From Gammaproteobacteria bacterium (GTDB lineage Bacteria > Pseudomonadota > Gammaproteobacteria > Pseudomonadales > Azotimanducaceae), in contig NZGG01000032.1 of NCBI GenBank assembly GCA_002690865.1, forward strand, positions 1-64,000: a DNA stretch of 64,000 nucleotides, in the 5' to 3' direction. The notes below the pieces were generated by a model. The model made no database searches. It saw nothing but the letters and a program-made list of their open reading frames with translations, and was not told the DNA's origin. Below, piece after piece: positions 1 to 64,000 of this stretch (position 1 is its first letter; each line of letters opens with the position of its first letter). The translations under genes and the position numbers were made by a program.

Positions 1-1
1 A

Positions 2-115
<114 letters not shown>

Positions 116-120
116 CTAAA

Positions 121-855
121 ATGGGAAAGATTCCCATCCTGGCAAAAGATAATCTCGTATTTCCTCCCATTGAGAGTGCCTTACGCGAGCCTGAAGGACT
201 ATTGGCTGTTGGAGGGGATCTGTCGATTGCGCGGCTGACAGCTGCCTACCAACAAGGAATTTTTCCTTGGTTCGATGATGAACAGCCCATATTATGGTGG
301 TGTCCGGATCCAAGGACAGTACTTTTCCCTCAGCAATTTAAGCCGTCGCGAAGTCTGACAAAACTCCTTAGGAAAAACTATTTTGACGTGAGTATAAATT
401 CAGCTTTCGATCAAGTAATTGATGCCTGCAGTGAAACACGCAAGAGAACTTCTGGAACGTGGATAACAGCTGACATGAAAGTTGCATACAAGGCTATGCA
501 TAGTGCCGGTCTAGCTCATTCTATAGAGTGTTATCGAAACGGTTTGCTGGTGGGAGGGTTGTATGGCATTGGTATAGGTAATCTATTCTTTGGCGAATCG
601 ATGTTCCACCGCGAAACAAACGCATCCAAAGTTGCTTTTGCGTACTTGGCACGTCTTATGCGCGATCACAAACACTCTCTTATCGACTGTCAAATTGGTA
701 ACCAACACCTTACGACTTTAGGTGCTGTCGAGATTTCTAGAAAGGAGTTTCTTAGGTATCTCAAAGATTTCAAAAGAAAAAAGGAAATTGATTGGCTAGC
801 AATCCCAGCGGACCTTCCACCGTGGGAAATTCTCGATAACTTACCAGCCGAGTAG
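121..855 (+). CDS. aat: leucyl/phenylalanyl-tRNA--protein transferase
   Basis: Aat transfers Leu or Phe from aminoacyl-tRNA to proteins with N-terminal Arg or Lys, creating N-degrons for ClpS/ClpAP. The 244 residues match the usual family length (about 230-245). The conserved early region GGDLS (31-35), the WWCPDPR block (59-65) and the FFGESMF substrate-pocket segment (156-162) are all present. The ATG lies six bases after the trxB stop, and bpt follows after three bases, so the genes are almost certainly co-transcribed. The ClpA and ClpS that act on its products are encoded 1-4 kb downstream on the other strand. Confidence 0.97.
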   Translation: MGKIPILAKDNLVFPPIESALREPEGLLAVGGDLSIARLTAAYQQGIFPWFDDEQPILWWCPDPRTVLFPQQFKPSRSLTKLLRKNYFDVSINSAFDQVIDACSETRKRTSGTWITADMKVAYKAMHSAGLAHSIECYRNGLLVGGLYGIGIGNLFFGESMFHRETNASKVAFAYLARLMRDHKHSLIDCQIGNQHLTTLGAVEISRKEFLRYLKDFKRKKEIDWLAIPADLPPWEILDNLPAE

Positions 856-858
856 AAA

Positions 859-1569
859 GTGACTTCCTTAACTAAATTACGATTTTTCAAAACTCCTGAG
901 CATGAGTGCAGCTATCTTCCTCAGAAAAAAGCGATCACACTATTCCTAGATCCACAAATAACGATCAATACTGAAACATACTCATCACTCTCGTACTATG
1001 GATTTAGACGCAGCGGAAAGCATATCTACCGTCCGTGCTGCCTTTCCTGTAATGCCTGCATCCCGGCCAGAGTTCAGGCAGATAAGTTCATACCCAAGCG
1101 TCATCATAGGCGGATAATCAAGAAAAATAGTGATCTATCTGTCAATGCTAGAGCACCAAAAATGTCAAAAGAATACTTCGACCTTTATGAACGGTATATC
1201 AACACACGCCATGTGGATGGAGATATGTACCCAGCAAATATTGATCAGTTCACCTCCTTTCTTGTGGAGGGCCGCAAAGAAGCAACATTTTTTGAGTTCC
1301 GAAACAATGATAATAATTTAATGTCCGTAGCAGTTACTGATAGGTTAACGGAGGGACTATCAGCGATTTATACGTTTTTCGACCCCCAAGCAAGGAACCG
1401 CAGCTTGGGAGCTTTTACTCTACTTTGGCTTATTGAAAAAGCAAAACGCGAGAGTCTACGCCACGTCTATCTTGGTTATTGGATCAAAGACAGTCATAAA
1501 ATGGATTACAAAATAACTTACAAACCAATCGAGCTATACGTCAACGGGAAGTGGACGACAATTACATAA
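859..1569 (+). CDS. bpt: aspartate/glutamate leucyltransferase (arginyltransferase family)
   Basis: This is the bacterial Ate1-like transferase that adds Leu to N-terminal Asp or Glu, the second N-end-rule aminoacyl transferase. The 236 residues are full length. The N-terminal Cys cluster is clear (Cys17, Cys60, Cys61, Cys64, Cys67 within YRPCCLSCNACIPARV), followed by the DGDMYP region near 118 and the C-terminal acetyltransferase-like fold with LGYWIKDSHKMDYK. The start is GTG, three bases after the aat stop. Older annotations call this family arginyl-tRNA--protein transferase; bacterial members with this architecture are leucyltransferases. Confidence 0.93.
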   Translation: MTSLTKLRFFKTPEHECSYLPQKKAITLFLDPQITINTETYSSLSYYGFRRSGKHIYRPCCLSCNACIPARVQADKFIPKRHHRRIIKKNSDLSVNARAPKMSKEYFDLYERYINTRHVDGDMYPANIDQFTSFLVEGRKEATFFEFRNNDNNLMSVAVTDRLTEGLSAIYTFFDPQARNRSLGAFTLLWLIEKAKRESLRHVYLGYWIKDSHKMDYKITYKPIELYVNGKWTTIT

Positions 1570-1637
1570 GGTCACCGTCTGGCGCAAAAAACTATTTTCA
1601 GGCACAATGCGCATTTCGAAAACCCAAGAGTAGGTAA

Positions 1638-1853
1638 ATGGCAAAAGAAGAGCAGATACAAATGGCGGGCACTGTAGTCGATACACTACCGAACACCATG
1701 TTTAGAGTAGAGTTGGAGAATGGCCACATAGTAACGGCCCATATATCTGGCAAAATGCGAAAAAATTACATTAAAATCCTGACTGGGGACGCCGTCCAGG
1801 TAGAGCTAACGCCGTATGATCTGTCTAAGGGACGAATTACCTTTAGGGAATAA
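1638..1853 (+). CDS. infA: translation initiation factor IF-1
   Basis: IF-1 binds the A site of the 30S subunit and works with IF-2 and IF-3 in start-site selection. The 71 residues form a single S1-type OB fold with the near-invariant [20 protein letters not shown] block and the C-terminal KGRITFR. Length is typical (71-72). It follows bpt after 68 bases, which leaves room for its own promoter, although I cannot point to a convincing one. Its last 11 bases overlap the convergent end of clpA. Confidence 0.98.
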
Positions 1854-4116
1854 TGGCAATTTCGGGCTGCTCTATCTCCAATATCAAATCTCCATCCTTT
1901 ACTGTCACCCTTACCACACCACCATTAATAGAAAGTCGTCCAAATAAGATATCTTCAGCTAAATCTTTTTTAATTTTTGTTTGAATAAGACGCTGCATTG
2001 GACGGGCACCCATTGCTTCGTCGTAGCCATTCTCCACTAACCAATCCTTCGCTGAATCGTCAATTTCGAGTATTACTTTTTTATCATCCAATTGTGCCTG
2101 AACTTCGACAAGGAACTTATCCGCAACGCTTTTTATAACCGCTCTCGGCAGGGATTCGAACTGGATGATCGAATCCAAACGATTTCTAAATTCAGGCGTA
2201 AACATCTTCTTCAAAACTTCCATTCCATCCGTTGAATTGTCCTGAGTTTCGAAACCCACTGAACCGCGACTCATCTCTTGGGCACCTGCGTTTGTTGTCA
2301 TCACCAACACAACATGCCTAAAGTCAGCCTGTCGCCCGTTGTTATCCGTGAGCGTTGCATGATCCATTATTTGAAGTAACAAATTAAACACCTCAGGATG
2401 GGCCTTTTCGATCTCATCCAGAAGTAGGATACAGTGAGGTTTCTTTGTTATTGCCTCTGTCAGCAGCCCTCCTTGATCGTATCCAACGTAACCTGGGGGC
2501 GCACCAATTAGACGACTAACTGTATGACGCTCCATGTACTCTGACATGTCGAAACGGACAAGCTCTATGCCCATAATTTTTGCGAGTTGTCTACAAACCT
2601 CCGTCTTCCCCACGCCTGTGGGTCCTGAAAACAAAAAAGACCCAACAGGCTTATCCCCATCTCTCAATCCAGCACGGGATAATTTAATAGCGCTCGCGAG
2701 ATTATCGATCGCCTGATCCTGTCCAAAAATGACCATTTTTAGATCAGAATCGAGGTTGCGCAGAGCCTCTTTGTCCGTTGCCGATACATTAGCTGGTGGG
2801 ATACGTGCAATCTTTGCAACTATCTTCTCAACATCACCGACAGAAATCTGTTTTTTTCGCTTAGAGGCTGGTTGCAACTGCTGGAATGCTCCAACTTCAT
2901 CAATAATATCGATGGCCTTATCGGGCATAAATCGATCATTAATATAACGTTGAGCAAGTTCGGCAGCTACTCTCAGCGCTTTGTCAGTGTACTTCAGCTT
3001 GTGATACTCCTCAAAACGCGTCTTAAGTCCTTTCAAAATCTGGTAGGTGTCATCGACGCTTGGCTCCTCAACATCTACTTTTTGAAACCTACGGGACAAA
3101 GCTCTGTCTTTGTCAAAAATACCTCGATACTCTTGGTAGGTAGTAGATCCGATACAGCGGATTTGCCCCGATGCGAGAAGTGGCTTTAATAGATTTGATG
3201 CATCCATCACACCACCGGAAGCTGCGCCTGCTCCTATTATTGTATGTATTTCATCTATAAAGAGTATCTGGTCCTTATGCTCCTTTAACTCATTGAGAAG
3301 ATTCTTCAGCCTCTTCTCGAAATCACCCCGATATTTAGTACCCGCTAACAGCGCCCCCAAGTCCAACGAATACACTTGAGACCCGCTAATAATTTCAGGA
3401 ACCTGACCATCTACGATCATTTTTGCAAGACCTTCTGCGATCGCTGTCTTTCCAACACCGGATTCACCTACAAGAAGCGGGTTATTTTTCCTGCGCCTCG
3501 AAAGAATCTGCACGACTCGCTCGATCTCCTCTGCTCTGCCGATAAGCGGATCAATCAACCCTCTCTTAGCCTCTACGTTAAGATTAGTAGCATAAGCATC
3601 CAGAGCGCTTTCATGAGATTCCTGTGGCCCTTCTTCGCCCTGAATATTTTCTTGATGCTCTTTATTATCCTCATCGTCCGAAATCCCATGAGAAATATAG
3701 TTAACAACGTCCACACGATTTATACCTTGCTCTTTGAGAAGATATACTGCGTGGCTTTCCTGTTCGCTAAAAACTGCCACTAAAACACCGGCACCACTGA
3801 CTTCTTTTTTCCCTTGAGTTTGCGCATGAAAAATAGCTCTCTGAAGTACTCGCTGGAAGCCTAAGGTAGGCTGCGCATCTCTATTCGTTTCACCTTCTGG
3901 AATAGTTGGTGTCGTTGAATCAAGCATTTCATCCAAATCTAATCTGAGCTTTTCAATATCTGCCCCACAGGCTCTTAGAACCCCTACTGCCGATCCATTA
4001 TCTAACAAAGCCAATAAAAGATGCTCTGAGGTCAAAAATTCATGGCTTTTCTTCGCAGCATCTTTAAACGCAAATCGAAGTGATATATCTAATTCCTTAT
4101 CAAGAAAACTTGCCAC
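1843..4116 (-). CDS. clpA: ATP-dependent Clp protease ATP-binding subunit ClpA
   Basis: ClpA is the hexameric AAA+ unfoldase that feeds substrates, including N-degron proteins brought by ClpS, into ClpP. The 757 residues contain the double Clp N-domain (1-145, where ClpS docks), an acidic linker (about 147-170), the first AAA+ module with Walker A GESGVGKT (217-224), and a second module with GPTGVGKT near residue 500. The ClpP-docking tripeptide appears as VGF, in the segment where E. coli ClpA has IGL. clpS lies directly upstream (9-base gap), so the two form an operon. Its stop overlaps the convergent infA. Confidence 0.97.
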
Positions 4117-4125
4117 ACTACCTCC

Positions 4126-4488
4126 TTAATCAACGGCTTCAATTATTGACACCAGGGGATGCTCGTTGTCCTGCGCATATTGATTAACTTGCGCAGATTT
4201 AGTTTCTGCAATATCCCGACTGAATATACCGCAAGTACCCCTTCCCACGGTATGGACCGCCAACATGACCTGCGTTGCTTTCTCTCTATTCATTGCGAAG
4301 AACTCTTGCAAAACGTCGATCACAAATTCCATCGGGGTATAATCATCATTTAGCAAAACCACCTGATATAAAGGAGGCTTTTTTAACTTTGGCTTCGCAG
4401 GAAGCTCCAGGACATTCGAACTCCTATCAGGATCCGCATTCTCACTATTCTCTGCCATGTTGATAAAAATATCATTGTTTATATCCAT
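4126..4488 (-). CDS. clpS: ClpAP adaptor protein ClpS
   Basis: ClpS recognises N-terminal Leu, Phe, Tyr and Trp and delivers such proteins to ClpA. The core [22 protein letters not shown] (about 40-61) carries the [10 protein letters not shown] segment that forms the N-degron pocket, followed by [20 protein letters not shown], which contacts the ClpA N-domain. Length of 120 residues is typical; a shorter start at Met11 (position 4458) is possible because the first 35 residues are variable. Co-transcribed with clpA. Together with aat and bpt, this window encodes the whole bacterial N-degron pathway except ClpP. Confidence 0.95.
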
Positions 4489-4702
4489 CGCTGCACTTTC
4501 TTTTCCAAAACTTTCTGACCGGTATGATACTGAAAAATCCGACGAGACACACTTGCGATCCGAACAGATTTACGCTCGATAAGAAGACTTAGATCGAAGA
4601 ATAAATTACATATGTTGCAGTGCACTTGATGAGAAGGAATATGCTGGCGCTTACGCTTATTCAAATTTTAGCCTTCCGTGTTAATCTGTTATCTGAGCAT
4701 GC

Positions 4703-5164
4703 TCAATCCTGCTTCCACCGATTAGCAGCCTCAAAATCGGTTTCTCTTGTCGACAGCCATCTACCCCCATTTATTGTTCCTTCTTTTTTCCAGAAAGCAG
4801 CTTCAGTTTTAAGGTAATCAATAACGTATTCACAAGCTAAAAAAGCATCCCCTCTATGCTTACTGCCGACGCCAACGAACACTATTTCATCGCTCGGAGA
4901 CAAAAGTCCGATTCGATGTATAACGGTTATACCAAGTACGTTCCACCTCTTGCCCGCAGCATAGGCAATATTTTCTATTTGGCTCTCGGTCATTCCAGGA
5001 TAGTGCTCTAAATAAAGACTTTGCACATCTTCTCGCTCATTAAAATCTCTAACCACTCCCAAAAATGTTACTATGCCACCCATCTTATTTGAAACATCTC
5101 TGATTCTCTGAGTTTCCACCTGAACATTAAAGGGATCCTCTTGAATTAACGCGCGACAGAGCAT
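4703..5164 (-). CDS. moaE: molybdopterin synthase catalytic subunit MoaE
   Basis: MoaE is the large subunit of molybdopterin synthase; it transfers sulfur from the MoaD thiocarboxylate to precursor Z (cPMP). The 153 residues contain the LEHYPGMTE segment, HRIGLLSPSDEIVFVGVGSKHR, and the catalytic C-terminal KTEAAFWKKE with the two active-site lysines. It is last in moaC-moaD-moaE, with a single base between the moaD stop and its ATG, which implies translational coupling. No moaA or moaB lies in the window. Confidence 0.96.
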   Translation of the reverse strand: MLCRALIQEDPFNVQVETQRIRDVSNKMGGIVTFLGVVRDFNEREDVQSLYLEHYPGMTESQIENIAYAAGKRWNVLGITVIHRIGLLSPSDEIVFVGVGSKHRGDAFLACEYVIDYLKTEAAFWKKEGTINGGRWLSTRETDFEAANRWKQD

Positions 5165-5165
5165 T

Positions 5166-5417
5166 CTATCCTCCTGTGACCGGAGGGAAAAAGGCTACTT
5201 CATCGCCATCCCCGATATGATGATTATCGTGTACAACTGTCTGGTTAACGGCGACCAAAGTGTTCTCTCCCTTCAGGACGCGTCCCCAAGACTTTCCATA
5301 CAATCGCTCAAGTTTTTCGACCAAGCATGATATGCGACTAATGCCCAAAGCAGGCACCTCAACAGAAGAGCTATTCAATTCCTCTCGAAGACTAGAAAAC
5401 AGAAGCACCCGGATCAT
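5166..5417 (-). CDS. moaD: molybdopterin synthase sulfur-carrier subunit MoaD
   Basis: MoaD is the small ubiquitin-fold sulfur carrier of molybdopterin synthase. The 83 residues end in the required Gly-Gly (PPVTGG), which MoeB adenylates and which is then converted to thiocarboxylate. The [27 protein letters not shown] tail region is typical. Its ATG overlaps the moaC stop by four bases and its stop lies one base before moaE, so the three subunits are translated as a coupled unit. Confidence 0.95.
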
Positions 5418-5893
5418 CCCTCTTCACCCCGTTTCCATGGACCTGATTTACCACCTTGTTTTGATACTAAATAAATATCCTTAATAATTATTGCTCTATC
5501 AACGGCCTTACACATATCATAAATAGTCAAAGCTGCTACGGAAGCGGCTGTAAGAGCCTCCATTTCAACACCTGTTCTACCCGCCAGCACACAACAAGTC
5601 TCAATTATCAAACTGTTTTCTAAAACCTCAAAATCCACGGAAACACTGGTCAAAGATAATGGATGACACAGAGGGATGAGCTCTGAGCACTTCTTAGATG
5701 CTTGGATGCCAGCAACCCGAGCAACAGCTAAGACATCACCTTTAGAAGTTTCGCCGGAAACGATTAACTTTAACGTTTCTGAACGCATAAACACTTTTGC
5801 ACAGGCACGCGCTTCCCTTCTCGTCACGTCTTTTCCCGTAACATCGACCATTTTGGCTTCACCTTGGTCGTTAAGGTGCGATAATTTAGTCAT
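5414..5893 (-). CDS. moaC: cyclic pyranopterin monophosphate synthase MoaC
   Basis: MoaC converts the MoaA product to cPMP, the first stable intermediate of molybdenum cofactor synthesis. Conserved blocks are [14 protein letters not shown], the [16 protein letters not shown] segment with active-site residues, and the [23 protein letters not shown] signature. I chose the ATG at 5893 (protein [18 protein letters not shown]) because it matches the usual MoaC N-terminus and is preceded by AGGGG; an in-frame ATG at 5929 would add 12 unconserved residues. Length is then 159. Confidence 0.95.
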
Positions 5894-5925
5894 TTTCAAG
5901 ACCCCTATGGCTTCTTTTTCATTGT

Positions 5926-5941
5926 ACATTATATGTAATGT
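5926..5941. promoter_or_regulatory. near-perfect palindrome between moaC and mnmA (possible operator)
   Basis: The 16-base site ACATTATATGTAATGT matches its own reverse complement at 7 of 8 base pairs. It lies 33 bases upstream of the moaC ATG and 68 bases upstream of mnmA, in the shared divergent control region. It could be a repressor or activator site for moaCDE. I do not recognise the regulator, and the AT-rich context makes chance symmetry possible. Confidence 0.3.
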
Positions 5942-6008
5942 CTTCTATCAAAGGCGTAACATAGTATTATTCGTCGTCCCAGTTCAGTAATTTATCAAAA
6001 CATCAATC

Positions 6009-7103
6009 GTGAATCAGTATTACAAGGATACCGGAAACCGCGTAATCGTGGGACTTTCTGGTGGAGTCGACTCATCCGTCGCCGCCATGCTCCTGAAGGA
6101 GAATGGCTACGACGTAGAAGGACTTTTCATGAAAAACTGGGATGAGGACGATGGCGAAGAATACTGTACCGCACGACAGGACCTAGAGGATGCACAAAAT
6201 ATAGCGAAACAACTTGATATTCCGCTACACCAAGCAAACTTTGCCGCAGAGTATTGGGATAATGTCTTTACAAACTTTTTATCTGAATATGGAGTAGGGA
6301 GAACGCCGAATCCCGATATTTTGTGTAACCGCGAAATAAAATTTAAAGTGTTTCAGGACTACGCAAAAAATCTAGGAGCCAACTACATAGCAACAGGACA
6401 CTACGCACGTCTGGATATATCAGGAAATCGTATACGTTTACTCAAGGCCTTCGACAGAAATAAAGATCAAACATATTTCCTACAAGCGGTAAGCGGGTCT
6501 CAACTTTCAAACGTCTTATTTCCGCTCGGAAAAATAACTAAAGATCGCGTAAGAACAATAGCGCGAGAAAATAAGTTGATAAATCATGATAAGAAAGATT
6601 CAACGGGGATATGCTTTATTGGTGAGCGACGCTTTCGTGACTTCCTCAAAACTTATCTCCCTGCACAACCTGGGTTCATCGAAGACAATAAAGGCAATAT
6701 AATTGGTGAACACGACGGGCTTATGTATCACACAATAGGACAGCGCCAAGGTCTCAGAATTGGAGGTATTCGAGGAAGAACGGACGAAGCGTGGTATGTT
6801 CTTAACAAAGATATTACCCGTAATGTTCTTATTGTAGGGCAGGGAAATGATCATCAAGATATGTATACTTCATCAACTTATTGCAACAAAATTCACTGGA
6901 TAGGAGACTCACCAAACCTACCTTTTAAGGGAAGAGCAAAAGTCAGGTACCGTCAAGCTGATCAAGAATGTACTTTGATTGCTAGCGAATCTGGCTTTCG
7001 TATTGAATTTCATCACCCCCAAAGAGCCATAACACCCGGGCAATGGATCTGTTTTTACGATAAGGACTGGTGTCTTGGCGGGGGTGTCATAGAATGCAGA
7101 TAA
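6009..7103 (+). CDS. mnmA: tRNA-uridine 2-sulfurtransferase MnmA
   Basis: MnmA thiolates U34 of tRNA-Lys, Glu and Gln using sulfur passed down the Tus relay. The 364 residues show the PP-loop GLSGGVDSS (15-23), the [16 protein letters not shown] segment with the first catalytic Cys, GHYARL, and [14 protein letters not shown] with the second catalytic Cys. The start is GTG; no ATG is available upstream of the conserved RVIVGLSGG. Gammaproteobacteria often carry hflD between mnmA and purB; here it is missing and the genes are separated by only 95 bases. Confidence 0.97.
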
Positions 7104-7198
7104 AGATAATTAAGTTTCTTCGCTTCTTAATAGTACCGAGCTTGGTTTCATAACTTTAGTTCCCAATCGCCTTAACTTCGTATTAAAGTATAAGTCCT

Positions 7199-8596
7199 AT
7201 GAACAACACTGTAGACAGTCTCACGGCCCTTTCCCCAATAGACGGAAGATATGCATCGAAAACCAATAAACTCCGTGCTTTTACGAGCGAGTATGCCTTA
7301 ATTTACTACCGGGTTTTTGTTGAGCTAAATTGGTTTAGGTTTCTCGCAAACCAGGAAGATATCTTGGAATTACCTAAGCTAAATAAGCAAAGCGATGAAA
7401 TACTCAATGAAATAATTAATCTCTTCAGTAAAACTGACGCAGAAGAAATCAAAAAACTGGAAGCCACCACAAATCATGATGTAAAAGCAGTTGAATACTT
7501 TTTAAAATCTCGTTTCGCGAAAAGCAACGACGAAGCACTGATTAAATCATCAGAATTTATCCACTTTGCGTGTACATCAGAAGACATCAACAACCTCGCC
7601 TACGCCCTAATGCTCAAAGATGCTCGTGATGAAGTTATGATTCCAGAAATTATTGCTCTTCGTGAATCGTTGGCCAATATGGCAATACAGTATGCAGAGG
7701 TGCCTATGTTAGCGAGAACGCATGGGCAAATTGCTTCACCCACCACTATGGGTAAAGAAATGGCTGTTTTTGTTTATCGTCTCCAAAGTCAGTTAGATAA
7801 ACTAAAAGACAGTCTAATTTTGGGAAAACTTAATGGTGCAGTAGGCAACTATAATGCCCACTTAGCAGCGTACCCTAATTTTGACTGGCACAAAGCGAGC
7901 CAAAATTTCGTGGAGTCTTTAAACTTAACATGGAACCCTCTTACCACCCAGATTGAACCCCACGATTACATTGCAGAATTATTCAATACTTTTGCACGAA
8001 TAAACACAATAGCCCTGGATCTAGACCGAGATCTTTGGGCGTACATCTCAATAGGTTACTTTAAACAAAAAAAAATTGAAGGCGAAACAGGCTCGTCCAC
8101 CATGCCGCATAAAGTAAACCCTATAGATTTCGAGAACTCTGAGGGAAATCTTGGTATCGCGAATGCGATACTAACTCATCTGGCTCAAAAGCTTCCTATA
8201 TCCCGCTGGCAGCGCGATCTGACGGACTCGACAGTATTGAGAAATGTTGGGTCTGGACTTGCCTATTCACTCATAGCCTACCAAGCAGCTATTAAGGGAA
8301 TTACTAAACTGGAACTAGACGAGAATCGACTTAACGAGGATCTATGTAAAAGTTGGGAAGTACTGGCCGAACCGATACAAACAATTATGCGTATGCACGG
8401 TTTGGAGGAACCATACGAAAAGCTAAAAACTCTTACCCGCGGGGAGCAACTCAGCGAAGACAATATAGAGAAATTAATTGATCAACTCGAGTTACCTGAT
8501 GCTGCTAAAGAACAAATTCACCAACTACATCCTAAGAACTATATAGGGGACGCGAAAAGACTAGTTGATAACCTTCTTTCTAATCGATCAAATTAG
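7199..8596 (+). CDS. purB: adenylosuccinate lyase
   Basis: PurB cleaves SAICAR and adenylosuccinate, two steps of purine synthesis. The 465 residues are typical of the gammaproteobacterial form (about 456). The fumarase/lyase superfamily signature GSSTMPHKVNPIDFENSEGN is complete with the catalytic flexible-loop serine, and THGQIASPTTMGKE carries the catalytic His. The N-terminal SPIDGRYASKTNKLR is characteristic. The stop lies only six bases from the convergent rraA stop. Confidence 0.98.
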   Translation: MNNTVDSLTALSPIDGRYASKTNKLRAFTSEYALIYYRVFVELNWFRFLANQEDILELPKLNKQSDEILNEIINLFSKTDAEEIKKLEATTNHDVKAVEYFLKSRFAKSNDEALIKSSEFIHFACTSEDINNLAYALMLKDARDEVMIPEIIALRESLANMAIQYAEVPMLARTHGQIASPTTMGKEMAVFVYRLQSQLDKLKDSLILGKLNGAVGNYNAHLAAYPNFDWHKASQNFVESLNLTWNPLTTQIEPHDYIAELFNTFARINTIALDLDRDLWAYISIGYFKQKKIEGETGSSTMPHKVNPIDFENSEGNLGIANAILTHLAQKLPISRWQRDLTDSTVLRNVGSGLAYSLIAYQAAIKGITKLELDENRLNEDLCKSWEVLAEPIQTIMRMHGLEEPYEKLKTLTRGEQLSEDNIEKLIDQLELPDAAKEQIHQLHPKNYIGDAKRLVDNLLSNRSN

Positions 8597-8602
8597 AATA
8601 GT

Positions 8603-9109
8603 TTATAATGGATTGTATGTCTCAAGTGCAATCCTAGAAACAATCAATCCATTGTTGTCTCCGTAGGCGAATTCACCGGGGTTAAACCCTACAGATCCAA
8701 AGAGAACCGGTTCATCCCTGCGCCCCACTCCTTGTTTGACGCTTTTCTTGGGGTTCGAATTAATTGCTTTGACACCCAAATTCAGCTTATTAATGATATC
8801 CACATCACGTATGCAGCCATAGACAACGATACCTTCCCATCCGTTAGCAACTGCTTCTTTTGCAAGATTATCTCCTAGTAAGCCACAACGAGTTGAACCA
8901 CCTCCATCCACGATTAATACCTTACCCTCTCCATCTTCCTTGACGGCGTCCGCCACCAGCGAATTATCTTCGAAACACTTTATTGTAGTAATAACACCAC
9001 CGAAGCTTTCACAAGCTCCAAAGCAAATAAATATCGGATCTACAACCTGAATGACATCAGGATAGGCATCACACAAATCTGGTAACAAATAGTTTATTTT
9101 ATTAGTCAT
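8603..9109 (-). CDS. rraA: RraA family protein (ribonuclease E activity regulator A)
   Basis: The 168-residue protein has the RraA trimeric fold signature: [17 protein letters not shown] at the N-terminus, [55 protein letters not shown] and [18 protein letters not shown]. In E. coli RraA binds RNase E and inhibits it; many homologues are instead HMG/oxaloacetate aldolases, so the biochemical role is not certain from sequence. The length and [15 protein letters not shown] context fit the true RraA group. Its ATG overlaps the thrH stop by four bases. Confidence 0.9.
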
Positions 9110-9714
9110 TCATCTAGCTCGGCTTTTTTAAAACAATCCAACAATTCATCATAGTTAGTGGTTAATGGAAACTCTGGGAATTCTTCGACTACATTATCAG
9201 GCGCACAGAATAGAAAACCAGCATCCGCTTCCTCAAGCATAGTTGTATCATTATAAGAATCCCCTGCGGCAAACACTCGAAAATTCAATTGTTTCATAGC
9301 CTTAACCGCATTTCTTTTAGGGTCTTTTTGTCTCAACACATAATTTTCGACTCCACCTTGACTATCAATCATTAGACGATGACAGAGCAAGGTAGGCCAT
9401 GCTAATTGCTGCATAAAAGGATAAGCAAATTCATAAAAAGTATCAGACAATATCATCACCTGATATTGAGAGCGTAATTCGTTTAAAAATTCCTTAGCGC
9501 CATCTAGGGGTTCCATTCCAGAAATAACTGACTGTATATCATCAATTCGAAGGTCATTCTTCCGCAAAAAACTAAGGCGCTGCTTCATCAAAACATCATA
9601 ATCTGGAATATCTCTCGTAGTAGCCATAAGTTCTTCGATACCCGTTTCCTTCGCGAATTCAATCCAAATTTCTGGAATCAAAACTCCTTCAAGATCTAAA
9701 CAGATAATTTGCAT
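9106..9714 (-). CDS. thrH: bifunctional phosphoserine phosphatase/homoserine phosphotransferase ThrH
   Basis: ThrH is a HAD-superfamily enzyme first described in Pseudomonas that dephosphorylates phosphoserine and can move the phosphate to homoserine. Visible HAD motifs are DLEGV (Asp7 nucleophile with the DxE variant typical of ThrH), [10 protein letters not shown] (motif II), RQKDPKR and [15 protein letters not shown] (motif IV). I start it at the ATG at 9714 because [11 protein letters not shown] aligns with the family N-terminus; an ATG five codons upstream (9729) adds an unconserved MRVKL. Length is 202. The nearby serC gene supplies the step before phosphoserine. Confidence 0.93.
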
Positions 9715-9736
9715 TAGTTTTACTCTCAAAAAAACC

Positions 9737-9985
9737 TTATTGTACGCGATTAATTATTAAGTTTTTGGAGATTGGCATTCCCCTTTTAACTGCTGATGAG
9801 AGATATTCCCAATTTGAAAGAATGACGCTAGCCTCTTCGCTTGAGGCATTACATGCTCCATTTTTTGCAGAAGATAGCTTGGGATAGAGATACGTATGGT
9901 CTATTCCGTGTTCGCCGAAAAGGTCTCGGGTAAAGGGGCTCGGAATATGGAACAGGTTAAAGAAATTCTTAAAGGCAATGCTCAT
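9737..9985 (-). CDS. hypothetical protein, 82 residues, between cysB and thrH
   Basis: A short frame starting MSIAFKNFFNLFHIPSPFTR lies in the same orientation as cysB and thrH, 22 bases after cysB and 22 before thrH. I do not recognise the protein. It is soluble-looking and mixed in composition, and its codon use resembles its neighbours, which supports coding. There is no clear Shine-Dalgarno sequence; the frame could extend up to an ATG at 10060 inside cysB. In Pseudomonas cysH lies between cysB and thrH, but nothing here resembles PAPS reductase. Confidence 0.45.
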   Translation of the reverse strand: MSIAFKNFFNLFHIPSPFTRDLFGEHGIDHTYLYPKLSSAKNGACNASSEEASVILSNWEYLSSAVKRGMPISKNLIINRVQ

Positions 9986-10007
9986 CTTGATTTTATTTAA
10001 GTCGCGC

Positions 10008-11042
<1,035 letters not shown>

Positions 11043-11117
11043 TTACATTAAAATAATAACCATCTAAGTAAATACTGCGATGCAACATCTTTCTACCTCC
11101 AAAAGTAATGATATAAG

Positions 11118-12005
11118 TCATTCGTTAACGACTCCATGAGGCACGTGTCCAGCGGGTACGACATTGCTCGCGGACTCACAATGTCTCGCCTGGTCATCAA
11201 AGAAGACATCAGCACCATAAGCCTTTAAAAATTCTGTCTTATCCATACCCCCCAGAAATAGGGACTCATCAATACGAATATTCCATGCTCTTAAGGTCTT
11301 TACAACGCGCTCGTGAGTTGGCGCCGAACGCGCCGTTACTAAGGCAGTACGAATTGGACTCACATTTTCCGATAGTTCAGTTTGTAATCGCTGTAATTCA
11401 GCCAAAAAGGGCTTAAAAGGACCGCCAGTTAATGGCTCGTCCGCTGCTTCGCGCTCACTCATCGTAAACGCTTCCAATCCTTTCTCCTGAAAAACACGCT
11501 CGGCTTCGTCGGAAAACAACACCGCGTCTCCATCAAAAGCAAAGTGCAAGGTTTCAGAAGAAGAGATTTTTTCTGGGCCCGGAAGAATACTCGCCGCCGC
11601 CATACCATTATCCAAAGCCTCTTTGACATCACTACTATTGGTTGATAAGAAAAGTTGACAGCGGAAAGGGCTCATGTATCGGAATGGTGATGCGCCTCCA
11701 GTAAACGCTGCTCTCACGATCGGTAGCTTATGATGCTCTATCGACTTGAATACTCGCAGGCCAGTGTCTGCCGTATTGCGCGATAGTAGAATTACCTCCA
11801 CTCTGTCCTTCTGATTTAGCGCGCGATTTAAATAAAGTAATTTTCTAGCAAGAGGAAATGCTACACCATGATTCAACGGCACATCTTCATTAGCCCGTTG
11901 GTACTCTGAATATGCGCTCAAACCGGATTCGCGAAAAATTTGATCACTTTCTTTAAGATCAAATAAAGCACTACTAGAGATGCCAATGACAAGTTTCGCC
12001 TGCAT
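11118..12005 (-). CDS. cytosolic 5'-nucleotidase (NT5C1-like family)
   Basis: The 295-residue protein belongs to the family that includes eukaryotic cytosolic 5'-nucleotidase 1 and its bacterial relatives. Recognisable blocks are LVIGISSSALFDLKESD, the VILLSRNTADTGLRVFKSI segment, AAFTGGASPFRYM, and FAFDGDAVLFSDEAE, which holds the HAD-type Asp pair (DGDAVLF). The C-terminal VTARSAPTHERVVKTLRAWNIRIDESLFLGGMDKTEFLKAYGADVFFDD is strongly family-like. It should release nucleosides from nucleoside monophosphates in the cytoplasm. It stands alone, divergent from the VWA gene. Confidence 0.85.
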   Translation of the reverse strand: MQAKLVIGISSSALFDLKESDQIFRESGLSAYSEYQRANEDVPLNHGVAFPLARKLLYLNRALNQKDRVEVILLSRNTADTGLRVFKSIEHHKLPIVRAAFTGGASPFRYMSPFRCQLFLSTNSSDVKEALDNGMAAASILPGPEKISSSETLHFAFDGDAVLFSDEAERVFQEKGLEAFTMSEREAADEPLTGGPFKPFLAELQRLQTELSENVSPIRTALVTARSAPTHERVVKTLRAWNIRIDESLFLGGMDKTEFLKAYGADVFFDDQARHCESASNVVPAGHVPHGVVNE

Positions 12006-12079
12006 AGGTAAGATTCACGCTTAATATGTTAGAGATTTTGCATCTTTGCTAAGAGTAAAGCCATCGATAATATGGGACA

Positions 12080-12775
12080 CTGATTATTAACAAACAGCCA
12101 CCTCTCGGTTCGAATAGTGATGTCGACAAGTTTCTCAGTAAACTAGCCACTACACCACTTCCAATATCGGCATCGGATAAGAGTAAATTAGTTTTTGCTA
12201 TGGATGCGACAGCGAGTCGAGAACCAACATGGAAGCAAGCCTGCCAGCTACAAGCAGAGATGTTTAACATAACAGACTGTCTTGGCGGTCTTTCTATTCA
12301 ACTCTGTTATTATCGGGGGCTAACGGAGTTCAAGATCCTTCAATGGTGTGATAATCGGTCCAAGCTTTTGAAAATGATGTCACAAGTTCATTGCCTTGGC
12401 GGTCATACCCAGATACACAAGGTTTTAAGACATGCTCTCGCCCAGCCGGATATTGAAGCGGTAGTTTTCGTTGGCGATGCGATAGAAGAAAACCCTGATG
12501 TTCTATGCCAACTCTCAGGGAAACTTGCTCTTTTGAATATACCGCTTTTTATCTTCCACGAGGGTTTCGACCCATATGTCCAAAGTATTTTTAAGCAAAT
12601 GGCACAGCTATCAAGAGGCGCCTATGCCCCCTTCGATCTAAATAGTGCCACTGAGCTCAAACAGCTTCTATCAGCTGTGGCAGTTTTTGTTGCTGGCGGA
12701 CAGAAAGCACTAAAGGCGTTCAGCAAGGATGCAGATAAAATAGTATCCAATCTCACGAGACAGTTGAAAAAATAG
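12080..12775 (+). CDS. VWA-like domain protein, non-canonical start inferred
   Basis: The protein contains KLVFAMDATASREPTW, VQCLGG-like VHCLGGHTQIHKVL and VFVGDAIEENPD, in the style of a von Willebrand A fold with a degenerate metal site. It resembles a family I know mainly from Alphaproteobacteria, where a DnaJ-domain gene is also adjacent. The first ATG (12200) would cut the fold after its first strand. In-frame sequence upstream encodes PPLGSNSDVDKFLSKLATTPLP, which matches the conserved family N-terminus, and the frame is closed by TAA at 12068. Only CTG (12080) or ATT (12083 or 12086) can serve as the start; GGGA at 12074 could be the ribosome site. Function is unknown. Confidence 0.8.
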   Translation: MIINKQPPLGSNSDVDKFLSKLATTPLPISASDKSKLVFAMDATASREPTWKQACQLQAEMFNITDCLGGLSIQLCYYRGLTEFKILQWCDNRSKLLKMMSQVHCLGGHTQIHKVLRHALAQPDIEAVVFVGDAIEENPDVLCQLSGKLALLNIPLFIFHEGFDPYVQSIFKQMAQLSRGAYAPFDLNSATELKQLLSAVAVFVAGGQKALKAFSKDADKIVSNLTRQLKK

Positions 12776-13522
12776 ATGCTAACTCGTCTTATCATTCTAT
12801 TTTTTTTGGCTTTCGCAACTTTCATATTGATGAGAATAATACTAAGAAAGTCAAAACTGTCAGTTAAAGAATTTTTTCGTATATATTTCGTAGTCCTCTT
12901 TGGTGTAGTTTTAATCTTCCTCGCGGTAACTGGTTTCTTCAATCCGCTCTTCGGTCTATTCGCATTTCTAATTCCTTTTTTAATGCGGATTATCAGTTGG
13001 GTACCGCGTGGATTTCAGCTGTTCTCACTATTCAATAAAGCTCGCAACTTCAGATCGACCTCGTCTTCAAATAACCGTCATACTTCAGAGATCAATACAA
13101 AGTATTTGCATATGATTTTGTTTCATGAAAACGGAAAGATGAATGGTGATGTGCTTGAAGGTAAATATATAAATGCGAAATTAAACGATCTCAGCTTAGA
13201 TCAGATGCTTGAGCTCCAAAAGGAATGCTCTAAGGACCCAGATAGCCTCAGTCTGCTCGAGGCATTTCTCGATCGAGAATACGCGAATTGGCGCGACAAA
13301 ATAGAAAGTAATTCCGATACAAGTATCATAACCAGTAGTTTTATGAACGAACGCCAGGCGGAAGAAATACTTGGGCTGACCAAAGAAGCTACTCGCGAGC
13401 AAATAATTCAGGCCCATCGTAAATTGATGCAAAAACTACATCCCGATAGGGGAGGATCCACTTTTCTTGCAGCTAAAGTAAATGAAGCGAAATCTGTTCT
13501 CCTCAGAAAAATAATTAAATGA
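12776..13522 (+). CDS. membrane-anchored DnaJ-domain protein
   Basis: The 248 residues start with two to three hydrophobic helices (about 4-20, 38-58 and 60-72), followed by a linker, a middle helical region and a C-terminal J domain. The J domain keeps its HPD motif (KLHPDRGGS, His222) with the preceding AEEILGLTKEATREQIIQAHRKL, so it should stimulate a DnaK-type ATPase at the inner membrane. The layout resembles TIM14/DjlC-type membrane J proteins. The ATG follows the VWA stop directly, and the stop overlaps the HAD start by four bases, so the three genes form one operon. Confidence 0.85.
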   Translation: MLTRLIILFFLAFATFILMRIILRKSKLSVKEFFRIYFVVLFGVVLIFLAVTGFFNPLFGLFAFLIPFLMRIISWVPRGFQLFSLFNKARNFRSTSSSNNRHTSEINTKYLHMILFHENGKMNGDVLEGKYINAKLNDLSLDQMLELQKECSKDPDSLSLLEAFLDREYANWRDKIESNSDTSIITSSFMNERQAEEILGLTKEATREQIIQAHRKLMQKLHPDRGGSTFLAAKVNEAKSVLLRKIIK

Positions 13523-14208
13523 TTAAAAAAAAATATTGTGAATCTACGAGCCTTAAATGTGAGGGATTAGTATTCGATCTGGATGGCACACTACTTAATA
13601 CTTTGAAAGGTCATGCCCAGTCTTTTAACCGGGCCCTTGAAACATTAAAAATGCCGCGACACCCAATTGATTCCTATCGATATTTCATCGGTAACGGAGC
13701 ACAAATGTGCGCTCGTCGAAGTCTACCTTCAGACTCCCACCACTTAATCGAAGAGTGTGTCAACCTTTTTAAAGATGACTACGCATGTTCTTGGTACGAA
13801 ACGACAGTTCCTTATTTGGGTATCCAAGAGCTGCTTAAAGAATGTTCGGAGCTCAATATAAAATTTTCAGTATTATCAAATAAGGATGATATTTTTACTC
13901 AAGAAATGATCACTAAAAGTTTCCCTAATATAAACTTTGATTATGTTGCTGGTTTTGGACACAGAGAAATTGTAGAACACAAACCTCATCCCTCAGGGCC
14001 AAAACTTATCGCAAACGAACTCGATATCGATATAAACAAATTGGCGATGGTAGGAGATACACCCACTGATATAGAGACAGCGAGGGAAAACTGTATGACC
14101 GCTATTGGAGTGAGTTGGGGTTTCCGAAGTAGAACAGAATTATATGAGGCTGGGGCTTTAGCAGTTGTAAACTCTCCCGAGGAACTATTGAGCCTTATTA
14201 AGTGTTAG
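13519..14208 (+). CDS. HAD-family phosphatase, phosphoglycolate phosphatase-like
   Basis: A class I HAD hydrolase of 229 residues. Motif I is VFDLDGTLLNT (Asp20 nucleophile, Asp22), motif II is FSVLSNKDD, motif III is the Lys in VEHKPHPSGP, and motif IV is AMVGDTPTDIETA. The helical cap domain follows motif I, as in phosphoglycolate phosphatase Gph. Exact substrate cannot be read from sequence; 2-phosphoglycolate is the best guess. It is the third gene of the VWA-DnaJ-HAD operon; the metA leader begins just after it. Confidence 0.85.
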   Translation: MIKKKYCESTSLKCEGLVFDLDGTLLNTLKGHAQSFNRALETLKMPRHPIDSYRYFIGNGAQMCARRSLPSDSHHLIEECVNLFKDDYACSWYETTVPYLGIQELLKECSELNIKFSVLSNKDDIFTQEMITKSFPNINFDYVAGFGHREIVEHKPHPSGPKLIANELDIDINKLAMVGDTPTDIETARENCMTAIGVSWGFRSRTELYEAGALAVVNSPEELLSLIKC

Positions 14209-14217
14209 TGCTTCCTG

Positions 14218-14245
14218 TTGACCGCAAAGGAAAAATGACTAAACT
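14218..14245 (+). promoter_or_regulatory. candidate promoter of the metA riboswitch transcript
   Basis: TTGACC (14218-14223) and TAAACT (14240-14245) are separated by 16 bases. Transcription would start near 14252, immediately before the first helix of the SAM-II aptamer at 14254. The coincidence with the aptamer start supports it, although the -10 element matches consensus at only four of six positions. Confidence 0.5.
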
Positions 14246-14250
14246 AACGC

Positions 14251-14306
14251 GGGAGCGCTGATTTGAGATTCGGCTTGCGGGCGCTATAGAAATGCCGCTA
14301 AAGAAA
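14251..14306 (+). ncRNA. SAM-II riboswitch upstream of metA
   Basis: The segment follows the SAM-II (metA motif) consensus closely. Helix P1 is AGCGC (14254-14258) with GCGCT (14281-14285). The conserved loop start GCGCTGATTT is exact. The pseudoknot is supported by CGGC (14271-14274) with GCCG (14294-14297). The conserved 3' segment appears as AAATGCCGCTAAAGA, matching the consensus ATAAATGnnGCTAAAnA. It lies about 80 bases upstream of metA, the usual target. SAM-II binds S-adenosylmethionine and switches off methionine synthesis genes. The class is known mostly from Alphaproteobacteria. Confidence 0.88.
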
Positions 14307-14324
14307 TTCTGACCTACTTTAGCG
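14296..14324 (+). promoter_or_regulatory. antiterminator helix of the metA leader
   Basis: CGCTAAAG (14296-14303) is perfectly complementary to CTTTAGCG (14317-14324). The left arm is part of the SAM-II pseudoknot region and the right arm is part of the downstream terminator hairpin, so this 8-bp helix is mutually exclusive with both. It gives a simple switch: without SAM the antiterminator forms and metA is transcribed; with SAM the left arm is held in the aptamer and the terminator forms. Confidence 0.7.
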
Positions 14325-14346
14325 CAAGCTCAGTAGGTTTTTTTTT
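14312..14346 (+). terminator. intrinsic terminator (attenuator) in the metA leader
   Basis: ACCTACT (14312-14318) pairs with AGTAGGT (14332-14338). Within the loop AGC-GCAA-GCT (14321-14330) forms a second small stem closed by a GCAA tetraloop. Nine T residues follow (14338-14346). This is a textbook rho-independent terminator placed between the SAM-II aptamer and metA, so it acts as the expression platform of the riboswitch. Confidence 0.9.
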
Positions 14347-14384
14347 ATACGAATGTTGTTGACAATATAGGGGGATTTAAAGCG

Positions 14385-15335
14385 ATGCCAATTAACATTC
14401 CGGACGGTTTGCCTGCAATTGATGTATTACAGCGAGAAAATATTTTTTGTATTACACGCAGTGCCGCAGAACATCAGGACATTAGGCCTTTAAGAATATT
14501 GCTGCTCAATCTGATGCCAAAAAAAATAGAGACGGAAATTCACCTCCTGAGAATGCTTTCAAATACGCCACTACAGGTAGATATCGAGCTAATGCGTATT
14601 AGTGATCGGCCGTCAAAAAACACTCCAATCGAACATATGGAAGCATTTTATAAGGACTTTAATGCCATTCGGGAAGAAAAATATGACGGAATGATAATTA
14701 CCGGCGCGCCCCTCGGCCAAGTAGAACTTAAAGAGGTAAGTTTCTGGAACGCGATGAAAGAAATAATCGATTGGACAACCACAAATGTTACCTCAACAAT
14801 GTTCTTATGCTGGGCAGTTCAAGCTGCGATGCAGCACATTTACGAAGTACCTAAGTATCTTTTACCGAAAAAGATCTCAGGCGTTTACTCGCATAAACTT
14901 ATTCGAAGATTGTCACCTATAGTTCGAGGCTTTGATGATGTTTTTGATGCACCCCATTCCCGCTACGCAGAGGTTCGAAGAGAACATATTCTTGCAACAA
15001 AAAACCTCGTAATTATTGCAGATTCGGACCGCGCAGGTCCTTACATCATCGCCAGCAAAGACGGACGTCAACTCTTCGTCACGGGACATTCAGAGTATGA
15101 ACCCAGTTGTCTTTTAGACGAATATCAAAGGGATATAGCCGCTGGAATCAACCCCGATATCCCAGAAAATTATTTTCCTAATAATGACCCCCGTGAAACA
15201 CCCATCGTTACTTGGAAAAGCCACGGCAACTTATTATTCTCCAACTGGCTAAACTACTACGTGTACCAGCTCACTCCTTTTAAAAATCAGGAAATTGGAC
15301 AAAGAATAAGAGAGGTGCCTGTTAAACTAAGTTGA
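14385..15335 (+). CDS. metA: homoserine O-succinyltransferase
   Basis: MetA acylates homoserine in the first committed step of methionine synthesis. The 316 residues include the catalytic Cys142 (MFLCWAVQAAMQHIY), the active-site His235 (VTGHSEYEP) and a Glu in the same block. Residue 111 is Gly in TGAPLGQVE; in this family Gly111 goes with succinyl-CoA and Glu111 with acetyl-CoA, so succinyltransferase is the better name. The ATG is preceded by AGGGGGA at ten bases. Expression is controlled by the SAM-II/terminator leader. Its 3' end overlaps the convergent SDR gene by nine bases. Confidence 0.95.
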   Translation: MPINIPDGLPAIDVLQRENIFCITRSAAEHQDIRPLRILLLNLMPKKIETEIHLLRMLSNTPLQVDIELMRISDRPSKNTPIEHMEAFYKDFNAIREEKYDGMIITGAPLGQVELKEVSFWNAMKEIIDWTTTNVTSTMFLCWAVQAAMQHIYEVPKYLLPKKISGVYSHKLIRRLSPIVRGFDDVFDAPHSRYAEVRREHILATKNLVIIADSDRAGPYIIASKDGRQLFVTGHSEYEPSCLLDEYQRDIAAGINPDIPENYFPNNDPRETPIVTWKSHGNLLFSNWLNYYVYQLTPFKNQEIGQRIREVPVKLS

Positions 15336-16148
15336 ACCAATTAACTGTACTGGCTGAAGCGAAAATTCAGCCAGAATTTCTGCAGCGTAGGTTATTCGAC
15401 CAGTCATTTCTTGTGCATTTCCATGTACTAATCGTAACGAAGCCTCCGCTATATGCTCTATAGGCGTCACATTATTCTCGTTTTTTTCATTAATTAGCTT
15501 ATGGAACTTCACTCCAGGCGTGGCCACAAGCCCAGGAGATATAGCATTTACTCCGATGTTTTCGCTATAAAGATCTGATGCTAACCCGGTGGTAAATCTC
15601 TCTAATGTCGCCTTACACATTCCATAGACAGTACTACTGCCTGAACCTGAATCCACCTGTGGATGCAAAGCAGCATGTGAAGAAATGTTCAAAATTCGCC
15701 CTGATTGAGACTCAATCATCGCGGGAAGTACTAGCTGACAAAGATGGAATGCACCATATACCTGAACATTCATCATTAGTTCGAAATGCTTTTGTGTAAA
15801 TTCTCGTACTGGTGCGAAGTACGTTACCGCGGCATTATTTACTAAAATATCTACAGAACCATACACTGAATAAGCTTGCTGAATTAGGTTTTTTCTATCT
15901 TCTGCACTAGATAAATCAGCTTTTACCCCATAGGCCTGGCCACCCGCATTATTAATCCAGTCAACAACAGAATTGATACTTCCTGGCAGAAAATGATCGC
16001 CTTCGCGAACTGTCCTTGCGGAAACCACAATGCTTGCACCCTCTTGTGCATACCGATAGGCAATTGCTGCACCAATACCCCTGCTGGCACCAGTTACAAC
16101 AGCAACTTTCCCTGCCAGCAAGCCATCTTTTTTTACTAATGTACCCAT
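15327..16148 (-). CDS. SDR family NAD(P)-dependent oxidoreductase
   Basis: A classical short-chain dehydrogenase of 273 residues. The cofactor motif TGASRGIG (19-26), the structural NNAA motif (DILVNNAAVTYF), the catalytic Ser in ILNISSHAA and the catalytic YGMCK (Tyr and Lys) are all present. The Arg in VSARTVREG after the second strand suggests NADP preference, though this is only a tendency. The substrate is not identifiable. The gene precedes nothing related; the transporter upstream runs in the same direction with a 21-base gap, so they may share a transcript. Confidence 0.88.
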   Translation of the reverse strand: MGTLVKKDGLLAGKVAVVTGASRGIGAAIAYRYAQEGASIVVSARTVREGDHFLPGSINSVVDWINNAGGQAYGVKADLSSAEDRKNLIQQAYSVYGSVDILVNNAAVTYFAPVREFTQKHFELMMNVQVYGAFHLCQLVLPAMIESQSGRILNISSHAALHPQVDSGSGSSTVYGMCKATLERFTTGLASDLYSENIGVNAISPGLVATPGVKFHKLINEKNENNVTPIEHIAEASLRLVHGNAQEMTGRITYAAEILAEFSLQPVQLIGST

Positions 16149-16169
16149 TCAGATATTCTCCTAAAGATA

Positions 16170-17393
16170 TTAATCTTGATTAGTATTTATTTTTTTTGTC
16201 AGCGGGAAAACCAATAATAACCAAAAAAAAGTTACCGCAAACCCAGCCATCAGGTAATAGTTACTCATTACAAGCCCTGTTTTATGTATTATTGCTATCA
16301 GTAAGGACGATCCTCCCTTAGCAGTTCGATAACAAAAGACATCAATTATTTGTTTAGCCCGATAGCGAGCGTCAAACTCCATCGGAACATATAACAGCTC
16401 TTTCGCAGCACGGAAAATTGAATAGTCAAAAGCTTTAAACAACAGTAAGGCCATACCGACTGTAAAAATGTTAGGTTCGGCGATTGCTATGCCTATCGCC
16501 ACAATATGTGCTAAAGGAAGAAGCAGATGCACTAAACGAAGAGTAAGAAAACTAAGCAGTAAGGGAGCACCTATAAACTGAAAAATAAGACTCACAAGGT
16601 TCACATTTCCCCAAAAATTACCTTGAAAAGAAGTCTCAGAATTAGTCTGATCCAGATACTCTGATGTCACCAGCATTTGAAATTTAAAATCGAGCAATAC
16701 TGCTATCGTTTGAGTAGCAAGCACAATGATTAGCAAACTAGATAAAGTGTTGCTTTGCTTAAATAGTTTCCATCCCATATGGGGCGATTTATATTCCTCT
16801 TCGACTATTAGAGGATGCGGCTCGCCATGCATTCGAAAAGTTAGATTTGATACAAACGTAGCCGGAATTAAGAGTAGTGCCGCCGCAAATAGCATTGTTT
16901 CAGCACCGAGAGACTCGGCTGAGACCGCCACTAATTTAGCTCCCAGCACTCCTCCAAGACCCGCAATACCGGTGATTGGTCCATTAAGCTTTTTCGCAGT
17001 GCGCGGGGACAAGGAAGAATTAATGTAACTCCAGTACTGTTCAATTAACAAAACAATATATAGCTCTTTTGTGAGAAATAATATTGGGGTTACGATTTTG
17101 CTGCCGCTTAATAACGCTAAATAACAAACAAAGATTAGCATCCCAGAACCAAGAGAGGTCGCTAGTAATGTTCTCCTTGGACCCAAATGCCCCAACATCC
17201 AGCCGTAAAGTGCAACACCACCAAAAACCACTAGAGGCATTGCCGCCATCACCAAAGGTAAATTTTCTGCACCATAAGCATTTTTAAAGAGCACAGTTGC
17301 GGGGGAACGAACAAATTCATAGCCGGCTAGCGTAAAAAATGCAGCACACGCCATTAACAAACCGACCTGATATTCTTTAGGCAATTTTAACAT
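16170..17393 (-). CDS. MFS-type transporter related to Npt/ATP:ADP translocases
   Basis: The 407-residue integral membrane protein has 10-12 predicted hydrophobic helices. Its sequence layout, including FLTKELYIVLLIEQYWSYINSSL, GPITGIAGLGGVLGAKL and the AAKELLYVPMEFDARYRAKQIIDVFCYRTAKGGSSLL segment, resembles the ATP/ADP translocase-like (Npt1/Npt2) branch of the major facilitator fold. Such proteins are best known from intracellular bacteria and plastids, but free-living members of unknown substrate exist. The ATG at 17393 has AAAGGA six bases upstream; a start at 17429 would overlap the divergent serC region. Confidence 0.7.
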   Translation of the reverse strand: MLKLPKEYQVGLLMACAAFFTLAGYEFVRSPATVLFKNAYGAENLPLVMAAMPLVVFGGVALYGWMLGHLGPRRTLLATSLGSGMLIFVCYLALLSGSKIVTPILFLTKELYIVLLIEQYWSYINSSLSPRTAKKLNGPITGIAGLGGVLGAKLVAVSAESLGAETMLFAAALLLIPATFVSNLTFRMHGEPHPLIVEEEYKSPHMGWKLFKQSNTLSSLLIIVLATQTIAVLLDFKFQMLVTSEYLDQTNSETSFQGNFWGNVNLVSLIFQFIGAPLLLSFLTLRLVHLLLPLAHIVAIGIAIAEPNIFTVGMALLLFKAFDYSIFRAAKELLYVPMEFDARYRAKQIIDVFCYRTAKGGSSLLIAIIHKTGLVMSNYYLMAGFAVTFFWLLLVFPLTKKINTNQD

Positions 17394-17473
17394 GCTCGTT
17401 CCTTTAATTTGCCATACAAAACTTGACATATAGAGCCCAAATGCGCAAATTGCAGAGCTTTTGGCGCGAGCAA

Positions 17474-18619
17474 ATGAAACCCACTACAAAACCTGCTAAT
17501 CCGAACTTTTCTTCGGGACCCACTTCAAAACGACCCGGTTGGTCAGTTGACCAATTAGATCTAAAAATTCTAGGGCGCTCTCACAGAGCAAAGGAACCTA
17601 AAGCAAGAATCCAAAAGATCAGTGACGATAGTAGACAGTTACTTGGTATACCAGAGGATTACCTCTTAGGATTAGTTCCTGCATCGGATACTGGCGCCTT
17701 CGAAATGGCAATGTGGACTATGCTTGGTGCTCGACCTGTTGATGTGTTCTCATGGGAAAGCTTCGGTAATGGCTGGGTGAACGATATTACCAAACAGCTC
17801 AAGCTTGAGAATACCAAACTCTATAACGCGGAATACGGAAACCTCCCAAACCTTTCAATCGCCAACCCAGAACACGATATCGTTTTTACATGGAATGGGA
17901 CGACATCAGGGGTCCGAGTGCCTAATGACGAATGGATCTCCGAGCATCGCAAAGGGTTAACTCTTTGCGATGCCACCTCTGCTGCGTTTGCAATGCATCT
18001 ACCTTGGAGAAAGTTAGACGTGATCACATGGTCATGGCAAAAAGTACTTGGTGGTGAAGGTGGTCATGGAATGTTAGCTTTATCTCCTCGGGCCGTAGCA
18101 CGTCTAGAGCAGTGGCAACCAGATCGTCCACTCCCAAAAATATTTCGACTAACAAAGTCAGGCTTGGTAAATAAAGAAATTTTTTCAGGGGCAACTATAA
18201 ACACCCCTTCTCTACTCGCGGTAGAGGATCATTTGGATGCGCTTAAGTGGGCCAAGGATTTAGGCCTGGAAAAGCTGATTAAAAGAAGTTTAGATAACCT
18301 CGACGCCATAGCTAGTTGGATAAATCAATCGAGTTGGATTTCATTTCTGGCCGAAGATGAAACAATTCGATCTAGCACCTCGATATGCATGAAGATAGTG
18401 GACCCATGGTTCGCGGCTAAGACTACGGCCATGCAAAGAGACATCATAAAGCAGTTAGTCTCATTACTAGAATCTGAATCGGTGGCATACGACATAGGTG
18501 GTTATAGAGATGCCCCCCCAGGACTACGCATATGGGGTGGTGGCACGGTAGAAACGAGAGATATAAAATTACTAACCCCCTGGCTCGATTGGGGATGGCT
18601 AAAAGTAAAAAATAATTGA
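17474..18619 (+). CDS. serC: phosphoserine aminotransferase, alphaproteobacterial type
   Basis: SerC makes phosphoserine from 3-phosphohydroxypyruvate with glutamate and PLP. The 381 residues fit the longer subfamily typical of Alphaproteobacteria: N-terminal KPANPNFSSGPTSKRPGW, LLGIPEDYLLGLVPASDTGAFEMAMWTMLG, the Schiff-base lysine in TWSWQKVLGGEGGHGML, and the C-terminal GLRIWGGGTVE. I start at the ATG at 17474, which matches the family N-terminus; an in-frame ATG at 17423 adds 17 unconserved residues. No serA lies nearby; thrH at 9.1 kb can supply the next phosphatase step. The stop overlaps the tctC start. Confidence 0.93.
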   Translation: MKPTTKPANPNFSSGPTSKRPGWSVDQLDLKILGRSHRAKEPKARIQKISDDSRQLLGIPEDYLLGLVPASDTGAFEMAMWTMLGARPVDVFSWESFGNGWVNDITKQLKLENTKLYNAEYGNLPNLSIANPEHDIVFTWNGTTSGVRVPNDEWISEHRKGLTLCDATSAAFAMHLPWRKLDVITWSWQKVLGGEGGHGMLALSPRAVARLEQWQPDRPLPKIFRLTKSGLVNKEIFSGATINTPSLLAVEDHLDALKWAKDLGLEKLIKRSLDNLDAIASWINQSSWISFLAEDETIRSSTSICMKIVDPWFAAKTTAMQRDIIKQLVSLLESESVAYDIGGYRDAPPGLRIWGGGTVETRDIKLLTPWLDWGWLKVKNN

Positions 18620-19572
18620 ATTTCCTTCGCCTAGTTATCTTACTAATCTTTACTAGTTCAGCATCAACTGAGCCACTCGAAAGAATTCATTTCCTTATTC
18701 CCGCAGGACCTGGTGGAGGTTGGGATGGCACTGCCCGGGGAGTTGGAGAGGCTCTCATAAAATCAGGACTGATGGCTGAGGTATCTTTCGAAAACCTGTC
18801 TGGCGGAGGTGGTGGTAAAGCAATCGCTAAATTCATAGAAACTGCACCTCGACAAAAAAACACACTACTAATCAGTTCTACACCGATTATTGTGCGATCG
18901 CTGCAGGGAATATTCCCACAATCCTTCCGTGATCTGCAGCCGATTGCATCGGTAATAGCAGATTATAGTTGTTTCGCCGTCCGAGCTGATTCTCCACTGA
19001 TCGGTTGGAATGATATAACAGAAAAGTTCTTATTTAACTCTCGGGATGTGAAAGTGGCTGGAGGTTCTGTACGAGGCAGCACAGATCATTTTGTAATCGC
19101 GAAGGCATTGAGTCTAGCAGGCGGAAACCCTCGAAGTGTAAGATATATCCCTTACGATGGAGGTGGGAAAGCAATGGCAGGATTACTGACTGGTGAAACC
19201 CACGTATTGTCTACCGGATTAAGTGAGGCTATCGAGATGCACCGGTCTGGGGAAATTCGTATTGTCGCTATAAGTGCTCCAAATCGTCTAAAGGATAGAC
19301 CAGACATACCAACACTCGTTGAATTAGGTTTCAACATGACTTTCGCTAACTGGCGTGGTTTCTTCGCAGCCCCTGGATATTCCCAAAAGCATTATCAAGA
19401 AATGGCAAAGGTCTTGGAAAAAATGTTAAACACGCACGACTTTGAAATTGTACGTGCTCGGAATGGCTGGGCTAAATTACATATGGAAAACGTTGAATTC
19501 TATAACTATTTAATGGAACAAGAGACTCAAATAGGTTCACTTATGAGAGCACTTGGCTTTCTCAAAAACTAA
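18616..19572 (+). CDS. tctC: tripartite tricarboxylate transporter substrate-binding protein (TctC family)
   Basis: The periplasmic receptor of a TTT transporter. A signal peptide (about 1-18, LRLVILLIFTSSAST) precedes IHFLIPAGPGGGWDGTARGVGEAL, the typical TctC/Bug first strand and ligand loop, and VAGGSVRGSTDHFVIAKAL and YIPYDGGGKAMAGLLTGE follow. The 318 residues are typical. It starts at TTG, overlapping the serC stop by four bases (ATTGA arrangement), so it is translationally coupled to serC. The ligand is a carboxylate of unknown identity. Confidence 0.9.
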   Translation: MNFLRLVILLIFTSSASTEPLERIHFLIPAGPGGGWDGTARGVGEALIKSGLMAEVSFENLSGGGGGKAIAKFIETAPRQKNTLLISSTPIIVRSLQGIFPQSFRDLQPIASVIADYSCFAVRADSPLIGWNDITEKFLFNSRDVKVAGGSVRGSTDHFVIAKALSLAGGNPRSVRYIPYDGGGKAMAGLLTGETHVLSTGLSEAIEMHRSGEIRIVAISAPNRLKDRPDIPTLVELGFNMTFANWRGFFAAPGYSQKHYQEMAKVLEKMLNTHDFEIVRARNGWAKLHMENVEFYNYLMEQETQIGSLMRALGFLKN

Positions 19573-19582
19573 GGATTCACTT

Positions 19583-20062
19583 TTGAAAAATACTTCAGGT
19601 GTCCGAATGGCCGGTTTTAGATTAGGAACTTTGTTACTTCTCTTAGTGTTCTTATCATACGGTTATTTAACAACAGATATCCGTCTTGATTTTTGGGCTG
19701 AATCAGAACTTTTTAATGCACGCACTTTCCCTTACCTAATTTGTATAACGGCAATTATACTTTGCGTGTTGATTTTAGTATTTTCAAAAGCCGGTCCACT
19801 GAATGTTATGCCTTCTAGAACAGGAATAGTGAGAGCGGTGTTGCTGCTTTCGTTGACATTTTTATATGGACTCTGTCTTGATCAATTAGGTTTTATGGTT
19901 ACTTCTACAATCTTTCTTATCTCTGCATTCATGATTCTTGGAGAGAGAAATTGGATTCGTATGTTCGCTACAGCGGCTTCGGTAGTGGTGACTTTCTGGA
20001 TTCTGATGGATAGTCTTGATATTTACTTAGCGCCTGGTTCGTGGTGGGAAATGCTCAATTAA
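19583..20062 (+). CDS. tctB: tripartite tricarboxylate transporter TctB family protein
   Basis: TctB is the small four-helix membrane subunit. Hydrophobic segments are visible near 13-30, 50-68, 85-103 and 108-145, with the RTFPYLICITAIILC entry typical of the family. I place the start at TTG 19583, with AAGGA seven bases upstream; ATG 19607 is an alternative. The stop TAA shares bases with the tctA ATG. Small, fast-evolving subunit, identified mainly by length, topology and position between tctC and tctA. Confidence 0.87.
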   Translation: MKNTSGVRMAGFRLGTLLLLLVFLSYGYLTTDIRLDFWAESELFNARTFPYLICITAIILCVLILVFSKAGPLNVMPSRTGIVRAVLLLSLTFLYGLCLDQLGFMVTSTIFLISAFMILGERNWIRMFATAASVVVTFWILMDSLDIYLAPGSWWEMLN

Positions 20063-21537
20063 TGCTTGAAGGTCTAGCTATAGGGTTCCAGACAGTACTC
20101 AGTCTAAAAAGTCTGACATTAGTTCTAGCTGGCTGTGGAATAGGTACGGTAATTGGCATGCTTCCGGGGTTAGGTCCTATCTCCGCTATCGCACTAATGA
20201 TACCTGTCACTTATGGATTCGATCCTGCAAGCGGTATGATTCTCCTCGCTGGGGTTTACTACGGGGCAATTTTTGGTGGTTCTACCTCTTCAATTCTAAT
20301 CAATGCACCAGGTGTTGCAGGCACTGTAGCCACATCATTTGACGGGCACCCTTTAGCCAAATCTGGGCAACCAAGTAAAGCGTTAGCTATAGCCGCTTAT
20401 GCTTCTTTCGCTGGCGGCACTATAGCCGCAATAATCCTTGTCCTACTGGCACCAAACTTGGCCTCCTTAGCACTAGGCTTTCAATCAATAGACTATTTTC
20501 TGTTAATGCTACTGGGGCTGTTCCTTGTGGCCGCTTTTACAACTGATGGCGACTACCTGAAAGCGTTACTAATGACGTGCCTCGGTCTAGCCTTATCGAC
20601 TATTGGTACTGATCTCACTTCTGGAGTTCAACGTTTTACATTTGGAAATATGGATCTGATAGATGGCATCAGTTTCTTGCTATTAGCAATGGGAACATTT
20701 GCCATGGCTGAGGCGTTACTCATGGTAATTCGTAACGATGAAACTTCCTTCCATGGTATTAAAAGACCAAGTATTAAATTGGAAAAAAAAGAAATACTGG
20801 AAATTGCACCCGTAGTTGGGAGAAGCTCCATTCTTGGGTTCTTTGTTGGCGTATTGCCAGGTGCAGGAGCCACAATCGCATCTTTCTTAGCTTATGGGAT
20901 GGAAAAAAAAATAGCTACAGATAGCAGCCAATTTGGCAAAGGTGACATAAAAGGCCTCGCCGCACCGGAAACTGCTAACAATGCAGCATGTACTGGCTCA
21001 TTTGTTCCTCTTTTGACCCTTGGGATTCCTGGTTCAGGCACAACAGCGGTGTTACTAGGAGCTCTCGTGGCCTATGGTATCCAGCCTGGTCCCAGACTCT
21101 TTCTCGATCAGCCAGAAATATTTTGGTCCGTTATTATATCCATGTATGTGGGGAATATGTTCCTTCTATTTTTGAACCTTCCTCTTATTCCCTATCTCGC
21201 ACAAATATTGACAATCCCTAAAGCTTTTCTTATTCCAATAATTATCTTTTTCTCGCTTATGGGTGTCTATCTTGTATCTTTCAATACATTCGATATTCAA
21301 CTACTGGTCATTATAGCTCTATGTGCTGTGTGCTTAAGGGTTTTTTCTTTCCCAATGGCTCCATTGCTGCTGGGATTCATACTAGGAGGTATTCTGGAAG
21401 ATAATCTGCGCAGAGCCTTAGCCCTTGCTGATGGCCAATGGTCCTTCCTTTTGGAACGTCCAATAACTCTGATTCTTATATTTCTGACTAGTGCTGTGCT
21501 GCTCAGTCCGATACTGAGCAAGCTAATCCGCCGTTAA
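20062..21537 (+). CDS. tctA: tripartite tricarboxylate transporter permease (TctA family)
   Basis: The large membrane subunit of the TTT transporter, 491 residues with about 12 helices. The family signatures are clear: IGTVIGMLPGLGPISAIALMIPVTYG, the YYGAIFGGSTSSILINAPG motif, SFDGHPLAKSGQPSKAL and GIPGSGTTAVLLGAL. The ATG at 20062 overlaps the tctB stop (TAATG); an upstream GTG at 20041 is less likely because MLEGL matches the usual start. It ends the serC-tctC-tctB-tctA operon and overlaps the convergent TPR gene by four bases. Confidence 0.95.
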   Translation: MLEGLAIGFQTVLSLKSLTLVLAGCGIGTVIGMLPGLGPISAIALMIPVTYGFDPASGMILLAGVYYGAIFGGSTSSILINAPGVAGTVATSFDGHPLAKSGQPSKALAIAAYASFAGGTIAAIILVLLAPNLASLALGFQSIDYFLLMLLGLFLVAAFTTDGDYLKALLMTCLGLALSTIGTDLTSGVQRFTFGNMDLIDGISFLLLAMGTFAMAEALLMVIRNDETSFHGIKRPSIKLEKKEILEIAPVVGRSSILGFFVGVLPGAGATIASFLAYGMEKKIATDSSQFGKGDIKGLAAPETANNAACTGSFVPLLTLGIPGSGTTAVLLGALVAYGIQPGPRLFLDQPEIFWSVIISMYVGNMFLLFLNLPLIPYLAQILTIPKAFLIPIIIFFSLMGVYLVSFNTFDIQLLVIIALCAVCLRVFSFPMAPLLLGFILGGILEDNLRRALALADGQWSFLLERPITLILIFLTSAVLLSPILSKLIRR

Positions 21538-22895
21538 CTCGCCAACGCTCGTTTCGACTCCTCAGCCATTTTTCTTAATTCTTGCTGACGCCTCTTCTCA
21601 CCACTAATATAGCGGATATATTGTCTAACTGACTTTTGTTTTCGTCGATCTATCCGTTCCGATGCACGAAATGCTTTAGTAGCCTCTTCCCAGCGTTCCA
21701 AGTTCATTAATGTGATTGCTAACCAAAACTGAACATCCGACTCTTTACTCAAACCTTTTTTTTCAAGCGCCTTACGATAAGCACGCACTGCCTCAGTATG
21801 CCTGTCCTCTTGCGCCAATGCCTGGGCCAACCGATAATGGATATCACCATTTTTAGCATAGTCAGCGGCATCCGACCATGCGTCAATTGCTTTAGGCATT
21901 TCCTGCGCCATCGTATAAGACGTCGCTAATAATTTCAGATTTTTCTCGTTACGGCTAACTGTACCTTCCTCAAGGCCTCTTTTCAGAACCATAGAGGCTT
22001 CATAAGGATTGTCAGCACCTAACAATCGCTGAGATAGCATTACTATTTCGGTCTCTCTAAGCAGGAAACCTTGGTGATAGCTTGCGAAGTAGGCAGATAA
22101 AGCTTTCTCATCCCACTCTTTTTCGCTATACATACCAGCAAGATGCATCCAATACTGCTTCTTAGGAAATTTATGTATTAATGTTTCGAGAACTCGGATT
22201 ACGTTGTCGTAATCCTCAAGGGTATTGTAATTGACGACCTGCAAGTAATACCAAGGCTCCTTCATTTCCTTACCCTGCGCACCCGCAATTTCCTCTACTT
22301 GCAAAGCATACTTTAGAGATTCTCCAATATCCTCAAGCAGATAATGAGCTAAAGCCTTAGTAAAAGTTACTATCGGATCTAATTGACCTCTCGCTTCTTC
22401 ATAACGTTCTATATAAGTCAGAGCCTTTTCATACTCTTCTTCCCCAAAATGTAACTGGTATAAAGCTCGCAAGGATTGCTGCTCTAACGCCTCCGAAATG
22501 ACGCCCTGAACTAGTACGTTCTCATATGCGAAGATCGTCCCTTTCATATCTCCCATTGTGTAATAGGCAAATGCTAAAGTGTTCCAAATTTGTGCTTTTT
22601 CGTAAGAGTTGAGCCCTCTCCTCTCCTTATAACTCATCAACATATCAATAGCATCAGCTGGCGTACCGGTGGCCTCAGGTGGTGGTTCACCTTCTTCTCT
22701 CGGGATGGACTCTGGATCGATCATTACATTCGCTTCGGAGATTTTCTTATAAGTCGACTCTCTTAAAGCTGGGACTCGACGAGTCTTTTTCTTCTCTTTC
22801 TCAGCTGCGTACGCCGACCCCGACATAGGTCGCAAATCCGAAAAAACTATCGGCATGGTCCAAACTATACTTAATAATAAAAGGAATCTAATCAC
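21534..22895 (-). CDS. tetratricopeptide repeat protein of the TonB/TtpC operon
   Basis: A 453-residue periplasmic protein: signal peptide (1-30, ending GSAYA), a charged linker, then helical TPR-like repeats from about 80 to 440 (for example AIDAWSDAADYAKNGDIHYRLAQALAQ and AVRAYRKALEKKGLSKESDVQFWLAITLMNLERWEEATKAF). It is the last gene of the DUF3450-ttpC-exbB-exbD-tonB operon, eight bases after tonB. Such TPR proteins accompany TtpC-type TonB systems in marine gammaproteobacteria and probably support energised transport; the exact partner is not known to me. Confidence 0.85.
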   Translation of the reverse strand: MIRFLLLLSIVWTMPIVFSDLRPMSGSAYAAEKEKKKTRRVPALRESTYKKISEANVMIDPESIPREEGEPPPEATGTPADAIDMLMSYKERRGLNSYEKAQIWNTLAFAYYTMGDMKGTIFAYENVLVQGVISEALEQQSLRALYQLHFGEEEYEKALTYIERYEEARGQLDPIVTFTKALAHYLLEDIGESLKYALQVEEIAGAQGKEMKEPWYYLQVVNYNTLEDYDNVIRVLETLIHKFPKKQYWMHLAGMYSEKEWDEKALSAYFASYHQGFLLRETEIVMLSQRLLGADNPYEASMVLKRGLEEGTVSRNEKNLKLLATSYTMAQEMPKAIDAWSDAADYAKNGDIHYRLAQALAQEDRHTEAVRAYRKALEKKGLSKESDVQFWLAITLMNLERWEEATKAFRASERIDRRKQKSVRQYIRYISGEKRRQQELRKMAEESKRALAS

Positions 22896-22903
22896 GCTCG
22901 CTC

Positions 22904-23554
22904 CTAGTCACCTAGTAGTTCAAAGGTTATCTTATTCTGAACCCCAGCAGTAGCCACCGGCGTACCATCTATAACCTTAGGCTTATATTTAAACTTGAGG
23001 GCAGCCTTAATTGCCGCAGAGTCAAAGACGGAGCTAGGTTTATCGACGCACTCCCCCTCTGTCCGAGCGGTTTTAATCCAAGCACAGTTCGATACTACGA
23101 AAGGATCAGCGACTGTTCCTTGGTCTGTCACAGTAAATTCTACAATTGACCAGCCCGTTAGCCCTCGGGACAACGCACGCCTAGGGTATTGGGGCTGAAC
23201 TTTTACTATCGGCAAATATTCCCCATCACTAATTCCAAAACCCCCACCCCCAACGTCAACATTAACATTCATATTTAAATCGTTCATTGAGAAATTCGTT
23301 TGATCGACTTTAAGATTAAAGTCCTGTGGCGGCACATCGGGCGGCGGCTCGTCTGGAGGGGGCGGCTTCTTTGGACGTCTCTGCTTGGCCTGCACTTCTT
23401 GATCCTGCTTGACTCGCACGAAATCAACAAGGTTCCCAATCTTATCTTCGGTAAGGGCACTTTTCCCTCCGGAGATAAGTGCCTGCATAAGGTAAAAAAG
23501 AGCTAATGTCACAAAAAGCCCTACAATCATCGAAACACCCAGTCGTGTAGCCAT
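22904..23554 (-). CDS. tonB: energy transducer TonB
   Basis: TonB spans the periplasm and transmits proton-motive energy to outer-membrane receptors. The 216 residues have an N-terminal anchor (about 8-27), a short Pro-rich stretch (RRPKKPPPPDEPPPDVPPQD region, about 60-80) and the C-terminal TonB domain with IVKVQPQYPRRALSRGLTGWSIVEFTVTDQGTV. The periplasmic spacer is short, typical of TonB2-like proteins. It sits 12 bases after exbD. No TonB-dependent receptor is in the window. Confidence 0.95.
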   Translation of the reverse strand: MATRLGVSMIVGLFVTLALFYLMQALISGGKSALTEDKIGNLVDFVRVKQDQEVQAKQRRPKKPPPPDEPPPDVPPQDFNLKVDQTNFSMNDLNMNVNVDVGGGGFGISDGEYLPIVKVQPQYPRRALSRGLTGWSIVEFTVTDQGTVADPFVVSNCAWIKTARTEGECVDKPSSVFDSAAIKAALKFKYKPKVIDGTPVATAGVQNKITFELLGD

Positions 23555-23566
23555 GACTATTCCCTC

Positions 23567-23965
23567 CTATTTCTCTTCAGAGGCGATTGCTACCTGCGCA
23601 ATGCCAAGATTTCTAGCCGCTTCCATTACCGCCAACACCTTTTCAACCTTAGACTCGCTATCAGCAATAATCACCAGCCCGCCTTTGGGGTTTTCTGCAT
23701 GGAGCCTCTCCATAGTAGGACGCACATAACGAAGATCAACCTTTTTTTTATCAATCCAGATATTACCATCTGGGGCAACACCAACTAATAGCGATACAGT
23801 TTTCTTAGCCTGGGCAGTCTCAGTATCTGGCCGATTGACCTCGACACCCGTTTCTTTGATGAACGTTGCCGTAACAATGAAGAAAATCAGCATAATGAAA
23901 ACGACATCGAGCATAGGTGTCAGGTCTGCAACTTTTTCTTCCGCTTCTTGGGTAATTCTGCGCAT
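23567..23965 (-). CDS. exbD: biopolymer transport protein ExbD
   Basis: ExbD is the single-helix proton channel subunit. The 132 residues show LTPMLDVVFIMLIFFIVTATF (about 15-36), with the essential membrane Asp in PMLDVVFI, followed by the periplasmic domain with ALLVGVAPDGN-like VSLLVGVAPDGNIWIDKKKV. It sits between exbB and tonB with 9- and 12-base gaps. The acidic N-terminus and length are typical of ExbD2. Confidence 0.95.
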   Translation of the reverse strand: MRRITQEAEEKVADLTPMLDVVFIMLIFFIVTATFIKETGVEVNRPDTETAQAKKTVSLLVGVAPDGNIWIDKKKVDLRYVRPTMERLHAENPKGGLVIIADSESKVEKVLAVMEAARNLGIAQVAIASEEK

Positions 23966-23974
23966 CTTTATTCC

Positions 23975-24490
23975 CTAATCATCCATCGTCAGCGTATTTT
24001 CCATGTAGTCTGACTCCACCTGCACTCTTGAAGATAAAAAGGTGTTTGCAAGAACGCCCGAAAGGGTCGCTACCATACCAGACATGGTAGGAATAGTAGC
24101 CGCAGATACGCCCGCTGCCATAGTCCTTGCATTTCCACCAGAGGTATTCATTGCCTCGAAAACTTGCACCATTCCAGTTACCGTACCAAGCAACCCGAGC
24201 AGCGGCAATAAAGATATCAATGTCTTAATGAAGCCCATATTCATGCTCAATTTGGTATTCACCTCGGAAATAAGTCCTTGACGAATCATGCGAGCGTTCC
24301 ACGATTTCCTTTCGTTTCGCCCCTCCCAATAACCAAGTGCTGTAGCAATATCATCAAGATGCTCTCTTTTCAGATACCAAGTGCGCTCAAAAATGAGCGC
24401 CCACATCACGAATGTTGCGGCTGCAATCAAATAGAGCACTTGACCACCAGCCTCCATGAAGGTCCTTATCGCAACGAAAAAAGCTTCCAT
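23975..24490 (-). CDS. exbB: biopolymer transport protein ExbB (MotA/TolQ/ExbB family)
   Basis: The 171-residue, three-helix proton channel subunit. It has an N-terminal helix (about 15-35), the conserved SLLPLLGLLGTVTGMVQVFEAM channel helix and a third helix with ATIPTMSGMVATLSGVLANTFL. The short form is typical of ExbB2 in TonB2 systems. It is separated from ttpC by three bases and from exbD by nine. Confidence 0.94.
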   Translation of the reverse strand: MEAFFVAIRTFMEAGGQVLYLIAAATFVMWALIFERTWYLKREHLDDIATALGYWEGRNERKSWNARMIRQGLISEVNTKLSMNMGFIKTLISLLPLLGLLGTVTGMVQVFEAMNTSGGNARTMAAGVSAATIPTMSGMVATLSGVLANTFLSSRVQVESDYMENTLTMDD

Positions 24491-24493
24491 CGT

Positions 24494-25867
24494 CTAAGAT
24501 TTTTCCGAATGCTGCGCGATAAGTCCCGCGCTTTGTTCAGTAAGAATATGCTTGATCGAAGTTGCCTTTGCGCTGACTATTGAGTGCAGAAGCACTGTTG
24601 GGATAGCTACTACCAAACCCAATACCGTCGTAATTAAGGCCTGAGATATACCACCAGCCATCGTCTTAGGATCGCCAGTACCAAACAATGTTATCGCTTG
24701 AAATGTTACGATCATTCCAATTACTGTACCTAATAGACCCAACAGCGGGGCCACCATTGATATGATTTTAATAAATGCTATCCGAGTATTAATCGCTGGC
24801 TCCTCTTTAAGAATCGCCTCATCCAATTTCAGCACAAGATTTTCAGCATCTGCTTTCGGATTGTCTTGATAGACCTGCAGAATTCTACCGAGAGGGTTAT
24901 TCCCATCCGCATTCTCTGGGTCCATTATTTGATCATCGACACGCTTGCCAATGATATTTAGGTTATAGAAACGCTCAATGGAGAGCAGAAGTGCGATTAT
25001 ACCTAAAAGTATAATTACATAACCTGGAATACCACCCTGACGAACTCGCTCCTCAATAGTAGGCACTTCAATCTGAAGCTGGAGTAATTGACCTCTTGTT
25101 GGGTCCAGCGCAAAAGGAACGAAGCCAGTTGATGCATCTTGGAGATCGTCTGCAGAAGAAACAAATCTTGATGCAGGTTGCTTAGGCAGTTCAGTAATCA
25201 ATCCAGTATTAAGATCATATGCCACATATTCGCCATTGCTAATCAAATTGTAGTCGCCAACACGGATAACCTCCTGCTCTGACTTGGAGCCATCCAATTT
25301 GGTAACCTCAGCAGAAAATCTCGAAACCTTACCGGACTCAGTCATTTCATGTTGAAGCTCCAGCCAAAGCCTTTCTATTTCCTCAATAGAAGCTAATTTT
25401 GAACTTCGACCCATGGATTGTGCAAACTCCCCTAGCCAGACACCACGACCTGGAAACTCTGCGCTTACAATAGAGCCTTCAACGACACCTTGTGTATCAC
25501 CACTGACTTGTTGCAGAACACCAAATAATTCTCGTAATGAGCCTAGACGCCTCTGCAATATTTCCTGCTTTGCAGCTATATCTTGCTCATTCTTTTCGAA
25601 CTGAGCCTCTAGTCTTTCGCTGCGTGCTTCTTCACGACGTTGAGCCGCCTCAGCATTTCGTACTGATCGTTGCTGTGAGGTCTTATCAGCGAGAAACTCT
25701 CTCTCACGGCTTTCGTTAAGGCGACGGTTCGATATCTTCCCATCTCTTACTAATTGCAGCAACTCTACAATACTTTTTGCTTCTATCTCTTCATCTTCTT
25801 CGGCAGACCAAGTTATCGAAGAAACAAACAATGCAGCCACACAACTTATCATTAGTATTTTTTTCAT
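24494..25867 (-). CDS. ttpC: TtpC-like MotA/TolQ/ExbB proton channel protein
   Basis: TtpC is the extra large ExbB-like component essential for TonB2 function in Vibrio. The 457 residues comprise a signal-like N-terminus (1-21), a long coiled-coil periplasmic region (about 50-120, rich in E/R/Q), a globular part, a first membrane helix (GYVIILLGIIALLLSIE, about 275-292) and a C-terminal ExbB-like module with ISMVAPLLGLLGTVIGMIVTFQAITLFGTGDPK. It shares one base with the DUF3450 gene upstream. The name follows domain layout and gene order. Confidence 0.88.
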   Translation of the reverse strand: MKKILMISCVAALFVSSITWSAEEDEEIEAKSIVELLQLVRDGKISNRRLNESREREFLADKTSQQRSVRNAEAAQRREEARSERLEAQFEKNEQDIAAKQEILQRRLGSLRELFGVLQQVSGDTQGVVEGSIVSAEFPGRGVWLGEFAQSMGRSSKLASIEEIERLWLELQHEMTESGKVSRFSAEVTKLDGSKSEQEVIRVGDYNLISNGEYVAYDLNTGLITELPKQPASRFVSSADDLQDASTGFVPFALDPTRGQLLQLQIEVPTIEERVRQGGIPGYVIILLGIIALLLSIERFYNLNIIGKRVDDQIMDPENADGNNPLGRILQVYQDNPKADAENLVLKLDEAILKEEPAINTRIAFIKIISMVAPLLGLLGTVIGMIVTFQAITLFGTGDPKTMAGGISQALITTVLGLVVAIPTVLLHSIVSAKATSIKHILTEQSAGLIAQHSEKS

Positions 25868-26646
25868 TATTTGACCCCCGCAGCTGGAATTGGCAAGTGA
25901 ACAAAATCGGCAGTCTGGGTTTTCTTCGCAATCCTAAATCCGTTACGAACGCCAAGCCGATATTCATTGTCTAGGATCTCCCAGTCATTAATGTTTTTAT
26001 CCCAAACTCCTGTAGTCTCACCATCCAAGGTTTGGAAGACCAAGGCAACTCTCCCCCACTTCAGCATTTCAACTTGACGATCTACACCATCAATTGCAAT
26101 CACTTCTGTATACACATCCAAAGTCGATCCATAGGCATTTTCTACCTGATACGCTTGCAAAACCTGACTAAATTTCTCAGCAACACTAACGTCAGCTCTA
26201 TCAAAAGTTGCTTTTAGAAAATCTATTCGCTCCGAGCGCTCATTTGATAAAAATGGCACATCAAGCTCTACGAACTTGTCTAAATTAGCAATCATTCTTT
26301 CGATAAGCGGTCCCATTTGTCTTTCGATCACAGTGACATTATCTATCGACTCCTCTAGCTCTCTAAGTTCTTTTTCTTGCACTTTAATCAATCTTTCTTG
26401 TTGTTCGTTATAGACCCGCAAGCCATCCACAATCTTCATCACTTGCTTATATTGCGTTAGCAAACCGCGCGTCTGCTCCGAAATCTCATCAATTCTTCTC
26501 TGAGAAGCGCGGCCATCTTGCGTAGTCGAGGCTCTCACGCCTAGAACGTCATCGAGGGTTTGAGCATGGGCACTACCTATTAAAACAATAGACAATAGAC
26601 AAAGGAGAACTTTGCTGAACCCCTGTGTTACCTGACGGTCTTTCAT
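25867..26646 (-). CDS. DUF3450 family periplasmic coiled-coil protein
   Basis: The first gene of the TonB/TtpC operon. It has a signal peptide (1-29, ending GSAHA), then a long predicted coiled coil (about 45-120, RIDEISEQTRGLLTQYKQVMK and following heptads), and a C-terminal domain with EKFSQVLQAYQVENAYGSTLDVYTEVI and WDKNINDWEIL, all typical of DUF3450. Function is unknown, but the gene is a steady companion of ttpC-exbBD-tonB in marine gammaproteobacteria, so a structural role in this energy-coupling complex is likely. Confidence 0.88.
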   Translation of the reverse strand: MKDRQVTQGFSKVLLCLLSIVLIGSAHAQTLDDVLGVRASTTQDGRASQRRIDEISEQTRGLLTQYKQVMKIVDGLRVYNEQQERLIKVQEKELRELEESIDNVTVIERQMGPLIERMIANLDKFVELDVPFLSNERSERIDFLKATFDRADVSVAEKFSQVLQAYQVENAYGSTLDVYTEVIAIDGVDRQVEMLKWGRVALVFQTLDGETTGVWDKNINDWEILDNEYRLGVRNGFRIAKKTQTADFVHLPIPAAGVK

Positions 26647-26816
26647 ACTGATTCCTGTTTGGGTTATTACTCTTATATTTTAAATGGTTTTAATTGTCGG
26701 CTTTAACCTTCACGCCATAATATTCAACGGGCAAAAGGATGTAGAAGCTGCCTTGCAAAGTCAAGAGAAAAGCTATGTTCCTAGGCTAAATAAGCCGTCC
26801 TATTTCACCCAATAGA

Positions 26817-26841
26817 TTACTTCTGCCTCCATTAGAAGTAA
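26817..26841 (-). repeat. stem-loop between the M16 protease gene and the TonB operon
   Basis: TTACTTCT (26817-26824) and AGAAGTAA (26834-26841) form an 8-bp stem with a 9-base loop about 40 bases past the M16 stop. No T run follows in either direction, so it is not a normal intrinsic terminator. It may stabilise the M16 transcript end. The rest of the 236-base gap (26647-26882) should also hold the promoter of the DUF3450-tonB operon; I see no Fur-box-like sequence there. Confidence 0.3.
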
Positions 26842-26882
26842 AACGCTGTCCTTAATATATTGCAATAGATTGATAGACCCAG

Positions 26883-29774
26883 TCAGATTTCAAATAATTT
26901 GAAACTTGAGGCTAACTGGCTTTTTTTATCTGAATTTGTGATTACCGCCCTATGCCCTAATTTAGTGAGGTAAGTTTTTGCAACTCTGGCAATATCCTCT
27001 GGACCAGTAGCCAAAAGTCTTTCGCGAAATTTTCGTCGTGATTCTTCCGAAATCTCAAAAAGTCGATGATAAAAGCTCTGCTTAGCTTCCCCAGCAGGGG
27101 TGCCTGGAGCATCTAGGCTACTAATTATTCCTAGTATCGCTTCTTCCACGAGTTCTGATGAGAGCCTACTATTACTTACCCAATCCAGAGAATTTTCGAA
27201 TGCGGCGAATGTATCGAATAAATTAGGATCTCTGTAAGAATAAAATTTAAAGATGCCGTTCGCTGAATCGTGAATCGCTCCTCCTCCATACGCGCCTCCC
27301 TTTTCTCGAATAGCTTGATGTAAATAGCCATTCCGCAATACGGCTGCTAGAACTGAAAGCACCGGAGAATCCTCATGGCTAGCCACAGTTGTTGGATAAA
27401 CCGATGCACAAAAATTAATTTTTGTATTAGTGATAAATGCAATATCACTATCGAACCCATCAACTTCCACCGTAAAGGGGGTCCCCGATTTTTGGCTGCA
27501 AGACCATGATGATCTAAGCGCCTCTCTACTAAAAGACTCACTCGAAGGATCTGTCACTAAAAGCAACTGTTTATCTGATTCAACTAATCGGCCATGTAAC
27601 TGTGTTAAAGCACTTTGTAATGCCTCTAATGCAGAGCTATCCCTTAATGAATCATCGAGTTTTCGCAGAAAAAAAAGAGAGCCTAAACCGGAAAGACGGT
27701 AGCTTAGCGATGTGGTTGGACGCAAACGTGCTGCTGCAGCACCTGCAGCTAACATATGACCATTCCCAATGACACCCGCATCTCGTCGGGCCCGAAATTG
27801 TTTAATGAGATTGCGTATCCGATCTGCTTCTTTGAAGTCCGGCTGCAATTCTGTCTCCTTCATCAATGCAATCATCTCCTGAACCTTATCAGGCATAGTT
27901 TTTGAGGATAAGACACAGTAAGCCGAATATTTTTCAAAATCTTCTTCGTTAGATCTCACTGACAAAAAGCCACGAATACCGCCAGTTAGTGCCTGCTGCA
28001 TTAGCTGAGTTTGTTCATAGCCTCTCGACTTAGAGCCAATCTCAGTTATTAGTCCTGTATAAATAGGGAGTAGCTGAATCTCTTCTAAAGTTAACTTTGG
28101 CAAAGTGGTAATAATTTGATGATAGACCACACCATTTGTACCGACACTGAAACTTGAAATAGGAACAGGAGCAGCCTCAAAATGACATTTCGGATCCTTC
28201 TTGGGTGGCCCAATATCATTAAGTCCCACCTTAGGCAGGATCGACAGGTCGTCCGGTGCGGACTGACGCTCCGCTAGAGCGCGGCTTTGCTTCACAATAG
28301 CTGCAACTCCAGAATCGCCAAGCTGCCCTTTAAACATAGCCAAACGTAATCGCTCCTCAGAAGACTCTCTGGTCGACATTGCAGGATCTGGCTTCATGAT
28401 TAGGGTAACGCGATGCTGATTATTGAGTAAGCATGTTTGAATCAGTCTGCTTAAAAAATCCGGATCTCTTATCTCCTCCCTCAAGCGAGCTATCGTTGGA
28501 TCCAGATCTAGGGCGCTCAGCGGGGATCCTCTATGAACTGCTGCAGAAAGGCACCAGGACATTACCTGTAAGCCATAGGGACCATCTTCCCCAGACATCT
28601 CTCGCTGAGCCAATTCGTATTGATGCAGAACTGACTCTAATTGTTCTCTCGGAATACCTTCTTCACTAATTTTTTTGAGCGCGCTTATTATCAACTCTTC
28701 GATTAAGTCCTCTTGGTTATTAGCACAACCTTCAAGACCACAAACGAAGCTCATTTCAAAATTATTGTCATCCAGGCCTGCGAGTGGCGACAAGGCACTT
28801 CCTAAATGACTATCTTCTAGTGCTTTCCTTAGTGGTGAGGCGCTTGTACCTAATAATGCTTCCGAAAGAAGATTACATCTCATCAACATCATTAGGTCTG
28901 TACTCTCTTCGAAAAGCCAGGCTAAAACGACATGTGTTCGCTTCTCAGAAATTGGTTCCGAATAGTATTCTGTAGCCCGGATTGGGCAAGAGTATCGTTC
29001 CTCAGGGGAGACACTAATACACTCATCTCGTTTTTCAAAAAATTTCAGCACATTGGTTTCAAGGCGAGACTGTAACTCAGAGACCGGAATGTCTCCATAA
29101 GTCATAAAGATAGCATTACTTGGATGATAGTGAGATTGATAAAATGCTTTTAGATCCTGATATTTGAGCGAGGGAATGTCTTTAGGGTCACCTCCACTGT
29201 TATAGTGGTAAGTGGTTGTAGGGTACAAATGATGTTGTAACTTTGAATGTAGTTGTGAAATCGGTGAGCTCATGTCCCCCTTCATTTCATTGTAAACAAT
29301 TCCTTTTAACACCAGTTCAGAGCATTCATCGTCCGGCTGACTAAGCTCTAGCCTGTGGCCTTCTTGAGCAAAATCTAGGGGGTCAAGACGGGAGAAGAAA
29401 ACTGAATCTAAGTACACATCCAACAAATTAAAAAAGTCCTTACGATTCTGACTTGCAAATGGGTAGTACGTACAGTCACTTCCTGTAAACGCATTCATAA
29501 AGGTATTCAGAGAACGACGAAGCATAAGAAAAAACGGATCTCTAACTGGATATCTTTCACTACCACACAGAGCTGTATGCTCTAGGATATGAGCGACCCC
29601 TGTAGAATTCATAGGCATAGTTCGGAGAGCCACAAGGAAAACATTTTCGTCATTATCGGTCTCAAAATGAATATGCTCGGCGCCAGTTTTCCGATGCACA
29701 TAGCTGGCCACAGAAAGATTGAGAGCTTTAACAAACCGCCGCTCAACACAATCAAACGTATTTTCAATATTCAT
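26883..29774 (-). CDS. M16C family zinc metallopeptidase (presequence protease-like)
   Basis: A 963-residue insulinase-family protease. The inverted zinc motif HILEH (His62, Glu65, His66) is followed by the distal Glu in IVYNEMKGDMSSP, and LRRSLNTFMNAFTGSDCTYYPFASQN is typical of the M16C group that includes mitochondrial PreP. Four M16-type domains fit the length. I start at ATG 29774 because MNIENTFDCVERRFVKAL aligns with family starts; the frame remains open upstream, but that part overlaps the end of the symporter gene. It likely degrades peptides in the cytoplasm, as no signal peptide is seen. Confidence 0.92.
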   Translation of the reverse strand: MNIENTFDCVERRFVKALNLSVASYVHRKTGAEHIHFETDNDENVFLVALRTMPMNSTGVAHILEHTALCGSERYPVRDPFFLMLRRSLNTFMNAFTGSDCTYYPFASQNRKDFFNLLDVYLDSVFFSRLDPLDFAQEGHRLELSQPDDECSELVLKGIVYNEMKGDMSSPISQLHSKLQHHLYPTTTYHYNSGGDPKDIPSLKYQDLKAFYQSHYHPSNAIFMTYGDIPVSELQSRLETNVLKFFEKRDECISVSPEERYSCPIRATEYYSEPISEKRTHVVLAWLFEESTDLMMLMRCNLLSEALLGTSASPLRKALEDSHLGSALSPLAGLDDNNFEMSFVCGLEGCANNQEDLIEELIISALKKISEEGIPREQLESVLHQYELAQREMSGEDGPYGLQVMSWCLSAAVHRGSPLSALDLDPTIARLREEIRDPDFLSRLIQTCLLNNQHRVTLIMKPDPAMSTRESSEERLRLAMFKGQLGDSGVAAIVKQSRALAERQSAPDDLSILPKVGLNDIGPPKKDPKCHFEAAPVPISSFSVGTNGVVYHQIITTLPKLTLEEIQLLPIYTGLITEIGSKSRGYEQTQLMQQALTGGIRGFLSVRSNEEDFEKYSAYCVLSSKTMPDKVQEMIALMKETELQPDFKEADRIRNLIKQFRARRDAGVIGNGHMLAAGAAAARLRPTTSLSYRLSGLGSLFFLRKLDDSLRDSSALEALQSALTQLHGRLVESDKQLLLVTDPSSESFSREALRSSWSCSQKSGTPFTVEVDGFDSDIAFITNTKINFCASVYPTTVASHEDSPVLSVLAAVLRNGYLHQAIREKGGAYGGGAIHDSANGIFKFYSYRDPNLFDTFAAFENSLDWVSNSRLSSELVEEAILGIISSLDAPGTPAGEAKQSFYHRLFEISEESRRKFRERLLATGPEDIARVAKTYLTKLGHRAVITNSDKKSQLASSFKLFEI

Positions 29775-29799
29775 ATCAAGTATTGACCAATATCTACAA

Positions 29800-31497
29800 T
29801 CAAGCGCTTTTTGATTTTTTCTGCGGAAATTTACGATGGAAATTAGCCCAATACTGATCAACGGTTTGCTTAACCTCTCGATGAAGAACAAGCATGCTGA
29901 ATAAATTCGGCAGAGTCATAAAGGCAATGGTGATAGCAGCAATTAGCCAAACAAGCGATGTGTCAGCTATTGCCGCAAGAAAGAACCCCAACACATAAGT
30001 ACTCCGATAAAAGATCAATGACTTAATACCAAACAAGTACGTCATGGCGCGATCTCCGTAGTATGACCATGCCACTGCCGTCGTAAAAGCGAATAATACT
30101 AGCCCTATGGCCACGACATACCTACCAAAATCACCAAAAAACCCTCTACTAAATGCTTCGGCTGTCAAATCCACGGAGTGGATTAGAGATCGTCCATTGA
30201 CATCCATATCGGTCATTAACTTACCATGCTGTATCGTCAGCGGACCAGTATATAGTTCTCCTTTCAAATAGTAGCGCACATCTTCGGCTATAGAACGATT
30301 ATGTAACACCGTATGATCAGCAGTTACTGCAATTCCTGCTATCACTTGAAGGATACCGTCAAAAACTTCAATATCAGCTCCTGAAGAACTTAAGTGCCCA
30401 AAAAGCTCTTCCCTATCCTCAGGGTCGTCCGCATTGTAGTTCCCATGCAAGAACTGCATATCAAAATTTTGAAATTCATTCTGATGCTTCTCTGTCCAAA
30501 CTCCTGATGACAAAATAACGAGCCCAGTCAGTGTGCAAATGATGATCGTGTCAATAAAAGGTTCCAATATTGAAACCATGCCCTCCGAAACCGGGTCCTC
30601 AGCTCTAGCAGCGGCATGGGCTATTGGAGCACTGCCTTGTCCCGCCTCATTTGAGAATAAACCTCGGTTAACTCCACGATTAAACGCGTAGGCAAATGTA
30701 GCACCAAGAAATCCGCCGCTCGCGGCTGATCCCGTTAATGCATCGCTTAGAACGGCGAGAAGAGACTCTCCAACTTGGTCAAGATTAGCCACTATCACGC
30801 TTAAAGCTCCGATCACGTAAATTAGCGCCATTAAAGGAACAATCTTTTCGGCTACTTTCACAATCCTGTGGATCCCACCGACAATTACCAAGCCGAGCAA
30901 GATTGCAAGCACGGAGCCTGTTAACCACTCTGGGATACCGAAGGCTACTTGCACGCCACTCGCAATGCTATTGCTTTGGGGAAGATTACCCGTCCCAAAT
31001 GAGCTGACTACCGTAGCTACGGCAAAGATCACAGCCAGCCACTTCATATTAAGACGCTTCTCCATCACATACATAGGACCACCAACGATAAATCCATTTG
31101 AATCAGTATCCCGATATTTGTGAGACAAGGTCACCTCAACGAATTTTGTCGTCATGCCGAAGAATGCCGTCATCCACATCCAAAACAAAGCTGCAGGGCC
31201 ACCAAGGTATATCGCCAGAGCAACGCCCCCAATATTACCTGTGCCTACGGTACCAGAAATAGCAGTGGTTAAAGCCTGAAAGTGAGAGGCATCTCCTTTT
31301 GCATTGGGTGTTTCATACCTTCCAAAAAGAATTCGCCACGCATGATTAAAATATCTGATTTGCGGAAATTTCAGATAAAAAGTTAAAAAAATTCCTGTGG
31401 CCAACAAGACAAATGGGAAGTAATGCGCAGATCCTAGATAAGTATCAAGCGTATTTAAAATAGCAATGAACCAATCGGTCCATGTTTGATTATTCAA
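29800..31497 (-). CDS. AGCS-family sodium:alanine/glycine symporter with a large insert
   Basis: The protein is clearly [37 protein letters not shown] (83-115), [11 protein letters not shown]-like [40 protein letters not shown] (272-297) and the C-terminal [21 protein letters not shown]. At 565 residues it is roughly 100 longer than typical. The excess is one hydrophilic segment from about 335 to 440, placed between the helix ending in [10 protein letters not shown] and the [11 protein letters not shown] block. Its start overlaps the gor stop by four bases. Probable substrate: small neutral amino acids with sodium. Confidence 0.93.
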
Positions 31498-32858
31498 TTT
31501 TCTTCCAGTTTTTGGACAGGCTCTCGCATAGTAACAAACTCCTCGGCAGAAGTGGGATGAATACCGATTGTCGCGTCATATTCAGACTTGGTAGCACCCG
31601 CCTTGTATGCCACAGCCAGACCCTGAATTATCTCTCCTGCCTCTGGTCCAACCATATGAATACCGACCACCTGGTCTGTTGCTACATCGACAATCAGCTT
31701 CATCATAGTCCTTTCCTCGCTACCGCTAAGCGAATGCTTCAAACCCTTAAACTCGGATTTAAAGACCTGAATACGATTAAACTTAAGCTTAGCTTCATCT
31801 TCTGTCAGCCCGACTGTACCGATGTTTGGCTGACAAAAAACTGCTGTGGGAATACCATCATAATCCAGCACTGTCAGCTCACTATTAAATTGAGTTCTGG
31901 CAAAAGCCATTGCTTCAGCTATCGCTACTGGGGTCAATTGTACTCGATCCGTAACATCACCTAATGCGAAAATATTTGGCACTGAGCTTCGAAATTGTTC
32001 GTCAACTATAATTGCGCCGTTATCCCTGCACTTTACTCCCAAACTTTCCAATCCAAGATCCTGTACATTCGGTTTTCTCCCTGTGGCAAACAAAACCAGA
32101 TCGGTGTTTTGTGAACGTCCATCTGAAAAAATTACCTCCAATGTACCGTCACTTAGCTTTTCCACCCGACTGATTAATGTATTGAAAAGGATGTCTATAT
32201 ATTTTTTCTTCAATTCATCACATGTAAACGTGCGTATATCTTGATCAAAATTTTTCAGTAACAATGACCCACGATACGAAAGATAAGTCTCTACCCCCAA
32301 ACCTGAAAAAATACCTGCAAACTCAATAGCTATATAACCTCCGCCTACCACCAATGCCCTTTTGGGTAGATTATCTAGCGAGAATGCTTCATTAGAACTA
32401 ATTACATACTCTCTCCCTGGGAACGCAGGAATATCTGGCCAACTCCCTGTGGCAATCAATATTTTTTCTGTAGAGACAATGGAATCACCAACGACAATAT
32501 GATGTTCATCAACAATTCGTGCTCGCCCCCTAAAATAAGTTACGCCAGCAGCATCAAGCAAATCTAGATAAACGCTATTCAGCCGTTTGATTTCTTTATC
32601 TTTATTGTTTCTCAAAATTGGCCAGTTAAATTGCGGTAAGACATTATCCCAACCGAATCCCTTGGACTGCTCGTACTCTTCGGAATAGTGAGAAGCATAA
32701 ACAAATAATTTTTTTGGTACACACCCCACATTAACGCAAGTGCCACCCATATAACGATCCTCCGCACAAGCAACCCGAGCACCATAGCTGGCACTCATTC
32801 GAGCAGCGCGCACGCCACCTGAACCCGCACCGATAACAAATAAATCATATTCGTACAT
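31494..32858 (-). CDS. gor: glutathione-disulfide reductase
   Basis: Glutathione reductase reduces GSSG with NADPH. The 454 residues show FAD-binding [13 protein letters not shown] (8-20), the redox-active disulfide [13 protein letters not shown] (Cys41, Cys46), the NADPH-binding [27 protein letters not shown], and the C-terminal catalytic [13 protein letters not shown]. Length is typical. It is first in gor-AGCS-M16 and overlaps the symporter start by four bases. A glutathione-peroxidase-like gene lies at 42.3 kb. Confidence 0.96.
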
Positions 32859-32923
32859 ATTAGCTTTTCCACCTTGGAATCAGGTTAAGGTAGCATAGAA
32901 ATTTAAATTAGGAAGATTACATC

Positions 32924-33454
32924 GTGAATTTATCTTTACTTCCCTTCCGTCCAGTCAAATATATTGAGGATATTTTCTGCACCGTAATTGTGGGATCCAA
33001 GGGGAAAATAGTAAGCATCTGCTATAACATCAAGGGGGGTATAGAGAACATATATTGGCCGAAAAAAATGAACCCAGAACATGGCGATAATGAGCTATGG
33101 CGTAGCACTTGTTTTGAGTGTTTTATTGGCTCTTCTTGCACGCCAGAGTACTACGAATATAACCAATCACCTGATGGTGATTCAGCGTGTTATAAATTCT
33201 CGGATTATCGCAATAGGCAGAGCGCCTTTGATAGGCCATCAGATTATGCTTTTAGTCTGACTGCAGATGAATACGAGTGTCACGCGCGCATTGATATTCC
33301 CTCACCGTATACACTACCATTTTATTTGGGTCTTGCCGTAATTATCAAAGACAGGCGGAACGAGTTACACTATTTCGGACTATCTCATCCGAATGATGCT
33401 CCAGATTTTCATTTACGCTCACACCAAAAACTTATTGTTAAGGATGTTATATGA
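32924..33454 (+). CDS. DOMON-like domain protein
   Basis: The 176 residues match the soluble DOMON-like family found in cyanobacteria and proteobacteria: ELWRSTCFECFIGSSCTPEYYEYNQSPDG, then YKFSDYRNRQ and the C-terminal HYFGLSHPNDAPDFHLRSH. The fold is a beta sandwich related to carbohydrate- or heme-binding DOMON domains, but no ligand residue can be assigned. The start is GTG. Its stop overlaps the start of the NamZ-type gene (ATGA), so the two are coupled, as is common for this family. Confidence 0.75.
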   Translation: MNLSLLPFRPVKYIEDIFCTVIVGSKGKIVSICYNIKGGIENIYWPKKMNPEHGDNELWRSTCFECFIGSSCTPEYYEYNQSPDGDSACYKFSDYRNRQSAFDRPSDYAFSLTADEYECHARIDIPSPYTLPFYLGLAVIIKDRRNELHYFGLSHPNDAPDFHLRSHQKLIVKDVI

Positions 33455-34632
33455 ACCATTTTCGTTTTGGGATTGATGAGCTGCTAAATGATTTGGAGGC
33501 ACTAGAGGATAAGCGAGTTGCCGTCGTTGGTCATCCAGCATCAGTTACATCTAAACTCATCCATACCGTCGACGCTCTCATTGCCAAGGGGGTAAAGGTA
33601 GTAAGAAGCTTTGGTCCTCAACATGGCATGCGAGGTGACAAACAAGATAACATGATTGAATCTGAAGATTACCTTGATCCTCATCACAAGATTCCCGTAA
33701 TAAGTTTATATGGGAGATATCGCTACCCGCAGAAAAACATGTTAGAAGACATTGATGCTGTCTTATTCGATCTACAGGATATTGGTTGTCGAGTTTATAC
33801 GTTTATCACAACTCTAAGATACTTCGTTGAAGCCTGTGCAAAAAATAATATTGCACTTTGGGTTCTCGATAGACCCAACCCAATCGGACGACCCATAGAT
33901 GGTTTATTACTTGAGGAGGGTGCACAAAGTTTTGTCGGCTGTGATGTAATGCCAATGCGCCACGGCCTAACAACTGGAGAACTGGCATGTTGGTTCGCCG
34001 AACAATTAGGGTGTTCTAGACCAATAGTCATAAAGATGAAAAACTATGACCCAGACGCTGCTCCCGGCTTTGGCTGGCCTGTCGGAGAGCGGGCTTGGAT
34101 TAATCCAAGCCCAAATGCCAGCAGCATTAACATGGCTCGTTGCTTTCCAGGAACAGTTCTGCTCGAAGGAACAACCTTGTCAGAAGGCAGAGGAACATCA
34201 TGTCCACTCGAAGTTTTAGGCGCTCCAGATTTCCCGTCAGATGAGATACTAACTCAAATTCCATCAGAGTTAGGGCGGTATCTTCGTCCCTGTTTCTTTA
34301 CGCCAACTTTTCATAAACATGCGAATCAACTGTGTCGGGGAATTCAGATACATACCGACCATAGTGACTACCGACACGAGCATTTCAAACCATTTCATCT
34401 GGTTGCTTTAATTTTAAAATATCTTCGACAAACAAAACCTGAATATAATCTATGGCGTCATCACGAGTACGAATACGAGCACAGCAGGGTACCAATTGAT
34501 GTTATTTGTGGGAGTGACTGCATTCGCAAGTGGATTGATGAGGAAAACCATACATCTCTAAAACTGGAGAACATGTTGACTGCATCAACAGCGCAATGGA
34601 ATAAAACGAGGATACCCTACCTCTTATATTAA
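33451..34632 (+). CDS. DUF1343 / NamZ-type exo-beta-N-acetylmuramidase
   Basis: The 393-residue protein carries the DUF1343 signature: VAVVGHPASVTSKL, SFGPQHGMRGDKQDNMIES, VISLYGRYRYPQ, DAVLFDLQDIGCRVYTFITTL, WVLDRPNPIGRPIDG, PMRHGLTTGELA and WINPSPNASSINMARCFPGTVLLEGTTLSEGRGT. The founding characterised member, NamZ (GH171), removes N-acetylmuramic acid from peptidoglycan fragments. No signal peptide is visible, so it may act on recycled muropeptides in the cytoplasm. Coupled to the DOMON-like gene. Confidence 0.9.
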   Translation: MNHFRFGIDELLNDLEALEDKRVAVVGHPASVTSKLIHTVDALIAKGVKVVRSFGPQHGMRGDKQDNMIESEDYLDPHHKIPVISLYGRYRYPQKNMLEDIDAVLFDLQDIGCRVYTFITTLRYFVEACAKNNIALWVLDRPNPIGRPIDGLLLEEGAQSFVGCDVMPMRHGLTTGELACWFAEQLGCSRPIVIKMKNYDPDAAPGFGWPVGERAWINPSPNASSINMARCFPGTVLLEGTTLSEGRGTSCPLEVLGAPDFPSDEILTQIPSELGRYLRPCFFTPTFHKHANQLCRGIQIHTDHSDYRHEHFKPFHLVALILKYLRQTKPEYNLWRHHEYEYEHSRVPIDVICGSDCIRKWIDEENHTSLKLENMLTASTAQWNKTRIPYLLY

Positions 34633-34670
34633 CCTCTTGATAGAATTCAGAGTTTTACTAGGACAAATAC

Positions 34671-35792
34671 ATGAGTAATGCTTACAAGGTAGCCATTTTA
34701 GCAGGAGATGCTATCGGTCCTGAAATTATGGCTCAGGCAGTGAGGATATTTGGTGTTATTGAGCAACACCGAGATGTCGCTTTTGAACTGGTAAATTGTC
34801 CATTTGGCGCCAGTGCTTATTTCTCTCATGGCAAGGCTTTTCCTGATGAGACTAAAAATATCTGTGATGAAGTCGATGCTATACTCAAAGGTCCTGTCGG
34901 TCTAAGTCACGAAGAATCGAAAAGAATTCCTATTGATGAGCAGGCCGAACGAGGTGCAATTCTCCCACTACGTGCCCGTTATAATACTTTTGCCAATTTC
35001 CGCCCAATTTTTTTAAGTGAAAATATGGTGCACTTCTCGCCATTGAAGCCGGAAATCATTAAAAATGGACTCGATATATTACTAATTCGAGAATTAGTGG
35101 GTGGTCTTTATTTTGGGAAAAAAGAACGAGGTACAAATAACAATGGTCTCAGATACGTCAAGGAGACACTAGAATATGACGAGGAACAAATACGACAAGT
35201 ACTGAGAGTAGCTTTCGCTCAAGCAATGAAACGTAAAAAACATCTGCACAACATACACAAAAGTAACGTTCTAGTGTCTAGTGTCTTTTGGAATGAGGTG
35301 CTTGATGAAGTTCATGCTGACTACCCAGAAGTCACGGTCACTCATCTGTTAGTTGATGCAGCTGCCACAGCTCTCTGCCTTAACCCTGGACAATTTGATG
35401 TCATGGTAATGGAGAATATGTTTGGTGACATCCTTAGCGATCAGGCCGGAGGTGTTCTTGGTTCTCTGGGCCTGATGCCTTCTGCATGTATTGGTCCTGA
35501 AAAGGCCTACTTTGAGCCCTCGCACGGTTCGGCTCCAGATATCGCAGGGAAAAATATCGCAAACCCCTACTCTATGATTGGTTCAGTAGCTATGATGCTG
35601 GAGATGAGTTTTGGGATGCAAGACGAAGCGCAGGCCGTTTGGCGAGCCATGCAATCAGTATTTGAAGATGGGGTGTCTACTGCAGACCTGAAAACAAGCA
35701 AGGACTCTCAAATAGTGTCTACTGATGTGTTTGGCGACAAAGTGGTTTCCAACCTAAAAGGTTTACTAACGAATGAGGCTGAAGCTTCTTAA
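34671..35792 (+). CDS. leuB: isocitrate/isopropylmalate dehydrogenase family protein (LeuB-like)
   Basis: A 373-residue beta-decarboxylating dehydrogenase. LeuB-type features are AILAGDAIGPEIMAQAV, ILLIRELVGGLYFGKKE (the RELxGGxYFG motif), the MVMENMFGDILSDQAGGVLGSLGLMPSA metal/cofactor block and YFEPSHGSAPDIAGKNIANPYSMI. Most LeuB proteins have NP-x-A near the end; here it is NPYSMIGSVAMMLE. leuC and leuD are not adjacent, so a related hydroxyacid substrate is possible. AGGA lies before the ATG, 38 bases after the NamZ-type gene. Confidence 0.8.
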   Translation: MSNAYKVAILAGDAIGPEIMAQAVRIFGVIEQHRDVAFELVNCPFGASAYFSHGKAFPDETKNICDEVDAILKGPVGLSHEESKRIPIDEQAERGAILPLRARYNTFANFRPIFLSENMVHFSPLKPEIIKNGLDILLIRELVGGLYFGKKERGTNNNGLRYVKETLEYDEEQIRQVLRVAFAQAMKRKKHLHNIHKSNVLVSSVFWNEVLDEVHADYPEVTVTHLLVDAAATALCLNPGQFDVMVMENMFGDILSDQAGGVLGSLGLMPSACIGPEKAYFEPSHGSAPDIAGKNIANPYSMIGSVAMMLEMSFGMQDEAQAVWRAMQSVFEDGVSTADLKTSKDSQIVSTDVFGDKVVSNLKGLLTNEAEAS

Positions 35793-35803
35793 GATTTTTA
35801 AAC

Positions 35804-35977
35804 CTAAAGCTGGGAAATAGTCGTCACTAGACTCGTTATCATTACTAAGATGGAAAGCCAGCCCCAACCAACAAATACCCACCAAACTAGCCAACTTGGT
35901 TTAAGTCGATCTCCAACAATATGAACAACAGGGTCTACAAAAAAAAATCTCAAGACACTTACAACAACTTTTTTCAT
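35804..35977 (-). CDS. small membrane protein, 57 residues
   Basis: A short frame encodes MKKVVVSVLRFFFVDPVVHI at its start, then a polar link with DRLKPSW and one Trp-rich membrane helix (about 29-50, ending WLSILVMITSLV). AAGGA is five bases before the ATG, and the gene lies 47 bases after the DUF3806 gene on the same strand. A Pro-rich Arg-Phe N-terminus followed by a helix resembles many inner-membrane micro-proteins. I do not recognise a family. The good ribosome site and the clean membrane helix make it a likely gene. Confidence 0.6.
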   Translation of the reverse strand: MKKVVVSVLRFFFVDPVVHIVGDRLKPSWLVWWVFVGWGWLSILVMITSLVTTISQL

Positions 35978-36024
35978 TTTTTCCTTCGAAAAATATGGCG
36001 ATAAAGGTAAAGTAAATTCAAAGT

Positions 36025-36600
36025 TTAGCGATTATGTCTTTGCCCGGCAACCCTCGCAGAATCTTCTTTAAACTGGTTAATTTCGTTAGAGATGTTGTTA
36101 TAGAGGACATTCGCATCAATTGATTCTCCGAACTGTACTCTCTTGGAAAAAAAAGTAATTGGGAACACATAGTTATCTGTTTCCTTCCACCGAAGTGCCT
36201 TGCTTATACCCAACTCATCCTCATAGCTTACCCAAGCCATCCCAAATTCCTTCGCTAGGATATCCCCAAATACGATTCCCATGGATTGCCAAGCCTTTAT
36301 TTGGTCATTAGCGAGCAGTTTTTGATCAATCACCTCTTGTATAATAGCAATATCTCTTTTGTCTCCCCTCGCCTCTAAAATACCTAGGTGCCGATAAAGT
36401 AGATTGTTGAAGTCTCTGCGCCTTGAGGACAATATAAATTGTTGGCTAACGTTAAGTTGTGTCACCAAAACTTGGTCGTTAACTGGGACGGTACTGAATC
36501 GATAATTTGTCAATTCTTGATTGAGTAATGATGGCACGTCATCCCCACGTCCGGGAGAACTTAAAACAGTGAAGAAGGCGATAAAGAGAAAATAACGCAT
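36025..36600 (-). CDS. DUF3806-like secreted protein
   Basis: A 191-residue protein with a signal peptide (1-19, MRYFLFIAFFTVLSSPGRG). The C-terminal half, FGDILAKEFGMAWVSYEDELGISKALRWKETDNYVFPITFFSKRVQFGESID (about 115-170), looks like the DUF3806 family as I remember it. Function is unknown. It would be exported. It is followed by the 57-residue membrane protein, so the two may act together at the envelope. Family assignment rests on pattern memory only. Confidence 0.65.
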   Translation of the reverse strand: MRYFLFIAFFTVLSSPGRGDDVPSLLNQELTNYRFSTVPVNDQVLVTQLNVSQQFILSSRRRDFNNLLYRHLGILEARGDKRDIAIIQEVIDQKLLANDQIKAWQSMGIVFGDILAKEFGMAWVSYEDELGISKALRWKETDNYVFPITFFSKRVQFGESIDANVLYNNISNEINQFKEDSARVAGQRHNR

Positions 36601-36669
36601 AAGGATATTAGGGCATGTTCTCAGAATGATAAGCTTGAGATTATATCAAAGAATATTGGAAGGCATTAA

Positions 36670-37752
36670 TTGTCAAATTTAATAAATCAAATTCATCAGT
36701 CACCTAAAAAATTTGTGCTGGCCCTAACTGGTGGTGGCTCTAAAGCGTTGACTGAGTTACTAAGCGTTCCTGGAGCATCTGCTACAGTTTTAGATGCATC
36801 AATTCCCTACCACCCTGAAGCGCTAGAAACGTACCTCGGCCAAGGAGTTGAAACTGCAGCAAGTTCACTGACTGCAAGAAATCTAGCTATGGCGGCTTGG
36901 CTCCGAGCCTGCGCTATTAATAAAAGCCAAGAAAATGTAGTTGGCGTGGGCGCCACCTGTGCCCTCACAACAAACAGGCGTCGACTTGGTAACAATCGAT
37001 GTTTTATCGCAATACAGACATCATCCCGAACGGAGGAGATCAAAGTAGTGTTAGATGAGGGAGTTCGCACAAGACAAGGTGAAGAAAACCTGGTCTCTGA
37101 TCTAATCATTCATCAGATAGCAGAATGTTGTGGGTTACAAACTCCACGTCTCGAATTCCCTGAGAAGATAGTAAGGCGCTGTCACGACGCATCAGAAAAC
37201 TGGTCCCGCCTGCTCACTGGAAAGCAGAAAACAACACTATCATCTCCTCATTCAATCAATCTTTTCCCAGGGGCGTTTAACCCCCTGCATCAGGGGCATG
37301 AAGAAATTATTGCTTACTCAGAAAAGCTTCTGCAGGGAAAAGTATATCTTGAGGTTTCTATAGATAATGTTGACAAACTCCCAATCGATTTCCTGACCAT
37401 GCAGGACAGGCAAGAGCAGCTCAACGGAAAATCTTTGATTTACACCAATGCCCCAACTTTCATTGAGAAGGCCCGCCTGTTCCCTGAATGTTGCTTTATT
37501 CTCGGAGTAGATACTCTTCTACGCATTATCAACAAAAAATACTACGATAATGAAGCGCTATTAGCCTCCTCCATTGAGGAAATTTATGAATTAGGCTGCA
37601 AAATGTTAGTGTTTGGCAGAAACGTTAACGGACATTTTCTTACCTTAGATAACCTTACACTTCCGGGAAACGTTAAACGTTTGTGCATGGGCGTAAACGA
37701 GGAAGATTTTCGCAATGATGTCTCATCAACTCTTTTGCGAGAGCATGAATAA
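36670..37752 (+). CDS. CinA-like domain fused to a nucleotidyltransferase domain
   Basis: Two domains in 360 residues. Residues 10-165 look like the CinA/PncC nicotinamide-nucleotide amidohydrolase fold (LALTGGGSKALTELLSVPGAS, then VVGVGATCALTTNRRR). Residues 195-360 form a cytidylyltransferase/NMN-adenylyltransferase fold with FPGAFNPLHQGHE (HxGH class, 199-211) and SSTLLRE near the C-terminus (the SSTxxR signature). If both are active, nicotinamide mononucleotide would be handled by deamidation to NaMN and by adenylylation. The start is TTG with GGAAGG upstream. Homologous fusions occur in plants and some bacteria; no function is proven that I know of. Confidence 0.8.
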   Translation: MSNLINQIHQSPKKFVLALTGGGSKALTELLSVPGASATVLDASIPYHPEALETYLGQGVETAASSLTARNLAMAAWLRACAINKSQENVVGVGATCALTTNRRRLGNNRCFIAIQTSSRTEEIKVVLDEGVRTRQGEENLVSDLIIHQIAECCGLQTPRLEFPEKIVRRCHDASENWSRLLTGKQKTTLSSPHSINLFPGAFNPLHQGHEEIIAYSEKLLQGKVYLEVSIDNVDKLPIDFLTMQDRQEQLNGKSLIYTNAPTFIEKARLFPECCFILGVDTLLRIINKKYYDNEALLASSIEEIYELGCKMLVFGRNVNGHFLTLDNLTLPGNVKRLCMGVNEEDFRNDVSSTLLREHE

Positions 37753-37813
37753 AATAAGATATCTAAAGAGCGATCTGCACCTTCATTTACCTAGAACTTT
37801 CACAATCAGCAAG

Positions 37814-39925
37814 TTAGCGCTTGCCTAACACATCAAGAATAAATGCATACTCTAAAGCATCTCGTCTAAAACTAAAGTAATTATCCGATGCGCCATGATG
37901 TCCTGTATTCATATCGATATGTAGTAATAATAAATTCTTATCCCTCTTGAGCCGTCTCAGTCTTGAGACCCACTTTACTGGCTCAAAATATTGTACTCGA
38001 GAGTCATGCAATCCCGTGGTGACCAGCATATTGGGATACATCTGAGCCTTTACTTGATCGTAAGGGGAGTAAGACAGCATATAATCAAAATATCGTTTTT
38101 GATTGGGGTCACCCCACTCGCTGTATTCTCCTGATGTTAGGGGAATTGACTCATCCAGCATAGTCGTAACGAGATCAACAAACGGAACCCGAGCAATAAT
38201 CCCACGATAAAGTTCAGGTGCTTCATTAGCCACCACTCCCATCAACAAACCTCCAGCTGACGCCCCTGCAGCAAAGACCTTTGCGGGATTTATATATCTG
38301 CGTTTCACGAGCGCTCTAGTACCATCAACAAAATCATTAAAAGTATTTTTCTTTCGTAGCAATCTACCCTCGTCATACCAATAACGGCCCATTTCCTCTC
38401 CTCCACGCACATGAATGATCGCAATGACAAAGCCTCTATCCAACAGCGACAATCGCCTTGACTGGAATGCTGCTTGACTGGAGTAGCCGTAAGCACCGTA
38501 GGCATGTAAGTAGCCTGCGTTATAACCTGACGTAAATTTATCCTTTCGGTAAACTAAAGATATAGGTACTTCAATACCATCTCGAGCTTTAAAAACGATT
38601 CGTTCTGAACGATAATTTGAATCATTAAAGTCACCGAATATGTTATCCACCTGTAGCAAATTTGACTCGCCTGTGTGCAAATCATATTCAAAAATACTGG
38701 TAGGCGTCGTTAAACTTGAATAAGAGTATCGCAACGAAGTACTTTGCGAATTAGGATTAGCGTGTATTTTTGCAGAGTATGTTGGTTCACTAAAACTAAT
38801 GAAGCGTTCAGCACTTGTATTTTGATTTATTACTCTAAATCTCGTCAATCCCTGGTAGCGCTCCGCCAGGACAAGATAATCATCAAAGATTTCAAAGTCC
38901 TCTATTAAAACCATATTCCGATGTTCGATAATCTCTTCCCAATACTGACGCGTACCAATTTTATTAGCCTGAACACGCATCAATCTATAATTACGTGCAT
39001 TCCAATTTGTCAGAACATAGAAGTAATCATCGTGATGCCTAATTCTGTACTCGTGCCCTACCTCTCGCTTTAGAAATATTTTAGGTGACGTAGTGGGGTC
39101 CTTAGCATCTACTAGAAGAATTTCGGATGAGTCTGTACTTGAATTAGAAATAGCAATATATTTTTTAGAGCGAGTAAGATAAATGCTCGTATAAAAAGCT
39201 TTATCAATCTCTTCATAAACCAGATTGTCAGCTCCACCTTCAATTTTGTGTCGATACACCTGATAAGGAAGCAGCGTCTGTGGATGCTTCTTTACATAAA
39301 AAAGCGTTTGATTATCGGAAGCCCAAGCAAGGGCTGACGACACTCCTAAAATTTCGTCTGCAAGATATTTATTCTCACTTATATTTTTAATGCGTATACG
39401 AAAGACGCCTCGGCTAACCTCGTCTTCTGCAAATGCGAGCAACTTATGGTCTTGGCTCACACTGAAGTTACCAATTTTATAGAATATCTTGCCATTCGAC
39501 AGTTCATTAGAATCTAGTAGTGTAGTCTCGCCAAGCGAATCAATAAGCGTACGCTTATATACTGGATACTGCCCATCTTCCAAAAACTCCTGGAAATACA
39601 AATACCCATCACGTCGAATCGGAACAGACTTTTTTACACTAGGTAAGCGTGATGAAAGTTCGTGCATAAGAGATTGCTGTAATTCAGTAGTATGCTTCAT
39701 TACTGCATTCGTATAGGCATTTTCTGATTCAAGTAATTTAAGTACTTGTTCATTCTGTCGAAAGTCATCACGAATCCAGTAGTACTCATCAAGTCGATCA
39801 TAGCCGTGATGTTGCAGTATCTTTTGTTGCATTGGTGCAACAGGAGGGACTGGCGTATCAATAGAGTCGCCCTCGTGGGAACACGCCATTGTTAACGTAA
39901 TGATTATTATAATGAAAATGCGCAT
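37814..39925 (-). CDS. ptrB: S9 family oligopeptidase (prolyl oligopeptidase / oligopeptidase B)
   Basis: A 703-residue serine peptidase with N-terminal beta-propeller and C-terminal alpha/beta-hydrolase domains. Typical oligopeptidase B traits are YDRLDEYYWIRDD near the N-terminus, VIAIIHVRGGEEMGRYWYDEGR, the nucleophile motif GASAGGLLMG, the catalytic Asp in GLHDSRVQYFEP and the His in NTGHHGASD. A lipoprotein-like signal (Cys15 in LTMAC) suggests export to the periplasm, though the -3 position is unusual. It cleaves short peptides after basic residues. It is convergent with the CinA-fusion gene. Confidence 0.92.
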   Translation of the reverse strand: MRIFIIIIITLTMACSHEGDSIDTPVPPVAPMQQKILQHHGYDRLDEYYWIRDDFRQNEQVLKLLESENAYTNAVMKHTTELQQSLMHELSSRLPSVKKSVPIRRDGYLYFQEFLEDGQYPVYKRTLIDSLGETTLLDSNELSNGKIFYKIGNFSVSQDHKLLAFAEDEVSRGVFRIRIKNISENKYLADEILGVSSALAWASDNQTLFYVKKHPQTLLPYQVYRHKIEGGADNLVYEEIDKAFYTSIYLTRSKKYIAISNSSTDSSEILLVDAKDPTTSPKIFLKREVGHEYRIRHHDDYFYVLTNWNARNYRLMRVQANKIGTRQYWEEIIEHRNMVLIEDFEIFDDYLVLAERYQGLTRFRVINQNTSAERFISFSEPTYSAKIHANPNSQSTSLRYSYSSLTTPTSIFEYDLHTGESNLLQVDNIFGDFNDSNYRSERIVFKARDGIEVPISLVYRKDKFTSGYNAGYLHAYGAYGYSSQAAFQSRRLSLLDRGFVIAIIHVRGGEEMGRYWYDEGRLLRKKNTFNDFVDGTRALVKRRYINPAKVFAAGASAGGLLMGVVANEAPELYRGIIARVPFVDLVTTMLDESIPLTSGEYSEWGDPNQKRYFDYMLSYSPYDQVKAQMYPNMLVTTGLHDSRVQYFEPVKWVSRLRRLKRDKNLLLLHIDMNTGHHGASDNYFSFRRDALEYAFILDVLGKR

Positions 39926-40060
39926 AGCAAAAGATATCTCATCAAACTAATTTAAGGAAACAATTGGATATCCTTAAACTCAAATGAATTTCAACTCTAA
40001 AAAGAGAACCCCCAAACACTTGAATAATCACTATAAGGCTAACAATACAATTTTTTTTGA

Positions 40061-40089
40061 TTGACCGCATACAATAACCATGATTATAT
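40061..40089 (+). promoter_or_regulatory. candidate promoter of imuA-imuB
   Basis: TTGACC (40061-40066) and TTATAT (40084-40089) are 17 bases apart. Transcription would start near 40096, inside the LexA box at 40094-40109, which is the arrangement expected of a LexA-repressed promoter. Confidence 0.55.
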
Positions 40090-40093
40090 AATA

Positions 40094-40109
40094 CTGTATA
40101 TATAACCAG
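40094..40109 (+). promoter_or_regulatory. LexA (SOS) box upstream of imuA
   Basis: The site is CTGTATATATAACCAG, i.e. CTG-N10-CAG. With flanks (40092-40111) it differs from the E. coli consensus TACTGTATATATATACAGTA at two positions. It lies eight bases before the imuA ATG and overlaps the predicted start of transcription. LexA bound here would repress imuA-imuB until DNA damage. This fits the known SOS control of ImuA/ImuB mutasome genes. Confidence 0.9.
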
Positions 40110-40116
40110 TACTATA

Positions 40117-40878
40117 ATGACTAGTCCAACGGATAAATTAGAACATCTCATAAGCGAAAGCGGGCTTTGGCGAGCTTCAAATATCAATTATGAATTTCGA
40201 CAAGGCATACCTTCCGGCTATCCTCTGCTTGATAGCCATCTAACCAGATCAGGCTGGCCAACAGATGGTGTAACAGAATTTCTGTATGACCATTACGGTA
40301 TTGGGGAACTACGTTTATTAGCTCCTGCTCTCGCATATCTAAGTCAACGGCAATCTAGAAAGATACTCATGATTTCACCACCTTTCATCCCTTATCCACC
40401 AGCTTTGAATGCATGTGGTATTAATTTACGAGAATTATTTATTGTTCAACCAAAAACTATACAGGATACCCTATGGGTTCTGGAGCAGGCACTTAGCTCG
40501 AGAAGCTGTAGTGCAGTAATCGCTTGGCCGCAAAAAATCTCAGATAAGCAAGTCCGGCGGCTACAGGTAATAAGCAAAGAAGGCAACACTTGGAACATTT
40601 TATTTCGCCGGACAAATGTAGAAGCATCACCCGCAGAATTACGCATCCGTTTATATACAGTCAATAGTCACTCTCATCCATATAGTTCAGTTCATGTAAA
40701 GATTGTTAAACAGCGCGGTGGCTGGGAGAGTAATATTTTTAGAATTAATTTTGTCGACAATCTTAATCAAAAAACACCTGATTTTTCTAAGCTCCTAGTT
40801 AACTACTCTGATCATAATGATACGAACATATTACAATGGCCTATGGATTTGCCTCCATTTCCAACAGTTACCGATTGA
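40117..40878 (+). CDS. imuA: translesion synthesis-associated protein ImuA
   Basis: ImuA is a RecA/SulA-like accessory protein of the ImuA-ImuB-DnaE2 mutasome. The 253 residues show GIPSGYPLLDSHLTRSGWPTDGVTEFLYDHYGIGELRLLAPAL, typical of the family, then ILMISPPFIPYPPALNACGI and VIAWPQKISDKQVRRLQ. The Walker A motif of RecA is degenerate, as usual. It is preceded by a LexA box. The end overlaps imuB by 62 bases. Confidence 0.92.
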   Translation: MTSPTDKLEHLISESGLWRASNINYEFRQGIPSGYPLLDSHLTRSGWPTDGVTEFLYDHYGIGELRLLAPALAYLSQRQSRKILMISPPFIPYPPALNACGINLRELFIVQPKTIQDTLWVLEQALSSRSCSAVIAWPQKISDKQVRRLQVISKEGNTWNILFRRTNVEASPAELRIRLYTVNSHSHPYSSVHVKIVKQRGGWESNIFRINFVDNLNQKTPDFSKLLVNYSDHNDTNILQWPMDLPPFPTVTD

Positions 40879-42274
40879 AATATTTACTCGAGAGAGGACT
40901 GAAAAACCTGTCGTCGTTACCGCTAAAAAACACGTCGTCAACCTCAATCATAGTGCTTCAGTATTAGGCATAAGTATCGGCAATAGCTTAGATACGGCAC
41001 ATATACTGGCAGGCAATCTAGTTTCTTTTGAAAAAGACGAAGAAAAAGAACTCGCTACTTTAAAGCACCTAGCTCAATGGGCCTATCAATTTACGTCCAA
41101 AGTCTCGATCAAAGCACCTAATAGTATCCAGCTAGATGTTAAATCTTCATTGAAGCTTTTTCTTGGCGTCAAAAATATAAAGTCGAAGCTACAAATAGGA
41201 TTACAACAGATGGGCTTTTCTGCACAAATAGGAATACATAAAACACCGCTTGCAGCTCTTGCTATAGCCAAGGGCGGCAGCTCCTCACTAAAAAACACCC
41301 CTATAGATAAGCTAGATATTGAACCACAGATTATTGAAGAGCTAAAGAAGATAGGAGTTTATTCTCTAACAAACATTCTCGATTTACCACAAAGTGGACT
41401 AACAAGACGCTATGGAGTCTCAGTTATCGACTATTTAAAGCGTCTAATGGGTGAAAAACCAGATCCCCAAATATTCATTAATGAACAACCCGACTTTTCA
41501 AGTGAAATCAATTTCCTTAGTGAAATTACAAATCTTAAAGCTCTCTTGTTCCCAATGCGAAGATTATTGAATGAGCTTTATGAATTTTTAATTTCAAGAC
41601 AACTATCAATAAATACTTTCACATTCAAACTAGCTCATCGCAAAAACCCAACAAAATCTTTCCATATTTATCTTACGGAACCAACGAGTAATGTCTCTAC
41701 TTTTTTATTGCTAAGTGAACTACACCTCGAGAAAATTCGGGGTATCCAAGAGGTTGACTCCCTAAAACTAACCGCCCGTAATTTTTTTCCAATATCTTCT
41801 TTATCGGGAGACTTATTCCATGGAACTCAATTACAGCAGAAAGACAGTCGCATTACCGATGTCTCGGACGGAGAGGATTGCAATCGCTTATTCAATATAC
41901 TAAATGCCCGTCTTGGGCCAAATGTCTACTTCCAATTATCCCAAGAAAACGACCATCGACCTGAAAAGGCTTGGCGCGTTATACCGCATGATACAAGACC
42001 AAAGATGCCACATGATTTCGTTACCATTAATAATCGACCGATGTTCCTATTACCTAAACCCAGGAAACTGAAATTACAAAAAAATCAGCCTTTCCTAAAT
42101 GGTAAATTACTATTACTACATGGACCAGAACGTATTGATTATGGATGGTGGGATTACAATATAAATAGAGATTACTACGTAGCAAGGGACAACCATACTA
42201 ACTCAATTTATTGGATCTTCCGTGATCGAGATCATCAAGACCTACAATGGTTTTTGCATGGCATCTTCTCCTAG
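40817..42274 (+). CDS. imuB: Y-family DNA polymerase-like protein ImuB
   Basis: ImuB is a catalytically dead Y-family polymerase homologue that links DnaE2 to the sliding clamp. Here the N-terminal strand reads LWICLHFQQLPIEIF and lacks the DxD of active polymerases, while the helix-hairpin-helix (LKKIGVYSLTNILDLPQSGLTRRYG) and the little-finger region remain. The C-terminal QDLQWFLHGIFS is the typical ImuB tail. At 485 residues it is full length. The ATG at 40817 lies inside imuA (62-base overlap); conserved sequence begins at codon 9, so at least 38 bases are truly shared. Confidence 0.93.
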   Translation: MIRTYYNGLWICLHFQQLPIEIFTRERTEKPVVVTAKKHVVNLNHSASVLGISIGNSLDTAHILAGNLVSFEKDEEKELATLKHLAQWAYQFTSKVSIKAPNSIQLDVKSSLKLFLGVKNIKSKLQIGLQQMGFSAQIGIHKTPLAALAIAKGGSSSLKNTPIDKLDIEPQIIEELKKIGVYSLTNILDLPQSGLTRRYGVSVIDYLKRLMGEKPDPQIFINEQPDFSSEINFLSEITNLKALLFPMRRLLNELYEFLISRQLSINTFTFKLAHRKNPTKSFHIYLTEPTSNVSTFLLLSELHLEKIRGIQEVDSLKLTARNFFPISSLSGDLFHGTQLQQKDSRITDVSDGEDCNRLFNILNARLGPNVYFQLSQENDHRPEKAWRVIPHDTRPKMPHDFVTINNRPMFLLPKPRKLKLQKNQPFLNGKLLLLHGPERIDYGWWDYNINRDYYVARDNHTNSIYWIFRDRDHQDLQWFLHGIFS

Positions 42275-42341
42275 GAGTTACATAAAGACATGTCACGCAA
42301 CAAATGAGATAATTGGAATTGAATATCTCTTGGGATTCACC

Positions 42342-42812
42342 ATGACCAGACTATATGAGTTAGAAATGTACTCTATTACAGGGGAGTTAATACCCTTTTC
42401 CAATTTTCGTGACCAAGCCCTACTAATTGTTAATCTTGCAAGTCTTTGTGGTCTTACAACCCAGTACGAAGGTCTATGTAAACTCCATAAGCAAGGTGTC
42501 GTGAAGGTTTTAGGATTTCCATGCAACCAGTTTGGAAATCAAGAACCAGGTACAGACGAGGATATTCTAAAGTTCGCCAAGTCACGGTATGATTCCAACT
42601 TCCCCATATTTTCAAAGGTTGAGGTCAACGGAGAGAATACTTGCGAGCTTTACCAATGGTTAAAATCAGAGAAAGCTGACGCCGAAGGGAATAGCGATAT
42701 TAGCTGGAATTTCACAAAATTCTTGGTGAGCGAAGATGGAGAGGTGCTTGCTCGCTTTGCCCCAGGAATAACACCAGATGACATCAGCACAAAATTAGAA
42801 GATTACCTGTAA
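42342..42812 (+). CDS. glutathione peroxidase family protein
   Basis: The 156-residue thioredoxin-fold peroxidase carries LYELEMYSITGELIPFSNF, NLASLCGLTTQYEGL with the peroxidatic Cys, GFPCNQFGNQEPG, and WNFTKFLVSEDGEVLARFAPG with the catalytic Trp-Asn. It reduces hydroperoxides, in many bacteria with thioredoxin rather than glutathione. I start at ATG 42342 (GGGA upstream); a longer frame from 42222 overlaps imuB and has no conserved residues. It sits 67 bases after imuB, so SOS readthrough is possible. Confidence 0.92.
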   Translation: MTRLYELEMYSITGELIPFSNFRDQALLIVNLASLCGLTTQYEGLCKLHKQGVVKVLGFPCNQFGNQEPGTDEDILKFAKSRYDSNFPIFSKVEVNGENTCELYQWLKSEKADAEGNSDISWNFTKFLVSEDGEVLARFAPGITPDDISTKLEDYL

Positions 42813-42820
42813 TTCGTCAC

Positions 42821-43528
42821 CTGATTACAATTTTTGGTCGTAAACCGGTTCTGGAAGCACTGCAATCCGAGCAAAAAACATCACGTCTACATATCGTCAG
42901 GAATATCAAACACTCGGCTATTGTTAGACAAATTATGGACCTCGCGGAGTCTAAAGAGACGGAGGTGAAATACCACAGTCGAAGAGAACTCTCCTATATA
43001 TCGAAGCATAGCCGGCAAGACCAAGGAGTAGCCCTTGACCTCATTGCGCCCAAGCTTAACGTACTGGAAGACCTACCAAATGATGCTACAAATCTCATCG
43101 CCCTTGATGGCATTACTAACCCACAAAACCTTGGCATAATTATTCGCTCAATAGCTGCCTCTCCCCTAGATGGCTTAATTCTGCCAAGAAAGGGTAACGC
43201 TGCAGTTGGGCCTCTTGTATACAAAGCTAGCGCAGGAATTCTTCTAAAGGCAAATATCTACGAATGCGACACTACAATTACAGCATTGAATTACCTCAAA
43301 GAGTGTCACTTCAATCTCTACGGTCTGTCGAGCCACAGCAAAACAATTTTCAACACTATAGTTTCAAAAGATCCATCAGTTTTTATCCTAGGCAATGAAA
43401 GCAGAGGGCTCTCGCCTGAAGCAGAAACACTATGCGACGAGCTCGTCAGCATACCTATGAATAATGATGTCGAATCTATTAACGTAAGCGCTGCAGCGAC
43501 ACTTGTAGCATTCCGACATCTGTATTGA
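42821..43528 (+). CDS. rlmB: TrmH/SpoU-family RNA 2'-O-methyltransferase (RlmB-like), non-canonical start inferred
   Basis: The SPOUT knot motifs are complete: LDGITNPQNLGIIIRSIAA, PSVFILGNESRGLSPEAE and SIPMNNDVESINVSAAATLVAF. The only ATG (42935) would remove most of the N-terminal substrate-binding domain; upstream in-frame sequence gives FGRKPVLEALQSEQKTSRLH, matching that domain. No ATG, GTG or TTG exists between that region and the upstream in-frame TGA at 42779. CTG at 42821 or ATT at 42812 or 42824 must be the start if the gene is intact. Likely methylates a guanosine or uridine of 23S rRNA or tRNA; the target is unproven. Confidence 0.82.
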   Translation: MITIFGRKPVLEALQSEQKTSRLHIVRNIKHSAIVRQIMDLAESKETEVKYHSRRELSYISKHSRQDQGVALDLIAPKLNVLEDLPNDATNLIALDGITNPQNLGIIIRSIAASPLDGLILPRKGNAAVGPLVYKASAGILLKANIYECDTTITALNYLKECHFNLYGLSSHSKTIFNTIVSKDPSVFILGNESRGLSPEAETLCDELVSIPMNNDVESINVSAAATLVAFRHLY

Positions 43529-43626
43529 ATCGAAGTTCGATCAAGAGGCCTGTTGTATTGGTTATAATGAGCGGGTATCGTTGCCCGAAGCTATTGGCGC
43601 ACCTACAATTAACAATTGAAATTTTT

Positions 43627-44979
43627 ATGAAACGAGTTTGGATAATTCTCTCATTAACGATCTTAATGAGCGGATGTGGAAATGAAAGTGGTTTCAACGA
43701 ACAAGATCTGAGAATTCCTTCAGGCTTTGTGCGCGTTGTGCATGCGATGCCTGACGGTCCTCGACTCGTAACACAAATCCAAGCCCAAAGACTCCCCTCA
43801 TTAAACTTTGGAGAATCTACCCCCTATCAATCGACTATTCCAGAGATTGAAAGGAAGTTAGAAATTAGTTTCTTCAATGGTAGCGATGAAACAATCGTCG
43901 CCACACAGACTATCAACGTGCCCAATGGACATCTTTTCACCATTATCATCGCGGGAACCATGGCCACTCCAGAAATCATCACTTTCACAAATGAACAACC
44001 AGTCTCGACAGATGATATCTCTATTCAAATATTCAATGGATCTGTTGGTACTTCAGCATCATATGACTTCTTTTTGACTCGCGGGAATGAGTCTCTTACT
44101 ATGCCCACGACTCAACTGTCTTCTCTTCAGCTATCCGAGAACTATTCAGTAGCAGCTGGATCGAACTACCGCCTACAATTTTCTGGAACAGGAAATAGCG
44201 AGATTATTTGGAACTCGGGACTTTTCGAAATCGATGAAGCGAGCTCCAATCCTTTATTCCTGCTTTTAGATAATTTCGGAGCAAGCTCAGAGGCTGTCAA
44301 TCTCATAGGCTACGATAATCAGAAGATTGTATTTCCAGAAGATTCCACCATAAGTGCAATACGTGTCGCTCATATGATGGCTGATACTGATCCATTAGAT
44401 ATATATGTTGAGGGAGTGCTAGTTGGCGAGAATATTAGTTTCCAACAAATTGGCTCGATTAAAGAAGTCACACCTGGAAATAAGACTTTTTCAGCAACAA
44501 TCACAGGGAATCCCGAAGATATTATTCTGCAAGAGACTTTGGATATAAGTGCTGGTAATTTCCACACCGTAGCGCTCATTAACAGCATAGAGGAGCCTCT
44601 AGCTGTAATTAATACGGATTCTTTTCGAAGAATTCCCCAAGCCATCACACTAACAATTAGCAACTACTCAACGATCGCTCCTGATATCAATATTTTCGTT
44701 TTAGAAAGGGGTCAAGACCCTAGTGATTCCTTTCCGCTAACGCAGCAGAGTTTCGGTCAGACTACCATTAATGTATTACCGGAAAACAACTACGAATTAT
44801 TGGTTTACAATCGCCTCACTAATGCACTTGTCGCTGGCCCTTTAACTCTAGCAGCGGCGGGCAACACTCTTTATAAGATCTATATCATAGACCAAACTGA
44901 CTCAGGGCAGTCTATCGACCTTCTATTAGGTGATGACTTAGATCCACCCTTTGAACCTAGATCAGCTAGTACTGAATGA
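43627..44979 (+). CDS. DUF4397-containing lipoprotein
   Basis: A 450-residue protein with a lipoprotein signal (Cys17 in LMSGC). It contains DUF4397-like beta-sandwich repeats: VRVVHAMPDGPRLVTQIQ (from about 32), a second weaker unit around 135-215 and another starting IRVAHMMADTDPLDIYVEG (about 242), with a possible fourth after 340. The repeat pattern [IV]R-V-x-H-x-M/A-x-D suggests surface or periplasmic structural use. I chose ATG 43627; an in-frame ATG at 43525 lacks a signal sequence at its start. It overlaps the phosphotriesterase-like gene by four bases. Confidence 0.8.
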   Translation: MKRVWIILSLTILMSGCGNESGFNEQDLRIPSGFVRVVHAMPDGPRLVTQIQAQRLPSLNFGESTPYQSTIPEIERKLEISFFNGSDETIVATQTINVPNGHLFTIIIAGTMATPEIITFTNEQPVSTDDISIQIFNGSVGTSASYDFFLTRGNESLTMPTTQLSSLQLSENYSVAAGSNYRLQFSGTGNSEIIWNSGLFEIDEASSNPLFLLLDNFGASSEAVNLIGYDNQKIVFPEDSTISAIRVAHMMADTDPLDIYVEGVLVGENISFQQIGSIKEVTPGNKTFSATITGNPEDIILQETLDISAGNFHTVALINSIEEPLAVINTDSFRRIPQAITLTISNYSTIAPDINIFVLERGQDPSDSFPLTQQSFGQTTINVLPENNYELLVYNRLTNALVAGPLTLAAAGNTLYKIYIIDQTDSGQSIDLLLGDDLDPPFEPRSASTE

Positions 44980-45929
44980 CCAAAATCAACTCAGTGATGG
45001 GTCCAATCGATACGAAAGATCTCGGATTCACGCTGATGCACGAACATGTGATGGTTAGTGCAAGCGGCCTGTATGACTCGTATCCCGATCTACTGGGACC
45101 TAATCGAGAAGAGAGAGCAACGCAAACCCTTATCAACGCAAAGAACGCGGGTATAGACACAATCGTAGACGCAACTACTTTTGATTTGGGTAGAAAAGCA
45201 CCACTTCTAAGAGAAGTTTCAAAAAATTCAGGTGTCAATATTATTAACGTGACTGGATGGTGGCTCGATGTACCCCGCTTCATGGTAGGTGTCTCTGCAG
45301 ATCAAATGGCCCAGGAGTTTCGTCGTGATATTGAGGAAGGCTTTCGTGGAACCGATATCAAAGCAGGCTTGCTCAAATGTGCCGCAGATTTTGAGGGTGT
45401 GACTGCCCCTCTCGAAGTAATGACTCGTGCGGTAGCAAAGGTCCATGTAAGCAGCGGGTTACCTATCATGGTTCACTCTTATCCAGCAGGGCAATTAGCA
45501 CGCAGGCAGATAGCTATTCTTAAGGAGGAAGGTGTCGACCTTACCCGCGTAAAAATTGATCACTCAAATGATACAACTGACATTGAATATTTAAGGTGGG
45601 TTCTTGATCAAGGTTGTTATCTAGGAATGGATCGTTACCCTGGACGTTTTGTCAGCCCTCATATGAGAACCACAACATTAAAATCGCTTATTGATGATGG
45701 GTATGCTGATCGACTTTGCCCTTCCCATGATTGTATTTGTCTCGGTATCCTTAACCAGCATCCAGACGGTAGCTTACCCCAAGAACATAAATTTTCTCCG
45801 GGCAATCCTTATCAATACCTTTATATGAAATATGAAGTTATCCCAGAACTAAAGACAATGGGCGTTTCAGATAACACTATACATATGCTCTTCGTTGATA
45901 ATCCCAGACGATTTTTTGAAGGTATTTAA
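44976..45929 (+). CDS. phosphotriesterase family metallohydrolase
   Basis: A 317-residue amidohydrolase-fold enzyme. The metal site is readable: LMHEHV (His22, His24), the bridging carboxylated Lys134 in AGLLKCAAD, His167 in IMVHSYPAG, His196 in KIDHSND and Asp252 in CPSHDCIC. Members hydrolyse phosphotriesters, lactones or unknown esters; a lactonase-like activity is more common than true phosphotriesterase activity. No signal peptide. It starts by overlapping the lipoprotein stop (four bases), so the two are co-translated. Confidence 0.88.
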   Translation: MTKINSVMGPIDTKDLGFTLMHEHVMVSASGLYDSYPDLLGPNREERATQTLINAKNAGIDTIVDATTFDLGRKAPLLREVSKNSGVNIINVTGWWLDVPRFMVGVSADQMAQEFRRDIEEGFRGTDIKAGLLKCAADFEGVTAPLEVMTRAVAKVHVSSGLPIMVHSYPAGQLARRQIAILKEEGVDLTRVKIDHSNDTTDIEYLRWVLDQGCYLGMDRYPGRFVSPHMRTTTLKSLIDDGYADRLCPSHDCICLGILNQHPDGSLPQEHKFSPGNPYQYLYMKYEVIPELKTMGVSDNTIHMLFVDNPRRFFEGI

Positions 45930-46002
45930 TTAATGAGATATTTAAGTACCTGTTGGAACACAAAAACAGAAATTCAAATTTAAATAGGCATATGTAGATA
46001 CC

Positions 46003-46026
46003 AGGTTATCATTCAAATGATAACCT
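46003..46026 (+). terminator. stem-loop, probable terminator after the phosphotriesterase-like gene
   Basis: AGGTTATCAT (46003-46012) and ATGATAACCT (46017-46026) form a perfect 10-bp stem with a TCAA loop, followed by TTCCTCTTCC. The tail is pyrimidine-rich but has few T residues, so it is a weaker terminator than the metA one. It closes the operon before the dnaE2 promoter. Confidence 0.5.
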
Positions 46027-46080
46027 TCCTCTTCCGCATTACGATAGTGTGAAAATCTATTATTTTAAGGATTAAAAGTC

Positions 46081-46109
46081 TTGAATGACTCAACAAATAA
46101 CTGTATATA
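46081..46109 (+). promoter_or_regulatory. candidate dnaE2 promoter
   Basis: TTGAAT (46081-46086) and TATATA (46104-46109) are separated by 17 bases. The -10 element falls inside the LexA box. Transcription would start near 46116, about 27 bases before the proposed ATT start of dnaE2. Confidence 0.5.
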
Positions 46110-46130
46110 TATACAGTTATTTGTTGAGTC
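46087..46130. repeat. perfect 44-bp palindrome upstream of dnaE2
   Basis: The 22 bases from 46087 are followed by their exact reverse complement up to 46130, with no spacer and no mismatch. The centre is the LexA box at 46101-46116, flanked on each side by the arm GACTCAACAAATAA and its complement. A symmetric LexA site needs only about 16-20 bp, so the additional 12-14 bp per side is extra. In RNA or single-stranded DNA it would extrude as a long hairpin. Confidence 0.95.
46101..46116 (+). promoter_or_regulatory. LexA (SOS) box upstream of dnaE2
   Basis: CTGTATATATATACAG is a perfect match to the 16-base core of the E. coli LexA operator and is fully palindromic. It overlaps the predicted dnaE2 promoter. 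Its closeness to consensus predicts tight repression and late induction, in keeping with an error-prone polymerase. Confidence 0.93.
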
Positions 46131-46142
46131 TCAGGCGTAACT

Positions 46143-49100
46143 ATTAATTCCTCACAATCAGAATATGCAGAATTACACTGTATTAGTAACTACTCTTTTT
46201 TGAGAGGGGCCTCCCATCCCGAAGAACTTATTATAAGGGCCTCGACCCTAGGCTATAAGGCCTTAGCCATCACCGATGAGTGCTCTATGTCTGGTATCGT
46301 CAAAGCACATGTGGCTGCCAAGAAGTATGGACTCAAACTTATTATTGGTAGTGAGTTTCACCTGGAAGAAAATATCCACATCATACTACTGGCTCCTAAC
46401 AGAATTGCCTATGGACAAATTTGTAACATTATTACTATTGGTCGCCGCCAGGCGGTAAAGGGGGAGTATCGACTTTCTCTCAACGACCTAGAGCTCAACT
46501 GTAATGCCTGCTTAGGATTATTAATTCCTAATGACCATTCTATTCAATGTAAACAGACATCAACTTTAAGATCATTTTTCAAAGATCGCTTATGGATCAG
46601 TCTGGAGCTGTTCCCTGATGGAAGATCTCTCTTGCAATTCCAAAACGCAGTGGCCTTATCAAAAATACATAACCTACCACTAGTCGCTAGCGGCGACGTT
46701 CACATGCACCATAAGAATCGCAAAGCACTACATGACGTATTATCAGCCATCAAAATGAAGCAATCATTACATTTAGCGGGACGTCTATTATTTAGTAATA
46801 AGGAAAAATACCTACGACCCTTGTCTCTACTAAACAAACTTTATCCGAAAGAGATGTTAGCAAACACAATAAAAATAGCTGACCTATGCAAGTTTTCGCT
46901 AGATGAGCTACGCTATGAATACCCACAGGAAGTTGTTCCTCTAAACCTCACACCAACGATTTATCTACGTCAACTTGTAAAAGCAGGTGCTGAAAAACGC
47001 TGGGGTGATAAAACTCCCAGTGAAGTGCTTTTGTTAATTGAGAAAGAGTTAATATTGATCGCAGAACTAAAGTATGAATACTACTTTCTAACAGTTTTCG
47101 ATATAGTAAAGTTTGCACGTAGCCAGGGAATTCTATGTCAAGGACGCGGCTCTGCCGCTAATAGCGCTGTATGTTATTGCCTCGGCATTACGGAGGTAGA
47201 TCCTTCTCGTATCAGCCTTTTGTTTGAAAGATTCATATCTAAAGAGCGTAACGAACCACCAGATATCGATGTTGACTTCGAGCATGAGCGTCGAGAGGAA
47301 GTAATCCAATATATCTATAGTAAATACGGTCGTGATCGTGCTGCGATAGCAGCAACAGTGATTACCTATCGTCCTAAAAGTGCGGTTCGGGACGTAGGGC
47401 AAGCTCTTGGTATAGACTCCCAATTAGTAGACCAGCTAGCAAAATCGTTATCTTGGTGGGACAAACAAGACAAATTACAGTTACGTTTTTCTGAAGCAGG
47501 TATTAATCCCAGAAGCTCATTGATTAGTCACTTCCTAACATTAGTTCGTCAAATCCTTGGTTTCCCTAGACATTTATCTCAGCACGTCGGTGGCTTCGTT
47601 ATTTCAAGCGGACCTCTCTGCCAGCTTGTACCCATAGAAAATACTGCAATGAGCAATCGAACAATTATCCAATGGGATAAAGATGATCTCCTGTCATTAG
47701 GATTACTGAAAATTGATGTCCTAGCGCTTGGTATGTTGACATCAATTCGAAAAAGTATTGATTTAATAAATTCATACCGAAATACGAGCCTAACGCTTGA
47801 TCAAATTCCATCAGAAGATATAGATACTTACAGAATGTTACAAGAAGGAGATAGTATTGGTGTTTTCCAAGTCGAATCCAGAGCACAAATTTCAATGCTG
47901 TCACGACTGAAACCAGAATGCTTTTACGATCTAGTTATTGAAGTTGCCATAGTTCGTCCTGGACCCATCCAAGGGAATATGGTTCATCCTTATTTAAGAC
48001 GCCGTAATGGCGAAGAATCAGTAAACTATGCCAATAAAGAAATCCAGAATGTGCTAGAGCGCACTCTGGGTGTTCCTATTTTTCAAGAGCAAGTAATCAA
48101 ATTAGCCGTGGTTGCTGCAGGATTTAGTCCTGGGGAAGCAGATCAATTAAGACGAGCAATGGCAACCTGGAAGCGACACGGAGGGTTAGAGCAATTCAGA
48201 GAACAATTAATTGATGGCATGCTACAAAGAGGTATCAACAAAGAATTTGCTGAGCGTATCTTCGAGCAAATCAAGGGATTTGGTGAATATGGCTTCCCAG
48301 AATCGCATGCTGCAAGCTTTGCACTATTGGTCTATATTTCTGCCTGGCTAAAGCGACATGAGCCAGCAGCTTTTTACTGTGGGCTTTTAAACAGTCAACC
48401 CATGGGGTTTTACTCGCCATACCAGTTAATTCAAGATGCACAGCGACACAAAGTCGAAATTCTTCCCGTAGATATTCAATATAGTGACTGGAAATCAACG
48501 TTAGCTAATCATAATAAAGCACCTTCTATACGCTTAGGATTCCATAGGATTAAAGGATTTCGTCAAACTACAGCCCTTCGCATCATCCAGGCAAGGCAAC
48601 AAAAAATCATCACAAATATTCAGGATATAGCCACGAGAGGAAACTTGGATCGCGGCGATCTATCAAAACTTACGGAGGGTGGCGCATTTAAGCAAATCTC
48701 TGGACATCGATATCAAACTCATTGGAATGCTCAAGGCATCCTACCAAACTCACCACTCATTGATAATATCTCTGCTAAAGAAGTACCATTTAAAATTGGC
48801 CAAGTACCCTCTGAGGGTGATGATCTGCTTGCTGATTACAAAAGTCTTGGACTAACATTAGGACGACATCCCATGGCGCTACTCCGAGACCAAGGGGAAC
48901 CTTTCACTCAATGTCATACGGCTCACAATCTTGAATCTATAAGGCATAGCAGCATGGTGGAAATATCTGGTATCGTTACCAGCCGACAACGACCTAGCTC
49001 TGCTTCTGGCGTAATCTTTCTAACTCTCGAGGATGAAACAAATAATATTAATGTTATTGTTTGGAAATACATACTCGAACGTTTCCGTTTAGCAATAGTC

Positions 49101-49232
49101 CAAGGACGGCTGCTATTAATAAAAGGAATCTTAGAGAGAGAAAAATCAGTGGTTCACGTTATAGCAAAACATGTCACAGATCTAAGTCACCACCTTGAGA
49201 ATTTCTCGTTAAAATCTAGGGATTTCCACTAG
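46143..49232 (+). CDS. dnaE2: error-prone DNA polymerase DnaE2 (ImuC), ATT start inferred
   Basis: A C-family polymerase of about 1029 residues. The PHP domain starts EYAELHCISNYSFLRGASHPEEL; the polymerase core has PPDIDVDFEHERREEV with catalytic Asp residues, and FPRHLSQHVGGFVIS and FPESHAASFALLVYISAWLKRHEPAAFY are typical of DnaE2. It works with ImuA-ImuB in SOS mutagenesis. The first usual start, TTG at 46200, lies inside the conserved SFLRGASHPEE, so translation must begin earlier. In-frame sequence runs back to a TGA at 46125 without ATG, GTG or TTG; ATT at 46143, with AGG eight bases before, is the best candidate. LexA-controlled. Confidence 0.92.
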   Translation: MNSSQSEYAELHCISNYSFLRGASHPEELIIRASTLGYKALAITDECSMSGIVKAHVAAKKYGLKLIIGSEFHLEENIHIILLAPNRIAYGQICNIITIGRRQAVKGEYRLSLNDLELNCNACLGLLIPNDHSIQCKQTSTLRSFFKDRLWISLELFPDGRSLLQFQNAVALSKIHNLPLVASGDVHMHHKNRKALHDVLSAIKMKQSLHLAGRLLFSNKEKYLRPLSLLNKLYPKEMLANTIKIADLCKFSLDELRYEYPQEVVPLNLTPTIYLRQLVKAGAEKRWGDKTPSEVLLLIEKELILIAELKYEYYFLTVFDIVKFARSQGILCQGRGSAANSAVCYCLGITEVDPSRISLLFERFISKERNEPPDIDVDFEHERREEVIQYIYSKYGRDRAAIAATVITYRPKSAVRDVGQALGIDSQLVDQLAKSLSWWDKQDKLQLRFSEAGINPRSSLISHFLTLVRQILGFPRHLSQHVGGFVISSGPLCQLVPIENTAMSNRTIIQWDKDDLLSLGLLKIDVLALGMLTSIRKSIDLINSYRNTSLTLDQIPSEDIDTYRMLQEGDSIGVFQVESRAQISMLSRLKPECFYDLVIEVAIVRPGPIQGNMVHPYLRRRNGEESVNYANKEIQNVLERTLGVPIFQEQVIKLAVVAAGFSPGEADQLRRAMATWKRHGGLEQFREQLIDGMLQRGINKEFAERIFEQIKGFGEYGFPESHAASFALLVYISAWLKRHEPAAFYCGLLNSQPMGFYSPYQLIQDAQRHKVEILPVDIQYSDWKSTLANHNKAPSIRLGFHRIKGFRQTTALRIIQARQQKIITNIQDIATRGNLDRGDLSKLTEGGAFKQISGHRYQTHWNAQGILPNSPLIDNISAKEVPFKIGQVPSEGDDLLADYKSLGLTLGRHPMALLRDQGEPFTQCHTAHNLESIRHSSMVEISGIVTSRQRPSSASGVIFLTLEDETNNINVIVWKYILERFRLAIVQGRLLLIKGILEREKSVVHVIAKHVTDLSHHLENFSLKSRDFH

Positions 49233-49546
49233 CTGATAACTGGATCTAAGGCAGATAAAAGGTCTTTAACTATAGCTTCACGAACCTGCCGACTTGCATT
49301 CATGTGAAAGGAAATTCGATTATAGTTTTCTTCATCTAGCAAGCGCTGCTTCGGGTGGTTTTTAAGCAGAGGATAAATATTATTAGTCTCGTCCAGAAAA
49401 ATATACCGCTCACCAGAATGAGTGACTTCGGATATAATATACACACCTGCAATGAAATCATTGAACTGTGTGTCCTTTGTATAAATATTCATGTGATAGG
49501 CTTTTCCAGAATCACCAATCACTAAATTCTCACCCACTTTCTGCAT
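49229..49546 (-). CDS. small protein resembling a degenerate GIY-YIG-type domain
   Basis: The 105-residue protein begins MQKVGENLVIGDSGKAYHMN and contains AGVYIISEVTHSGERYIFLDETNNI, with later LLKNHPKQRLL and NASRQVREAIVKDLL. The spacing resembles small proteobacterial proteins with a GIY-YIG-like core (GxYxI ... YIGxT ... Lx.H ... R ... E.DLL), but the second motif is YIFLDET, so catalysis would be doubtful. AGGA lies nine bases before the ATG. It is convergent with dnaE2, with four shared bases. Family assignment is tentative; function unknown. Confidence 0.6.
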   Translation of the reverse strand: MQKVGENLVIGDSGKAYHMNIYTKDTQFNDFIAGVYIISEVTHSGERYIFLDETNNIYPLLKNHPKQRLLDEENYNRISFHMNASRQVREAIVKDLLSALDPVIS

Positions 49547-49625
49547 ATTATATTTTCCTAAAGTTTGTGCAGAGCATATTTTGCCACGCAGAAAAGTACA
49601 ACTTACATTTGGTTAAAACCCTCTT

Positions 49626-50972
49626 ATGAGCAAACATGAAAACCTGACAGAAGGCGCCATATCAGGCCACATCCTGCGTCTCTCAGGCGTAATGATTATT
49701 GGATTTATTGCCTGGACCCTCGGAGGTCTTATCGAGATATTTTACCTTGGCATAGTTGGACTCGACGCGCTAGCGGCAATTACCTTCGCATTTCCTCTGA
49801 CCATGTCACTAACAGCATTTATACGTGGTATTGGAGTCGGGGCTTCGTCTATTGTCGCTCGAGCTCTTGGCGAATCCGATAGAAATATCGCCGCAACAAC
49901 CACAAGCCACTGTAATCTACTCATCATCATAATCACAGTGACTCTCTCATTAATTGGGTTTCTAACAGCAGAAACGCTTTATCTAGCCATGGGTGCGAGA
50001 AATGAAGTTCTAAACTTGGCTACTGCTTACACGCGAATCTGGTTACTTGGGTTCCCGATGATAGGTATAGCTATGGTGTCAAACGGAATGATTCGCTCAT
50101 TTGGTAACGCAAGTTTTTCTGCCTCCATCATGTTAAGCGCGCCTGCAATACAAGTGATCATAGGGCCGTTTTTAATATTTGGATGGCTGGGGTTACCAGC
50201 ACTAGGGATAATAGGTGCCGCATGGGCAGCGGTAATAGGTGGAGCATGTCAGTTCCTCATTAGTTGCTACTGGTTTTTCCTGAAAGAAAAACTATTGCGT
50301 GCAGCGTTTTCTTCTTTAGGATCTTCATGCAGAAATATTCTTCATGTTGGTATACCTGCCGCATCAACAAACCTTATTGGACCTTTATCAACTGGGATCA
50401 CGACGTGGTTACTTGCTAGCTATAGTATCGCGGTGGTAGCAGGGTTCGGAGTTGCAAGTCGTATCGAATCAGTAGCCGGCATGGTTACGGTAGGGTTTGC
50501 TACCAGCATAGTGCCTATTGTCGGCCAAAACTGGGGGGCAGGAAAATTTCACAGGGTCTATGAAGCACTTAGAACCTGCTATCTTGCTTGCCATGCATGG
50601 GGCCTCATAGCGGCTACTGGAATTTGGTTTGGAGCAGTATTTCTGATAGGTCTTATCAGTGATGAAGAAGAAATTCTTGAAAGCGCGATGTGGTTTCTCT
50701 ATATCGTTCCTATTAGCATTGGTTTTGGCGGCATGATTAATGTAGCCACACATTCATTCAACGCAATTAGAACACCAATGCCAGCTCTTATCTTATCCTT
50801 AGCAAGGCTACTGTTTGTCTATGTCCCATTAGCAGGCACACTTGGATTATGGATGGGTTACCAAGGTGTTTTTATCGCGATAGCTGTAAGCAACCTTATT
50901 GTTGGGTTGCTGGCCTACCGATGGAATAATCACTCTCTAGAAAAAAAAATACAGGAGATTAATACAAATTAA
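49626..50972 (+). CDS. MATE family efflux transporter
   Basis: A 448-residue protein with 12 hydrophobic helices in the MATE layout. The two halves begin GHILRLSGVMIIGFIAWTLGGLIEIFYLGIVGLDALAAITFAFPL and SSCRNILHVGIPAASTNLIGPLSTGITTWLLASYSIAVVAGFGVASRIESV, each showing the typical MATE start with the switch Pro/Gly region. It should expel cationic or organic compounds with Na+ or H+; substrate is not predictable. It is convergent with the gsp cluster, sharing four bases with gspM. Confidence 0.92.
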   Translation: MSKHENLTEGAISGHILRLSGVMIIGFIAWTLGGLIEIFYLGIVGLDALAAITFAFPLTMSLTAFIRGIGVGASSIVARALGESDRNIAATTTSHCNLLIIIITVTLSLIGFLTAETLYLAMGARNEVLNLATAYTRIWLLGFPMIGIAMVSNGMIRSFGNASFSASIMLSAPAIQVIIGPFLIFGWLGLPALGIIGAAWAAVIGGACQFLISCYWFFLKEKLLRAAFSSLGSSCRNILHVGIPAASTNLIGPLSTGITTWLLASYSIAVVAGFGVASRIESVAGMVTVGFATSIVPIVGQNWGAGKFHRVYEALRTCYLACHAWGLIAATGIWFGAVFLIGLISDEEEILESAMWFLYIVPISIGFGGMINVATHSFNAIRTPMPALILSLARLLFVYVPLAGTLGLWMGYQGVFIAIAVSNLIVGLLAYRWNNHSLEKKIQEINTN

Positions 50973-51463
50973 GTACCGAGCACGACTCTTGCACTAACAT
51001 GGCCTGGCGCAGCCCGTCGATCAATAGAAATTTGTTCAACGGATACCCCATATTCCTCATGGAGTGCGCCTACCCAGCCAATCAGATCATTAAAAACAAC
51101 ATTATCAAACCATACCGATACTACATCACCACTTTCGGGCTGAATTCTATTTGGTTGTATTCCTGATTCTTTGGCTGCATTACTTATATCTGTGATTAAA
51201 GATTGACCTGTAGATCTCTGCTTCATCGCCCCAGAAACCGCCCTCACCTGCTGTTCACTAGAGCGCATGTATTGTAAAAGACTAAATTGGGTATCGCGTT
51301 GTCTAAGACTAGCTTCATGATAATAATGAATGGGTAACCAGATAACCGTGTACAGAGCTAGCACTCCCAAGCTTAAAACTAAAACCTTTAGCGCAGATCG
51401 TTCTCTCACATCAAGCGAGTTCAATCTTTCAAGTTGATGACTAAAAGCTTTCTTAAAACTCAT
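50969..51463 (-). CDS. gspM: type II secretion system protein GspM
   Basis: GspM is an inner-membrane assembly-platform protein that pairs with GspL. The 164 residues have a cytoplasmic N-terminus with LDVRERSALKVLVLSLGVLALYTVIWLPIHYY (one membrane helix, about 23-45) and a ferredoxin-like periplasmic domain ending GVSVEQISIDRRAAPGHVSARVVL. Last gene of the cluster; its start overlaps the gspL stop by four bases. gspN does not follow. Confidence 0.88.
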   Translation of the reverse strand: MSFKKAFSHQLERLNSLDVRERSALKVLVLSLGVLALYTVIWLPIHYYHEASLRQRDTQFSLLQYMRSSEQQVRAVSGAMKQRSTGQSLITDISNAAKESGIQPNRIQPESGDVVSVWFDNVVFNDLIGWVGALHEEYGVSVEQISIDRRAAPGHVSARVVLGT

Positions 51464-52650
51464 CCTCCTTCTCCAAATAACTTAATTTTCAGACTTCCAC
51501 GGACCAAATCAGTCTGCTGCGATATTGTGCTTATCTCTGCATTCAATCCCACCTTATTTAAGGTGTCTACAAAATCCACTAACTTTTCAGAGCGGGATGT
51601 CGCAACCTGCATAACCAAATCCCCACGGCTTTTATTATAATTAATATTATTTACCACGATCTCTGAACCTGGGAGGTGAGCTACAGTATCTCCTAATATT
51701 TGAAGAAAATTTGCAGCCTCCGGCATGCCACTCAACCGAGCACTCCATCTCCGGCGAAGATCTCGGATGTTATTGTCCCCTGGGAAAACGTCCCTATAGA
51801 GCGCACTGATCTCATCGGAGTATTGATCAGCCGCATAATCAAGAAAAGCACCCTGAGCTAACAACAAAGAAAGGTACAAAAAAAGGGTACACCCAGCAAT
51901 GATTGAAGCTGTCCTCCATACGCCCTTATTACCTTCCTTTTCCGTTGTAACTTGGAATTCGCCTTGAAGTAAATTTAGTTCATCTCCACGATAATTTTCC
52001 ACCAATAACTTAAGTCCATCTTCTTTTTCTGCATGCAGCGTGACCGAGGATTTTGTTTCGATTTGTGCAATTTCCATACTCAATTGATCTATCTTCTTAT
52101 CAGGAATGTGCAAAGCAATATCATCGGATTCGTTGATTAAACCAACTACCATTGCTAACTGCTTTACAGGAGCGCAGAAGCCCGTTCGATCAACTCTTCG
52201 TATATGCGCCCTCTCGCCCTCAATGGTAATACAAGTTTTTTGACCCGAAGGTGAGAGCAGTGTATCAACGGTCATAATGGTGGGCTCGAGACCAACTCCT
52301 TTTAATTGAGTGAGGTGACGGCGCATATCCTCTAACGCATTGATGCACACCACAAATTCCCCAGACTTATTCTTTCCCCCAAGGGCGATATGACACATCT
52401 CGATATCAACTGCCAATTTTTCCTCTACTGCGTAAGGCAATGCTTGGGTTATGTGCCGAGTTTGCCGACTGGGCACTATCGCGGTAGTAAGTAATACTTT
52501 TTCTCCTGGAACAAGGGCTACAATATCCCCTTGCCATGAAACTTCTCTTAGGTCTTTCGCGACAGTTTCTATCGTACCAAAACCGGCTAAAGTTTCGGGA
52601 CCCGTCGCTACCCAGTCACATTGCTCGGCTAATCGAATAAATAATGTCAT
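51460..52650 (-). CDS. gspL: type II secretion system protein GspL
   Basis: GspL links the GspE ATPase to the inner-membrane platform. The 396 residues start with the actin-like cytoplasmic domain (GDIVALVPGEKVLLTTAIVPSRQTRHITQALPYAVEEKLA, about 41-80), followed by one membrane helix (about 255-275, ASIIAGCTLFLYLSLLLAQG) and a periplasmic domain with FLQILGDTVAHLPGSEIVVNNINYN. Three bases separate it from gspK. The ALPYAVEE segment is the classic GspL signature. Confidence 0.9.
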   Translation of the reverse strand: MTLFIRLAEQCDWVATGPETLAGFGTIETVAKDLREVSWQGDIVALVPGEKVLLTTAIVPSRQTRHITQALPYAVEEKLAVDIEMCHIALGGKNKSGEFVVCINALEDMRRHLTQLKGVGLEPTIMTVDTLLSPSGQKTCITIEGERAHIRRVDRTGFCAPVKQLAMVVGLINESDDIALHIPDKKIDQLSMEIAQIETKSSVTLHAEKEDGLKLLVENYRGDELNLLQGEFQVTTEKEGNKGVWRTASIIAGCTLFLYLSLLLAQGAFLDYAADQYSDEISALYRDVFPGDNNIRDLRRRWSARLSGMPEAANFLQILGDTVAHLPGSEIVVNNINYNKSRGDLVMQVATSRSEKLVDFVDTLNKVGLNAEISTISQQTDLVRGSLKIKLFGEGG

Positions 52651-52653
52651 GAT

Positions 52654-53628
52654 CTAACTTTTTAAGTCATCACTTTCTTTCATGGGAAGCACCTTACGAG
52701 AACGATTACGGGAAATAACCCTCATGGATCCATCATTTTCCCGTTGAATAACACTGGTAAGATAGCCGAAACTATCTCCATATTGAGCACGTATTTGAAC
52801 CTCAAAAAAGTTGGATTGTACACTAAGACCAACTTCATTTATGGCTAAACGTACCATCGGAGATGACTGCAAAAATTCAGCGATAGAATTGTATGGCCCC
52901 TGTGCTTCACGCGAATATCCTATTCCATTATCAACTTCGCTTGTCAGATCTGACGGTAACGTATTGAGTATACCAAGTTCTGCAGTGTTTATATTTAAGG
53001 GGATATCAAATCCAGGCAATACGCTTAGACTCTCTTGTAATTGCTCGAAGGATGACATATCCATATCTAAGATAAGATTTAATTCGGTTAAATCAGTATA
53101 TGGCTGGCCGCTAGTCCGATAGGGCAAGTCAAGCCCGAGGTAGTCATAATCTTCCGCTCCCAGAGCGCGGGCAGCCCCATCCTCGTCGATCCAATCAAGC
53201 AAACGATGAAGAAATATTGAATCGACGCCTGTATCAAGAAGAAGCTTGGTGAAACGTCTCCTCATTTCAGAACCGCGATCTCCTTCCAAAACAAGAGAAT
53301 TAACATTAAATTTACTCTGAAGATCGATAATATTAATCATGACTTCACCGTCCTCAAATTCAAAATAAATATTTTTTTTTGCCCATGGCTCTTTTAGGTG
53401 ATCTATACCGGGAGAGTCCGTGTGATCCTGCCAAAGGATCTGGCGGGCTAGCTCTTCTCCACCAAGTGCGTATAAAGCAACCTGTGTATGACCATAGCTA
53501 TTTCTTACCTGATGAATCGCGAAATTTTGGTTTCGAATCATCGATACGCACACGACAGTAATTATGACGACCAAAAGCAATACTGAAATTAGCGCTACGC
53601 CTGATTCCATCCTTCCAAGATTTTTCAT
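52654..53628 (-). CDS. gspK: type II secretion system minor pseudopilin GspK
   Basis: GspK caps the tip of the pseudopilus. The 324 residues begin with a prepilin leader (cleavage after Gly in MESG-VALISVLLLVVIITVV) that lacks the Glu5 of other pilins, as is normal for GspK, and contain the large inserted alpha domain with WIDEDGAARALGAEDYDYLGLDLPYR and PYTDLTELNLILDM. The start overlaps the gspJ stop by four bases. Length is typical. Confidence 0.92.
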   Translation of the reverse strand: MKNLGRMESGVALISVLLLVVIITVVCVSMIRNQNFAIHQVRNSYGHTQVALYALGGEELARQILWQDHTDSPGIDHLKEPWAKKNIYFEFEDGEVMINIIDLQSKFNVNSLVLEGDRGSEMRRRFTKLLLDTGVDSIFLHRLLDWIDEDGAARALGAEDYDYLGLDLPYRTSGQPYTDLTELNLILDMDMSSFEQLQESLSVLPGFDIPLNINTAELGILNTLPSDLTSEVDNGIGYSREAQGPYNSIAEFLQSSPMVRLAINEVGLSVQSNFFEVQIRAQYGDSFGYLTSVIQRENDGSMRVISRNRSRKVLPMKESDDLKS

Positions 53629-54311
53629 TCTCTCGGACTCACGTAGTTTTGGCCAGTGCCCTCTATTTCCTGTCGCTCTTCTGTTCGGTTGAATGATAGG
53701 ATCCCATCCATAGGTGCAGACAGCTCAGGTAACGCAAAGGTCCTCCGGATCTCTCCGAGAGATTCAACTAAAAATGTTATCTCAAGACCCACCGGTAGCA
53801 CTTGTCTTGGATTGGATATTGGCCAAATATCTATATATTCACCCTCTAAGGTTATTGCCCTTACCGAGAAACTCTCAACTCCTTTTAATAATTTCTGCAG
53901 CCGAGGTTCAGAGTCTTCAGCCCGGTCTAACACCAACCAAAAATAGCGGTACAGGGCTCCATCGGTTAGGCCATAAGCAACACGCTGCAACTCACTTCGA
54001 GTATGAAGTGCCGGGTTATTCCAACCAGTTCTAGATAGCTCTAAGATATATTCCCCTGATCCAATAACTAAAGCATTGGACAGATCACCATATTCGTCAC
54101 GAATATTTCTTGCAACAACTTGGCTTATATCGCGGGAAATAACATTCAGAGCGCGACTTACATCATTGATGCTTTCATTACTGATATTTACGATAGATTG
54201 AGTAGTAATAACTGACCGTAATAACTGAGTACTAGCCAAACTAATAATTGCAAAAATTGAAATAGCGACCAAGACCTCTATTAAGGTAAAGCCTCGCTCA
54301 TACGATCGCAT
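53625..54311 (-). CDS. gspJ: type II secretion system minor pseudopilin GspJ
   Basis: GspJ joins GspI and GspK in the pseudopilus tip. The 228-residue protein begins MRSYERGFTLIEVLVAISIF, a standard class III leader cleaved at G-F with methylated Phe+1 and Glu+5. The body shows ALNVISRDISQVVARNIRD and LQRVAYGLTDGALYRYFWLVLDRAEDSEP, typical of GspJ. One base lies between the gspI stop and its ATG. Confidence 0.92.
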   Translation of the reverse strand: MRSYERGFTLIEVLVAISIFAIISLASTQLLRSVITTQSIVNISNESINDVSRALNVISRDISQVVARNIRDEYGDLSNALVIGSGEYILELSRTGWNNPALHTRSELQRVAYGLTDGALYRYFWLVLDRAEDSEPRLQKLLKGVESFSVRAITLEGEYIDIWPISNPRQVLPVGLEITFLVESLGEIRRTFALPELSAPMDGILSFNRTEERQEIEGTGQNYVSPRE

Positions 54312-54312
54312 G

Positions 54313-54711
54313 TCAATAGCGCCCCATGAAACTTATTAGCTGAGTAGCTGCTACTTCAAGATTAGAATCTTGAAATACAGTGACTTCAATTCGGCGCATC
54401 AATGGATTTTCAGTATCCAAAACTCTAACTTCGATCTGCCAAGTTTGACCCACCATAGTTTTTGCGAAGCGCTCAGTGCCTATAGCGGGGAAATGTTCCT
54501 CTCGGCTCGATAGCATATGAATTTTTGCAATCTCATTTTCTGCTATCCATTGAGCAACAACCCTTTCCTTGAGACCTCTCGATTGAATTACAGACTCCGT
54601 CACACTCTTAAATACTGTCGTAGAAACAATTGCAACGATAGATAGGGCTATTATGACTTCTATTAGAGTAAAGCCTTTATTGTTTGAGCCAATCAACATC
54701 ACTATAACCAT
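54313..54711 (-). CDS. gspI: type II secretion system minor pseudopilin GspI
   Basis: GspI starts tip assembly of the pseudopilus. The leader NNKGFTLIEVIIALSIVAIVS gives cleavage at G-F. The body contains VAQWIAENEIAKIHMLS, the typical GspI WxAxN block. The 132-residue length is typical; the start may be at Met5 (54699) rather than 54711. The gene overlaps the end of gspH by about 23-35 bases, more than the usual few bases. Confidence 0.9.
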   Translation of the reverse strand: MVIVMLIGSNNKGFTLIEVIIALSIVAIVSTTVFKSVTESVIQSRGLKERVVAQWIAENEIAKIHMLSSREEHFPAIGTERFAKTMVGQTWQIEVRVLDTENPLMRRIEVTVFQDSNLEVAATQLISFMGRY

Positions 54712-55204
54712 CAGTCTTTAAAGTTTTAAGCAGTCCACTTTTTTTTTCTTGCCTGATATCCAGTTCAAAAGGGGTCATTTCCCCACTAGATAGCATCAAA
54801 ACAGGTGGAGCACCTCGCGCAAAAAAATCAAACGTCTTGCCTTCTACCCTAAGAGACAAGCTTAGTTCAAAATCTAATTTTCGCGGCCTAAAAGGGCTTT
54901 CGTTTAGCGGCTGCCATTCTTGATATTCCTCATCGTAACGAAAGAATTCATAGCCATAGACTCCTGCACCGTCATACCTTTTGATTTGTAAACCATAATC
55001 ATTAGATTGCGTTACTGCTTTTTCGCTGAGCATTCTTATCAGAACCCTAATACGCTGTGATTCACGATCGAAATAATCAGACTGGGTAAACGATGGCAAA
55101 CTGACCACTACAATTCCTGTCATGAGCGAAACGATAAACAGTACGATCAAGACTTCTAGAAGGGTAAACCCCCTACTAAAGTTTGGATAGAATGATATCT
55201 GCAT
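54677..55204 (-). CDS. gspH: type II secretion system minor pseudopilin GspH
   Basis: The leader NFSRGFTLLEVLIVLFIVSLM (cleaved at G-F) identifies a pseudopilin, and position between gspG and gspI plus the LRMLSEKAVTQSNDYGLQI segment identify GspH. The 175 residues fit. Its ATG lies inside the 3' end of gspG (29-base overlap) and its 3' end overlaps gspI. GspH is the least conserved subunit. Confidence 0.88.
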   Translation of the reverse strand: MQISFYPNFSRGFTLLEVLIVLFIVSLMTGIVVVSLPSFTQSDYFDRESQRIRVLIRMLSEKAVTQSNDYGLQIKRYDGAGVYGYEFFRYDEEYQEWQPLNESPFRPRKLDFELSLSLRVEGKTFDFFARGAPPVLMLSSGEMTPFELDIRQEKKSGLLKTLKTDGYSDVDWLKQ

Positions 55205-55592
55205 CTAACCCCTCGCCACCATCTTTTTGGTCGGCGCCGTAAGAATAGACGTCCATCGTTCGACCCTCACTTACAAATCTGTATGGTTCACCCCACGGAT
55301 CTATAGGGACTTTTTTTAGATATCCATCTGAATTCCAGCGACGAGGTTCCGGGTAACCCATTGGTTGATTAACAAGCGCCTCTAGACCTTGATCCGTGCT
55401 AGGGTAATGCCCATTGTCTAATCGATAGAGTTCCAACGCATTTCCTATAGCCTGAATATCAGTAGCTGCCGCAGTAACTCTCGCTTCATCGGGGCGACCT
55501 ATAATATTTGGGACAATTAGAGCGCCGAGGATTCCAAGAATGACAACGACAACCATTATCTCAATCAGTGTAAAGCCAGCCATTCTTCCCAT
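55176..55592 (-). CDS. gspG: type II secretion system major pseudopilin GspG
   Basis: GspG forms the pseudopilus shaft. The 138 residues have the leader MAGFTLIEIMVVVVILGILGALIVPNIIGRPDEARVTAAATDIQAI typical of GspG, plus LYRLDNGHYPSTDQGLEALV and the C-terminal calcium-site region ending PWGEPYRFVSEGRTMDVYSYGADQKDGGEG, with conserved Asp residues. It is preceded by a 51-base gap after gspF, so some internal regulation of the abundant subunit is possible. Confidence 0.96.
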   Translation of the reverse strand: MGRMAGFTLIEIMVVVVILGILGALIVPNIIGRPDEARVTAAATDIQAIGNALELYRLDNGHYPSTDQGLEALVNQPMGYPEPRRWNSDGYLKKVPIDPWGEPYRFVSEGRTMDVYSYGADQKDGGEGLDADIILSKL

Positions 55593-55643
55593 ATTTGTCT
55601 CCCTAGTAAATTTTTTCTTGCTTACTCACAATTAGTTATAGCC

Positions 55644-56864
55644 CTATATTACTAGCTGATTTAAGTTGATAATCGGTAACAGGATAGCCATTACAATCGC
55701 AAACACAGCGCCACCCATTAAAATCAACATCAGCGGTCCAAACAAACTAAGCAGCATACTCATCAGCCCTTCAACATCTTGCTGCATATACACGGAAACC
55801 TTCTGTAGCATATCATCGAGTTCACCGCTTGCCTCTCCACTTGCAATCATATGTAGCATCATCGGGGGGAAATAACCGCTTTGATCCAGAGCAATGTTCA
55901 AACTCGACCCCTCACTTACGTTGACGGTGGCCTCCGCTATTTTTTGTTTTAGCCAAGAGTTCGAAAGCACTTCTCCAGCGATTCTCAACGCCTCGACTAA
56001 AGGCACCCCACTAGACGATAATATAGCTAAAGTGCTTGAAAATTGAGATGCATTAATACCCCTACTTAATTTTGAAACAATGGGTACATGCAATAACCTG
56101 CGGTCGTAAGCAAGGCGGACAGATGGCATCGCCAACAGGCGATGAGCCATTATAACCAACAAAGCTAAGCCCACTATGACAAGGAATCCATAATGCGCCA
56201 CAAAAGCGCTCAACGATATGATAAACCTAGTCAGGAGCGGTAATTGCTGTCCTGTATCTGCAAAAACTTCAACTATATCTGGAACTACATATCCAAGGAG
56301 ACCGATCAAGATCACTAAAGTAAGTAAAAACAAAATAACGGGGTAGATTAATGCTTGTTGTATTCTCGATCGAGCCTGTTGTTGTGTTTCAGTAAAATCA
56401 GCAAGTCGATTCAGAACTAAATCGAGATGCCCGGCCGACTCACCAGCGGCTACCGTGGCCCGGTACAATCCAGGAAACGCGCTTGGATAATTTGCCAAGC
56501 TATTAGCAAGGGAATAACCTTCCATTACTTTTGATCTCACAGCAACTAGCATCTTATGGACTCGGGGCGTTTCAGATTGTTTAGAAACAGCTAGCAGGGC
56601 CTCTTCTACCGGTAATCCGGCCCCAATTAAGGTTGCCATTTGTCTCGTGACCAACGCCCTCTCTTTAACCTTTAAAGATGCTGCAAACCATTCTCGCGGC
56701 AAAAATCTAGCATGGTGACTGCTGTCTACCGTAAGAGCAACAGAGAGTGGTGCGAGACCTCTATCACGCAATATCTGACGTACTTGACGGTTACTATCCC
56801 CTTCTAAAACCCCTTTTTGCTCTCTTCCTTGCTTGTCAAGAGCAACATACTCAAAAGCAGCCAA
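55644..56864 (-). CDS. gspF: type II secretion system inner-membrane protein GspF
   Basis: GspF is the polytopic platform protein. The 406 residues start MAAFEYVALDKQGREQKGVLEGDSNRQVRQILRDRGL, typical of GspF, and comprise two cytoplasmic helical repeats (VTRQMATLIGAGLPVEEALLAV near 75 and SSTLAILSSSGVPLVEALRIAGEV near 275) and three membrane helices (about 173-193, 225-243 and 375-397). Three bases separate it from gspE. Confidence 0.95.
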   Translation of the reverse strand: MAAFEYVALDKQGREQKGVLEGDSNRQVRQILRDRGLAPLSVALTVDSSHHARFLPREWFAASLKVKERALVTRQMATLIGAGLPVEEALLAVSKQSETPRVHKMLVAVRSKVMEGYSLANSLANYPSAFPGLYRATVAAGESAGHLDLVLNRLADFTETQQQARSRIQQALIYPVILFLLTLVILIGLLGYVVPDIVEVFADTGQQLPLLTRFIISLSAFVAHYGFLVIVGLALLVIMAHRLLAMPSVRLAYDRRLLHVPIVSKLSRGINASQFSSTLAILSSSGVPLVEALRIAGEVLSNSWLKQKIAEATVNVSEGSSLNIALDQSGYFPPMMLHMIASGEASGELDDMLQKVSVYMQQDVEGLMSMLLSLFGPLMLILMGGAVFAIVMAILLPIINLNQLVI

Positions 56865-56867
56865 AAG

Positions 56868-58331
56868 TTAATCGTCCATCGTCTGGCGAAGAACTTCATC
56901 TATTGTAGTCAGACCTTCTAAAACTTTTTGTCTTCCATCGTCGCGAATTCCAGGGGACTGGGCTCTTGCATGTGCTTCTATATCCAACTCTGAAGCCCCG
57001 CTATGAATCATTCTTCGAATATCATCATCAATTTGTATAACTTCATAAATACCCATCCGACCTTGATAACCCTCGTGAGCGCAGTTATCGCAACCTTTAG
57101 CACGAAATAGCTGCGGGCGAGGCCGTTTTTTCGCCTTCAAGAATTGGCACTCATATGCATCAGCTTTATACTGCTCTTTACAATCAGTGCAAAGGACTCG
57201 AACTAGTCTTTGCGCGACAACACCAACAATACTATTACTAAGCAAATAAGGTTGCACTCCCATATTCTCTATGCGGGTGAGGGCCCCAATCGCTGTGTTG
57301 GTATGTATAGTTGAAAGCACCAAATGACCCGTTAAGCTTGCCTGCACGGAAATATCCGCTGTTTCAGAATCGCGAATTTCTCCTACCATAACCACATCCG
57401 GGTCTTGGCGTAAGATAGCGCGCAAACCTTTAGCAAAGGTCATATTTGCCCTCGTATTTACCTGAGTCTGACCTACACCTTCTACATCATATTCAATAGG
57501 ATCCTCCACCGTTAGAATATTACGAGAACGATCATTTAATTGATCAAGACATGCATAAAGCGTGGTAGATTTGCCAGAACCAGTAGGACCAGTCACTAAA
57601 ATTATGCCATGCGGTCTGCGCACCAAAGAAATCATCGCTTCTAGATTAAATTCATTCATACCCAAATGTGAAAGGTCACGTCTACCCTCCTGCTTATCAA
57701 GCAATCGCATAACTACTCGCTCGCCCTTACTGGCTGGTATTGTAGACACACGAACATCCACTTCCTTACCACCAACTAAAACCGAAATTCGCCCATCCTG
57801 AGGCAATCTTTTCTCAGCTATATCAAGCTTAGCCATCACTTTGATGCGTGAAACCAGTAATGGAGCAAGCGCCCTTCGCGGGCTCACAACTTCACGTAAA
57901 ACACCATCAACCCTAAATCTAATGACTAGGCGTGCCTCATAAGTCTCCACATGGACATCTGAGGCACCAACCTTCACAGCTTCGGTCAGAACACTATTAA
58001 TCAATTTTATAATGGGTGCGTCATCCTCTTGCTCTAGCAAATCACCGGTTTCTGGAAGGGCATCCATAATACTGCTTAGATCCATATCTTCCCCAAGGTC
58101 TTCAATCATCTGCATAGCCTCACCAGAATCATTCTGGTAGCTCAGCGAAAGCTGCTTATCGAACGTGCTTACATCAGTCAGGCGAAACTCAAGATGTCTA
58201 CCTACAAAACGCTGAACCTCAGCGTAAGCAGTGGAAGATAGTCCCTCTTTATAGAGAACGGTTTCAGCATCTGGAGCTACTAATACCCCATTGCGTTTGG
58301 CAAATCCGAAGGGAAGTCTTATAACTGGCAT
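56868..58331 (-). CDS. gspE: type II secretion ATPase GspE
   Basis: GspE is the hexameric cytoplasmic ATPase that drives the pseudopilus. The 487 residues begin RLPFGFAKRNGV, typical of GspE. Motifs are Walker A GPTGSGKST (248-256), the Asp box ILTVEDPIEYDVEGVGQTQV, Walker B RQDPDVVMVGEIRDSETADI and the His box SLTGHLVLSTIHTN. The zinc-binding tetracysteine (CTDC ... CDNC, with 30 residues between) is present. It is the first gene of the cluster; gspC and gspD, which usually precede it, are absent. Confidence 0.96.
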   Translation of the reverse strand: MPVIRLPFGFAKRNGVLVAPDAETVLYKEGLSSTAYAEVQRFVGRHLEFRLTDVSTFDKQLSLSYQNDSGEAMQMIEDLGEDMDLSSIMDALPETGDLLEQEDDAPIIKLINSVLTEAVKVGASDVHVETYEARLVIRFRVDGVLREVVSPRRALAPLLVSRIKVMAKLDIAEKRLPQDGRISVLVGGKEVDVRVSTIPASKGERVVMRLLDKQEGRRDLSHLGMNEFNLEAMISLVRRPHGIILVTGPTGSGKSTTLYACLDQLNDRSRNILTVEDPIEYDVEGVGQTQVNTRANMTFAKGLRAILRQDPDVVMVGEIRDSETADISVQASLTGHLVLSTIHTNTAIGALTRIENMGVQPYLLSNSIVGVVAQRLVRVLCTDCKEQYKADAYECQFLKAKKRPRPQLFRAKGCDNCAHEGYQGRMGIYEVIQIDDDIRRMIHSGASELDIEAHARAQSPGIRDDGRQKVLEGLTTIDEVLRQTMDD

Positions 58332-58340
58332 AGATATATC

Positions 58341-58369
58341 TTTATAATTTTTAAAAAATTGATTATCAA
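58341..58369 (-). promoter_or_regulatory. candidate promoter of gspE-M
   Basis: On the minus strand TTGATA (58369-58364) and TATAAA (58346-58341) have a 17-base spacer. The -10 ends ten bases before the gspE ATG, so the transcript would be almost leaderless, which weakens the call. The region is very AT-rich and alternatives exist. Confidence 0.3.
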
Positions 58370-58396
58370 CTGTTATTTATTAAATCAAAAAAATCC

Positions 58397-58415
58397 TTGG
58401 TAAATATTTAACCAA
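58397..58415. promoter_or_regulatory. 19-bp imperfect palindrome upstream of gspE
   Basis: TTGGTAAATATTTAACCAA pairs with its complement at seven of nine positions and lies 66 bases before the gspE ATG, about 28 bases upstream of the candidate -35 element. That is a typical activator position. The regulator is unknown. Confidence 0.3.
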
Positions 58416-58516
58416 AAGTTTCATTTGATTGCGATTCACAAACTCCGCGACAAGATAAAGGCAAGATAGCTATATTATTGTACTAAGGACATGTACAAAT
58501 ACATATAAGATCACTA

Positions 58517-59542
58517 TCAATTAGACTCCAGAAGATACCGATTCACCAATTTTATGCGCTCCTCCACGTGAGGGTGTGTGGAGAAGTATTTGAAAAGGCC
58601 ATCATCAATTTTTTTACTTTCATTTTCTGCGTTCACACTAATACGCTGCAGCATACTAGAAAAATGCTGGACCGAAATATGTTGTTCATGCATAGACTTA
58701 ACTGCAAAACTATCGGCTTCCAACTCAAATTCACGGGAATACGCCAAATCTGCCATTAGTGTGGGTAAGCCAACGATTAAATCAATATTTCCAAGATCAC
58801 CCGTAATCAAAAACACTAATATACTAATGACAGACCCCTGCAATACACGACGCAGAATATGCCGATGATGAAGATGCCCCAACTCATGATAGACGATAGC
58901 TATTAGCTCGTTATCGTCATACAAAATATCAAACAGATCATCGGTCAGCACGATAGAGCCATCAGGTAAAGCAAATGCATTCGCTCCCTCACTAGAGCGA
59001 AAATGAATGGAGGCCCCGAGTGAGGAATGCTGCTTGAGTAGGGGTTGAAGTAAATCTCTCACCTCCCGCTGCTTTGATGCAGCTAATTCCGAAGAATCAA
59101 ATAGGCTATAGTCAAGCGCATCAATACTCCCTGCACCGATAGCCTTCGTTAATTCCTCCGGAAGCCTCTCCACGACAAGTTTTGTCCCGAGAGGTATCCC
59201 TTCCATTATTAGCCAACCACAAACAAGCAAAGCAAAAATCGTTGAAAAGATAACGGGAACGAGATGAGTTTCGATAGCATAGAGTATATTTTTCTTTCCG
59301 AGGTGCTCACCCGTCATTTTATCTATCGCCTCATTATCCTCGCTAATAAACTGGGCGCCCGAGGGAAAGTTTACTGTTCGCGGCACATTTCCAAGTCGAG
59401 ATGAAATTTCAACTAACGTAATTTTTTCTCGAATTAAAAACCGCCCAGAGGTAGTTTTAACCTCGAAGTACTTACTGACCATTCCTCCTACGGCAGGAGT
59501 AACCTGAGATGTTTTACCATCTGAATACTGACCGTTAATCAT
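58517..59542 (-). CDS. M48 family membrane metalloprotease
   Basis: A 341-residue membrane protease. An N-terminal domain (1-95, with GGMVSKYFEVKTTSGRFLIREK) precedes one membrane helix (about 96-114), then the M48 domain with YHELGHLHHRH (zinc HExxH) and the third ligand in YSREFELEADSFAVKSM. The catalytic domain is probably periplasmic. Proteins of this type follow DUF898 genes in many proteobacteria, as here (two-base gap), which suggests joint function in membrane quality control. The substrate is unknown. Confidence 0.88.
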   Translation of the reverse strand: MINGQYSDGKTSQVTPAVGGMVSKYFEVKTTSGRFLIREKITLVEISSRLGNVPRTVNFPSGAQFISEDNEAIDKMTGEHLGKKNILYAIETHLVPVIFSTIFALLVCGWLIMEGIPLGTKLVVERLPEELTKAIGAGSIDALDYSLFDSSELAASKQREVRDLLQPLLKQHSSLGASIHFRSSEGANAFALPDGSIVLTDDLFDILYDDNELIAIVYHELGHLHHRHILRRVLQGSVISILVFLITGDLGNIDLIVGLPTLMADLAYSREFELEADSFAVKSMHEQHISVQHFSSMLQRISVNAENESKKIDDGLFKYFSTHPHVEERIKLVNRYLLESN

Positions 59543-59544
59543 AG

Positions 59545-60543
59545 TTAATAGGCACCTATGTCAAAATCGAACACCTGACCTAACTCTTCTCCTAAGGCAT
59601 CCACTTTTTCCTTTTCAGCGCTAGCAAACTCACCAAAATCACCTAAGGCATAAGGATTAATATGGTCAACGATATATTTCGTAAGCCTCACTTTAGCAAC
59701 AGGAAGATAAAGACCAAGACTTACAATGATCAAGAAAAGATTAGTCACATAGATTTTAAACAAACCATTGAACTCTAAGTCAGCAAGGAAGTAATGATTT
59801 TTAAGCCTTAAGGAATTATGGAAAAGGTTTATAAAAGCCATTTTTGCATAAACGAAAAGAATTCCGTAAAAGACAAGGGATACTAACATCATTTCTGGAC
59901 CTGTTGAGCTTAATAATACTACGCTCATTAAGCCGATGATAATAATCCCAATGAAAATCAGCAGAAAAATCTTGCCATAGTCTTTGTAAGTCGCATGGAA
60001 TTTAAAATTAGTAGTTCCGTAAGCACTATTAGCCGCAATAAAACGATTAAGCTTTAAAAGCGTCATCGGGTAAAGTAAGCCGATTGATATCACGCCTAAT
60101 AGTGGCCAAACATACAAAGCCACAAAAGCGTCCTGGTACCCACCATTAAAACGAAATTGAACCCCTCGCCAGGCTGTCATGCGATTACGAAACGCCAGAG
60201 ATCGAATCACTAAATAAGGTATAGCTATGAACATCATAAGAGCCAAAAAAACGCCAACGATGGGATAGAAATTACTAATCACCAGATAAAAAACAAAGCA
60301 AGTTACTGCAATCAGACGACCTTTCAAGATTGTCAAAGGATCCGCAAGATATTGAAAACTGGAATCATCAAGGAATAGATTTGCATAAAAATATCGATTA
60401 TTTCGCACAGTTGCCCATGCCGAATAAATTCCGATCGTAATAATAGTTAGAAGTGTGTTAACACACCAAATTTTGAAGTATTCATAACCTTCTCCCTTGA
60501 AATCAAGTGAAAGAGGTCTGCTCGGTTCTTCGCAATCTTTCAT
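59545..60543 (-). CDS. DUF898 (YjgN family) membrane protein
   Basis: A 332-residue integral membrane protein. It starts with LDFKGEGYEYFKIWCVNTLLTIITIGIYSAWATVRNNRYFYANLFLDDSSFQYLADP, the DUF898 hallmark, and a second copy of the same pattern is seen at the C-terminal end (EFNGLFKIYVTNLFLIIVSLGLYLPVAKVRLTKYIVDH), so the domain is internally duplicated. About six to eight helices. Function is unknown. It precedes the M48 protease and is divergent from pyrB. Confidence 0.88.
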   Translation of the reverse strand: MKDCEEPSRPLSLDFKGEGYEYFKIWCVNTLLTIITIGIYSAWATVRNNRYFYANLFLDDSSFQYLADPLTILKGRLIAVTCFVFYLVISNFYPIVGVFLALMMFIAIPYLVIRSLAFRNRMTAWRGVQFRFNGGYQDAFVALYVWPLLGVISIGLLYPMTLLKLNRFIAANSAYGTTNFKFHATYKDYGKIFLLIFIGIIIIGLMSVVLLSSTGPEMMLVSLVFYGILFVYAKMAFINLFHNSLRLKNHYFLADLEFNGLFKIYVTNLFLIIVSLGLYLPVAKVRLTKYIVDHINPYALGDFGEFASAEKEKVDALGEELGQVFDFDIGAY

Positions 60544-60694
60544 CTCCTACCCCCTATAGATTCAAAGTTACATCATACAAAACATTTCCAAAAGACGACG
60601 AAAGTTTTGTGTTATGACTAGCGGATGGACTACACTGAGTTAAAAATTTGAGTTAAATATAATCATAAAAAAAAGTATTCCAAAAGTAGATTTT

Positions 60695-61699
60695 GTGGGC
60701 TCCCACATTCTTTCTGTATCTCAGTTCAATAGAGAAGATATAGATACAATATTTTCTGTAGCAGACAGCATGCAGCCTTTTGCTAATCGAGAGTGCGTCA
60801 CGCGGGTTCTTGAAGGGGCTATTCTCGGCAATATGTTTTTTGAGCCAAGCACGAGGACCCGGGTCAGTTTTGGTTGTGCATGGAATCTCCTCGGAGGTGA
60901 AGTGCGAGAAACCGCTGAAATCAAAACTTCTGCTATTGCTAAAGGAGAATCCTTCTATGATACAGCCCGCGTTCTCAGTGGTTATAGCGATGTCATTGTG
61001 ATGAGACATCAAACAGAAGGATCCGTAGAAGAGTTTGCAAGTGCTAGTCGCGTGCCTGTTGTCAATGCTGGTGATGGATCAAACGAACATCCAAGTCAAG
61101 CTCTACTTGACCTTTACACAATTAGGAAGGAAATCTCCGATCTCGGGAAGAGCGTTGATAATTTGAGAATAGCCCTGATTGGTGATTTGCGTTTTGGTCG
61201 CGCGGTCCACTCGCTCTGTAAATTGCTAACACTATACGATAACGTCCATTTTACTCTGATCTCTCCTCCAGAACTCAGTCTCGGTGAAGAGTATATAAAA
61301 GAAATACGAGCAGGTGGGCACGAAGTAGTGGAGTCGACAGATCTGCATGATGGGATCAGTCATGCCGACATTCTTTATGTAACACGTACCCAAGAAGAAC
61401 GATTTCCGACACAGGAAGAAGCGGAAAAATACAAAGGTTTATTCCGTCTTAACCAATCCATTTATACAGAATATTGCGAACCCAATACAGTGATTATGCA
61501 TCCTCTTCCCCGCGACTCCCGCGGCAATGCAAATGAGCTTGATAATGACCTAAATGAGAATCCAAATCTTGCGATCTTCAGACAAACCGATAACGGCGTA
61601 TTAATTCGTATGGCGCTATTTTCTCTTATCTTAGATGTCGCGGACAAAATACATGAAAGTGCCAGAGACGTAAGCTGGTATACCGCCAAACGCTTCTGA
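60695..61699 (+). CDS. pyrB: aspartate carbamoyltransferase
   Basis: PyrB makes carbamoyl-aspartate in pyrimidine synthesis. The carbamoyl-phosphate site MFFEPSTRTRVSFG (Ser52-Thr-Arg-Thr-Arg) and the HPSQALLDLYTI segment are clear; the catalytic loop Lys is in AIAKGESFYDT, and HPLPRD is in MHPLPRDSRG. At 334 residues it is a little longer than E. coli PyrB. No pyrI or pyrC-like partner is adjacent. The start is GTG with no good ribosome site; a few codons more upstream are possible (frame continues through KSIPKVDF). Confidence 0.93.
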   Translation: MGSHILSVSQFNREDIDTIFSVADSMQPFANRECVTRVLEGAILGNMFFEPSTRTRVSFGCAWNLLGGEVRETAEIKTSAIAKGESFYDTARVLSGYSDVIVMRHQTEGSVEEFASASRVPVVNAGDGSNEHPSQALLDLYTIRKEISDLGKSVDNLRIALIGDLRFGRAVHSLCKLLTLYDNVHFTLISPPELSLGEEYIKEIRAGGHEVVESTDLHDGISHADILYVTRTQEERFPTQEEAEKYKGLFRLNQSIYTEYCEPNTVIMHPLPRDSRGNANELDNDLNENPNLAIFRQTDNGVLIRMALFSLILDVADKIHESARDVSWYTAKRF

Positions 61700-61703
61700 A
61701 TAA

Positions 61704-62642
61704 ATGGCCAGCTACATTATAGATTGTGACCCCGGACACGATGATGCCGTTGCATTACTTTTCGCGGCAAAATTCCTGCCTATCTATGGCATCACAACGG
61801 TTTTTGGAAATACGAGCATTACAAACACAACAAGAAACACAATCGCTTTAGTAGATGCTGCTGGACTAAAAATACCTGTTGCCAAGGGGGCAGCTAAGCC
61901 GTTAAAAGGAAGCATCATAAAAGCTGAACACGTGCATGGCAAAAGTGGTTTAGATGGCGCCAATCTACCTGACGGAAAATCACAACCGCGTAAAGAAGAC
62001 GCAACCAATTTCTTAATTGAAGCAGCAAGCAACTTGCAAGACCTTGTTCTCATCGCTATGGGCCCACTGACAAACATTGCCATGGCGATTAAAAAAGCGC
62101 CCAATATTATGAGCCGCATACGAGAAATCTCTATCATGGGCGGCTCCACTAGTTTTGGTAATGTAACTGCCACAGCAGAATTTAATATATTCGCTGACCC
62201 TGAAGCGGCTCAGATTGTTTTTAACAGCGGTATACCAATGCGCATGGCAGGTCTAAATGTGACGAGTACCTTCGGCATCACGGCGCCGCAAGTGACGATG
62301 CTCTGCGAGAATACCAATTTTCTGCCCCATAACATCGGACTTTCTCTAAACCACTATTTTACTCAACAGAGCAAAATTTATAATCGCCCGTACGCACCAC
62401 TTCACGATATTTGTGCTGTCATACCTCATACTCACAGCGAGTTAATCCAATATCAGCGCATGTATGTCGACGTAGAGTGTGAAGGTATATTCACTCGTGG
62501 TCAGACAGTCTGTGATCAACGAGATATCGTTACAGCGACCTCACAAGCATCGGAGAAGAAGGCAAACTGCGATGTTGCTCTTTCAAGTAAGGGAGATACT
62601 ATAGTTGAGTTAGCTCTCCATAGTCTTCTGACGTATCAATAG
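61704..62642 (+). CDS. inosine/uridine-preferring nucleoside hydrolase
   Basis: The family splits ribonucleosides to base and ribose. The calcium-binding DCDPGHDDA (7-15) is intact, along with GNTSITNTTRNTIAL, VLIAMGPLTNIAMAIKKAP, SIMGGSTSFGNVTATAEFNIFADPEAA and the C-terminal APLHDICAV with the general His region. The 312 residues are typical. It is four bases after pyrB, a sensible link between pyrimidine synthesis and salvage. Confidence 0.92.
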   Translation: MASYIIDCDPGHDDAVALLFAAKFLPIYGITTVFGNTSITNTTRNTIALVDAAGLKIPVAKGAAKPLKGSIIKAEHVHGKSGLDGANLPDGKSQPRKEDATNFLIEAASNLQDLVLIAMGPLTNIAMAIKKAPNIMSRIREISIMGGSTSFGNVTATAEFNIFADPEAAQIVFNSGIPMRMAGLNVTSTFGITAPQVTMLCENTNFLPHNIGLSLNHYFTQQSKIYNRPYAPLHDICAVIPHTHSELIQYQRMYVDVECEGIFTRGQTVCDQRDIVTATSQASEKKANCDVALSSKGDTIVELALHSLLTYQ

Positions 62643-62663
62643 AGAATCGGAGCAAACCAACTC

Positions 62664-63617
62664 ATGATCTATAACAATATTCTTCAAACTATCGGTAACA
62701 CACCAATAGTTCGTATAAATAAGCTTGGTCCGAGTAACCAACATATTTATGCAAAATTGGAGGCATTTAATCCATTAGCCTCTGTAAAAGATCGACTTGC
62801 TCTTGGCATCATTGAAGATGCTGAGAAAAACGGTTCACTCGCATACGGTCAGACTATAGTTGAAGCTACGTCTGGTAATACAGGTATTGCCCTTGCAATG
62901 GTCTGCGCCGTCAAAGGTTACCCCTTCGTTGCCACAATGGTCGAGACCTTCTCAATCGAAAGAAGAAAGATCATGAAGGCTTTGGGTGCAAAAGTTATCC
63001 TAACACCAGCAGCAGAACGCGGGTCAGGGATGGTTAGACGTGCCGAGGAGCTTGCTGCAGAGCATGGTTGGTTCTTAGCCCGGCAATTTGAAAATGACGC
63101 AAATCCGATGTACCACAGAAATACTACGGGGCCAGAGATAATTCGTGACTTTGCCGGCAAGAATCTCGATTATTTTGTAAGTGGTTGGGGAACTGGGGGA
63201 ACAGTTACAGGTGCAGGACAAATGATTAAACTTGCTAGGCCAGATATTAAGATTATTGGCGCGGAGCCTGAGAACGCGATGCTATTATCTAGTGGTGATT
63301 GGTCGCCTCACAAGATACAAGGCTGGACTCCCGACTTCATACCCGGTGTCCTCGAAAGAGAAGTGATTGATGAGCTTGTACCGACTAGCGACGATGAAGC
63401 GATTCAAACTGCACGAGACCTGGCAACTCTGGAGGGCATCTTTTGTGGCATATCGGCAGGCGCAACTATGTCCGCAGCTGTAAAGGTGGCGGAAAGAGCT
63501 CCAGCACAGAGTACTTTCTGTGTCATGTTACCTGACACAGGAGAACGTTACCTCTCTTCGCCGCTATTTGAGAATGTCACCCTAGACTCTGATGATGACT
63601 GGCTAAAAACACTATAA
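62664..63617 (+). CDS. cysK: cysteine synthase (O-acetylserine sulfhydrylase)
   Basis: A PLP fold-type II enzyme making cysteine from O-acetylserine and sulfide. The 317 residues have the PLP Lys42 in [10 protein letters not shown], the substrate loop [12 protein letters not shown], the phosphate-binding [13 protein letters not shown] and the C-terminal [19 protein letters not shown]. It could also be named CysM; the length and the P-D-T-G-E-R-Y-L-S-x-x-L-F end fit either. AGAATCGGAG precedes the ATG. The stop overlaps the convergent etfA. Confidence 0.9.
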
Positions 63618-64000
63618 CTTGTTGTCTAATAGCGCTTCAAATTCTGGTACCGCTTTGAATAGGTCAGCCACAAGTCCGTAATCTGCGACTTGGAATATTG
63701 GGGCATCTTCATCTTTGTTGATAGCGACGATTACCTTGCTATCCTTCATCCCGGCAAGGTGTTGAATAGCACCGCTAATACCCACCGCGATATAGAGATC
63801 GGGCGCAACAATCTTACCCGTTTGCCCTACCTGCATATCATTTGGGACAAAACCTGCGTCAACCGCGGCCCGAGACGCTCCCATAGCAGCACCAAGCTTA
63901 TCAGCAACCGACTCAAGCAAAGCAAAGTTCTCACCATTTTGCATCCCTCGCCCACCGGAAACGATAATGCCGGCGGACGTCAATTCAGGACGTTCTAGCT
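63612..64000 (-). CDS. etfA: electron transfer flavoprotein subunit alpha, C-terminal part (partial)
   Basis: The frame is open across the window edge and ends with the EtfA C-terminal FAD domain: [109 protein letters not shown]. It is the FAD-binding subunit that passes electrons from acyl-CoA and other dehydrogenases to the quinone pool. An apparent TTG at 63983 is internal, not the start. About 130 of roughly 310 residues are visible. Confidence 0.95.

Follow-up and report, generated by a model that had tools for sequence, protein, structure and literature searches.

The window, a 64,000-nt stretch of DNA from a gammaproteobacterium of the family Azotimanducaceae, carries metA downstream of a HAD-hydrolase gene, the ORF of which ends at 14208 on the same strand (Table 1). 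This metA is the only match to TIGR01001 in the genome. Its product scored 470.8 bits against TIGR01001 (succinyl; cut-off, 495) and 443.7 bits against NF047918 (acetyl; cut-off, 460.5), reaching neither cut-off. Since these curated NCBIfam cut-offs were missed, automatic naming may leave the acyl donor of MetA unstated; metA was below the succinyl cut-off in all 11 cases found among 38 genomes (the window's own and its relatives). Glycine or glutamate at one position of a MetA motif marks succinyl or acetyl specificity, respectively. TGAPLG is present in the window MetA, as in the Aeromonas row, and in all 11 MetA of the family set described below, and seven of the eight MetA of the group from other classes have TGAP(I/V)E (the pattern is absent from the L167 row). 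The motif suggests that the window MetA is of the succinyl type.

A sigma-70-like promoter lies in the leader between the two genes. A promoter scan of 1.9 kb returned 8 sites against 4.5 expected, so that the site carries little weight alone; a similar element was seen by eye at the same place in loci L012, L015, L017 and L020. Transcription probably starts near 14252, just before helix P1 of the aptamer. A search of the window's genome did not find MetJ, which, according to the excerpted text of PMC4239095, represses metA in response to SAM in several gammaproteobacterial orders; among 14 controls, only Escherichia coli was positive, as expected.

Table 1 Features of the metA leader in the window.
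Feature	Position	Strand	Basis
Sigma-70-like promoter (TTGACC, 16 nt, TAAACT)	14218..14245	+	9/12 consensus matches
SAM-II aptamer (P1, GATTTG + GCTTGC loop, core GCTAAAG, weak P2b)	14254..14310	+	RF00521, R1, alignment
P1 5' strand, AGCGCT	14254..14259	+	pairs with 14280-14285 (GGCGCT)
Loop segment GATTTG	14260..14265	+	
Loop segment GCTTGC	14273..14278	+	
P1 3' strand, GGCGCT	14280..14285	+	pairs with 14254-14259
Antiterminator 5' arm CGCTAAAG, also the conserved aptamer core strand	14296..14303	+	alignment, folding
Conserved core GCTAAAG	14297..14303	+	
Intrinsic terminator (ACCTACT/AGTAGGT stem, inner AGC/GCT, nine T)	14312..14346	+	folding, covariation
Terminator hairpin	14312..14338	+	
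Nine T of the terminator	14338..14346	+	
Antiterminator 3' arm CTTTAGCG, within the terminator 5' half	14317..14324	+	alignment, folding
Likely Shine-Dalgarno of metA, AGGGGGA	14369..14375	+	sequence; outside aptamer and terminator
metA, homoserine O-acyltransferase, 316 aa	14385..15335	+	TIGR01001 best model

The initial annotation had read this leader as a SAM-II riboswitch with a transcription attenuator in front of metA, and had made a hit to the Rfam SAM-II model above threshold its touchstone. The hit was obtained, at a score under the threshold: RF00521 matched 14245-14322 with 32.2 bits (E 9.8e-6; 301-base search with the threshold lowered) against a gathering score of 36, and the whole window gave zero matches at Rfam gathering scores. 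Taken literally, this absence refutes the assignment. The apparent refutation was overturned by the lowered-threshold match itself, by the relatives, by the class sample and by the score of R1, a covariance model built from 57 loci of the class Gammaproteobacteria, none from the window's family. R1 matched 14254-14345 with 81.1 bits (E 2.1e-18), the second-best of its three matches in the window reaching 8.9 bits, and leaves little doubt of the SAM-II class. The loci of R1 were picked among RF00521 matches having a terminator that contains the complement of the aptamer core, and R1 is thus not independent of RF00521. Several hallmarks of SAM-II were found where the initial annotation had placed them: a P1 helix (six pairs, one U-G) with the conserved GATTTG...GCTTGC loop, GCTAAA at 14297-14302, and a methionine-pathway gene, metA, downstream.

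Two strong copies were detected by R1 in the genome, that of the window and one on contig C25 (74.2 bits), which precedes a cystathionine gamma-synthase family gene and has an attenuator of the same kind as the metA leader. The window score lies inside the range of strong matches in the genus (72.5-87.3 bits), from which a weak match, G003:C97:5691-5780 (38.5 bits), stands apart. This match and three more in relatives were missed by the Rfam model, namely G007:C17:6955-7043 (72.1 bits), G029:C1:109707-109799 (41.3 bits) and G033:C3:411278-411344 (48.5 bits).

RF00521 matched with E <= 0.001 in 12 of the 38 genomes, including all seven of the genus, and in none of 14 controls; the gathering score was passed in seven of the 38, the window's genome not being among them. 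metA was present in 11 of the 38, with a SAM-II match directly upstream in every one, which bears out metA as the target, and no RF00521 match was found in any of 14 genomes of the same family lacking metA. Of 369 genomes sampled evenly across the class, 118 matched with E <= 0.001 (controls, 0/14) and 30 passed the Rfam cut-off; the corresponding numbers in a sample of the phylum were 84 and 69 of 398. Because 88 of the 118 matching class genomes are also below the cut-off, the sub-threshold score of the window was put down to the cut-off itself rather than to a defect in structure. Occurrence outside Alphaproteobacteria, which the initial annotation had presented as a surprise, proved to be none, with 118 matching genomes in the class sample and earlier records in Corbino et al. 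(2005), Barrick and Breaker (2007) and Meyer et al. (2009).

Among the best 80 of at least 563 relatives, the nearest named metA loci were those of uncultured Gammaproteobacteria, including K189A and OM182 clade records. The SAM-II core was located just before metA in the top seven of these 80 (L058-L064), with no T-tract within the 60 nt displayed in L063 and L064. In the remaining 73 of the 80, some of which have only a few hundred bases upstream, one pattern match was found, in L118 (Yersinia), far downstream of metA; this match looks like chance.

Three sets of loci were compared. The family set (n = 20) comprised the window; 18 further loci, found in its source genome and in 10 additional genomes of the same family; and L027, which belongs to a different family of the order. 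The other gammaproteobacterial loci were 90 of the 133 class-sample matches outside the window's genome, the weakest being left out, plus five from the phylum sample. The loci of other classes numbered 45 and are presumed to be mostly from Alphaproteobacteria. L028-L057 and L138-L167 were the best scorers of their searches, and the other 65 and 15 were hand-picked down the rankings. L174, L195 and L210 (3/95 other gammaproteobacterial loci) and L236 (1/45 of other classes) were dropped, the core pattern being absent at up to one mismatch. The other-class loci belong largely to a few genera, with 35 of their 44 rows distinct, so that counts on this set lack independence.

In the family set, 95.8% of cells were paired in P1, with both-side changes in two of its six pairs; for P1 and the terminator together, 93.4% of cells were paired and seven of 16 pairs had changed on both sides, a value reached by none of 500 shuffles. 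GCTAAA was invariant across both alignments (the family set and the 57 class loci), for which, however, aptamers had been located by a pattern of three motifs that includes it, with one mismatch allowed in each and rows with more than one mismatch in total excluded. P2b is short in gammaproteobacterial loci as aligned here: the run of pairs was 1-4 in 86 of 92 other gammaproteobacterial loci and 0-2 in 15 of 20 family-set loci, and a run of six was seen in 15 of 44 loci of other classes. A scan of P2 column pairs in the gammaproteobacterial sets gave modest signals (best z 4.1 and 3.6, out of the P2b register; in-register pair -3/9, z 3.4).

In the window, the first pair of P2b (-2,8) is a C-A mismatch, and the second, U-A, is retained. 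The first position is C-G in 103 of the 112 aptamers of the two gammaproteobacterial sets, and the pair forms in 17/20 family-set, 88/92 other gammaproteobacterial and 44/44 other-class loci; by the printed rows, the three C-A exceptions of the family set are the window, L017 and L021. The loss of this pair in the window and its closest relative may imply that the aptamer is decayed or weakened and may not respond at physiological SAM, and L017, one of the three exceptions, additionally has GCTAAAT in place of the core GCTAAAG. We consider such decay quite improbable, however, with the remaining conserved positions, the terminator and the 8-bp antiterminator all intact and the R1 score within the genus range. 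As judged by eye, a shifted helix of three pairs, UUC/GAA, could possibly replace P2b in the window.

The terminator covaries in the family set, with both-side changes in five of ten pairs. A simple terminator scan, whose rule is limited to loops of 3-8 nt, did not report it in the metA leader, probably on account of that limit and of the interruption in this hairpin. The antiterminator, formed by CGCTAAAG with CTTTAGCG, is present in the window with its full 8 bp; 91.9% of its cells were paired in the family set, as against 28.8-56.3% when the arms were slid. The helix is mostly invariant, the sole both-side change being in the outermost pair (A-U, C-G, U-A; 6 cells; 6/500 shuffles as high). 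In 57 other sequences, 84.7% of cells paired, and covariation was not above shuffles (75/500 as high); covariation at the nucleotide just outside the core was weak (73 loci, 30 pairing; 141/2000 shuffles as high). The leader thus has two hairpins that exclude each other, the terminator and an antiterminator sharing a strand with the aptamer; covariation of the antiterminator is weak. The attenuator layout put forward initially holds on these grounds and on the presence of both hairpins in the nascent folds described below.

The isolated energies were -12.5 kcal/mol for the terminator (14311-14339) and -8.7 kcal/mol for the antiterminator, and the ensemble energy was -28.0 kcal/mol without constraint as against -22.7 kcal/mol with the antiterminator forced. 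The terminator is thus the more stable fold, and the switch must therefore be kinetic. When the nascent chain was folded from 14252 in 4-nt steps, minimum-energy structures ending at 14326, 14330 and 14334 contained the antiterminator, and those ending at 14338 or beyond contained the terminator. P1 appeared in these folds only at 14290, 14294, 14326, 14378 and 14382, an alternative hairpin being otherwise favoured, with the pseudoknot and ligand outside the folding model. The same holds for the bound state, which was approximated with P1 and the terminator forced and the P2 strands kept free of pairs (ensemble, -21.2 kcal/mol). The energy of the whole-leader fold was not better than that of shuffles (z -1.04; 30/200 at least as good); this minimum-energy fold is uninformative, since it cannot draw the pseudoknot.

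The transcriptional regulation of metA is probably as described below. RNA polymerase would start near 14252 and transcribe the aptamer first. When SAM is bound, the core GCUAAAG would be held in the ligand-binding pseudoknot, leaving CUUUAGCG free; the hairpin 14312-14338 would then form before the nine U, and transcription would end after a leader of ca. 95 nt. When SAM is scarce, CGCUAAAG would pair with CUUUAGCG on its emergence from the polymerase, ahead of the 3' arm of the terminator, and metA would be transcribed. SAM as the ligand and the direction of the switch are what we infer from the class and the arrangement of the parts.

The test motif CTTTRGY (the core complement with G-U allowed, within 90 nt of the core; dinucleotide shuffles as null) was present in 18/20 family-set loci (not in L012 and L027), 55/92 other gammaproteobacterial loci and 1/44 loci of other classes, the shuffle means being 1.15, 4.41 and 1.45, respectively, with maxima of 4 and 10 in the first two. 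Counting only loci with a recognised terminator (20, 75 and 37), the core complement was inside the terminator 5' half with at least six Watson-Crick pairs in 18/20, 35/75 and 0/37; 40 of the 75 other gammaproteobacterial loci were below the six-pair mark, and 17/92 had no recognised terminator. The P2 3' strand was able to serve instead with six pairs in 0/20, 0/75 and 14/37 (2, 1 and 16 at five pairs), and the six-pair counts were unchanged whether or not such pairing was counted as lacking at early-starting terminators. The terminator started within the P2 strand (2 nt slack) in 19/20, 55/75 and 3/37. These counts suggest that the expression platform of the class uses the ligand-binding strand itself, at least in part of the loci, and that some other-class loci use the P2 strand.

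Several single loci differ from this arrangement. The terminator of L027 differs in sequence and yet retains TTTAGC. L241 and L244 belong to two genomes of a single family; in each, the core and its complement have both altered (GCTAAACA with TGTTTAGC), a compensatory change of the antiterminator. L051 and L197 retain the core complement GCTTTAGC with no T-tract recognised after it. L028, L030 and L032 have SAM-II without a recognised terminator, L028 preceding a sulfhydrylase-type gene, and carry a second AAGCTAAAGA segment shortly upstream of the likely ribosome-binding site, which suggests that they may use another expression platform.

The aptamer could be real and the terminator constitutive, or merely there to end read-through from the HAD-hydrolase gene, with control exerted elsewhere as in Sinorhizobium meliloti metA. 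The upstream ORF ends just ahead of the leader on the same strand, the terminator is the more stable fold, and there is the precedent of S. meliloti metA, the terminator of which was not predicted to be SAM-responsive, according to the part of PMC9373788 available to us. Against these points, the core complement occurs in 18/20 loci of the family set, well beyond its frequency in shuffles, and lies in the terminator 5' half in the same number of loci, upstream of two different genes. Moreover, the likely Shine-Dalgarno sequence is outside the aptamer, which leaves no room for the direct occlusion described for other SAM-II RNAs. A constitutive terminator is accordingly improbable, if somewhat less so than a decayed aptamer. 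We are highly confident that the leader is a genuine SAM-II riboswitch controlling metA by transcription attenuation. The sub-threshold Rfam score, the C-A mismatch of P2b, the weak antiterminator covariation, the greater stability of the terminator, the rarity of P1 in the nascent folds and the unremarkable fold energy of the leader count against this reading. As read from its sequence, it is very probably a working switch and attenuator, ordinary in kind and with a lineage-specific platform.

As the downstream gene of each locus, the longest ORF with a start within 350 nt was used (some in a wrong frame); one was found for 155 of 160 loci, and these were grouped by single linkage. The largest cluster (n = 101) contained 8 family-set, 68 other gammaproteobacterial and 25 other-class loci and includes L009, L028 and L031, checked as enzymes of the cystathionine gamma-synthase/sulfhydrylase type. 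A metK cluster held eight of the 91 other gammaproteobacterial loci with an ORF (L037, L050, L056, L179, L191, L215, L241 and L244), the assignment as SAM synthetase being checked by a family model for two of the eight, L037 and L241. The metF and metN clusters had two loci each, with one checked in each; a MetN-type methionine transporter gene is downstream of the SAM-II match in L027 (gene 2281-3336; 497.1 bits, cut-off 499.7) and L170. The metA cluster comprised 11 family-set, no other gammaproteobacterial and 8 other-class loci.

This last distribution bears on whether metA and its switch were acquired jointly from an alphaproteobacterium: SAM-II is best known in Alphaproteobacteria and precedes metA in 8 of the 45 other-class loci, presumed to be alphaproteobacterial. 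A tree was made from 54 of the 106 MetA rows (every one of the 11 family-set and 8 other-class rows, and 35 named ones). In it, however, the family-set rows join named gammaproteobacterial MetA, and the eight SAM-II-linked MetA of other classes are separate (support 100/100; midpoint root). Transfer of metA from Alphaproteobacteria was rejected on this tree. In addition, the leader fits the class model (81.1 bits) far better than that of Rfam (32.2), and its attenuator is of a kind seen in the class; joint acquisition is thus the least credible of the alternatives, and very improbable. A wider proposal, to which we give even chances of being right or wrong, is that gammaproteobacterial SAM-II may constitute a sub-family, mostly under the Rfam cut-off, in which the core GCUAAAG is itself the antiterminator strand and SAM and antiterminator compete for it, that other-class terminators engage the P2 strand or nothing recognisable, and that the window's family placed this switch before a gammaproteobacterial metA in an event separate from the SAM-II/metA pairing of other classes.

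The literature is cited here from excerpts and, in places, abstracts. The window element resembles SAM_alpha (RF00521), described by Corbino et al. (2005; PMC1273637), in P1, GATTTG with GCTTGC, GCTAAA, a position before a methionine gene and a putative terminator downstream; it differs in scoring under the gathering threshold and in the shorter P2b of the family set. By eye, its P1 is of the GCGC type, whereas those of other classes are mostly CGTGG. The S. meliloti metZ leader (Scheuer et al., 2022; PMC9373788) likewise has an aptamer and a terminator predicted to form on SAM binding, but the core-strand antiterminator of 18/20 family-set loci is found in 0/37 other-class loci, 14/37 of which have the P2 3' strand for this role. 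S. meliloti metA shares a SAM-II leader with the window metA and, unlike it, was predicted to be controlled at translation (PMC9373788). The Sargasso Sea metX switch (2QWY; PMC10907184) is of the same aptamer class and buries the ribosome-binding site in P2, whereas the likely site in the window is outside, after the terminator.

Corbino et al. reported SAM-II from various alphaproteobacteria and, in a few cases, from the Bacteroides group and other proteobacteria; many examples had putative terminators, and aptamers of Agrobacterium tumefaciens showed SAM affinity in the 1-10 micromolar range (PMC1273637). Barrick and Breaker described SAM-II in gammaproteobacteria as sporadic, possibly by transfer, with regulatory terminators mostly in alpha and beta, and called the expression mechanism unestablished in 2007 (PMC2258182); it has since been studied in S. 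meliloti (PMC9373788). Meyer et al. (2009) found SAM-II commonest in Alpha-, Beta- and Gammaproteobacteria. Leyn et al. (2014) recorded SAM_alpha in two alphaproteobacterial lineages, and their Table 1 seems, on an uncertain reading, to give none for gammaproteobacterial groups (PMC4239095). A 2013 survey includes RF00521, lineage detail not being evident in the portion available (PMC3766115), and a 2026 whole-riboswitch covariation study covers, in its excerpted text, other riboswitch classes (PMC13273304). By these reports, SAM-II in gammaproteobacteria and SAM-II with terminators are both already published. In the open-licence literature, mostly judged from titles and the openings of abstracts, we found no paper that describes an antiterminator formed by the core strand as characteristic of gammaproteobacteria, and a search of that literature for OM182 with riboswitch returned no paper.

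Annotation by the Rfam gathering score omits 88 of the 118 matching genomes of the class sample, that is, most candidates. With ligand and antiterminator competing for one strand, the attenuator would offer a simple model of SAM-II transcription control that can be tested by mutation, and the metA leader would put an RNA switch in charge of methionine control in a group of marine gammaproteobacteria, kin of the OM182 and K189A clade records.
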